In this document: one piece after another, positions 1 to 32,507 of the stretch
Numbering within the stretch: position 1 is the stretch's first letter
Layout: every line of letters starts with the position of its first letter
Assembly: GCA_020846655.1 (NCBI GenBank)
Contig: JADLDL010000204.1
Span: forward strand, 1-32,507
DNA length: 32,507 nt
Direction: 5' to 3'
Source of the DNA: Saprospiraceae bacterium
GTDB taxonomy: Bacteria > Bacteroidota > Bacteroidia > Chitinophagales > Saprospiraceae
Notes under the pieces: generated by a model
The model's database searches: none
The model's input: only the letters and a program-made list of their open reading frames with translations
What the model was told of the DNA's origin: nothing
Translations under genes and position numbers: made by a program

Positions 1-2327
1 AGCTCGCGCTTGCCCAACTGGTTGGCAAACTGCGACCAGGATTCGGCATATTGTTTCTGGAAAACGACTTTGTCCTGGGTCGTTTCCCACACAGGGGCCG
101 GGCCCCAGGCCCGTTCGGCAAGGCCCAGCAATTTCGGAAATACCATGTATTCCAGTGTGGCGGGGCCGTTGAGTGTTTCGGACCAAATGAGGCCTTCCAG
201 CCCAAGAATGTTCTTTTTGCCGTATTCCGTCAGGCGGCTTTTGCCAATAAAAATTGATGGATCAATCGGGTTGCCCAGCAAGTCTTCGTTGGCCGTTTTA
301 AAATAATCGAAAGGAATGAAGCCGAAGGCTTTGTCTACATCGGCGTAGGCGCCCCAATAGTAGCCCGGCTCATTAAAATCTTTCTGGTACGCCATGTCAA
401 AATACAAATTGCTCACTGGCCCCAGCACCACCGGATACCCAGCGTTGGCCATTCGGTAGGCCAGGTCTTCGGCGCCCCAGCCCAGCACATTGTTCCAGAC
501 ATACATATGGAAATGGTCATCGGCAAAATCGGGGTTGGGCAGGTAGTGGGTGTTGCCGTCCAATTGGGTCTTGCGCAAGCCGGCTTCCTCCCAGCCCGAC
601 ACCTGAAGGCCGCGTTTGTCCAGCATGTCGCGCATTTTTTTCCAGAAATAATACCACAACTCGGATGTTTCGGACATCGCCCCGGCCTGCATCACTTGCT
701 GGCAGGCGGGCGATTTTTCCCAAACACCGCCCGGCACCTCGTCGCCGCCGAGGTGGATGGTACTCAGCGGCGCCCCAGCCTGGCGGTACATGGCGATCAA
801 TTCGTCGGTCACCTTTTCCACAAAAGCATAGGTGGAGGGCAAGCCCACGCACACCACATTGTCGTTGTACCACTGAACCGACCGGTACACCGAGCGGTCT
901 TCGGGATCAACCAGGCGGTACTGCCGGGCCTCCGCTGGCCGGTTTTCACGCATCAGGCGCTCATAGCGGGCTTCCATCGCTTTGATGGCGGCCCGCGCGT
1001 GGCCCGGCAATTCGATCTCCGGGATCACTTCGATATGGCGCTCGGCGGCGTATTTCAGGATTTGAACAAAAGTCTCCCGCGAGTAGTAGCCCGAGCCGTA
1101 GTTTTTACCGGGCTCGGGGCCGGAACCGTAGGCGGGGTGCAACCACTGGCGTTCCGAACTCGCGTGGCCCCGTTGGCTACCCACTTCGGTCAGTTCGGGC
1201 AAATCAGCAATCTCCAGTCGCCAGCCTTCGTCGTCGCTGAAGTGAAAGTGTAGTTTGTTGAGTTTGTACAAGGACATGACGTCCAGCAACTTGATGATTT
1301 CGGACGCTGGCTGGAAATTCCGGGCGATGTCGACATGCAGGCCCCGGTAGCCGAAGCGCGGCTCATCGCGCAGGTTGAGGCAGGGGAGGGGCACGGTGTT
1401 GGCCGGTTTTTGCCATAATTCCGGCGGCAACAGCGATTTCAAGGATTGAATGCCATAAAAAATACCGGCTGGCGTGGCAGCGCTGATCACCACGCCTTTG
1501 TCGGCCGAAATCGCCAGGGTATAGCCTTCCGGATGCAAAACAGCCGCAGATTTGCGCAGCGAAATACCCACCGGGTGTTCGTTGCGGCCGGTATTGGCTT
1601 GTGTGTTTTTGCCAAACCAAATGGGCCACGAAGCAGCCAGTAGTTCCGCTTCCCGCAGGAATTCGGGCTCGGCGCTGATGGGCGTATTGCCCTCAATAAT
1701 ATCAGCACCGGCCTGCTTGTCCAGGGAAACCGGGGTAGGGAAGATAGGCGGCAGGTTTGCGGCAGGGATGTCGGTTGTGCTTTCGTTTTTCTGAAACAGC
1801 TCGACCGCCGTGGCGGGCAATTTTTGGTCTTCTGCCGAGCGCCGCATCAGGTCGGGGCGGGCCGGCGGCACGATAGTGACCGGCTCCAGGGGGTAGCCTT
1901 TTTCGGGATTGCTGTCAAACACCACATAAAAACCGATGGGCGCATCGGTGCGGTTGATCAGCCAGGCTTCGCTCACCCAATCCAGTTCCAGTTTGGCGCC
2001 TGGGGCGATGCTACTGAAGTTGTCGAGGGCTTGCATCCGGAACCAGTCGCCGCTCAGTTGTTCCACCGAAAAGCCCTGGGCCCGGGAAGATTCGGGCAGA
2101 ATAGGGCGTACAAAGTTGAAATACAAGGACCAGCCTTTGGCGGGGATGCGCGTTTTGCCGCTGTTGTGCAGGCGCAGTTTGGAGAGCGTCTGGCTTTTTC
2201 CCTGGTATTGATTTTGAAGGAGTTCCCATTCCACCCGAAGCTCGGCGGCTTGGAACAGCGGCGCCGTTTGGGCGTTCAGCAGGGTGCTGGCAGGCAGCAA
2301 AAAAAGAAAGGCAAGCAAACGAAGCAT
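1..2327 (-). CDS. GH20 beta-N-acetylhexosaminidase, secreted (3' end outside window)
   Basis: Releases terminal N-acetylglucosamine or N-acetylgalactosamine from chitin-type or glycan oligosaccharides, probably in the periplasm or outside the cell. About 775 residues are visible before the gene leaves the window. A signal peptide (residues 1-20, ending LLNAQ) is followed by a beta-sandwich region like the CHB_HEX N-terminal domain (about 25-170), a GH20b-type domain (about 195-320) and the (beta/alpha)8 catalytic barrel. The family signature HLGGDEVPGG carries the catalytic Asp529-Glu530 pair, as expected for substrate-assisted catalysis through the 2-acetamido group. GYRGLHVDIARNF and LHFHFSDDEGWRLEI are typical barrel segments. 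The start at 2327 gives a good signal peptide. The family assignment is firm; the natural substrate is not visible. Confidence 0.95.
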   Translation of the reverse strand, partial: MLRLLAFLFLLPASTLLNAQTAPLFQAAELRVEWELLQNQYQGKSQTLSKLRLHNSGKTRIPAKGWSLYFNFVRPILPESSRAQGFSVEQLSGDWFRMQALDNFSSIAPGAKLELDWVSEAWLINRTDAPIGFYVVFDSNPEKGYPLEPVTIVPPARPDLMRRSAEDQKLPATAVELFQKNESTTDIPAANLPPIFPTPVSLDKQAGADIIEGNTPISAEPEFLREAELLAASWPIWFGKNTQANTGRNEHPVGISLRKSAAVLHPEGYTLAISADKGVVISAATPAGIFYGIQSLKSLLPPELWQKPANTVPLPCLNLRDEPRFGYRGLHVDIARNFQPASEIIKLLDVMSLYKLNKLHFHFSDDEGWRLEIADLPELTEVGSQRGHASSERQWLHPAYGSGPEPGKNYGSGYYSRETFVQILKYAAERHIEVIPEIELPGHARAAIKAMEARYERLMRENRPAEARQYRLVDPEDRSVYRSVQWYNDNVVCVGLPSTYAFVEKVTDELIAMYRQAGAPLSTIHLGGDEVPGGVWEKSPACQQVMQAGAMSETSELWYYFWKKMRDMLDKRGLQVSGWEEAGLRKTQLDGNTHYLPNPDFADDHFHMYVWNNVLGWGAEDLAYRMANAGYPVVLGPVSNLYFDMAYQKDFNEPGYYWGAYADVDKAFGFIPFDYFKTANEDLLGNPIDPSIFIGKSRLTEYGKKNILGLEGLIWSETLNGPATLEYMVFPKLLGLAERAWGPAPVWETTQDKVVFQKQYAESWSQFANQLGKRE

Positions 2328-2387
2328 AGGGAGGTGTTTTTTTCGCAAAGTAAAAAAAGGAATGCCAAAGTAATGGTCGTTCCTTCC

Positions 2388-3116
2388 TTACCCGTACAAT
2401 TCATAGTGAATCTGCGAGCGGTCGTAGCCCAGCTGAACGAGCAAATTGGCTACCGCCTCATCAATCATATTGCTCCAGCCACAGAGGTAAAAGGCCACAT
2501 CGTCCCGTTTTTCAGCGTATTCTGCCAGGTAAACCTGGTGCACATGGCCCCGGTAGCCTGGCCAACCGGCCTCTTGCGACAACACGACATCATATCGAAA
2601 GCCCGGCCAGCTCTTCGCCAGGTCTTCAAATTCTTGGCGGTATAAAATGTCGGCCTCCCGGCGGGTTCCAAAAATCAAATGTACCCGGCGGTGGGCTTTT
2701 CCAGACCCTAACAAGTCGCGGATCATGCTCCGGAAAGGCGCAACCCCCGTGCCGGTACACACCAGCACCAGGTCTTTTTCAAGGGTGTCGGGCAGGAAAA
2801 AAGCGCCTTCCGGCCCTTTCCAACGCAGCGACGAGCCCGGCTGTACTTCCTCGAACAAATACTGGGAGCCCAGCCCATTGGGTGCTTTCACAATGCACAA
2901 TTCCAGGGCGCCGGCATCCTCATGCGGGGCATTGGCGATGGAATAACTGCGCCAGCGTTGCAGGCGTTTATCGCCAATGGGCAAATCGATGGTGATGAAT
3001 TGCCCGGCTTTGAAGGCCGGTTTGTCCGCAGCGGGTACATCCAACCAGAAGCGGCGGACGGTAGGCGAGGCGTCCTCTATTTTTGTAACAATACTATCGT
3101 ACCAGGTAACAGGCAT
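2388..3116 (-). CDS. Ferredoxin/flavodoxin-NADP(+) reductase-like FAD oxidoreductase
   Basis: A 242-residue single-polypeptide flavoreductase of the FNR superfamily, moving electrons between NAD(P)H and an unidentified acceptor. The N-terminal FAD-binding barrel carries RSYS (residues 56-59), the isoalloxazine-binding RxYS motif. The NAD(P)-binding half has GTGVAPF (122-128) and the late CG motif at 212-213 (FYLCGWSNMIDEA). It ends in Tyr-Gly, with the tyrosine penultimate, where FNRs place an aromatic residue against the flavin. The reading frame is open further upstream, but that stretch overlaps the end of the neighbouring kinase gene; the ATG at 3116 gives the normal FNR start (MPVTWYDSIV). 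It lies 61 bp after the GHMP kinase in the same direction, so co-transcription is possible. Physiological partner unknown. Confidence 0.88.
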   Translation of the reverse strand: MPVTWYDSIVTKIEDASPTVRRFWLDVPAADKPAFKAGQFITIDLPIGDKRLQRWRSYSIANAPHEDAGALELCIVKAPNGLGSQYLFEEVQPGSSLRWKGPEGAFFLPDTLEKDLVLVCTGTGVAPFRSMIRDLLGSGKAHRRVHLIFGTRREADILYRQEFEDLAKSWPGFRYDVVLSQEAGWPGYRGHVHQVYLAEYAEKRDDVAFYLCGWSNMIDEAVANLLVQLGYDRSQIHYELYG

Positions 3117-3177
3117 ACTCAAAATGACTTCCGGTGAACGGTATGCGCAGCATAACAGCACTGCTCTTGCTATTGTT

Positions 3178-4113
3178 TTACAGCACCATGTCCGCGTAGG
3201 GAATGCAGGTGGTAAATCCTTTTGCCGCAAAATACTGCCGAATGTGCTCCCCGGACTCCGGGCTGGCCGCCAGCACAAAATCGCCGCCCCAGGCCCCCAG
3301 GCTTTTGACCTGTCCCGGGAAATCGGAAAAATACAACTCCTGTACCCGGGGCAAACGTAGGGCCGCACTGATGAGCGCTTCGTGTTCGGACAAGATGCTG
3401 CTGAACCCGGCTAAGGTTTCGGCCCGTAGGCAACGTTCGGTGAGCTGCGTCAGTGCCGACACCAAGCCTGTATCCTGTTGTGCGTGCGCCCGGTAATGCC
3501 GGATGCCCGCACGGCTGTCCTGTTTTTTATCCAAAAAAACAAAAAACAAGTGCTCTGCAAAGGCCGGCCGAAACGCGACCGGTTGCACCTGCGGCCTGTC
3601 AGCCGCCAGGCGGTAGAGCAGCGGCCCTTGCGCAAACGCGCAGGCAATATCGTAGCCGGAGCCACCGAGGGTATCGAAAAGGACCGCGTAGGGATCCGCT
3701 GCGGCCCATTGCGCCAGCAACGCGATGAGCGTACTGCTGGTGCCCAGCCCCCATTGGCGTGGGAAATCAGTTTGGGTAAATACCTGGAGCCCGCCGACTG
3801 CCGGGTGCAAAAATTCGCGGTTTTGGGCCCGGCAACTGCGCAGGATATGCCCGAGGGTAGTGGCGGTTTCGGGTTGCTCGGTTTGAAGCACTGCCAAGTC
3901 GGTACTGTCGAAGCGGGCTTCGAACCAGGACTGTCCGCGCTCGTCGAGGCTGCGCCACTGGATTTGACCCGGGGTTTCGGTTGGCAGCACCCGCAACGAC
4001 TGCCCGTAGCGTACCGGCAACGCCAGCGCCAGGGCGCCGTCGAGCACGGCGTATTCGGCGGTGAGCAACAGTTTGCCTTGTGCCCGGCTTTCCCAAAGGA
4101 GTTCAACTGGCAT
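3178..4113 (-). CDS. GYDIA-family GHMP kinase (possible mevalonate-pathway kinase)
   Basis: A 311-residue small-molecule kinase of the GHMP superfamily (galactokinase, homoserine kinase, mevalonate kinase, phosphomevalonate kinase). The ATP-binding motif appears as WGLGTSST at residues 121-128, and the family-defining GGSGYDIA at 150-157. A C-terminal glycine-rich motif (WGGDF, from W275) matches GHMP motif 3. The N-terminus GKLLLTAEYAVLDGA matches the start of mevalonate-type kinases. Bacteroidota use this subfamily where a mevalonate-pathway kinase would be expected, but the substrate cannot be read from sequence. Its start codon lies inside the end of aroA (11 bp overlap), implying translational coupling. 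Confidence 0.85.
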   Translation of the reverse strand: MPVELLWESRAQGKLLLTAEYAVLDGALALALPVRYGQSLRVLPTETPGQIQWRSLDERGQSWFEARFDSTDLAVLQTEQPETATTLGHILRSCRAQNREFLHPAVGGLQVFTQTDFPRQWGLGTSSTLIALLAQWAAADPYAVLFDTLGGSGYDIACAFAQGPLLYRLAADRPQVQPVAFRPAFAEHLFFVFLDKKQDSRAGIRHYRAHAQQDTGLVSALTQLTERCLRAETLAGFSSILSEHEALISAALRLPRVQELYFSDFPGQVKSLGAWGGDFVLAASPESGEHIRQYFAAKGFTTCIPYADMVL

Positions 4114-5446
4114 GGTCTTTCTGTTTTTCGCACTGAAAACCTACCAGCGCCAGGTGGTCCCAAAACATCGGGTACGATTTGGCTACTACGGCCGGGTGTT
4201 CGATGCCGATCGGGGCAAACATAGCCAAGGGGGCAAAGGACATGGCCATGCGGTGGTCGCCGTAGCTCGCGAAATGCGGTGCAGCAGCCCAGGCAGCGGC
4301 GCCTTCGACCCGGTAGGCCGCACTTCCCGGCACCGGGCCAAACGACACCCCGATTTTGGCCAGCTCGGTTTGCAACGCCGCTGTCCGGTCGGTTTCCTTA
4401 ATGGCCAGCGTTTCCAGGCCCGAAAACTCGCCTGGTACGCCCAATCCTGCACAAACCACGGCCAGGGTTTGGGCAATGTCCGGGCATTCCAGAAAATTCC
4501 AGCGGAATTCAGCCGGCCGGATGGCCGGGTCGCGGCGGAGATTGACCCCACCCCCAGCCCCTCCCCAGGGGGGGAGGGGAGAATTGGAGCCGCTGAGGCG
4601 GCTCCCCTCCCCCCCTGGGGAGGGGCTGGGGGTGGGGTCAACTATTTGGGTCTGAACGCCAAACGTTTGCATCATGGTTGCCAGTACGGCATCGCCTTGC
4701 CAACTGTCGGCAAACAGGCCTTCGAGCGTTAAATCGACGTCCTCGCCAAAGGCTGCCAGGGCATACCAATAGGAGGCAGCCGACCAATCGGCCTCGATTC
4801 GGAGCATGCGGGGCTGGTAGCCGCCGGGCTGCACCACAATATTGTCGCCTTGCCAATCTACCGTTGCGCCGAAATAGCGCATCATGCGCAGGGTCATTTC
4901 CAGGTAGGGTTTGGACACGAGGGCGCCTTCGGGAATGAGTTCCAGCCCGCCGGGCAGGTAGGGGGCAATCAGGAGCAGGGCCGACAGAAACTGGCTGCTC
5001 ACATCGGCTTGCACCCGGATGCTGCGCCTGACCGATCCCGAAGTAGCCAATTCGCCAATTTGCAGGGGCGGGTAGCCTTCTTTTTCCAAAAAACGAATAT
5101 CAGCGCCGAGGCTGCGCAGCGCTTGTACCAGCGCGCCAACGGGGCGTTGCTGCATGCGGGCCGAGCCGGTCAGGATCTGGACGCCGGGCTGAAGCGCCAG
5201 GTAGGCGGTCAGAAACCGGAAGGTGGTGCCGGCGTCGCCGGCGTCGTAAGGGCTGGATGCCTGGCCCAGCAGGCGCTGCAAGGTGCGGGTGTCCTTTGAG
5301 GTCGACAGGTTGGAGAGCCAGTTGGCCGGCTCCACGCCAGCCAAGGCCAAGGCGATGAGTGCCCGGTTGCTAAGGCTTTTGGACCCGTCGAGAGCCAGAT
5401 GGCCGCGCAACGAGCGATCGGGTTTGGAGAGCCGGAGAATTTCCAT
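4103..5446 (-). CDS. aroA: 3-phosphoshikimate 1-carboxyvinyltransferase (EPSP synthase) with in-frame palindromic insert
   Basis: Shikimate-pathway enzyme that transfers the enolpyruvyl group of PEP to shikimate-3-phosphate. Recognisable elements: DGSKSLSNRALI (Lys23, Ser24, Arg28 bind substrate), the DAGTTFRFLTAYLAL segment, ECPDIAQTLAV with the catalytic Asp at 323, KETDR, and GDHRMAMSFAPLA near the C-terminus. The protein is 447 residues, longer than usual for the family. The excess is a low-complexity block at residues 269-302 (VDPTPSPSPGGEG to GGAGGGVN), encoded by a perfect palindrome (separate entry). It lies about 20 residues before the catalytic Asp and keeps the frame open, so the gene looks functional. 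The start at 5446 was chosen because MEILRLSKPDR is the natural N-terminus; the upstream extension would run into the divergent promoter region. Confidence 0.95.
   Translation of the reverse strand: MEILRLSKPDRSLRGHLALDGSKSLSNRALIALALAGVEPANWLSNLSTSKDTRTLQRLLGQASSPYDAGDAGTTFRFLTAYLALQPGVQILTGSARMQQRPVGALVQALRSLGADIRFLEKEGYPPLQIGELATSGSVRRSIRVQADVSSQFLSALLLIAPYLPGGLELIPEGALVSKPYLEMTLRMMRYFGATVDWQGDNIVVQPGGYQPRMLRIEADWSAASYWYALAAFGEDVDLTLEGLFADSWQGDAVLATMMQTFGVQTQIVDPTPSPSPGGEGSRLSGSNSPLPPWGGAGGGVNLRRDPAIRPAEFRWNFLECPDIAQTLAVVCAGLGVPGEFSGLETLAIKETDRTAALQTELAKIGVSFGPVPGSAAYRVEGAAAWAAAPHFASYGDHRMAMSFAPLAMFAPIGIEHPAVVAKSYPMFWDHLALVGFQCEKQKDHAS
4542..4641. repeat. Perfect 100 bp palindromic repeat element inserted in aroA
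   Basis: Two 40 bp arms (4542-4581 and 4602-4641) are exact reverse complements, separated by a 20 bp loop that itself contains a short inverted repeat (GAGCCGC at 4587-4593 with GCGGCTC at 4598-4604). The element is C/G-runs rich and is open in aroA's frame and several others. Both strands encode nearly the same Pro/Ser/Gly-rich peptide beginning DPTPSPSPGGEG and ending GGAGGGVN. Together with one flanking base on each side it forms a 102 nt block (34 codons). This resembles protein-tolerated palindromic repeats such as the Rickettsia palindromic elements, but homology to them is not claimed. Confidence 0.9.
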
Positions 5447-5503
5447 ACGGGCAAAGAAACGGGGATTTGTGGAAATGCGGGGCGGCGATGCCGGCGAATC
5501 GCC

Positions 5504-5511
5504 TATTTTTG
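5504..5511 (+). promoter_or_regulatory. TAnnTTTG -7 box for the uracil-DNA glycosylase gene
   Basis: TATTTTTG ends five bases before the ATG at 5517, so initiation at the usual distance would fall at or next to the start codon, implying a leaderless or nearly leaderless mRNA. No clear -33 TTTG was found. Confidence 0.5.
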
Positions 5512-5516
5512 CCCGC

Positions 5517-6200
5517 ATGAGTTTTGCCGACCAAGTCATTGCTTTTACGCGCCATTTGCGCCTGCCCGGGATCGAACTGCCACCTGGTTTTGAGTGGCTG
5601 TTTCCATACGGAGACCCGGAAACCCTGCGCGCGTTGACTGCTTTTTACCAAAAGTTTTATGCTAAGCCGGGGGCGCGGCACTTTATTTTTGGGATCAATC
5701 CGGGCCGTTTTGGGGCGGGCGTCACCGGCGTGCCGTTTACGGACCCGGTGCGGCTGGAAGCGGATTGCGGTATTGTCAATTCATTTCCCAAAAAACAGGA
5801 ACTCTCTGCGCAGTTTGTGTGGCATTTTATCCGGGCTTATGGTGGTCCAGAGACGTTTTGCCGTGATTTTTACATCACCTCCCTGTCGCCGCTGGGTTTT
5901 ATTCGGGAGGGCATCAACATCAACTACTACGATGACCGGCAGTTGCTGAAAGCCGTGGAGCCGTTTATCGTGTGGAACATCCGCACCCAACTGGAGTTTG
6001 GGGCCCGGCGCGAGGCGGCAGTTTGCCTGGGCGAGGGGCAGAATTTTAAGGCTTTTCAAAAAATAAATGCCGTGCATGGTTTTTTCAGAGAAATCATTCC
6101 GCTGCCTCACCCGCGCTGGGTGATGCAGTACCGCCGCAAACGCCTGGATGAATTTATCGGCCAGTACGTGGCTACCCTACGGTCCTTGTCCACCGGATAG
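5517..6200 (+). CDS. SMUG2-like uracil-DNA glycosylase family protein
   Basis: A 227-residue member of the uracil-DNA glycosylase superfamily, closest in appearance to the SMUG2/DUF4918 group common in Bacteroidota. These enzymes remove uracil or damaged pyrimidines at the start of base-excision repair. Motif 1 is visible as FGINPGRFGAG (GINPG at residues 59-63), followed by the GVPFTDP segment. The C-terminal DNA-intercalating/catalytic motif is HPRW starting at His198. No Fe-S cysteine cluster is present, arguing against UDG families 4 and 5. The ATG at 5517 (MSFADQVIAF) is preferred over longer in-frame starts because a -7 promoter box sits directly before it. It is divergent from aroA with a 70 bp shared upstream region. 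Confidence 0.85.
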   Translation: MSFADQVIAFTRHLRLPGIELPPGFEWLFPYGDPETLRALTAFYQKFYAKPGARHFIFGINPGRFGAGVTGVPFTDPVRLEADCGIVNSFPKKQELSAQFVWHFIRAYGGPETFCRDFYITSLSPLGFIREGININYYDDRQLLKAVEPFIVWNIRTQLEFGARREAAVCLGEGQNFKAFQKINAVHGFFREIIPLPHPRWVMQYRRKRLDEFIGQYVATLRSLSTG

Positions 6201-6205
6201 CTGTC

Positions 6206-6261
6206 GTTCAGCATCATATTATATTCACCCATTGACCACATTCACGAATTGGCCACATTCA
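6206..6261. repeat. Short degenerate 17 bp tandem repeat
   Basis: TTCA recurs exactly every 17 bp (6207, 6224, 6241, 6258). The two central units (6223-6239 and 6240-6256) agree at 14 of 17 positions and contain TTGACCAC/TTGGCCAC. It lies between the convergent ends of the glycosylase and lipoprotein genes. Function unknown. Confidence 0.5.
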
Positions 6262-6271
6262 TCTCCTGTGT

Positions 6272-6529
6272 TTAGCGCGGCATGGTGCGCAGTTGCTGCT
6301 GGATTTCGCGGATGCGTTCTTTTTTGATGGAATCGACGAGTTGGGGCAGTTCGGTCCGGCGACGGGTGGCGCACTGGGTATCCAGTTCGATGCGGGCCTG
6401 GCGCATTTGCAGGGAGGAAATGGAATCGATGGCCTGGCGGGTGTCGGCATCAAGCGGCGTGTTGGAGCCGCCGCAGGCTATGGCGCAAACGCAAAGGAGG
6501 GAAAGCACAAAACGCAACAGATTTCGCAT
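6272..6529 (-). CDS. Small predicted lipoprotein
   Basis: An 85-residue protein with a short basic N-terminus, a hydrophobic stretch (residues 4-17) and a lipobox-like CAIAC followed by GGSN, so the cysteine at about position 19 would be lipidated after signal peptidase II cleavage. The mature part is charged and probably helical (RQAIDSISSLQMRQARIEL and SIKKERIREIQQQL), with one further cysteine. No family was recognised. The GGSN after the Cys suggests envelope localisation. The start at 6529 is the only one giving a signal sequence. Confidence 0.7.
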   Translation of the reverse strand: MRNLLRFVLSLLCVCAIACGGSNTPLDADTRQAIDSISSLQMRQARIELDTQCATRRRTELPQLVDSIKKERIREIQQQLRTMPR

Positions 6530-6731
6530 CCGGGAGGGTGGTTTTAGCGCTCAAAAATCCGGTTTTTGCGGGACTTTACCGGGTTGTTTCTGCTGAAAAT
6601 AAATACTGCTCCGGGAATTGTGCCCGTGGCCTTGGGCTTCCGGCCGGGCATATGGCGGTTCTTTGCGAGGGAAGAATAACTTTTGCTGCCGGAAGTCCGC
6701 AGTTCGGGGTAGATGGTTGGCGGTAAAGTTC

Positions 6732-6739
6732 TACTTTTG
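6732..6739 (+). promoter_or_regulatory. TAnnTTTG -7 box upstream of pssA
   Basis: TACTTTTG matches the Bacteroidota -7 consensus and would give a leader of roughly 70 nt before the ATG at 6817. No convincing -33 element is seen. The rest of the 287 bp gap 6530-6816 holds no gene that I can support. Confidence 0.45.
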
Positions 6740-6816
6740 CCGGAAAGGAAGACCTAAACGGGCCGGCATTCCTGGACGGATGCTAGCACGGGTGGTTTTT
6801 CCCTGATTCAAAAAAT

Positions 6817-7593
6817 ATGCGCCAACAGATTCCCAATTTTTTCACGCTCTCCAACCTGTTTTGCGGGTGCTGCGCGCTGGTGCTGCTGCTGAACGGCGAG
6901 CCTGTGGCTGCGGCCTGGTTTACGCTGGGTTCCTTTGTGTGCGACTATGCCGATGGAATGGCGGCGCGGGCACTGGGCGTGTCGTCGCCGATGGGCCGGG
7001 AGTTGGATTCGCTGGCAGATGTGGTCAGTTTTGGGGTAGTGCCGGGCATGATGTTGTACGGCATGCTGACGAGGATACAAGGTACGCCGGCAATTGGGTG
7101 GACCCTGTACCCGCCCTTGTCGGCTTTGCCGTTTGCGGCGCCGGGGGCTTTGCCCTGGTGCCTGGCGGCTACGCCGGCTTTTGTGTTGTCGATGTTTTCG
7201 GCGTATCGCCTGGCCAAGTTTAACCTCGATACCCGCCAGAAAAACTATTTTATCGGCCTCAGCACGCCGGGTTGTACGGTATTTGTGCTGGGTTTGTGCC
7301 TGTCGGTGCAGCACAATCGGTTTGGCTGCGGTGAATTCTTTATGGCGCAACCCTGGCTGGTGTATGCGCTGGTTGGACTGTTTTCCTACCTGCTGGTGAG
7401 CGAAATACCGATGTTTGGCATGAAGATTCGTTCGCTGCGCCTGCGCGACAATCTCTTCAGCCTGGCCTTTCTGGCCGTCTTTATCCTGCTGGTGTTATTT
7501 TTGAAAGAACTGGCGTTTTCCGCCGTCATCGTTTTGTATATTTTGGTTTCTATTGTATTGAAAAACAGGATTTTATCCGGCGAACCCATTTAA
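6817..7593 (+). CDS. pssA: CDP-diacylglycerol--serine O-phosphatidyltransferase
   Basis: Integral membrane enzyme that makes phosphatidylserine from CDP-diacylglycerol and serine, the first step towards phosphatidylethanolamine. The CDP-alcohol phosphatidyltransferase signature is complete: Asp43, Asp46-Gly47, Ala50-Arg51, Gly60, Asp64 and Asp68 (DYADGMAARALGVSSPMGRE followed by LDSLAD), which bind the two metal ions and the CDP moiety. The start NFFTLSNLFCG is typical of bacterial PssA type II. Several further hydrophobic helices follow, ending at residue 258. It heads a run with purS and rsmI separated by about 21 bp each, so the three are probably one transcript. Serine as acceptor is inferred from subfamily resemblance. 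Confidence 0.93.
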   Translation: MRQQIPNFFTLSNLFCGCCALVLLLNGEPVAAAWFTLGSFVCDYADGMAARALGVSSPMGRELDSLADVVSFGVVPGMMLYGMLTRIQGTPAIGWTLYPPLSALPFAAPGALPWCLAATPAFVLSMFSAYRLAKFNLDTRQKNYFIGLSTPGCTVFVLGLCLSVQHNRFGCGEFFMAQPWLVYALVGLFSYLLVSEIPMFGMKIRSLRLRDNLFSLAFLAVFILLVLFLKELAFSAVIVLYILVSIVLKNRILSGEPI

Positions 7594-7614
7594 CGTGCAC
7601 TGCCCTTTTTGAAT

Positions 7615-7866
7615 ATGAAATTTATTGCTGAAATCAACATCATGCCCCACAAAGAACTGCTCGACCCGCAAGGAAAAGCAGTGGTCAACAACCTCAAACA
7701 CCTGGAGCTGAGCGGCGTGGCCGATGTTCGGATCGGGCGCCACGTGACCATGGCCCTGGAAGCCGCTTCGGATGCCGAGGCCCGGCAAAAGGTGGAAACC
7801 GCCTGCCAGAAGTTGCTGGCCAACGTTATCATGGAAACCTATTCGTACGAACTTCAGGCAGAATAA
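7615..7866 (+). CDS. purS: Phosphoribosylformylglycinamidine synthase subunit PurS
   Basis: An 83-residue small subunit of the PurSQL FGAM synthase complex of purine synthesis, which bridges the glutaminase (PurQ) and synthetase (PurL). It shows the family pattern: KFIAEINIMPHKELLDPQGK, then VADVRIGRHVTMAL, and a C-terminal LLANVIMETYSYEL. The length is normal for PurS. An in-frame TTG lies two codons upstream at 7609; the ATG at 7615 is preferred. PurQ and PurL are not in the window, and Bacteroidota often have a fused PurL, so PurS may act with a remote partner or as a stand-alone copy. Confidence 0.9.
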   Translation: MKFIAEINIMPHKELLDPQGKAVVNNLKHLELSGVADVRIGRHVTMALEAASDAEARQKVETACQKLLANVIMETYSYELQAE

Positions 7867-7887
7867 GCCTGGCCTCCCCACAACCCC

Positions 7888-8553
7888 ATGCTCTACGTCG
7901 TTCCCACGCCTGTCGGCAATTTAGAAGACATCACCCTGCGCGCGCTTCGTGTGCTCAAAGAGGTGTCGCTGATCCTGGCGGAAGATACGCGGACGAGCCG
8001 CAAACTGCTCGACCACTACGGCATCCAAACGCCCCTGCGCGCCTTCCATGCCCACAACGAGCACGCTGTGGTGGACAGAATCGCAGCCGAACTGGCCGCC
8101 GGCGCTACCATGGCCCTGATTTCGGACGCCGGCACGCCCGGTATCAGCGATCCCGGTTTTTTGCTCGTTCGAGCCTGCGTCCGCCAGGGTGTGCGGGTCG
8201 AGTGCCTGCCCGGCGCCACGGCTTTTGTACCGGCCTTGGTGGCGAGTGGGCTCCCCTGCGATGCGTTCCAGTTCGACGGCTTTTTGCCGCACAAAAAAGG
8301 CCGCCAAACCCGCCTGAAGTACCTGGCCGAACTGCCCCACACCTTTGTGCTCTACGAGTCGCCGTACCGCCTCGTGAAATGCCTCGATGAACTCATCGCC
8401 GTCTGCGGCGCCGAACGTATGGCTTGCGTAGCCCGCGAACTGAGCAAATTCCACGAAGAAGTAACAACGGCCACCCTGGCCGACCTGAAAGCGCACTACT
8501 CTTCCAAAGAAGTGAAGGGCGAAATTGTGCTCGTGGTAGCGGGCAAACCTTAG
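7888..8553 (+). CDS. rsmI: 16S rRNA (cytidine(1402)-2'-O)-methyltransferase
   Basis: SAM-dependent enzyme that 2'-O-methylates C1402 in the ribosomal P site. It belongs to the tetrapyrrole-methylase fold, with VPTPVGNLEDIT at residues 5-16, AEDTRTS at 31-37 and SDAGTPGISDPG at 79-90, all RsmI hallmarks. VLYESPYRL and AVCGAERMACVARELSKFHEE follow. At 221 residues it is shorter than the E. coli protein (about 286) and lacks the C-terminal extension. It follows purS by 21 bp in the same direction. Confidence 0.95.
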   Translation: MLYVVPTPVGNLEDITLRALRVLKEVSLILAEDTRTSRKLLDHYGIQTPLRAFHAHNEHAVVDRIAAELAAGATMALISDAGTPGISDPGFLLVRACVRQGVRVECLPGATAFVPALVASGLPCDAFQFDGFLPHKKGRQTRLKYLAELPHTFVLYESPYRLVKCLDELIAVCGAERMACVARELSKFHEEVTTATLADLKAHYSSKEVKGEIVLVVAGKP

Positions 8554-8655
8554 TGAGTGGGTATTGCCCGGCGTATTTGTGCGGCATTTGGTCGCTAAAA
8601 TTCCCCTGTTTCGTCGTCTGATCGATGCTTTTCCTGTGTTTCAAGTCATCCGGGC

Positions 8656-8687
8656 TTGACAATCTCTTTGCGTGTCTGTTATCTTTG
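8656..8687 (+). promoter_or_regulatory. Bacteroidota-type promoter for the SPFH gene
   Basis: A -33 TTG (8656-8658, in TTGAC) and a perfect -7 TATCTTTG (8680-8687) are separated by 21 bp. This is the best-formed promoter in the window and predicts a leader of about 35 nt before the ATG at 8729. Confidence 0.7.
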
Positions 8688-8728
8688 TGATATCAAATCA
8701 ATATCAAAAAGAAACTAAAATAAAAACA

Positions 8729-9580
8729 ATGGAAAAGATCGTAAAACCTACTTCCGGTTGGGCAATGCTCACCCTTTGCTTGTTGCTTTTTTTGGGAGGC
8801 GTGGCCCTGTTGATGGCTAAACTAATTGCACCGGGTATCCTGATCATCCTGGTTGCGTCTTTGATTATTGCCCCGGGATTTATTGCTATTGAGCCGAACA
8901 GTACCCGGGTGCTGACCCTGTTTGGGTCGTACATTGGCTCAGCCGTCGACAACGGATTTTACTACACCAACCCGTTTTACACCAAAAAGAAAATCTCGAT
9001 CCGCGCCGTTACGCTCGATGTGCCCACCATCAAGGTCAACGACAAACAAGGCAACCCGATCATGATCGGCGCTGTGGTGATGTACCGCGTTCAGGATACC
9101 TTCAAGGCAGCTTTTGCGGTAGAAAACTACCCCGAGTTTGTGAAAATCCAGAGCGAGGCGGCGATCCGCAAACTGGCTGGCATGTATAGCTATGACAACC
9201 TCGAAGACGAAGGCGCTCAAGTGACGCTGCGCTCCAATTTTGACGAAGTCAACCATGAACTGGCCCGCGAAATCACCGAACGCCTGGAACTGGCCGGCAT
9301 TCAGGTCATTGAAGCCCGGATCAACAACCTGGCTTATGCAACGGAAATCGCACACGCCATGCTGCAACGCCAACAGGCCACAGCCATCGTAGCGGCCCGG
9401 AGCAAGATTGTGGAAGGCGCCGTGGGTATGGTGGAAATGGCCCTGGAACAACTGTCGAAAAAGAAAATCATCGAACTCGACGAAGAGAAAAAAGCCGCTA
9501 TGGTGAGCAATCTTCTGGTGGTACTCTGTGGCGACCGGAACGTGTCGCCGGTGGTCAATACCGGCACCCTGCACCAATAA
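8729..9580 (+). CDS. SPFH (band 7/stomatin-like) domain membrane protein
   Basis: A 283-residue SPFH-domain protein, a class that oligomerises on the inner membrane and organises membrane microdomains or proteases. Two adjacent hydrophobic segments (about residues 11-30 and 33-55) anchor the N-terminus. The SPFH domain follows (about 55-225: PNSTRVLTLFGSYIGS, VPTIKVNDKQGNPIMIGAVV, then GIQVIEARINNLAYATEIA). A helical region continues with AMLQRQQATAIVAARSKIVEG, typical of stomatin-type proteins. The longer open frame from 8672 would start inside the promoter; the ATG at 8729 (MEKIVKPTSG) is preferred. The next gene encodes a ribbon-helix-helix protein. The specific role is unknown. Confidence 0.88.
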   Translation: MEKIVKPTSGWAMLTLCLLLFLGGVALLMAKLIAPGILIILVASLIIAPGFIAIEPNSTRVLTLFGSYIGSAVDNGFYYTNPFYTKKKISIRAVTLDVPTIKVNDKQGNPIMIGAVVMYRVQDTFKAAFAVENYPEFVKIQSEAAIRKLAGMYSYDNLEDEGAQVTLRSNFDEVNHELAREITERLELAGIQVIEARINNLAYATEIAHAMLQRQQATAIVAARSKIVEGAVGMVEMALEQLSKKKIIELDEEKKAAMVSNLLVVLCGDRNVSPVVNTGTLHQ

Positions 9581-9585
9581 ATTTG
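9578..9585 (+). promoter_or_regulatory. TAnnTTTG box overlapping the SPFH stop codon
   Basis: TAAATTTG begins with the TAA stop of the SPFH gene and could drive the small RHH gene separately. No -33 element is evident. Confidence 0.3.
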
Positions 9586-9597
9586 AAATTTGCCGCC

Positions 9598-9639
9598 GCG
9601 CACACCTGGCCCCGGGTACGTCCCGGAAGCCAGGTGCGC
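9598..9639 (+). other. GC-rich stem-loop between the SPFH and RHH genes
   Basis: GCGC/GCGC, ACCTGGC/GCCAGGT and CCGGG/CCCGG pair in nested order, with an AC bulge at 9602-9603 and a small internal AA bulge at 9627-9628. It is followed by only a weak T-rich run. It could attenuate or stabilise the mRNA between the two genes. Confidence 0.5.
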
Positions 9640-9663
9640 GTGGTTGTTTTATCCAGTTTCCTT

Positions 9664-9858
9664 ATGGCCAGCAAAAAAAATTTCGTCCTCCGCATCGATG
9701 ATTCTACCTACGAGGCGCTCGAAAAATGGGCTGCCGATGAGTTTCGCAGCGTCAACGGGCAGTTGGAATGGATCATCGCCCGGGCGCTCAAAGAAGCCGG
9801 GCGTACGCCAAAGGAACGGCAGGCGCCGCCACCAAAAAAAGACGGTGGAATGAATTAA
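9664..9858 (+). CDS. Arc/HicB-like ribbon-helix-helix DNA-binding protein
   Basis: A 64-residue basic protein whose first 45 residues fit a ribbon-helix-helix fold: a beta-strand NFVLRIDDSTYEALEKWA, a helix, then RSVNGQLEWIIARALKEAGR as the second helix. The tail is a Pro/Lys-rich linker. Such proteins dimerise and insert the beta-ribbon into the DNA major groove. Longer in-frame starts exist upstream but lie across the stem-loop; the ATG at 9664 (MASKKNF) gives a standard Arc-like N-terminus. It lies 83 bp after the SPFH gene in the same direction. No toxin partner is adjacent, so a toxin-antitoxin role is not supported. Confidence 0.8.
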   Translation: MASKKNFVLRIDDSTYEALEKWAADEFRSVNGQLEWIIARALKEAGRTPKERQAPPPKKDGGMN

Positions 9859-9915
9859 TTGTCAGGATTGGCATCAGCTTGTACCGACAACATTCGGAAA
9901 ACGCCGGGCAAATTT

Positions 9916-9923
9916 TACATTTG
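9916..9923 (+). promoter_or_regulatory. TAnnTTTG -7 box for the amidohydrolase gene
   Basis: TACATTTG matches the -7 consensus. A weak TTCG lies about 20 bp upstream in place of -33 TTTG. It predicts a leader of about 50 nt before the ATG at 9982. Confidence 0.45.
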
Positions 9924-9981
9924 CCTGTATGAAAGGCGCTTGCGCCTGCCCTCCGTTTACGAAGTCAAAAATCTCCCTGCC

Positions 9982-12900
9982 ATGACAATACCTACGCGGT
10001 GTCACTTGCTGTTTCTGCTCTTTTTCGCACTGCCGCTGGCCACGATGGCCCAACAAACCTTCCCGCCGGCAGCGCCCTCGGATACCCGCGACGGGGCCTA
10101 TGCCTTTACCAATGCCACTATTTTTGTCGACTACAAAACCAGCCTGAGCGGTGCGACCCTGCTCATCCGCAAAGGAAAAATAGAAGCCTGCGGCCAAAAC
10201 CTGGTGGTGCCGAAAGACGCGGTCGTAGTGGATTGCGCCGGCAAAACCATTTACCCTTCGTTTATCGACCTGTACGGCACAGGCTTTGGCCTGCCCGAGC
10301 CCAAAGCCGAAGGTCAGGCGCCTCCGCAACGCCCCCAACAATATTCCAACAAAAAAGGCGCCTACGCCTGGAATGAAGCGCTCAAACCCGAATTTCAGGC
10401 GGCTGCCGCATTTGCCAATGACCCCAAAGCCGCCGAAGAATGGCGCAAAGCCGGATTCGGCGCCCTGCTCACGCACCGCGCCGACGGGATTGCCCGGGGC
10501 AGCGGCGCCCTGGTGCTGCTGTCCGACGAACGCGAACAAGAAACCATGTTGCGGGCACAAGCCAGCAACCACCTCTCGTTCCGAAAAGGCACCAGCACGC
10601 AAGACTATCCTGCCTCCCTCATTGGCTGTATCGCCCTGCTCCGCCAAACCTACCTCGACGCCGATTGGTACAAAACCACCGGCCATACCGAAGAACAAAA
10701 CCTCTCGCTCGACGCCTGGAATACCGCACAAACACTGCCGCAAATCTTTGAAGCCAGCGACAAACTCGACATCCTCCGCATCGGCCGGCTCGGTCAGGAG
10801 TTTGGCAAAAAATATATCATCAAAACCAATGGCGACGAATACCAGCGCCTGGAGGATATCAAAGCCGGTGGCCCCATGCTGATCGTGCCCCTCAACTTCC
10901 CCGATGCCCCGGAAGTGGCCGACCCCTACGAAGCCCTCAACGTGTCACTCCGCGAACTCAAACACTGGGAAATGGCGCCCGCCAACGCAGGCCGCCTGCA
11001 GGCTGCCGGCCTGAGCATCGTGCTGACGGCCGATGGCCTGCGCGACAAAAAAAGTTTCCTGGACAACCTGCGCAAAGCCGTCGAATACGGGCTTAGTGAA
11101 GAAAATGCCCTCCGGGCACTCACCGAACAGCCCGCACAATGGGTGCAAGCCTACGACCAGGTCGGCAGCCTGAACGCCGGCAAAGTGGCCAACTTTTTTA
11201 TTGCCGACGGGAATATTTTTAAGTCGGAAACCAAAATTGAAAAACACTGGGTGCACGGCAAAGGCTTCGACCTGACGGAAAGTAAATTGGATGGCAAAAA
11301 CCTCCTGGGCGTATACCGCCTTACCGTAGGCGCCGATGCCTACACCCTCACCCTGAAAGGCAAACCGGAAGCCCCCGAAGCCGGCCTGATGCGCGCCGAT
11401 AGCGCCAAACTGAAAGCCACGTTTGCCTACAACAACGGCCTGGTTACCCTGGGTTTTCAAGCCGATACCACCAACAAAACCTTTGTCGCCCTTTCCGGCG
11501 AAGTCCAGGCCCAACGCTGGAGCGGCCGCGGCACCCTGGCCGACGGCACTTGGGTCAACTGGAGCGCTGAGCGCAGCGGCGATGCCCCGGCCGATAAACC
11601 CCGGCGCCCGGCCAAAACGCCCGCCCCACCCGAATTGGGCGAACTGACCAGCCCTTTCGGCGCCTTTGGCTGGAAAACAAAGCCCCAGGCCGGCACGTAC
11701 ATCATCCAAAACACTACCGTTTGGACCAATGAAAAAGAGGGCATCCAACGCGAGGTGGACGTGTTTGTTTCCCGGGGAAAAATCCAACGCATCGGCCGGA
11801 AACTGACCATTCCCGACAATGCAACGGTCATCGACGGTACCGGCAAACACCTGACTGCCGGCATCATCGACGAGCACTCCCACATCGCCGTGTCCCGAGG
11901 CATCAACGAAGGCACCCAGGAGTCGAGCGCCGAAGTGCGCATCGGCGATGCCCTCAATCCGGACGACATCGACATCTACCGCCAGTTGGCGGGCGGCGTC
12001 ACGAGCAGCCACCTGCTGCACGGCTCGGCCAACCCCATCGGCGGCCAAACCCAGTTGATCAAACTCCGCTGGGGCGCCCCGCCGGAAGAACTGAAATTTC
12101 AAAACTGGCCGGGCCAAATCAAATTCGCCCTGGGCGAAAACGTCAAACAAAGCAATGGAGGCGACAACAGCCGAGGCCGTTATCCGCAAACCCGGATGGG
12201 TGTGGAACAAGTCTATGTCGACTACTTTAGCCGTGCCCGGGAATACGGCCGCCTGAAAAAATCGGGCAAACCCTACCGCAAAGACCTCGAACTGGAAACC
12301 CTGCTCGAAATCCTCGAGGGCCAGCGCTTCATCACCTGCCACTCTTACGTGCAAAGCGAAATTACCATGCTGATGCGCGTGGCCGAGCAATTTGGCTTCC
12401 GGGTCAATACGTTCACCCACATCCTGGAAGGCTACAAAGTGGCCGATAAAATGGCCAAACACGGCGTTGGGGGCAGCACCTTCAGCGATTGGTGGGACTA
12501 CAAATTTGAAGTCTACGAGGCTATTCCCTACAACGCCGCCATGATGCAAAAACAGGGCGTTACGGTAGCCATCAACTCTGACGACGCCGAAATGGCCCGC
12601 CGCCTCAACCAGGAAGCCGCCAAAGCCATTACCTACGGCGGTGTCACGGAGGAAGAAGCCTGGAAAATGGTCACGCTCAACCCCGCCAAACTCCTGCGCG
12701 TCGACGACCGGGTAGGCAGCGTAAAAGCCGGAAAAGACGCCGACCTGGTGCTCTGGAGCGACAACCCCTTGTCGATCTATGCCAAAGCGGAAAAAACCTG
12801 GGTCGACGGCGTTCCCTACTTCGACCGCTCGGAAGATGCGCTGGCGCAGGATTGGATGCAAAAAGAAAGGGCCCGGCTCGTAGCCAAAGCCCTGGCCGCC

Positions 12901-12996
12901 AAAAAAACCGGTGGCGAAGGTGGCGGCGAGCGCCCTGGCGGCGGCCGCCCCCGCGAACACTACCATTGCGACAGCGTGGAGGACGAAGGCCGGTAA
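9982..12996 (+). CDS. Secreted tandem-domain amidohydrolase
   Basis: A 1004-residue exported protein of the amidohydrolase superfamily (imidazolonepropionase-like). A signal peptide (MTIPTRCHLLFLLFFALPLA, cleaved after TMAQ) precedes two copies of the fold. The first (about 35-420) keeps the composite beta-sandwich and the C-terminal QVGSLNAGKVANFFIADG pattern. It lacks the metal-binding HxH: the equivalent position reads IDLYGTGFG. The second (about 565-975) is intact in outline: His632-x-His634 in DEHSH, later histidines in FITCHSY and FTHILEG, an Asp in INSDDAEMA, and VGSVKAGKDADLVLWSDNP. The C-terminal tail is Gly/Arg-rich. The start at 9982 is chosen for the signal peptide; a TTG at 9859 is rejected. 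Likely a peptidase or cyclic-amide hydrolase; substrate unknown. Confidence 0.88.
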   Translation: MTIPTRCHLLFLLFFALPLATMAQQTFPPAAPSDTRDGAYAFTNATIFVDYKTSLSGATLLIRKGKIEACGQNLVVPKDAVVVDCAGKTIYPSFIDLYGTGFGLPEPKAEGQAPPQRPQQYSNKKGAYAWNEALKPEFQAAAAFANDPKAAEEWRKAGFGALLTHRADGIARGSGALVLLSDEREQETMLRAQASNHLSFRKGTSTQDYPASLIGCIALLRQTYLDADWYKTTGHTEEQNLSLDAWNTAQTLPQIFEASDKLDILRIGRLGQEFGKKYIIKTNGDEYQRLEDIKAGGPMLIVPLNFPDAPEVADPYEALNVSLRELKHWEMAPANAGRLQAAGLSIVLTADGLRDKKSFLDNLRKAVEYGLSEENALRALTEQPAQWVQAYDQVGSLNAGKVANFFIADGNIFKSETKIEKHWVHGKGFDLTESKLDGKNLLGVYRLTVGADAYTLTLKGKPEAPEAGLMRADSAKLKATFAYNNGLVTLGFQADTTNKTFVALSGEVQAQRWSGRGTLADGTWVNWSAERSGDAPADKPRRPAKTPAPPELGELTSPFGAFGWKTKPQAGTYIIQNTTVWTNEKEGIQREVDVFVSRGKIQRIGRKLTIPDNATVIDGTGKHLTAGIIDEHSHIAVSRGINEGTQESSAEVRIGDALNPDDIDIYRQLAGGVTSSHLLHGSANPIGGQTQLIKLRWGAPPEELKFQNWPGQIKFALGENVKQSNGGDNSRGRYPQTRMGVEQVYVDYFSRAREYGRLKKSGKPYRKDLELETLLEILEGQRFITCHSYVQSEITMLMRVAEQFGFRVNTFTHILEGYKVADKMAKHGVGGSTFSDWWDYKFEVYEAIPYNAAMMQKQGVTVAINSDDAEMARRLNQEAAKAITYGGVTEEEAWKMVTLNPAKLLRVDDRVGSVKAGKDADLVLWSDNPLSIYAKAEKTWVDGVPYFDRSEDALAQDWMQKERARLVAKALAAKKTGGEGGGERPGGGRPREHYHCDSVEDEGR

Positions 12997-13002
12997 TCGA
13001 TC

Positions 13003-14022
13003 CTACTGGTTATTTTGTTGGTACCGGGCCTGGGCCCATTGCAGGCGTTTGGCCAGCCGCTGCCGCAGCTGGCGCGGGGCCAGTACTTCCAGCGCTTCGG
13101 CGAAGCCGAGTAATTCGCGCTCCAATTCCAGGTTCAACACGACCTGGATGCTGAAAACACAGCCGTCGGTGCGCGTTTCTTCCAGCACTTGCGAAGGGTG
13201 AAAGGGTTTGGTGCGCACATAGGGCGCGTTGGTTGCGTCCACCCAAAACAAAACACGCTGCGGGCCTTGGCCCAAATTTTTGGTGACGCCCACCAGGTCG
13301 TCAAAATACGAGGCTTCGAGCGTGGGGTCGAAGCGGTAGGGCACTTGAGGTTGCGGGGCCAGGCTCTGGATGCGGTCCAGGGCCAGCAATACCGGCGCTT
13401 CGGACTGGTCTATGAGGCCCAGTACAAACCAGCGGTTGCGGTATTCTTTCAGCAAATGCGGGTGAAACACATTCTCGGAGGCAATTTTGGCGCGAAAGGA
13501 TTGGTATTTTACCTGAAGGGCCTGCTGCTGCGCGACCGCCTGGAACAAGGGCTCCAGGTGCTTCAACCCAGTCAGGTGTTCGTTTTTTTCAAAATCAATC
13601 ACCGCCTTGCGCTGCGCCCCGCCGGTGTAAATTTTGTGCTGCAACCGGCTCACCATCCCGTCCACTTCCTCAAAATGGCGAAACCCTTTGAATTGCTGTA
13701 AAATACCAACCACCTCATGCAGGGTAGACAGGTCTTGCCGGGTCAGCGGAATATTGGTGATGCTGTATTTGGGGTCTTCGTAACGGTAAAACTTTTTTTC
13801 CAGCACCACGATCGGGGCGTTGTACCCCAGTTTTTCCGAACGCATCAGTTGAATATCCATTTGCACCGTGCGGCGGCTCACGCCTTTCCGAATGCCTTCG
13901 TATTCGTAGAGTGCATCCGAACAAGCCTCGATCAGGTCCTCCAGCGTCCATTTCCGGTAGCGGTTTTGGAGGCAGGCATCGATGGTTTTGTAGCGCACCA
14001 GGGCGTTGCGATTGACCGGCAT
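13003..14022 (-). CDS. WYL-domain transcriptional regulator
   Basis: A 339-residue regulator with an N-terminal helix-turn-helix region (about residues 8-90; VSRRTVQMDIQLMRSEKLGY is the wHTH core) and a WYL domain (about 140-245) containing YQSFRAKIASENVFHPHLLK and YRNRWFVLGL. A C-terminal WCX-type region follows (about 255-335, RVLFWVDATNAPYVRTKPFH). WYL domains sense ligands, including nucleic acid fragments in studied members. It is divergent from the Ro60/TROVE gene with 118 bp between the start codons and a perfect inverted repeat in that gap, so it is the probable regulator of the Ro-Y RNA locus and of itself. Its 3' end is only 6 bp from the convergent amidohydrolase stop. Confidence 0.9.
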   Translation of the reverse strand: MPVNRNALVRYKTIDACLQNRYRKWTLEDLIEACSDALYEYEGIRKGVSRRTVQMDIQLMRSEKLGYNAPIVVLEKKFYRYEDPKYSITNIPLTRQDLSTLHEVVGILQQFKGFRHFEEVDGMVSRLQHKIYTGGAQRKAVIDFEKNEHLTGLKHLEPLFQAVAQQQALQVKYQSFRAKIASENVFHPHLLKEYRNRWFVLGLIDQSEAPVLLALDRIQSLAPQPQVPYRFDPTLEASYFDDLVGVTKNLGQGPQRVLFWVDATNAPYVRTKPFHPSQVLEETRTDGCVFSIQVVLNLELERELLGFAEALEVLAPRQLRQRLAKRLQWAQARYQQNNQ

Positions 14023-14033
14023 AAATTTTTTTT

Positions 14034-14041
14034 CAAAAATA
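14034..14041 (-). promoter_or_regulatory. -7 box for the WYL regulator gene
   Basis: On the minus strand this reads TATTTTTG, a perfect TAnnTTTG box, 11 bp before the ATG at 14022. The predicted transcript would have almost no leader. The inverted repeat at 14047-14071 occupies its upstream (-33) side. Confidence 0.55.
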
Positions 14042-14046
14042 ATTTT

Positions 14047-14071
14047 TACTGCGCAAAAAGACTGCGCAGTA
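14047..14071. promoter_or_regulatory. Perfect inverted repeat, probable WYL operator
   Basis: TACTGCGCA (14047-14055) and TGCGCAGTA (14063-14071) are exact 9 bp inverted repeats with a 7 bp spacer; ACTGCGCA also occurs as a direct repeat 13 bp apart. The site lies between the -7 boxes of two divergent genes, covering the expected -33 region of both, so a bound dimer could control both promoters. That the WYL protein is the ligand is inferred from position. Confidence 0.75.
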
Positions 14072-14078
14072 GGGTGTA

Positions 14079-14086
14079 AATCTTTG
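14079..14086 (+). promoter_or_regulatory. -7 box for the Ro60/TROVE gene
   Basis: AATCTTTG differs from TAnnTTTG only at its first base and is preceded directly by the inverted repeat at 14047-14071. It would give a leader of about 50 nt before the ATG at 14141. Confidence 0.45.
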
Positions 14087-14140
14087 TCCAGTCAAACAAA
14101 AGGAACTTATTTCTACTCAAATTCATTTAACACCCTTGTC

Positions 14141-15664
14141 ATGTTATTCAATCGCAAATCCACTGCCAACAACCAGGTGCTGAACCACGAAGGTGCAATA
14201 GCCTACACGCTGACGCCCGAACTGGAGCTGTACACCGCAGTAGCGACAGCCGCCCTGAACGAAACGTTCTACGAAGGTTCGGCCGAGCGGCTGACCCGTT
14301 TGCGCGGACTGATCGAAAAAAATGATCCGGTGTTTGTCGCCCAACTGGCCGTTTATGCCCGCGAACAAATGTACCTGCGGAGCATTCCGCTGGTCCTCAC
14401 GGTCGAACTGGCCAAACGCCATCAGGGCGATGCTCTGGTGAGCCGCCTGGTAGCCCGGGTTATCCAGCGCGCCGACGAGATCACCGAGTTGCTGGCCTAC
14501 TATGCTCAGGCCAATGAGCGCCGGGGAGCAAAACAGTTGGGGCGTTTGTCCAAACAAGTGCAGCGCGGCCTTGCCGCAGCGTTCAACAAATTTGACGAGT
14601 ACCAATTTGCCAAATACAACCGCGAAGGGGCTGCCGTCAAACTGCGCGACGCCTTGTTTTTGAGCCACCCGGTGGCCAAAGACGCTGCTCAGCAAGCCTT
14701 GTTCGACAAAATTGTGGCCAACACCCTGGCAACGCCCTACACCTGGGAGACGGAATTGTCGGCCCTGGGGCAGCAAACATTTGCCAATGAAAAGGCAAAA
14801 CGCGCGGCCTTCCGGGCACAATGGGAAGCCCTTATCGATAGCCGCAAACTGGGGTACATGGCCTTGTTGCGGAACCTGCGCAATATTCTGGACGCCGAGG
14901 TTTCGGCCCGGCATATCCAGGCCGTTTGCGAAACACTGGCCAATGCCCGCCAGGTAGCGCAGTCCAAACAACTGCCCTTCCGGTTCCTGGCTGCGTACCG
15001 CGAATTGTTGGACCTGAAATCAGGCTACACGTCTTCGGTATTGTCGGCGCTCGAAGATGCCGTGACGGCCAGCGCTGCCAACCTGCGCGGCTTCGGGTAC
15101 GAAACCCGGGTGGTCATCGCTTGCGACGTATCGGGTTCGATGCAAAAGCCGGTTTCGGCCAAAAGCAAAGTACTCTTGTACGATATCGGCCTGGTACTGG
15201 GTATGTTGTTGAAATCCAAGTGCAAAAACGCCGTGACGGGTATGTTCGGAGATCATTGGAAAATCATCAACCTGCCGGCCAAAAGTGTGCTGGAAAACGT
15301 GCAGGCGTTCTACCGGCGCGAAGGCGAAGTGGGCTATTCGACCAACGGTTATCTGGTGGTGCAGGATTTGCTGGACCGCCGCTATGTGGCCGATAAAGTA
15401 ATGTTGTTTACCGACTGCCAGTTGTGGAACAGCCGTGGCAATGAGCAAATTGCTCAGGTCTGGGAGCAATATCGCCGGCAAGTAGCGCCCAACGCCCAAT
15501 TGTACCTCTTTGACCTGGCCGGATACGGCAATACGCCGCTCGACCTGCGTCAGGACCAGGGGGTACACCTGATCGCCGGCTGGTCGGATAAAATATTCGA
15601 CGTGCTGGCGGCTTTGGAAACAGGGCAGGATGCCGTAGAACTCATCCGGGCGATCGAATGGTAA
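14141..15664 (+). CDS. rsr: Ro60/Rsr TROVE-domain RNA-binding protein
   Basis: A 507-residue bacterial orthologue of Ro60, the ring-shaped protein that binds Y RNAs on its outer surface and misfolded RNA in its central hole, and can guide RNA decay by PNPase. The N-terminal part (about 15-325) is the all-helical HEAT-like TROVE ring (VFVAQLAVYAREQMYLRSIP, then LAKRHQGDALVSRLVARVIQ). The C-terminal von Willebrand A domain has a complete MIDAS: D329-x-S331-x-S333 in DVSGSM, T401 in GYSTNGY and D425 in FTDCQLW. Longer in-frame starts lie across the promoter; the ATG at 14141 is chosen. Immediately downstream are Y RNA-like structures, and a WYL regulator is divergent, so this is a complete Ro RNP locus. 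No rtcA or rtcB RNA-repair genes are in the window. Confidence 0.94.
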   Translation: MLFNRKSTANNQVLNHEGAIAYTLTPELELYTAVATAALNETFYEGSAERLTRLRGLIEKNDPVFVAQLAVYAREQMYLRSIPLVLTVELAKRHQGDALVSRLVARVIQRADEITELLAYYAQANERRGAKQLGRLSKQVQRGLAAAFNKFDEYQFAKYNREGAAVKLRDALFLSHPVAKDAAQQALFDKIVANTLATPYTWETELSALGQQTFANEKAKRAAFRAQWEALIDSRKLGYMALLRNLRNILDAEVSARHIQAVCETLANARQVAQSKQLPFRFLAAYRELLDLKSGYTSSVLSALEDAVTASAANLRGFGYETRVVIACDVSGSMQKPVSAKSKVLLYDIGLVLGMLLKSKCKNAVTGMFGDHWKIINLPAKSVLENVQAFYRREGEVGYSTNGYLVVQDLLDRRYVADKVMLFTDCQLWNSRGNEQIAQVWEQYRRQVAPNAQLYLFDLAGYGNTPLDLRQDQGVHLIAGWSDKIFDVLAALETGQDAVELIRAIEW

Positions 15665-15679
15665 CGAATAGTACGCTGT

Positions 15680-15734
15680 GTTGGACCCGCCAGGGCGCGG
15701 AAACAGGATTGCTTCTCGCGTCCTGGCGGCCAAC
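15680..15734 (+). repeat. Strong intergenic hairpin after the Ro60 gene
   Basis: GTTGG (15680-15684) pairs with CCAAC (15730-15734). Thirteen bases (15687-15699) pair with 15717-15729, with one G-U, around a 17 nt loop; AC at 15685-15686 is bulged. No T-tract follows, so it is a poor intrinsic terminator. It may be an RNA processing or stabilising element separating the Ro mRNA from the Y RNAs, or a dispersed palindromic repeat. It does not contain the motifs shared by the three downstream RNAs. Confidence 0.65.
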
Positions 15735-15763
15735 CCGGCATGACAGATAAAATAGAAAAATAA

Positions 15764-15900
15764 ATGTGGTGCCGTAGAAAAGGGCTACTTCGCACTTTTA
15801 ATGCCCGTGTCGTGGGTTCGAATCCCACTCCCGGTTTTCCGGGATAGCTCAATTGGTAGAGCAGGATATGTGCCTTTTTCGCTTTTTGCCCATGTTTTTT
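15764..15900 (+). ncRNA. YrlA-like Y RNA 1 with circularly permuted tRNA-like domain
   Basis: Lower stem: ATG and GGTG (15764-15766, 15768-15771) pair with TGCCCAT (15887-15893), with a bulged T. An internal loop follows (5' CCGUA, 3' GCUUUU). The inner stem is 15777-15785 with 15872-15880, nine pairs including one G-U. UACUUCGC follows. A six-pair anticodon-stem-like helix (15806-15811 with 15865-15870) leads into the tRNA-like domain. Its T arm is GTGGG, loop TTCGAAT, CCCAC (15812-15828). The acceptor stem TCCCGG/CCGGGA is closed by TTTT (15829-15844). TA corresponds to positions 8-9, and the D arm is GCTC/GAGC with a GG-containing loop (15847-15862). A T6 tract (15895-15900) ends the RNA. 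The arm order T, acceptor, D is that of bacterial Y RNAs, not of a tRNA. Confidence 0.88.
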
Positions 15901-15921
15901 ACTCCAAAACCAACAAACACC

Positions 15922-16001
15922 AAAAGAGCCGGAGCATGTCGTACGGCAGCGTTACTTCGATCCAACCCAAGACGCTGCCGGTTTGTTACTGCTCCCTTTT
16001 T
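15922..16001 (+). ncRNA. Third Y RNA-like hairpin RNA, lacking the tRNA-like domain
   Basis: GGAGCA (15931-15936) pairs with TGCTCC (15990-15995). After an internal loop (5' UGUCGUA, 3' GUUUGUUAC), CGGCAGCGT (15944-15952) pairs perfectly with ACGCTGCCG (15972-15980) around a 19 nt loop. A T5 tract (15997-16001) follows, and an A-rich 5' flank can extend the base. It shares with both flanking Y RNAs the exact layout CGUA, nine stem nucleotides, UACUUCG, and a GYUUKU-type 3' side of the internal loop, while the stem sequence itself is different. It could be only a terminator for Y RNA 1, but the shared motif at fixed spacing favours a minimal Y RNA that binds the Ro protein. Confidence 0.65.
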
Positions 16002-16011
16002 AACTTAAAAT

Positions 16012-16158
16012 AAAAAAGAAGGTGCCGTAGAGGAGAGATACTTCGCTATGGACGACGTGGTCGCGGGTTCGATTCCCGTCGCGCTGATCATTTTTCAGCG
16101 CGTAGCTCAGCTGGTTTAGAGCACGTAATGCTCTTTTCGCTTGTCGCCCTTCTTTTTT
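16012..16158 (+). ncRNA. YrlA-like Y RNA 2 with circularly permuted tRNA-like domain
   Basis: A6 plus GAA (16012-16020) and GGTG (16021-16024) pair with CGCC (16145-16148) and TTC plus T6 (16150-16158), with a bulged C. The internal loop is 5' CCGUA, 3' GCUUGU. GAGGAGAG (16030-16037) pairs with CTCTTTTC (16131-16138). UACUUCGC follows. The tRNA-like domain has a T arm (16063-16079; stem GCGGG/CCCGT, loop TTCGATT), a perfect 8 bp acceptor stem (16080-16087 with 16095-16102) closed by a 7 nt loop, TA at 16103-16104, and a D arm (16105-16122; GCTC/GAGC with a GG-containing loop). Compared with Y RNA 1 the stems differ in sequence but conserve pairing. The final U-tract overlaps the stop codon of the convergent LytTR gene. 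Confidence 0.88.
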
Positions 16159-16915
16159 ATTTCCCCATCCAGGCTTTAAAGGCCTCCACTTTTTCGCGGC
16201 TGATCAGCACCTCTTCGCTGCCCAGCGGGTCTTTCAGGCTTACTTTGAGCCGGCTGTTGGAATACGATACCACGTCTTTGATGACAGAAAGGGTAGCGAT
16301 ATACTGCCGGTTGAGTCGAAAAAACTGTTCGGGGTCGAGCATATCCTCCAGTTGTTCGAGGGTGTAATCGATCGGAAACTTCCGGCCATTGCGGTGGCGC
16401 AGCCAAACAATTTTGTTTTCCCCAAAGAAAAAATCGATCTCCTCCGCCGCTATGGCGCTGAGGTGATCGCCTATTTTGGCCATGAACCGGGTTTTGTACT
16501 GCCGGGGCTTCAGGGCAAGCATCATTTGCTGGATGGTACCGGCATCGATGGCTGCCGCGCCGCGCAAGTGCCGCAGTTTGGAAAAAGCCTGGGCGAGGTC
16601 CTCCTGGGCGATGGGTTTGAGCAGGTAATCCACGCTGTTCACCTTGAAGGCGCGCAAGGCATAGGCGTCGTAGGCGGTGGTAAAAATGATGGGGCAGGGC
16701 ACTTTCACCTGTTCGAAAATTTCAAAACTGAGCCCGTCTGCCAGTTGAATATCAAAAAAAGCCAGATCGGGCGCCGGGTTGTTGCGAAACCAATCGACGG
16801 CAGCTTTCACCGTATCCAGCGTTGCCAGCACCTCAATGCCGGGATCGAGGCGTTGTAGTTTGGAAATCAGGCCCCAAACCGCCAGGTCTTCGTCTTCAAT
16901 GATCAGTACGTTCAC
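16157..16915 (-). CDS. LytTR-family response regulator
   Basis: A 252-residue LytR/AlgR-type regulator. The receiver domain (1-120) has the acidic pocket EDED (7-10), phosphoacceptor Asp55 in FFDIQLADG, the Thr of IIFTTAYDAYA and the Lys of DYLLKPI. The LytTR DNA-binding domain (about 150-250) includes IDFFFGENKIVWLRHRNGRK, FFRLNRQYIATLSVI and a terminal LISREKVEAFKAWMG. It follows the histidine kinase gene by 44 bp in the same direction, so the pair forms a two-component system. Its stop codon overlaps the terminal U-tract of Y RNA 2 on the other strand. Confidence 0.94.
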   Translation of the reverse strand: MNVLIIEDEDLAVWGLISKLQRLDPGIEVLATLDTVKAAVDWFRNNPAPDLAFFDIQLADGLSFEIFEQVKVPCPIIFTTAYDAYALRAFKVNSVDYLLKPIAQEDLAQAFSKLRHLRGAAAIDAGTIQQMMLALKPRQYKTRFMAKIGDHLSAIAAEEIDFFFGENKIVWLRHRNGRKFPIDYTLEQLEDMLDPEQFFRLNRQYIATLSVIKDVVSYSNSRLKVSLKDPLGSEEVLISREKVEAFKAWMGK

Positions 16916-16959
16916 CGTTTCAATTTTCTGCTTGGTTCAATTTTGTAAAAGGCTGGGGT

Positions 16960-17991
16960 TCAAAGTATGGGTGTTTTTACCGTAAACAAGCCATCGGCAT
17001 CCGAAATCAGCACCTCTTTGCCCGCCAGTATCTGGTAGCGGGCCTGAATATTGGCCAGACCGATGCCGGTCGATTCGGGCAGGGCTGTTTTGGGTTGCAG
17101 GTTGTTCCGCACCACCAGGTAATCGTTTTCCTGGAATATGTCGATGTACAGGGGCCGGGCTTTCGATACCTCGTTGTGTTTCAACGCGTTCTCTACCAAC
17201 ATTTGCAGCGTCAGCGGCGCTATGGCGCCTTTCGCCGATTCGGGTATCCGAAGCTCCACCTGCAGGCTGGCGCCAAAACGGATATCCATCAGGAACAGGT
17301 AGGCGTGCAGGATGGACAATTCCTCGTCCAGGGGCACGATCTCTTTGTCGCGGCTTTCCAGGATGTAGCGGTACACGACAGAGAGTTGGCGGATAAATTG
17401 TTCGGCCTGATCGGCATCTTTGTGCACCAGCGAGGCCAATACGTTCAGGCTGTTGAACAAAAAATGCGGGTTGACCTGGTTTTTCAAGGTCTCGAACCGG
17501 GCCGAAATTTGTTCTTTTTTCAGGCGCTCTGCTTCGATCAGCGTCTCTTTCCAGCCCAACAGGAAGGCCCGTCCATGCATAAAAATGGAGATTAAAAAGG
17601 TGATGAACAAGGTGGGCATAAAATCCCGCCATTTCATATCCATCACCAGTGCGATCAAATTCCAGCCATACTGATCGGTAATCAGGAGCCAGTAGATCAG
17701 GATCCAGGCCACACAGGTAAACACGACCGTCAGCGCCACCGAAATCAACAAGCGCCGGACCGGGGCTTCCATCCAGGAAACCCAGCGATCGGGCAAATTA
17801 CTGATGTAGGCATTGCCCAGCCACAAGATGGCTGTACTCACGCCCGCCCGCCAGTAGTAGGCCCAAACCAAGGGCCAGCCGCCACGCTGGAAGACTTCTG
17901 CCGGGTTGGCGAATAAAAACATAATGCCAGCCCCGCTCAAAGCAGCAATGACAAAAAAGTCTTTCAGAAATTTCAGCAGCAGAGCCGGCAT
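16960..17991 (-). CDS. LytS-type sensor histidine kinase
   Basis: A 343-residue membrane kinase. Four hydrophobic helices (about 12-28, 45-62, 80-103, 124-139) are followed by a coiled linker and a His_kinase-type domain: LKNQVNPHFLFNSLNVL with phosphoacceptor His176, an N-box QMLVENALKHNE and a G-box GIGLANIQARY. It has no separate periplasmic sensor domain, so it probably senses a membrane-associated signal, as is common for Bacteroidota LytS/LytTR pairs. An in-frame TTG extends the frame to 18048, but the ATG at 17991 (MPALLLKFLK) is preferred. It would phosphorylate the LytTR regulator encoded directly downstream. Confidence 0.93.
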   Translation of the reverse strand: MPALLLKFLKDFFVIAALSGAGIMFLFANPAEVFQRGGWPLVWAYYWRAGVSTAILWLGNAYISNLPDRWVSWMEAPVRRLLISVALTVVFTCVAWILIYWLLITDQYGWNLIALVMDMKWRDFMPTLFITFLISIFMHGRAFLLGWKETLIEAERLKKEQISARFETLKNQVNPHFLFNSLNVLASLVHKDADQAEQFIRQLSVVYRYILESRDKEIVPLDEELSILHAYLFLMDIRFGASLQVELRIPESAKGAIAPLTLQMLVENALKHNEVSKARPLYIDIFQENDYLVVRNNLQPKTALPESTGIGLANIQARYQILAGKEVLISDADGLFTVKTPIL

Positions 17992-18052
17992 AGCAATGGG
18001 ATGGTTCAGAGAACTGGCGGTTGTAGCAGTAGTTGCAAAGAAAAACAAATCC

Positions 18053-18712
18053 TTATTTGCCGCCGAGGGTACTTTTCACCTGCTCCAGCATTTTGGCGTT
18101 CTCTTCTTTGCCCCAGCGCGGCAAAAGCCCCCGCTCCGTTTCTTTTTCGAACAAGGCCGCCGCTTTTTCAAAATGCGGCTTCGCATTGCCGGCGCCCCCG
18201 CCATAAAATTCAGGCATATTGAGCACATAGGTGCCCTGCAAGTAGGGGGCGCGCGGGTTGTCGGGGTTGAGTGCGGCAGCTTTGCCCAATTCGGCATACA
18301 CCTGCGGGGTAATTTCTGCCCCCCGGCCCATTGGGTTCTCCACCAACCGACCGATCAGGATATAGGCCTGCATCACGGCCAGTTCAGATTCCTGCGGCAC
18401 CAGGGCTTTGGCTTTGTCGAGGCTGGCCTGCGCCTGGTCTACTGCCAGCACAGCTTTCGAGGCATCCGTGGGGTACAGGATAAACGCCGAAATCAGGTTG
18501 CCAAAGGAAGCATAGTACAGCGGAAGCCATTCTTTGGGCTCGGCGCCGGCGATGCGCGAAAAGGTATTGGCCACGGCCTGGAAATCGGCGGCATTTTTGG
18601 CGCTGTCCAACTGCACCAAACCCTTCGTCATGGCATTGGTGTACTGCGCACTTTGAGCGCTGAGGACAAGACTGCCCAGGGCAAAAGCAAAAAACAAGGT
18701 GATTTTTTTCAT
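18053..18712 (-). CDS. Exported TPR-like repeat protein of unknown function
   Basis: A 219-residue protein with a signal peptide (MKKITLFFAFALGSLVLSAQ). The mature part is helical with TPR-like spacing: DFQAVANTFSRIAGAEPKEW, KAVLAVDQAQASLDKAKALV, YAELGKAAALNPDNPRAPYL and NAKPHFEKAAALFEKETERG. It probably mediates protein contacts in the periplasm. No enzyme motif is visible. The frame is open upstream to 18988, but only the ATG at 18712 gives a signal peptide. It lies 61 bp before the histidine kinase gene in the same direction, so it may be co-transcribed with the two-component system. A similar arrangement is not known to me. Confidence 0.8.
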   Translation of the reverse strand: MKKITLFFAFALGSLVLSAQSAQYTNAMTKGLVQLDSAKNAADFQAVANTFSRIAGAEPKEWLPLYYASFGNLISAFILYPTDASKAVLAVDQAQASLDKAKALVPQESELAVMQAYILIGRLVENPMGRGAEITPQVYAELGKAAALNPDNPRAPYLQGTYVLNMPEFYGGGAGNAKPHFEKAAALFEKETERGLLPRWGKEENAKMLEQVKSTLGGK

Positions 18713-18836
18713 AGCGTAATCTGGTAGACTGTTGTACAGATAAAAATGATGGAACAAAAATGCCGGCAGGGCAGGTCCTGCGCAAATTCGGTTTACTGAA
18801 GTATCATTTGGCGGGAGTGAAGTGCAGGCGCCCGGC

Positions 18837-21005
18837 CTAAATATCCTCCTTGCGGGTTTCCTGTACCCGGTAGCGTTGACCAAAATTGATAAACAAGCCC
18901 ACAAACAGGAAGTGGCGGGCGGGCGGCGTAATGGCCCGCGCTGGATATTGCCCGTTGGCATCTGGCTCGGCGCCAAACTGGTAGCCATACGTTTGGTTCA
19001 GGCCCAGGATATTGGTGGCCGACACGTACAGGATGGTAAAATTGCCCCACAAATTGGTCAGGTAACTCGCGTTCACACTCACATCGTGGTAAGCCGGCGT
19101 GCGCCCCTGGTTGAAGCCGGGTTGATTGGGGTCGTGGTACGGCCTGGGCGATTGAAAAGCATAAGTGGCGCCAAAAGCCGTGTTGAATCTTGGCAACCAA
19201 TGTTTGTACACCAGGGAGGCATTGTGCGCGGCTGCAAACACAGGCACAGCCAGGCCAGGAAAGTCGCGGTAGTCGCGTTTGGTATCCAAAAACGAGTAGG
19301 AAACCCAGTAATCGCCGTTTTTGATGGTTTTTTGGTCCCGAAAAAATACATCCAGCCCGCGCGCATACCCATGCCCGGTGCTTTGGCTGCTGCTGGCATC
19401 CGAAGCGGTTTTGGCCAGGTGGTCATAGGTTTTGTAGTAGCCCTCCACCCGGAACGTAAAGCCGTCGCGGATGCGCTGGTAGTTGAGCATGTAGTGCGTG
19501 GCGCGTTCGAAACGGAGCGTGGCCGGGTAGCGGAAAAATTCATATTCCGGGGTTTGGTAAAACTGCCCGGCAGCGAAGGCTATTTGCTCGTCTTTGCCCA
19601 GCACATAGGCCGCGGAGACGCGCGGCGCCAGGTTGGCACGGCCCAGCAGGGCGGAATACTCACCCCGAAGGCCCGCCCGCAGCACGAATTTTTTTGAAAA
19701 ATAAACATCCGTTTCGGCGAAGCCGGCGGTGTACCGTTCGTCGCGCAGGGTGTGGTACTCCAGGCTGTCGTCGGGCTGGTACACTTCATCGAAGCGGCCC
19801 TGGAGGTACTCGGCGCCAAATTTGAGTTTCAGGTGCTCGCCAAAGGGGCGCGCCAGGGTAAAACGCAACTGGCCCGACTGCTGGGTTTTGTCGTGGTCAA
19901 ACCCCGATGTGATCTGGTCGCGGTTGAAGGTGTAGGCCCCGCCGGCAAACAAGGCCCAGGTGTCTCCCAAAATCCCGCGATACGAAGCGTTGGAGTACAC
20001 ATTGTCGGCCTGCAAGCGCAAGGGCAAAGTTTCCTGCGGCTGAAACGGATCGGGATACTGCATGTCCATCCAGGACCGGTTCAGGGAGGTGTATAGTTTA
20101 AACATCCCGTCGGCGCCGGCTTTTTGCCTGAAATTCAGTTCGCCGCCGCCCGATTGCGGCGCCTGGTTCCAGCGAATTTGCTGCGGCACCAGCGCGAAAT
20201 ACGGCGCCAGATTGGCATAAGTGCCGGATATGGCCAGGGATCGGTTTTCCCAGCGCTGGGTGTGGGCCAGCCCCAGACCGACCGACATGAGCGACACACT
20301 GGTCGTGCTCTGCGGTGCCAGGTCTTCGGTAGTCAGGATGAGGGCCGAAGACAGGGCTTGCCCGAATTCGGCGGAATACCCGCCGGTCGAAAACTGAGTG
20401 CCTTTGAACAGAAACGGCGAAAACCGGTTGCGCGCCGGCACATTGGGCACGGAGCTGTTGTAGGGGTTTTGGACGTATAAACCGTCGATGAACGTGCGGG
20501 TTTCGTAGGCTGCGCCGCCCCGCACCAGGATTTGCCCCGACTCGCCGTTGCGCGTCGTACCTGGCAAGGTGGCGATGGCGCCGGCAATATCGGCCGTAGC
20601 ACTGGCCGTGAGCGCGATATCGACGGGACTGAGCACCACCGCCCGGCGCCGGTCGCTGGCGGCCTCGAAAGAGCCGGCAGAAATCACCACCTCTTGCAAA
20701 GCCGATGTGTTTTCTTTTAGTTTGGGGGATAGTTGCAGGACACCTTTTTGCAAATCCAGTTCTTGCCGGAACGTGTCGCAGCCCAGGTAAGTGACCAATA
20801 GCGAATGTGCGCCGGTAGCCGTGCTTTCGAAAGAAAAATGTCCATTCGGATCGGTGGTTGCGCCGTCGTAGGTGCCCCAGAGCCAGACGTTGGCGCCCAC
20901 GAGGGTGTCGCCCCGGGTGTTCAGCACCGTTCCGTGGAGCAGGGTTTGGGCGGAGAGGGAAACCTCAGATAGCAAAAAAGCAGGGAGTAAAAGCCAAAGA
21001 CGCAT
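18837..21005 (-). CDS. TonB-dependent outer-membrane receptor with carboxypeptidase-regulatory-like domain
   Basis: A 722-residue outer-membrane transporter. Signal peptide (1-19, ending LSAQ); a CarboxypepD_reg-like beta-sandwich (about 22-105: GTVLNTRGDTLVGANVWLWG, TDPNGHFSFESTATGAHSLL); a plug domain (about 108-235: ALQEVVISAG, IAGAIATLPGTTRNGESGQI, LVRGGAAYETRTFIDGLYV); then a beta-barrel to the C-terminus, which ends in hydrophobic FLFVGLFINFGQRYR. No SusD partner is adjacent, so it is not an obvious polysaccharide locus. The substrate is not evident. The start at 21005 is chosen for the signal peptide. Confidence 0.93.
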   Translation of the reverse strand: MRLWLLLPAFLLSEVSLSAQTLLHGTVLNTRGDTLVGANVWLWGTYDGATTDPNGHFSFESTATGAHSLLVTYLGCDTFRQELDLQKGVLQLSPKLKENTSALQEVVISAGSFEAASDRRRAVVLSPVDIALTASATADIAGAIATLPGTTRNGESGQILVRGGAAYETRTFIDGLYVQNPYNSSVPNVPARNRFSPFLFKGTQFSTGGYSAEFGQALSSALILTTEDLAPQSTTSVSLMSVGLGLAHTQRWENRSLAISGTYANLAPYFALVPQQIRWNQAPQSGGGELNFRQKAGADGMFKLYTSLNRSWMDMQYPDPFQPQETLPLRLQADNVYSNASYRGILGDTWALFAGGAYTFNRDQITSGFDHDKTQQSGQLRFTLARPFGEHLKLKFGAEYLQGRFDEVYQPDDSLEYHTLRDERYTAGFAETDVYFSKKFVLRAGLRGEYSALLGRANLAPRVSAAYVLGKDEQIAFAAGQFYQTPEYEFFRYPATLRFERATHYMLNYQRIRDGFTFRVEGYYKTYDHLAKTASDASSSQSTGHGYARGLDVFFRDQKTIKNGDYWVSYSFLDTKRDYRDFPGLAVPVFAAAHNASLVYKHWLPRFNTAFGATYAFQSPRPYHDPNQPGFNQGRTPAYHDVSVNASYLTNLWGNFTILYVSATNILGLNQTYGYQFGAEPDANGQYPARAITPPARHFLFVGLFINFGQRYRVQETRKEDI

Positions 21006-21032
21006 AGGGCAGTACCGTTTATTTTGATAACA

Positions 21033-21062
21033 CAAAGGTACTGTCGACTGGTTCCTTCAAAA
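21033..21062 (-). promoter_or_regulatory. Promoter of the TonB-dependent receptor gene
   Basis: On the minus strand a -33-like TTTTG (21062-21058) and a perfect -7 TACCTTTG (21040-21033) are 17 bp apart. The predicted leader is about 20 nt before the start at 21005. The promoter lies 50 bp beyond the stop codon of the upstream CotH gene. Confidence 0.6.
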
Positions 21063-21111
21063 CTTTTCCTGCCTGAAGTGTCGAATCTCCGGCGTGAAGT
21101 GTCGCTCGATC

Positions 21112-22974
21112 TTAGTTGCCAGATACAACTACCTTCCGGGCGCCGCGAAGTGGGCCGGCTTCCACCACCACAGTATACAAGCCGGCGGGGAGCCCGGACA
21201 GGTCAAGCCGGTTTGTTTGCTGCTGCCGCAGGGTTTGTCCAAGCGCATTGAGCAGCCGGACCGTGACGGGCGTTTGGCCAGCAGGCGCAGCTATCCTGAC
21301 GTACAACACTCCGGAAGCCGGATTGGGAAACAATTCCAGTTCCAATTGGCCGGCAGGCTCGGGCCTGATTTGCGTCAGCGGCCCATTGTTTTGGCCAAAG
21401 GTAGCCGCCTGCTGTACCAGCGGGCCACTGCCGTTGGGCACCCGCGCGGCGGCCAGGTTGGTCGTTTGCGGGCCATAGCGGACGGAATCGATCAGCATCC
21501 GGTCCTCAAACACCAACGCGAGATACCCGCCTTCCTTGCTGATTTTAAAATTGGCATGCAACCCGGGTTCGTCGATGTCCTGGTCGGCCCAAACGATCAA
21601 ATAGCCGCTGGGCGGTATGCGGGTTCCTTTCGGGAAGGGCCATTTTTTTTCAAAATCCTCGTCGTCGCTGAGGTAAACGCCGTCCAGCAGCACCGTATCG
21701 GCGCTGTGGTTGTACAGCTCGATCCAGTCCGGGTAGCCGCCGGCGGGGTCAGGGTTGCCGCCAATGGAATCGGCCGACGCCACGAATTCGTTGAGTACGA
21801 TACCGCCGGGTGGAACTGGGCTGGCCAGATCGGAGCAGGCAACGGCGAGTGTATTCAGGTCGTTTTCAAACTGTTGCCGGCGGTTGAGCATCAGGTTTTT
21901 CAGGAAATCCTGTTGTTGGTCGAAGGCGGCGATGGTGTACGGAAAGCGCGGATCGACGGCCACGGCATCGCGGATCAGTTGGGCATTTTGCGCAATTACC
22001 GGGTTGACATGGGTTTCGTTGAGCAAATAATCGAGCAGGGTGCAGGCCAGTTGGAGGTAGCGCTCGCGGTACACCGGTGTATCCATCATTTTGTCAAACA
22101 CCTGGTTCGCGGAGTTTAAGAACACCAGCGGGTAATTGACACCGGCATGCAGGGCATAGTTGAAATCCCAGGGTATCCAGTAGAGCAGCCCTGATTTGGG
22201 TTGATGGTAGAGATAGTAGTTGCAGTCGACGTCGATGGCGTTGTCGGTGGCATTTATGAAATTGGACACCAGAAAGTAGCGCAGAAACGCGTCGGTATCC
22301 AAGACCTTTTCGATCGCCGTCTGAAAGGCAGGCCCGGAGAGGCTGGTAGCGATGCTGATCATTTCGGTGTAATGCGCCAGGTTTTGTTCGCCGGCTTCCA
22401 CTTCGATACTACAAATCTTGTTTTTGTAGAGCGTGCCCTCATCACTGGCAAAGTGCTCGCGCAGGAAATTTTTGTCCACTTGCTCTACCAAAATATACAC
22501 GCCATGGTATACATCGTTGACATACACCCGGGCAAACGCGGTGCGGGGGGCGTGTACGCCGGCTTGCCGGAACAGGTAATACGCAATGGCATCGCGTTGT
22601 ACAGAGGGATCGATGTCCGCGTTTTGAAGGTTGAGTTTTTTGATTCCGTCGTAGGCTTGGCCGGGCATAAAAGCGTTGAAATCAATTTTCAGCGGTCGTT
22701 TCAGGTTGTAGGCCGAGGAGCCGCCTTTGATCCGCACACCCACAGAATCCAGCACTTGGCCATCGATGCGGACAGCGGTGCCGAGGTAAGGCGAATGTTC
22801 CGGTTGGCTGTCGTTGAACGCATTTTCCAGCATAGTGAAAAAACTGGGGTCAGCAGATTCGAACCGGATTTCGTGCAGGTAATTGCTGTCAAAAAGACGG
22901 TCACCGTCGGTTTGTGCCGATGCAAAGGGGTTCAGTGCAAGCAGCAACAGGCAAAGCGGGATCAGTGTTTTCAT
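21112..22974 (-). CDS. Secreted CotH-family protein with lamin-tail domain and T9SS sorting signal
   Basis: A 620-residue exported protein. Signal peptide (1-20, ending FASAQ); a CotH kinase-like domain (about 30-370) including VRIKGGSSAYNLKRPLKIDF, YGIKKLNL-type and IPWDFNYALH segments; a lamin-tail (LTD) domain (about 388-515: GIVLNEFVASAD, YPDWIELYNHSADTVLLDGV); and a C-terminal type A T9SS sorting domain (about 545-620: LELFPNPASGVLYVRI, LPAGLYTVVV). CotH proteins are atypical kinases or cell-surface proteins. LTD domains in bacteria occur in secreted, surface-associated enzymes. The type IX signal places it on the cell surface or in the medium. Substrate unknown. Confidence 0.92.
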   Translation of the reverse strand: MKTLIPLCLLLLALNPFASAQTDGDRLFDSNYLHEIRFESADPSFFTMLENAFNDSQPEHSPYLGTAVRIDGQVLDSVGVRIKGGSSAYNLKRPLKIDFNAFMPGQAYDGIKKLNLQNADIDPSVQRDAIAYYLFRQAGVHAPRTAFARVYVNDVYHGVYILVEQVDKNFLREHFASDEGTLYKNKICSIEVEAGEQNLAHYTEMISIATSLSGPAFQTAIEKVLDTDAFLRYFLVSNFINATDNAIDVDCNYYLYHQPKSGLLYWIPWDFNYALHAGVNYPLVFLNSANQVFDKMMDTPVYRERYLQLACTLLDYLLNETHVNPVIAQNAQLIRDAVAVDPRFPYTIAAFDQQQDFLKNLMLNRRQQFENDLNTLAVACSDLASPVPPGGIVLNEFVASADSIGGNPDPAGGYPDWIELYNHSADTVLLDGVYLSDDEDFEKKWPFPKGTRIPPSGYLIVWADQDIDEPGLHANFKISKEGGYLALVFEDRMLIDSVRYGPQTTNLAAARVPNGSGPLVQQAATFGQNNGPLTQIRPEPAGQLELELFPNPASGVLYVRIAAPAGQTPVTVRLLNALGQTLRQQQTNRLDLSGLPAGLYTVVVEAGPLRGARKVVVSGN

Positions 22975-23089
22975 TAGAAAAAAGATTAAGATTTTAAACC
23001 GGTTATAGTTCCGGCCAACGCCGGGCCTTACCTTCCGGCAGCAAACTTTTCGCCAAAAAACTTCCGGGAGGCAGTTTGCCTTTTAAAAA

Positions 23090-23122
23090 TTTGATTTTCC
23101 CGTCTTTTAAAAGCAAACTTTG
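23090..23122 (+). promoter_or_regulatory. Probable promoter of the LOG-family gene
   Basis: TTTG (23090-23093), a 21 bp spacer and AAACTTTG (23115-23122) match the Bacteroidota pattern except for the first -7 base. Transcription from here would pass through the hairpin at 23142-23173 before reaching the gene. Confidence 0.45.
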
Positions 23123-23141
23123 CGGTCCGACTGTTTTACCT

Positions 23142-23173
23142 AAAGCCTGCCGCACCCCCGGCAGGCTTTTTTT
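23142..23173 (+). terminator. Leader terminator/attenuator hairpin upstream of the LOG gene
   Basis: AAAGCCTGCC (23142-23151) pairs perfectly with GGCAGGCTTT (23160-23169) around GCACCCCC, and the T run continues to 23173. It lies 22 bp before the LOG start codon, between divergent genes, so there is no upstream + strand gene for it to terminate. It is best read as an attenuator or the end of a very short leader RNA. Confidence 0.7.
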
Positions 23174-23195
23174 ACCTAACCTTAATCAGTTTTTT

Positions 23196-23954
23196 ATGGA
23201 ACATTCAGTGAAAGATCCCGACCCTAACGGTACGACCAGCGGTGGCAACGGCGTCGAAACTCCCAGTAAAATGAAAATTTGGAACAAACTCCGCGGCGAA
23301 AATGCCTGGACGATGTTCAAAGTGATGGCCGAATTTGTCGACGGCTTCGAGGTGCTGAATCAAGTAGGCCCTTGTATTTCCATATTTGGTTCGGCGCGTA
23401 CCAAGCCGGGCACTTTTTATTACGACCTCGCCACCAAAATTGCCGCCCGGCTCTCCGAAGAAGGCTACGGCATTATTACTGGCGGTGGCCCGGGCATCAT
23501 GGAGGCTGGCAACAAAGGCGCCTGGATGAAAAGCGGCACCTCGGTAGGGCTCAACATCGACCTGCCCTTCGAGCAAAGCCACAACCCCTTTATCGCCCCG
23601 GCGCTCAACCTCAAGCACCGGTATTTCTTTGTCCGCAAAGTCATGTTTGTCAAATATGCCCAGGGCTTCGTGGTGATGCCCGGCGGTTTCGGCACGCTCG
23701 ACGAAATTTTTGAGGTGCTGACCCTGGTGCAAACCAAACGGATCACCCCCGTGCCCATCGTGCTGGTGGGTACCGAGTTCTGGAGCGGCCTCAAAGACTG
23801 GATCATTGACGTGATGCTCCACCGCCACCACAACATCAACCCCGAAGACCTTGATTTGCTGCACGTAACCGACGATCCGGAGGAAGTGGTGCATATCGTC
23901 AATGAGTTTTATGCCCGCGACAGCGAACAACTCTCGCCCAACTTCGATTTGTAA
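23196..23954 (+). CDS. LOG-family (TIGR00730) nucleotide phosphoribohydrolase
   Basis: A 252-residue Rossmann-fold protein of the LOG/lysine decarboxylase-like family. These cleave nucleoside 5'-monophosphates (cytokinin ribosides in plants, AMP-like substrates in bacteria) at the N-glycosidic bond. Nucleotide-binding GGGPGIMEA is at residues 97-105 and the signature PGGFGTLDE at 162-170, the latter with the catalytic Glu. An N-terminal acidic extension of about 25 residues (VKDPDPNGTTSGGNG) is family-variable. The ATG at 23196 follows a T-run; the longer frame from 23076 is rejected because it would cross the leader hairpin. The physiological substrate is not visible. Confidence 0.92.
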   Translation: MEHSVKDPDPNGTTSGGNGVETPSKMKIWNKLRGENAWTMFKVMAEFVDGFEVLNQVGPCISIFGSARTKPGTFYYDLATKIAARLSEEGYGIITGGGPGIMEAGNKGAWMKSGTSVGLNIDLPFEQSHNPFIAPALNLKHRYFFVRKVMFVKYAQGFVVMPGGFGTLDEIFEVLTLVQTKRITPVPIVLVGTEFWSGLKDWIIDVMLHRHHNINPEDLDLLHVTDDPEEVVHIVNEFYARDSEQLSPNFDL

Positions 23955-23974
23955 GTTTTTCAAAAGGCTTTTAA

Positions 23975-24018
23975 AAACAAAAACGCGGCGCCGATGACTC
24001 GGTACCGCGTTTTTGTTT
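23975..24018. terminator. Bidirectional intrinsic terminator
   Basis: AAACAAAAACGCGG (23975-23988) and CCGCGTTTTTGTTT (24005-24018) are a perfect 14 bp inverted repeat with an inner CCGA/TCGG stem. It has A-runs on one side and T-runs on the other, and lies between convergent genes (LOG and the SprB-repeat protein), so it can stop transcription in both directions. Confidence 0.85.
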
Positions 24019-24040
24019 GCAGGCTACCCGTTGAAGCGGA

Positions 24041-27000
24041 TTAGTCCATTTTCACCAACTTCCAGGTTCCTGTGCGGCCTTTGTCGATTACCTGGAGGAA
24101 ATAAGTGCCAGCCGGTAGGGTAGCGGTATTCAGCCCTTGCGTCGGCGTCAGTTCGCTTTGCTCCTGCAGCAAACGCCCCTGTACATCCAGCAATCGAACG
24201 CGCGCACCGGCCGGTGCGGCCTGTTCAAACTGTACCGTCAAGGCATCCGTGAATGGATTGGGCATTACCCGTACGCCAGGCAAGCCGGCCTCCTGTGTGC
24301 CAATAATGCAAAGCTTGACAAAGACATCAAACTGCGCGGACCCGGGACAGCCGTTGCCGTCGGTGAAATCTACCGACACGGTATTGGCGCCTATCGTATT
24401 CCAGAGCACGGAAATGGAATTAGTGCCTTGACCCACCGAAATCGTTGCGTTGTTGGATGCCGTCCAGGTGTAATCCTTGAAGAAATCCGGGATGGCATAG
24501 GCTTGCGCTATTTCCATACAGGCGGTATCCTGGCCGCTGATCGACACCACAATTTGAACCGGCTCTGTGACCGTCGCCGACGTTGCGCTGGTGCACCCCG
24601 TCTCGTCCGTCACCGTCACCGTGTAAATGCCCACGGGTATTTCCGTCAGGTTTTTAGTGATGGCGCCGTTGGACCATTTGTAGGAATAATTCGGCCCGGC
24701 TGCGCCGGAAACGCTGAGGTTGATGGCGCCGTCTGTGCCGCCGAAGCATAGCACATCGGTCACGGTGGTGCTCAGTTGCCAGGGTTGATAGAATTGCAGC
24801 GAAATATTCTCCTGAATGGTGCTGCACCCCTTGGCATCGGTTACCGTGAGGGTATAGGCCTCAATCGGTACGGAATTTAACACCGGTGTGGTGGTAGTGC
24901 TGCCGTTCGACCAGTTGAACTGGTATGGAGGAGTGGCGCCGGAAACCTGGGTCGATACATTGCCCAGGAGCGGTAATTCGCCGGTGCAGCCGGTTTGGAC
25001 AAACTGAAGAATGTCTGCCACCAGGGCGGTCGGCTGGCTGATGCTGCTCTCCAAGGTGCCTGTACAGCCAGCGGCATCCGATACGGTCACAGTATACGTC
25101 CCAACGCCCAGGGTAGAAATATCCTCTGTGGTTTTTCCATTCGACCATACAAAGGTGTATCCCGGCGTACTGCCACTGGCACTCAGGTCAATACTACCGT
25201 TGGAACCCTCAAAACAGGAGACATCGGCTGGTGTCGATTGCAGCAGCAGGGCGGTCGGTTGCACCACTGAGGCTACCGCCGTCTGGCTACAGCCGGCGGC
25301 ATCCGTCACGGTGACGGTGTAGGTTCCGGCAGACAAGTTGCCGATATCGGGCGTGGTTTGCCCGCCCGGCCAGTTGTAGGAATACCCTGGCGAGCCGCCG
25401 GCAACCACAACCGAGGCTGATCCGTTGGATTGTCCGAAGCAGGAGACCGGACCACTGGATACCGTCGCACTCAGGTCGGTAATTTGTTGTACGGTGGCCG
25501 AACTGGTCTGGGTGCATCCGGCGGCATCCGTGATCGTCACGGTATACGTATTGGCCGCAACACCGACCAGGCTTTGGGCCATGGAGCCGTTGGACCACAA
25601 GTACGTATAGCCCATGGCGCCGCCATTCACGGTGAGTACAACGCTGCCGTTGGTGGCGCCGGCACAGCCCGCGCTGGTCACTGCCGTTTGGGCCGTGATG
25701 GCGGAAGGCTGCGTGAGTGTGATAGGGTTGCCTTGTTGTGTGCAGCCAAACGCGTCGGTCACCGTTGGGGTATAGGTGCCGGCTGGCAGATTGTTCAGGT
25801 CTTGTGTCGTGCTTCCGTTGGACCAAGTGTAGGTATAGCCCGGGGTGCCGCCGCTTACGCTCAGGTCAATGGCGCCATTGCTGTCGCCATTGCAGCGCAC
25901 ATCCTCAGCAGACGAAGTCAGCACAAGTTGGCTCGGTTGGGTAACGGTGGCCGAGGCGGTTTGCGTGCAGCCGTTGCCATCGGTGGTGGTTACGGTGTAG
26001 GTGTTGGGCCCGAGGTTTTCCAGGTCTTGTTCTGTCGAACTGTTTGACCAGTTGAACTGGAATGGCGGCGTACCGCCAATCACGGAAAGGGAAATATTGC
26101 CATTGGATGCGCCAAAACATACGGCATTGTTGGCCATGGTCTGCACACTAAGCGCCGGAGGTTCACTGATGGTGGCACTGGCGGTGGTTGTACAACCGAT
26201 GGCGTTGGTCACCGTTACGGTATAGGTGCCGGCTGCCACCCCGCTTAATCCGGGTGTGGTGGCCATGTTTGACCAATTGTACGTAAAATTCATACCACCG
26301 GAAACGGTCAAATTCACCGCGCCGTCGGTTCCGCCGTGGCAACTGATGTCCTGGCCGGCCGCAGAAACGGTGGGAGGCGTTGGGTCAAAGTTCAGGGCAG
26401 CCGAAGCGCCGATGCTTTGGTTGTAGTAGGAGCCGGTAGGCGTTTGCTCCAGTTTCACGGCTTTGATAAAATACAGGTTGGGACCTGGCACCGGGAAACT
26501 ATCGGTAAAAGCGGTTGCCGCCGTTACGCCGATCAGTTGATAAATGCTGTCGGCATTCGCCGACCAATAAATGCCATAGCCAAAGACCTCCGGATCCGGA
26601 GAAGCCGTCCAGTTCAGGGCAATTGTCGAGCATGTAGCCGCAGCGTCGGGTTTGGTGGGTGGCTGCACGGCATGCGCACGAAGGGAGGGGTCGCCCAGGA
26701 GCCCGACATGGATCAAATCGTATCCCGGGTTAGGCGGATACATGGGGTTGCTCAAAAAGCCATTCACCCAGGTGAGGTATGTACTGAACCAGATGGGCAG
26801 ACCCAGTCCCATTTGGTGGAACGTCCAGTTGGGGCGTCCGGCCCAGGTGCTGGTCAGGATACTGCCTTTGGAGGCCAGGGCGCTGGGCATGAAGGGGTTG
26901 GTTTCGGAATCCCAATCGCCGAAATAACTGCCAAACAGCATGGAAAAAACCATATTGACGGTGTCGGTTTTGAAATTATCCGAAGTGCCTACGCCGTCGG

Positions 27001-28087
27001 CGCCAGTATACGAGCCACTGCCGCAGCCATAGCCCAGGAGGTAACTCTGGCTCTCGGTGCCGTTGAAAAAATCGGCGGCACTTACCGAATTTGGGCCGGT
27101 AAGCGCATAGCCGTTGTTCCAGCCGCTTTGTGCGTAGGCCTGGCCGCTGGCATAGCCGAAATTATCGTCGACAAGGGTTTTATTCTCTGGCTTGAAGGCG
27201 CCCGTCCGAAACGCGTGGTTTTTGTTGAGGTAGCGGCGGTACAGTTCGGTTTGGGAAACATCCCAACCGCTCAGGTTCGAAAAATCGACCCGGCTCACCA
27301 CCAGTTCAGGGAAAGAGGGGGTTTGGTCCTGGTCAAATTTACCATCGCCTGGTATGTTTCGGTTGGCCGGGCGGGCAGCGGCATTGTTGTTGACTAGATT
27401 ATCGGTCCAGCCATCTTCATCCATATCGCTGTAGTAATAGTCGGTAGCCCAGGCGCCCTGGTGCTCACCGTGGCCGTCGGGCGCAATATTGCCGGAGTAC
27501 GGCACGGGTATGTTGCCAAACAACAAAGCCGCTACGGTGGCGTCGGGGTTAGCCTCATAGTCGGTGCGCAACAAGGTTTTTACCGAAGATACCGTGCTGC
27601 TGGCCACATCGATATCGCGGCGCACGACCTGCCAGCCGTCGCCACGCAGGTCTTGTACGAGGCGAGCCAACTCGGTGCTCAAGGGCGCGCTCAGGGTATT
27701 GTCTACCACCAGCAGCATCCGGCCCTGGTAGGTAGTGGCCCCAACTTCGATCCCGGCATACACCAGGCCAAAGCGGGTAGTGGGCGCCACGCTGGTTTGT
27801 TTGATCACGAGGTATTCGTACCCAACTCCGGTGCTCACCGACACATCCTGATACGTCGTGGCGGTTGCCGGAAGGGTCGTAAAGGTCCAGGCCGATTGGT
27901 TGATAAATTTTCGGCCGACCAGTGTGGCCACGGCATTGGCCGTAGCCGGAAAACTGAGCGTGATGGAAGCCGGATTGTCGGCGGTGGTCACCGTCACTGG
28001 CACCACGATATCCGCTGCGTTTTGGGCTGAAAGCCTGGGCAGGCAACACATCAGGGTGCCCAGCAGGAACAGTACATTTTTGTTCAT
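24041..28087 (-). CDS. Giant T9SS-exported protein with C25-like region, FN3 and eight SprB repeats
   Basis: A 1348-residue secreted protein. Signal peptide (1-22, ending LSAQ). An N-terminal region (about 115-465) resembles the gingipain-like (C25) peptidase fold: RMLLVVDNTLSAPLSTELAR, VAALLFGNIPVPYSG, then SKGSILTSTWAG. The expected catalytic His of a GHG motif reads GYGCGSG, and no Cys is seen in FSMLFGSYFGDWD, so activity is doubtful. An FN3 module follows (about 476-570). Eight SprB repeats (about 578-1180) come next, each roughly 70-76 residues with a Cys near the start, GxYSxWSNG-like core and YTVTVTDxxGC. The C-terminus (about 1265-1348: PNPFTDALTVQF, LPAGTYFLQVID) is a type A T9SS sorting domain. 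SprB itself is a gliding-motility adhesin; this protein is likely a surface adhesin or scaffold. Confidence 0.9.
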   Translation of the reverse strand: MNKNVLFLLGTLMCCLPRLSAQNAADIVVPVTVTTADNPASITLSFPATANAVATLVGRKFINQSAWTFTTLPATATTYQDVSVSTGVGYEYLVIKQTSVAPTTRFGLVYAGIEVGATTYQGRMLLVVDNTLSAPLSTELARLVQDLRGDGWQVVRRDIDVASSTVSSVKTLLRTDYEANPDATVAALLFGNIPVPYSGNIAPDGHGEHQGAWATDYYYSDMDEDGWTDNLVNNNAAARPANRNIPGDGKFDQDQTPSFPELVVSRVDFSNLSGWDVSQTELYRRYLNKNHAFRTGAFKPENKTLVDDNFGYASGQAYAQSGWNNGYALTGPNSVSAADFFNGTESQSYLLGYGCGSGSYTGADGVGTSDNFKTDTVNMVFSMLFGSYFGDWDSETNPFMPSALASKGSILTSTWAGRPNWTFHQMGLGLPIWFSTYLTWVNGFLSNPMYPPNPGYDLIHVGLLGDPSLRAHAVQPPTKPDAAATCSTIALNWTASPDPEVFGYGIYWSANADSIYQLIGVTAATAFTDSFPVPGPNLYFIKAVKLEQTPTGSYYNQSIGASAALNFDPTPPTVSAAGQDISCHGGTDGAVNLTVSGGMNFTYNWSNMATTPGLSGVAAGTYTVTVTNAIGCTTTASATISEPPALSVQTMANNAVCFGASNGNISLSVIGGTPPFQFNWSNSSTEQDLENLGPNTYTVTTTDGNGCTQTASATVTQPSQLVLTSSAEDVRCNGDSNGAIDLSVSGGTPGYTYTWSNGSTTQDLNNLPAGTYTPTVTDAFGCTQQGNPITLTQPSAITAQTAVTSAGCAGATNGSVVLTVNGGAMGYTYLWSNGSMAQSLVGVAANTYTVTITDAAGCTQTSSATVQQITDLSATVSSGPVSCFGQSNGSASVVVAGGSPGYSYNWPGGQTTPDIGNLSAGTYTVTVTDAAGCSQTAVASVVQPTALLLQSTPADVSCFEGSNGSIDLSASGSTPGYTFVWSNGKTTEDISTLGVGTYTVTVSDAAGCTGTLESSISQPTALVADILQFVQTGCTGELPLLGNVSTQVSGATPPYQFNWSNGSTTTTPVLNSVPIEAYTLTVTDAKGCSTIQENISLQFYQPWQLSTTVTDVLCFGGTDGAINLSVSGAAGPNYSYKWSNGAITKNLTEIPVGIYTVTVTDETGCTSATSATVTEPVQIVVSISGQDTACMEIAQAYAIPDFFKDYTWTASNNATISVGQGTNSISVLWNTIGANTVSVDFTDGNGCPGSAQFDVFVKLCIIGTQEAGLPGVRVMPNPFTDALTVQFEQAAPAGARVRLLDVQGRLLQEQSELTPTQGLNTATLPAGTYFLQVIDKGRTGTWKLVKMD
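24548..26355 (-). repeat. Eight tandem SprB-type repeats in the coding sequence
   Basis: Eight imperfect units of about 210-230 bp encode repeats with Cys at the start (VSCFGGSNG-like), a WSNG core and a TYTVTVTDAAGCT-like end. The units are divergent at DNA level, so this is an old protein repeat and not a recent tandem duplication. Confidence 0.85.
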
Positions 28088-28151
28088 ACTACTCAAAGAA
28101 TTAGTGAACTGAATAAGCAATGCAAACGCCAGTAGGCGGGTTCTGCCAACA

Positions 28152-29285
28152 TTATTTGAACTTGTTCCAGGCAGCCTCCGCCAATTGCGCCGTCAATTTT
28201 TCCAGGTAATAACTGCCGGCAGCCGGGTCGGCAACATCGCCCAGGCCACTCTCCAGTTGCAGCAAATGCTGCACGTTGCGCGCAATCCGGCGGGCAAATG
28301 CCGGCGGATACGCTGCCTGTGCCTCCCGGCCGGCATCGTATGGCAGTACCGTTAGCCGATCCGCGCCACCCAAAACCGCCGACATGGCCATCGTTGTGGC
28401 CCGAATCATGTTGCTGTACAAGGCATCTGTGTAGGCTCCCGGCGCAAACCGTACCTCCAGCACGGGGTAGGCCGGCACCACACCCCAGGCATTTAACACA
28501 TTGATCCAGAGTAGTTTGAAGGCCCGAAGTTTGGCAATTTCCACAAAATAACTTTGCCCGATGGAGCAGGAAAACTGCATCTGGGCGGCCACTGCCTGCG
28601 GGTTGGCGCCACGCACCGACAATTGCTCCAGGTAGCCCTGGCCTTTGTGCAGTAGCGCTACCAACTCATCCACCACACCTTCGGTACCCTGAAAATCCGG
28701 ACGGCCATCCACTCGCAGGCAGCGAATGCCAGGAAATTCAGCCCCGGCATAGGCCAACAGCTCCAGGACATAGCGCCAGTCGCGAATTTCGCCCGGGCCA
28801 CCCGCCGGGTCGTAGTATAAAGAGCCCCGGAGGGCCGCTGCCGGAATTTGTTGGGCCGCAGCCAGACGCCCCAGGGCCGCCAATACGGCTGCAGGGCCAT
28901 CCTGAATGGCTTGCCCGCTAAAATGCAGGCTTATATAGTCCAGATAAACGCCCGCCAGAGTAGCCTCCAAATCTGCGTTTTTCAAAGGAAAATGCAGGCT
29001 GCTTGCCCCAGCGCTAAGGGCCTCCAACGCCTGTGCATTGGCAGCCTCAGGGTCCGTGCTTTCGATATCTTCGTTGATGGCCCAGCCGGAAGGGGCCGAA
29101 TGCAAGGGCAAAGAGGGAGATGGAAAATCGTCGGCATGCCCGAATGGATCGACTTTGATTTGGGCGTTGAGCTGCCAATGCAATTCTTCCAAAGGCTTGC
29201 CTTTCAGATCTTTGGCGATACGTTCCAGCCAGTCAATCTTGCTGGTGGGTGAAAATTTATCAAAAAATTCGGCGGGCTGATTCAT
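28152..29285 (-). CDS. mutA: Methylmalonyl-CoA mutase small (beta) subunit-like protein
   Basis: A 377-residue protein of the methylmalonyl-CoA mutase small-subunit type, which heterodimerises with the B12-binding large subunit in the interconversion of methylmalonyl-CoA and succinyl-CoA. It contains the TIM-barrel part only: IDWLERIAKDLKGKPLEELH at the N-terminus, QMQFSCSIGQSYFVEIAKLR and FAPGAYTDALYSNMIRATTM, and ADPAAGSYYLEKLTAQLAEA at the C-terminus. No cobalamin-binding DxHxxG motif is present. At 377 residues it is shorter than many MutA proteins. The large subunit normally follows directly, but here the next gene (-) is the SprB-repeat protein, so it must lie elsewhere. Confidence 0.88.
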   Translation of the reverse strand: MNQPAEFFDKFSPTSKIDWLERIAKDLKGKPLEELHWQLNAQIKVDPFGHADDFPSPSLPLHSAPSGWAINEDIESTDPEAANAQALEALSAGASSLHFPLKNADLEATLAGVYLDYISLHFSGQAIQDGPAAVLAALGRLAAAQQIPAAALRGSLYYDPAGGPGEIRDWRYVLELLAYAGAEFPGIRCLRVDGRPDFQGTEGVVDELVALLHKGQGYLEQLSVRGANPQAVAAQMQFSCSIGQSYFVEIAKLRAFKLLWINVLNAWGVVPAYPVLEVRFAPGAYTDALYSNMIRATTMAMSAVLGGADRLTVLPYDAGREAQAAYPPAFARRIARNVQHLLQLESGLGDVADPAAGSYYLEKLTAQLAEAAWNKFK

Positions 29286-29293
29286 AGGTACAG

Positions 29294-29301
29294 CAAATGT
29301 A
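29294..29301 (-). promoter_or_regulatory. TAnnTTTG -7 box for mutA
   Basis: On the minus strand this reads TACATTTG, 8 bp before the ATG at 29285, giving an essentially leaderless transcript. Confidence 0.5.
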
Positions 29302-29435
29302 CAAGTTCGTCGTTCGAATTAATATTGCCGGCTGTTTCCCTGCGGAAATTATTCAGGTGCAAGGGATCTTTTGTTGCTGTTGTACAACTATCGGGAAAAG
29401 AAAAAAAATCACAAACCTTTTTTAAAGCAAGCTGT

Positions 29436-29443
29436 TATATTTG
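29436..29443 (+). promoter_or_regulatory. TAnnTTTG -7 box for the isc cluster
   Basis: TATATTTG is a perfect consensus box about 50 bp before the iscS ATG. A clear -33 element is not visible. No IscR-type operator was recognised. Confidence 0.5.
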
Positions 29444-29492
29444 CACGCCGAAAATTCGCTTAGAATCAATCTAAATACAAAGACCTGCTCGC

Positions 29493-30713
29493 ATGGACAA
29501 GCGCCGTTTGATTTATCTGGATAACAATGCTACCACACCCTGTGACCCACGGGTGGTAGAAGCCATGATTCCTTATTTCTTTGAAAAACACGGCAACGCA
29601 GCCAGCCGCAGCCACCAGTTTGGCTGGGAAGCCGAGGAAGCCGTCGATTACTCCCGGGAGCAAATTGCACAATTGCTGAACGCCGAGGACAAGGAAATCA
29701 TTTTTACCTCCGGTGCTACCGAAAGCAACAACCTGGCGCTCAAAGGCGTGTTTGAAATGTATGCCCGCAAAGGCAACCACATTATCACCGCCGAAACCGA
29801 GCACAAAGCCATTCTGGATACCTGCAAACACCTGGAAAAACAAGGGGCAGAAATAACCTACCTGAAAGTCAAGGAAGATGGTTTGGTAGACCTGGATCAG
29901 TTGGAAGCCGCCATCAAACCGACCACCATCCTGGTGTCGCTGATGTGGGCCAACAACGAAACCGGCGTGGTACAACCCATGCAGGAAATTGCCCAGATCT
30001 GCGAAAAACACGGCGTGCTGTTCCACAGCGATGCCACACAGGCTGTAGGCAAAATACCTACTCTGCCGCGCGAAATCGGCGTGCACCTGATGTCTTTCAC
30101 CGCACACAAAATGTACGGCCCGAAAGGCGTTGGCGCCTTGTACGTCAGCCGGAAAAATCCCCGGGTGAAAGTCACCGCCCAGTTGGACGGCGGCGGCCAC
30201 GAACGCGGAATGCGCTCCGGTACGCTGAATGTACCCGGTATCGTAGGTTTCGGGAAAGCCGCTGAAATCGCCCGCCTCGAAATGGCACAGGACGCCGAGC
30301 GCGCCAGCCGCCTGCGCGACCGGCTGGAACAAGGCCTGACCCAACTGGAAGAAACCAAAATCAACGGCAACGTCGACAGCCGGATGCCGCACGTTACAAA
30401 TATTTCCTTCAAACACGTGGAAGGCGAGGGCCTGATGATGACCTTCAACCAAAACATTGCTGTGTCCTCCGGTTCGGCCTGTACCTCCGCGTCGCTCGAA
30501 CCTTCCTATGTGCTGGTGGCCATGGGCTTGGGCGATGACCTGGCGCACTCCTCCATTCGTTTCTCCCTCGGCCGTTTTACTACCGAAGAAGAAGTGGATT
30601 TCGCAGTTCAGAATGTTTCGGCCGGCGTCAACCACATGCGCGAACTCAGCCCCATTTGGGAAATGTATAAAGACGGTGTCGACCTGACCAAAATCGAATG
30701 GTCGGCTCACTAA
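29493..30713 (+). CDS. iscS: Cysteine desulfurase IscS
   Basis: PLP-dependent enzyme that releases sulfur from cysteine for Fe-S cluster assembly. It is 406 residues. The N-terminus [19 protein letters not shown] is typical. The PLP lysine is K206 in [16 protein letters not shown], and the catalytic cysteine C330 lies in the conserved [14 protein letters not shown] loop, which makes it a group I (IscS/NifS) type. It heads a run with iscU (44 bp gap) and iscA (24 bp gap). Confidence 0.97.
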
Positions 30714-30757
30714 ACAATCCTTCCTCCTGCTTCAACCATTAAAAAACGCTGCATCAT

Positions 30758-31177
30758 ATGGCATATAGTGATAAAGTTCTGGACCATTTCCAAAACCCCC
30801 GCAACGTGGGCGTGTTGGACAAAAGCAAAAAAAACGTAGGCACCGGCCTGGTGGGCGCGCCCGAATGCGGCGACGTCATGCGCCTGCAAATCGAAGTAGA
30901 TGAAGAAAGCGGCATGATCCTCGACGCCAAATTCAAAACCTTTGGCTGCGGCTCTGCAATTGCGTCTTCGTCGCTGGCCACCGAATGGCTCAAAGGCAAG
31001 TCGGTAGACGAAGCCCTCAAAATCGACAACATGGATATCGTGGAAGAACTGGCCCTGCCGCCCGTAAAAATCCACTGCTCCGTGCTGGCCGAAGACGCCA
31101 TCAAAGCCGCCATCAAGGACTACCAGGAGAAAAACGGAATTGTGGCGCCGGAAGCCGCCGCTACCACCACTGCCTAA
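30758..31177 (+). CDS. iscU: Fe-S cluster assembly scaffold IscU
   Basis: A 139-residue scaffold on which [2Fe-2S] clusters are built with sulfur from IscS. All three cluster cysteines are present: C37 (GAPECGDVM), C64 (TFGCGSAIASSSLATEW) and C107 (PPVKIHCSVLAEDAI). LPPVKIHC matches the LPPVK chaperone-binding motif recognised by HscA-type Hsp70. The C-terminal tail (GIVAPEAAATTTA) is a low-complexity extension beyond the usual length. The start at 30758 follows iscS by 44 bp. Confidence 0.97.
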   Translation: MAYSDKVLDHFQNPRNVGVLDKSKKNVGTGLVGAPECGDVMRLQIEVDEESGMILDAKFKTFGCGSAIASSSLATEWLKGKSVDEALKIDNMDIVEELALPPVKIHCSVLAEDAIKAAIKDYQEKNGIVAPEAAATTTA

Positions 31178-31201
31178 GCCTGCGCCGACCAAAAATTTTT
31201 T

Positions 31202-31537
31202 ATGACCACCATGATTTTTGTTGCAGAAAGCGCCAAAGAAAAAATCACGGAAATCCGGACGAACGGAAAAATCGCCGACGACTTTTTCCTGCGGGTGAGC
31301 GTCGTGTCCGGCGGGTGCTCCGGGTTATCCTACAAACTCGACTTCGACAACGAATCGAAGCCGAACGATCAGGTGTTTGAAGACAACGGCGTGCGGGTCG
31401 TCACCGACCTGAAAAGTTTCCTGTACCTCTTCAACACCACACTCGAGTTTTCCGGAGGCCTCAACGGCAAAGGTTTTCATTTCAACAACCCGAACGCCAC
31501 CCGCACCTGCGGCTGTGGTGAAAGTTTCGCGGTTTAG
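31202..31537 (+). CDS. iscA: A-type Fe-S carrier protein (IscA/ErpA-like)
   Basis: A 111-residue HesB/IscA-family carrier that receives clusters from IscU and passes them to targets. The three conserved cysteines are C39 (VSGGCSGLSYKLDF) and C103/C105 (TRTCGCGESFAV). FLRVSVVSGGCSGLSY and FHFNNPNATRTCGCG are diagnostic. The first ATG (31202) is used. There is another in-frame Met at codon 4. IscA and ErpA cannot be told apart from sequence alone. Confidence 0.94.
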   Translation: MTTMIFVAESAKEKITEIRTNGKIADDFFLRVSVVSGGCSGLSYKLDFDNESKPNDQVFEDNGVRVVTDLKSFLYLFNTTLEFSGGLNGKGFHFNNPNATRTCGCGESFAV

Positions 31538-31556
31538 GCGATACGCTCCTCCATTT

Positions 31557-31625
31557 TTAATGCCGGCTTGCCGATCTGCGTATAATTTTTGTTCGGATTA
31601 TACGCTGACCAGCAGCCGGCATTAA
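31557..31625. repeat. Two-arm intergenic inverted repeat between iscA and the DUF4293 gene
   Basis: TTAATGCCGGCT (31557-31568) is the exact reverse complement of AGCCGGCATTAA (31614-31625), and GCGTATAAT (31578-31586) of ATTATACGC (31597-31605). They form nested 12 and 9 bp stems with internal loops of 9 and 8 nt. The outer right arm runs into the -7 box of the next gene. It may be an iscA terminator-like fold (without a T-tract), an operator or an intergenic repeat. Confidence 0.8.
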
Positions 31626-31630
31626 CTTTG
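31623..31630 (+). promoter_or_regulatory. TAnnTTTG -7 box for the DUF4293 gene
   Basis: TAACTTTG, a perfect match, sits 11 bp before the ATG at 31642 and shares three bases with the end of the inverted repeat. The transcript would have almost no leader. Confidence 0.55.
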
Positions 31631-31641
31631 CCCCAAAAAGA

Positions 31642-32091
31642 ATGATCCAACGCATACAATCCATTTTTCTCTTCTTGTCGGCCGGTGCGCTCGGTGGCCA
31701 ATTTGCCCTTCCTTACGGTCAAACAGCAGCCGATAATCCCGCTCGCTCCCTGCCGGCACTCGCCGACGGGGCCTTCAATCCCCTCGACAACATCGGCCTA
31801 CTCGGCCTGACTGCTTTGGGGGCTATCCTTTCCCTGGTCGCTATTTTTCTGTTTAGAAACCGCATGTTGCAAGCCCGCCTCGCCGGCTTGGGCGTTTTGA
31901 TCACCCTGTTGCTGTTGGTGCTCGTGGGGATCAGTTCCAAAACCACGCTCGATCAAATCCCCGAAGGCGGCTCGATGCAACTGTCGGCCGGCTTGGCAAT
32001 GCCGGTACTGGCCTTGCTGTTCAATTGGCTGGCTGGCCGGGCTATCCGCAAAGACGAAGCCCTGGTACGTTCCATGGACCGGCTTCGCTAG
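31642..32091 (+). CDS. DUF4293 membrane protein
   Basis: A 149-residue protein with the DUF4293 N-terminus MIQRIQSIFLFL, which is characteristic of a Bacteroidota-specific family of unknown function. Four hydrophobic helices are visible (about 5-24, 50-72, 78-98 and 114-134), with a short basic C-terminus (RAIRKDEALVRSMDRLR). An inner-membrane location is likely. The start at 31642 is supported by the -7 box just upstream. No functional motif is seen. Confidence 0.82.
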   Translation: MIQRIQSIFLFLSAGALGGQFALPYGQTAADNPARSLPALADGAFNPLDNIGLLGLTALGAILSLVAIFLFRNRMLQARLAGLGVLITLLLLVLVGISSKTTLDQIPEGGSMQLSAGLAMPVLALLFNWLAGRAIRKDEALVRSMDRLR

Positions 32092-32100
32092 CGCTTTATC

Positions 32101-32507
32101 TCACAGGACCACCCGCAGCGCTTTTTCCAGGATTGTAAATTCTGCCGGCGATTCGCCCAGAAATTCACCGTCTGCCTCCAGCAAGGTCGGCGTCTTGCCG
32201 ATGTCGTGCTCCACCCGAAGTTTTCGCACCTGATATCCTTCCACTTTTGGGTGTTGCAGGATCGTGCCCTTGTAAAAACGAGGAGTTTGGAGCAACACCT
32301 CCCATTTGGGCAAACGCCGGGCAAAGGTGAGGGCCAACAGCCCGTCGTCGGGCACCGCGTGCGGCACCAGTTGCATGCCCCCGCCGGAATACCGGCAAAC
32401 CCCGATATTGATGGTATAAAAATGGTCTTCCACCACTTGCTCGTTGAACAGCAAGCGGGCATGCCGAAGCCGGTATTTGAACAAATACCGGCCCACCATC
32501 AGCAGAT
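32101..32507 (-). CDS. Diacylglycerol kinase-like lipid kinase, C-terminal part (5' end outside window)
   Basis: The last ~135 residues of a YegS/BmrU-type lipid kinase. FYTINIGVCRYSGGGMQLVP, then VPDDGLLALTFARR, and LEADGEFLGESPAEFTILEK match the C-terminal domain of bacterial diacylglycerol kinases, which phosphorylate diacylglycerol or related lipids. The catalytic GGDGT motif would lie beyond the right edge. The stop is at 32101-32103, 9 bp from the convergent DUF4293 stop. Confidence 0.85.
   Translation of the reverse strand, partial: LLMVGRYLFKYRLRHARLLFNEQVVEDHFYTINIGVCRYSGGGMQLVPHAVPDDGLLALTFARRLPKWEVLLQTPRFYKGTILQHPKVEGYQVRKLRVEHDIGKTPTLLEADGEFLGESPAEFTILEKALRVVL

What the first reader, a model, noticed from the sequence alone, without database searches (positions are those of the whole stretch)
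13003..16158. Complete Ro60 ribonucleoprotein locus: WYL regulator, Ro60 and a cluster of three Y RNA-like RNAs
One compact unit holds a TROVE/Ro60 gene with intact MIDAS, a 492 bp stretch downstream of it that contains three structured RNAs and no protein gene, and a divergent WYL regulator with a perfect inverted repeat in the shared promoter. Ro60 and YrlA RNAs are known in other bacteria (for example with rtcBA in enterobacteria). Here there is no RtcR or rtcBA; control appears to be by a WYL protein, and the RNA set is larger.
Basis: partly seen in the sequence, partly recalled or inferred. Interest (0 to 1): 0.93.

Follow-up and report, generated by a model that had tools for sequence, protein, structure and literature searches.

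The report
Ro60 locus with tRNA-mimicking RNAs
This bacterial gene cluster encodes a Ro60 ring protein, a switch protein and three small RNAs, two of which look like whole tRNAs cut open and re-joined so that they still show an anticodon loop, which suggests that they stand in for real tRNAs in RNA damage control.

Summary
In detail: a Ro60/TROVE gene (14141-15664), a divergent WYL regulator (13003-14022) and three Ro-type RNAs (15764-15895, 15922-16001, 16008-16162). RNA1 and RNA3 are circularly permuted tRNA mimics related to YrlA but below Rfam's cut-off; RNA2 is a bare Ro-type hairpin. Comparison with 80 related loci, nearly all labelled Bacteroidota, shows (i) arrays of such RNAs downstream of Ro60 (262 elements in 80 of 81 loci; 10 in 1.42 Mb of control) with strong covariation of Ro stem, T-arm and acceptor-like stem; (ii) an anticodon arm at canonical tRNA spacing in most permuted mimics (U33 in 75 of 81, purine 37 in 77; pairs 27-43 and 28-42 in 81 and 79), its 5' strand broken near 28/29 where the Ro stem enters; window anticodons are UUU and AUG; (iii) a conserved palindrome TGCGCA-N7-TGCGCA in many Ro60 promoters. 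RtcB lies near 45 of 80 relatives and elsewhere in this genome. Best reading: a WYL-controlled Ro RNP that displays tRNA mimics (decoys or tethers) during RNA damage. Anatomy is well supported, though RNA3's own minimum-energy fold differs from the model; function is inferred. A new variant of a known kind.

The parts
13003..14022 (-). WYL-domain transcription regulator (WYL + WCX), divergent from the Ro60 gene
   Evidence: Pfam; homologue on the opposite strand upstream of TROVE in 35 of 80 relatives
14047..14071 (.). Candidate operator TACTGCGCA-N7-TGCGCAGTA in the shared promoter
   Evidence: recurs as TGCGCA-N7-TGCGCA in relatives; exact CTGCGCA-N7-TGCGCAG occurs once in the 6.4 Mb genome
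14141..15664 (+). Ro60/Rsr protein (TROVE + vWA), MIDAS DVSGS at 15125-15139
15675..15740 (+). Long single-copy hairpin between Ro60 gene and RNA1, no Ro motif; leader, processing or stability element unknown
15764..15895 (+). RNA1: Ro stem plus circularly permuted tRNA mimic (T-arm 15812-15828, closed acceptor-like hairpin 15829-15844, D-arm 15847-15862, U-rich tail to about 15900)
   Evidence: Rfam YrlA 50.5 bits, fold, alignment A1
15792..15804 (+). Anticodon hairpin of RNA1: GCA-CUUUUAA-UGC, Lys (UUU) type loop; stem completed, by the model, by CC 15805-15806 with GG 15864-15865
   Evidence: hairpin in the minimum-energy fold; model pairs by tRNA numbering
15922..16001 (+). RNA2: bare Ro-type Y RNA (GUCGUAC...UUACUUCG / GUUUGUUAC) with a short apical loop and no tRNA module
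   Evidence: fold z -3.67; scanner hit of the minimal class
16008..16162 (+). RNA3: second permuted tRNA mimic on a Ro stem with a 15-bp perfect lower stem and terminal T run
   Evidence: its single-sequence minimum-energy fold differs
16044..16057 (+). Anticodon arm of RNA3 by the model: CG-CUAUGGA-CG plus ACG 16055-16057 pairing with CGU 16124-16126; loop with U33 and anticodon AUG
   Evidence: tRNA numbering; not seen in the single-sequence fold

Best explanation
This is a WYL-controlled Ro60 ribonucleoprotein locus. The WYL protein binds the palindrome in the shared promoter and switches Ro60 and the RNAs on in response to a damage signal. The Ro ring binds a conserved stem present in all three RNAs. 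RNA1 and RNA3 hang from that stem a whole tRNA mimic: the tRNA is circularly permuted, its acceptor end is closed by a loop so it cannot be charged, and the stem enters through a break in the 5' strand of the anticodon stem near positions 28/29, leaving the anticodon loop (UUU in RNA1, AUG in RNA3) exposed. RNA2 is a Ro-only RNA without cargo. The mimics most likely act as Ro-bound stand-ins for tRNAs, holding or occupying enzymes that recognise the whole tRNA including its anticodon loop, above all anticodon nucleases and the repair or decay enzymes that follow them. Shown by sequence: genes, RNA architecture, anticodon arm, conservation, recurrence of the palindrome. Inferred: that the RNAs are transcribed, that Ro binds them, that WYL controls them, and the decoy or tether role.
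For: Protein families. 262 Ro-stem elements downstream of TROVE in 80 of 81 loci against 10 in 1.42 Mb of control sequence. RNAalifold: 34 pairs, 28 with double-sided changes, in Ro stem, T-arm, acceptor-like stem and D-arm. Anticodon arm in 81 RNAs by tRNA numbering: U33 75, purine 37 77, pyrimidine 32 69; pair 27-43 in 81 and 28-42 in 79 (shuffle means 36.9 and 41.5, maxima 50 and 51); 30-40 in 68 (maximum 61), 31-39 in 55 (maximum 48), 29-41 by either strand in 78; all five pairs in 51. 25 different triplets among the 75 loops with U33, and different triplets in each of the 19 loci with more than one such RNA. RNA-repair context: RtcB in 45 of 80 loci; single members tested hit RlaP, T4-type RNA ligase and PARG. 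The decoy idea was raised for Salmonella YrlA as a competitive inhibitor of an anticodon nuclease (PMC7790460, passages). Mimicry beyond tRNA: Ro-stem RNAs in two other loci carry 33 and 25 nt at 97% and 96% identity to one place of 23S rRNA. Recurrence of the palindrome.
Against: No expression, binding or cleavage data. In Salmonella fragments of YrlA were not detected, so it is not cut by the nuclease (PMC7790460), and the function described for a bacterial Y RNA in the passages I saw is tethering PNPase to Ro. RNAalifold on the MAFFT alignment does not itself predict the anticodon-arm pairs; they rest on the tRNA-numbered count. There, for 29-41 on the Ro side, a register slid by two gives 63 against 59 observed. 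The minimum-energy fold of RNA3 lacks the anticodon arm, and that of RNA1 has the hairpin but pairs its flank differently. The anticodon AUG of RNA3 is unusual for a bacterial tRNA (recalled), and one triplet in the set (UUA) would read a stop codon. 6 of 81 loops lack U33, 30 of 81 lack at least one anticodon-stem pair, and 13 of 94 permuted RNAs were set aside by the rule for room for the loop. The palindrome pattern was found in only 16 of 36 WYL-bearing loci (window included) and also in 12 of 45 without a nearby WYL gene.
Confidence: 0.5

Rival explanations
1. Classical tether: the tRNA-like modules bind PNPase (or another exonuclease) and tether it to Ro for structured-RNA decay; the anticodon arm is merely a retained structural part of the tRNA fold, and variety between RNAs is drift.
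For: Described for D. radiodurans Rsr, Y RNA and PNPase (PMC8394870, PMC7790460 passages); the elbow parts (T-loop, D-arm) are among the best conserved, although the selection of RNAs used those letters.
Against: Does not explain retained U33 and purine 37, the covarying anticodon stem and varied anticodons, several differently permuted mimics per locus, or 23S rRNA-like cargo.
Confidence: 0.3
2. Y RNAs as substrates for tRNA-modifying or processing enzymes: modification of the mimic, including its anticodon loop, is the point (gating Ro entry or titrating a modifying enzyme).
For: YrlA is a substrate for DusA and TruB (PMC8394870 passage); T-loop and D-arm motifs are kept.
Against: No modification data here; does not explain the RtcB and RlaP neighbourhood.
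Confidence: 0.12
3. Permuted tRNA genes: the RNAs are processed into working tRNAs, as with permuted tRNA genes of some algae and archaea (recalled).
For: tRNA arms including an anticodon arm are complete in many; real tRNA genes are interleaved with Y RNAs in some relatives.
Against: RNA1 joins its acceptor strands with a 4-nt loop and no CCA; the break lies inside the anticodon stem; each of the 81 aligned units keeps the Ro 5' motif.
Confidence: 0.04
4. Chance or decayed tRNA-derived repeats without function.
For: RNA3 alone folds only slightly better than shuffles (z -1.68) and not into the model fold.
Against: Covariation over 81 RNAs and strong confinement to one strand and place: 262 downstream of TROVE against 10 in the control, no 5'-motif hit on the minus strand of the 80 relatives.
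Confidence: 0.01

Closest known systems
YrlA (Rfam RF02553), bacterial Y RNA with tRNA-like module
   Same: Stem formed by the two ends; T-arm, closed acceptor-like hairpin and D-arm in permuted order; sits beside a Ro gene
   Different: Scores below Rfam's cut-off (50.5 and 38.6 against 69); adds an anticodon hairpin at canonical tRNA spacing that the Rfam consensus does not model (six nt of it are an insertion in RNA1); several different mimics side by side
Salmonella rsr-yrlBA-rtcBA RNA repair operon under RtcR
   Same: Ro protein, more than one Y RNA, RNA-repair genes nearby in many relatives, one divergent regulator (PMC7790460 passages)
   Different: WYL regulator with its own palindrome instead of the CARF/sigma-54 RtcR; RtcB is on another contig in this genome; mimics show anticodon loops
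Deinococcus Rsr-Y RNA-PNPase machine (RYPER)
   Same: Ro ring plus Y RNA; the same role as tether is possible
   Different: PNPase involvement untested here
WYL-domain regulators of defence and DNA-damage genes
   Same: WYL + WCX protein, divergent promoter, palindromic candidate operator
   Different: Here its neighbour is a Ro60/Y RNA unit; the held text of the paper on CARF and WYL regulators has no occurrence of TROVE, Ro60 or Y RNA (PMC4012209, term search)

Membership tests
Ro60/Rsr (TROVE) proteins | TROVE domain followed by Ro60-type vWA domain with MIDAS | tested here: met
   Pfam TROVE and vWA_Ro60 over cut-off; DVSGS read at 15125-15139; PDB TROVE protein aligned over 13-499
Ro60/Rsr (TROVE) proteins | NCBIfam Rsr equivalog | tested here: not met
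   NF041674 32.7 bits against a cut-off of 900: same superfamily, not that narrow equivalog
Ro60/Rsr (TROVE) proteins | Binds Y RNA | not testable with these tools
   needs RNA immunoprecipitation
YrlA RNA (RF02553) | Score over the curated Rfam cut-off | tested here: not met
   50.5 and 38.6 bits against 69; RNA2 no match
YrlA RNA (RF02553) | Terminal stem plus permuted T-arm, acceptor-like hairpin, D-arm | tested here: met
   RNA1 and RNA3 in the covarying alignment; RNA2 has the stem only
YrlA RNA (RF02553) | Tethers PNPase; modified by DusA and TruB | not testable with these tools
   reported for other species (PMC8394870)
RtcR-controlled RNA repair operon | RtcR and rtcBA adjacent | tested here: not met
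   The five genes scanned around the locus are amidohydrolase, WYL, TROVE, LytTR regulator and histidine kinase; the RtcB matches of this genome are on another contig; RtcA and RtcR were not searched genome-wide
WYL transcription regulators | WYL and WCX domains over cut-off | tested here: met
   44.9 and 52.3 bits
WYL transcription regulators | DNA-binding N-terminal domain | tested here: inconclusive
   no HTH family reached E 0.001; recurrence of the palindrome suggests DNA binding
tRNA genes | Linear cloverleaf recognised as tRNA | tested here: not met
   ARAGORN 0 genes in the window

The most novel reading that the evidence does not exclude
Ro60 loci encode libraries of Ro-bound substrate mimics. 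Each array member shows a different cellular RNA target (permuted or unpermuted tRNAs with distinct anticodon loops, and in two loci a 23S rRNA segment) on a common Ro handle, so that Ro serves as a decoy or sensor platform against RNA-cleaving toxins, switched on by WYL (or RtcR) and backed by RtcB repair.
Probability: 0.35. Interest if true: 0.92.

Novelty: new variant of a known kind. Interest (0 to 1): 0.8.

Why it matters
What bacterial Ro60 and Y RNAs do is an old open question. Anticodon loops kept in permuted tRNA mimics, differing between neighbours in one array, give a specific testable prediction about which enzymes the RNAs meet. A recurring palindrome beside a WYL gene, found once in this genome in its exact extended form, makes induction testable. 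If the substrate-mimic reading holds, Ro RNPs join RNA repair as a defence layer against anticodon and ribosome nucleases.

Tried and rejected
Ordinary tRNA genes in the window: none. RNA2 as a terminator only: rejected, since it has both halves of the Ro motif and is one of 50 minimal elements in 44 loci, window included. Hairpin 15675-15740 as a repeat element: rejected, single copy. A link of each mimic to one tRNA of the same genome: only inspected by eye in the tRNAs around 30 of 34 hits, no clear parent seen, not scored. The anticodon loop as a Bacteroidota invention: rejected, because a Rhodococcus plasmid (loops UUUGGGA and CUGUUAA) and viral contigs L132 and L134 show it too; the one letter match of L131 does not show U33. 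First attempts at classifying payloads and loops used looser rules, and the motif also matched inside the loop; replace them. A search for rRNA-like cargo downstream of TROVE: two clear hits (L046 E 4e-10, L075 E 8e-6) and one weak one (L044, 16 nt, E 0.015); in the upstream control L049 has 23 nt at 91% to the same place of 23S rRNA (E 0.002) among six other hits of E 0.005-0.019, so L049 is not counted. Rfam does not recognise the L075 rRNA-like RNA, and its fold is not better than shuffles (z -1.22). Single-sequence folding of the two Rhodococcus RNAs gave no signal above shuffles (z -0.87 and 0.18). A scan of viral contigs with a Rhizobium Ro protein found no relative. A dot-bracket string for the full model was prepared, but the count of structure pairs was not run with it. 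Paper searches: open-licence PMC only; two returned none, and (78 papers; 630) I saw the first 20 in the listing; nothing on Y RNA arrays or anticodon loops in those listings. The key papers (Chen 2014, Wang 2018, Sim and Wolin 2018) are not held, so I cannot say whether they mention these features; Chen 2013 and Burroughs and Aravind 2016 were seen only as references and not looked up.
Full report
What is there. The Ro60 gene runs from 14141 to 15664; Pfam gives TROVE 95.4 bits and Ro60 vWA 31.3 bits, the MIDAS motif DVSGS is intact, and PDB chains 9l5y and 9kop align over residues 13-499. Upstream and divergent lies a WYL/WCX regulator, 13003-14022. The shared promoter holds TACTGCGCA-N7-TGCGCAGTA at 14047-14071. 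Downstream, before the convergent LytTR response regulator that ends at 16157, are 492 bp with three Ro-type RNAs and one extra hairpin.

The RNAs. RNA1 and RNA3 match Rfam YrlA at 50.5 and 38.6 bits, below its 69-bit cut-off. All three share the 5' motif GUCGUA or GCCGUA followed by UACUUCG, and a 3' partner strand near GCUUGUUGCC. Between these arms RNA1 and RNA3 hold, in this order, an anticodon loop, a T-arm, an acceptor-like hairpin and a D-arm, that is, a circularly permuted tRNA; RNA2 holds only 13 nt. Single-sequence folding shows nearly this fold for RNA1, though it pairs the flank of the anticodon hairpin differently; for RNA3 it gives another fold that keeps only part of the T-arm and the acceptor-like hairpin.

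Conservation. I searched GTDB genomes with the Ro protein: 325 confirmed relatives, of which the best 80 were kept, so the sample is biased to close relatives of 60-70% identity; nearly all record titles are Bacteroidota. A scanner for the Ro stem (5' motif, 3' motif and pairing of both arms, score at least 30) found 262 elements within 3.5 kb downstream of TROVE on the coding strand, in 80 of 81 loci including the window, and 10 in 1.42 Mb of control (minus strand, and plus strand elsewhere); the count per locus ranges from 0 to 8 with a mean of 3.2. Some control hits may be real, since in L032 and L049 the 5' motif also or only occurs upstream of TROVE. By rough payload class: 108 T-arm before D-arm, 84 with a T-arm and no recognised D-arm after it, 50 minimal (in 44 loci), 20 without a recognised T-arm. 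For the permuted class I took 109 letter matches to a T-arm followed by a D-arm; 97 had the ACUUC motif upstream, 94 remained downstream of TROVE after removing duplicates, and 81 had room for an anticodon loop, 13 being set aside. Their alignment gives 34 consensus pairs, 28 with compensatory changes, including 17 pairs of the Ro stem. The D-stem pairs never vary because the selection fixed those letters, and RNAalifold did not itself pair the anticodon arm. In an independent draw of 296 Bacteroidota genomes, 25 have a match to the Ro protein; of the 19 with at least 56% identity, I count 15 (own genome included) with an exact Ro 5'-motif hit on the same strand within about 2 kb downstream. 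Of the 271 genomes without a match, 17 have a single motif hit, presumably chance (compared by eye).

The anticodon arm. With tRNA numbering fixed by the T-loop alone, position 33 is U in 75 of 81, 37 is a purine in 77, 32 a pyrimidine in 69. Pair 27-43 forms in 81 of 81 and 28-42 in 79 of 81 between the strand after the D-arm and the strand before the T-arm (shuffle means 36.9 and 41.5, maxima 50 and 51). Pairs 30-40 and 31-39 form in 68 and 55 with the strand that comes out of the Ro stem (shuffle maxima 61 and 48), 29-41 in 59 with that strand (maximum 47, but 63 in one slid register) and in 78 by either strand. All five are present in 51 of 81. The simplest reading is a whole tRNA opened in the 5' strand of its anticodon stem near 28/29, with the Ro stem inserted there. 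Among the 75 loops with U33 there are 25 triplets, most often UUU (16), AGG (8), UGG (6), GAU (6), GUU (5), CUU (5) and UCG (4); in each of the 19 loci with more than one such RNA the triplets differ. In the window, RNA1 shows CUUUUAA (UUU, Lys type) and RNA3 CUAUGGA (AUG). The feature is not limited to Bacteroidota: a Rhodococcus plasmid has two such RNAs with Pro (UGG) and Asn (GUU) type loops. Related sequences are not independent; shuffles ignore that.

Other cargo. Ten RNAs in nine loci are opened in the D-loop instead. An 18-member cluster, first member from a Flavobacterium (L016), is a T-arm RNA closed by GGGG/CCCC that looks unpermuted (read by eye). In L046 and L075 a Ro-stem RNA carries 33 and 25 nt at 97% and 96% identity to the same place of 23S rRNA.

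Regulation and context. A WYL homologue of the window's regulator is divergent upstream in 35 of 80 loci (15 of these within 300 bp), and RtcB is in the neighbourhood in 45 of 80, both in 21 (one RtcB member was confirmed by Pfam). The palindrome TG(C/T)GCA-N3..9-TGC(G/A)CA occurs within 600 bp upstream of TROVE in 16 of 36 WYL-bearing loci (window included) and 12 of 45 others, against 30 elsewhere in roughly 0.9 Mb; two of the 12 have a longer spacer at a different place and are probably chance. In L057 it lies at both the WYL and the TROVE promoter. In the own genome the exact form CTGCGCA-N7-TGCGCAG occurs only here. Within the window's genus a TROVE match is found in 7 of the 37 genomes searched (own included), only 4 of them close, so the locus is patchy.

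Interpretation. The anatomy (Ro60, Ro-stem RNAs, permuted tRNA mimics with anticodon arm, WYL gene and palindrome) I hold at about 0.95 for the group, a little less for the exact fold of RNA3. Function is inferred. Published work gives two leads: Ro and Y RNA tether PNPase in Deinococcus, and the tRNA-like part of Salmonella YrlA was suggested as a competitive inhibitor of an anticodon nuclease although it is not cut itself (PMC7790460 and PMC8394870, passages). Retained U33, purine 37, a covarying anticodon stem and a varied anticodon set argue that the partner reads the anticodon arm, which fits a decoy or sensor of anticodon nucleases in an RNA-repair setting better than a pure elbow-binding tether. 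I put this at 0.5, the PNPase tether at 0.3.

Novelty. Ro60 with Y RNAs, a tRNA-like YrlA module and RNA-repair linkage are known. I found nothing in the listings of my open-licence searches on Y RNA arrays, anticodon arms in Y RNAs or a WYL operator for Ro (term search in one WYL paper), but the main YrlA papers could not be read. I therefore call it a new variant of a known kind.

Noticed in passing
L046:9854-9886 and L075:9486-9510: Ro-stem RNAs whose cargo copies one place of 23S rRNA (33 nt at 97%, 25 nt at 96%); the two share a longer identical stretch that departs from rRNA in the same way, so they look like related elements in different genera.
   Followed up: partly
L056:6764-8070, L076:7450-8125, L070:6732-7625, L053:7157-7390: Ordinary tRNA genes (Lys, Gln, His, Arg, Asn, Cys, Pro, Phe and others) are interleaved with Y RNAs downstream of Ro60 (20 loci scanned): possibly spare tRNAs beside an RNA-repair unit.
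   Followed up: partly
L042, L045, L059, L060, L065, L066, L069, L074, L076 downstream of TROVE: A second permutation: tRNA mimics opened in the D-loop, with the AGAGC side after the ACTTCG motif and TAGCTCA or a near form at the end (10 RNAs).
   Followed up: partly
L122:5130-5620 (Pseudomonas plasmid pBASL58): About six small Ro-type hairpins with the motif CTACATC downstream of TROVE beside an RtcR-like regulator: arrays may exist outside Bacteroidota (by eye; the scripted motif search found none).
   Followed up: no
L128:4740-5600 (Bacteroides phage crAss001): The phage TROVE gene is followed by several elements with the TTACTTC motif and tRNA-like arms, which look like a phage Y RNA array (by eye; the scripted motif search found none).
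   Followed up: no
L126:2965-8480 (Arthrobacter phage Atuin): The Ro gene sits inside a large cluster of phage tRNA genes.
   Followed up: no
window 15675-15740: Very stable single-copy hairpin between the Ro60 stop and RNA1 (z -5.73), without Ro motif or T run.
   Followed up: partly
L004, L005, L008, L018, L031, L048, L055, L064, L080, just after TROVE: A poly(ADP-ribose) glycohydrolase-type gene follows Ro60, before the Y RNAs, in 9 Hymenobacter loci (one member tested with Pfam).
   Followed up: no
L070: The record is titled Williamsia sp. (an actinobacterium) but its Ro gene is 65% identical to that of the window, so the bin label may be wrong.
   Followed up: no
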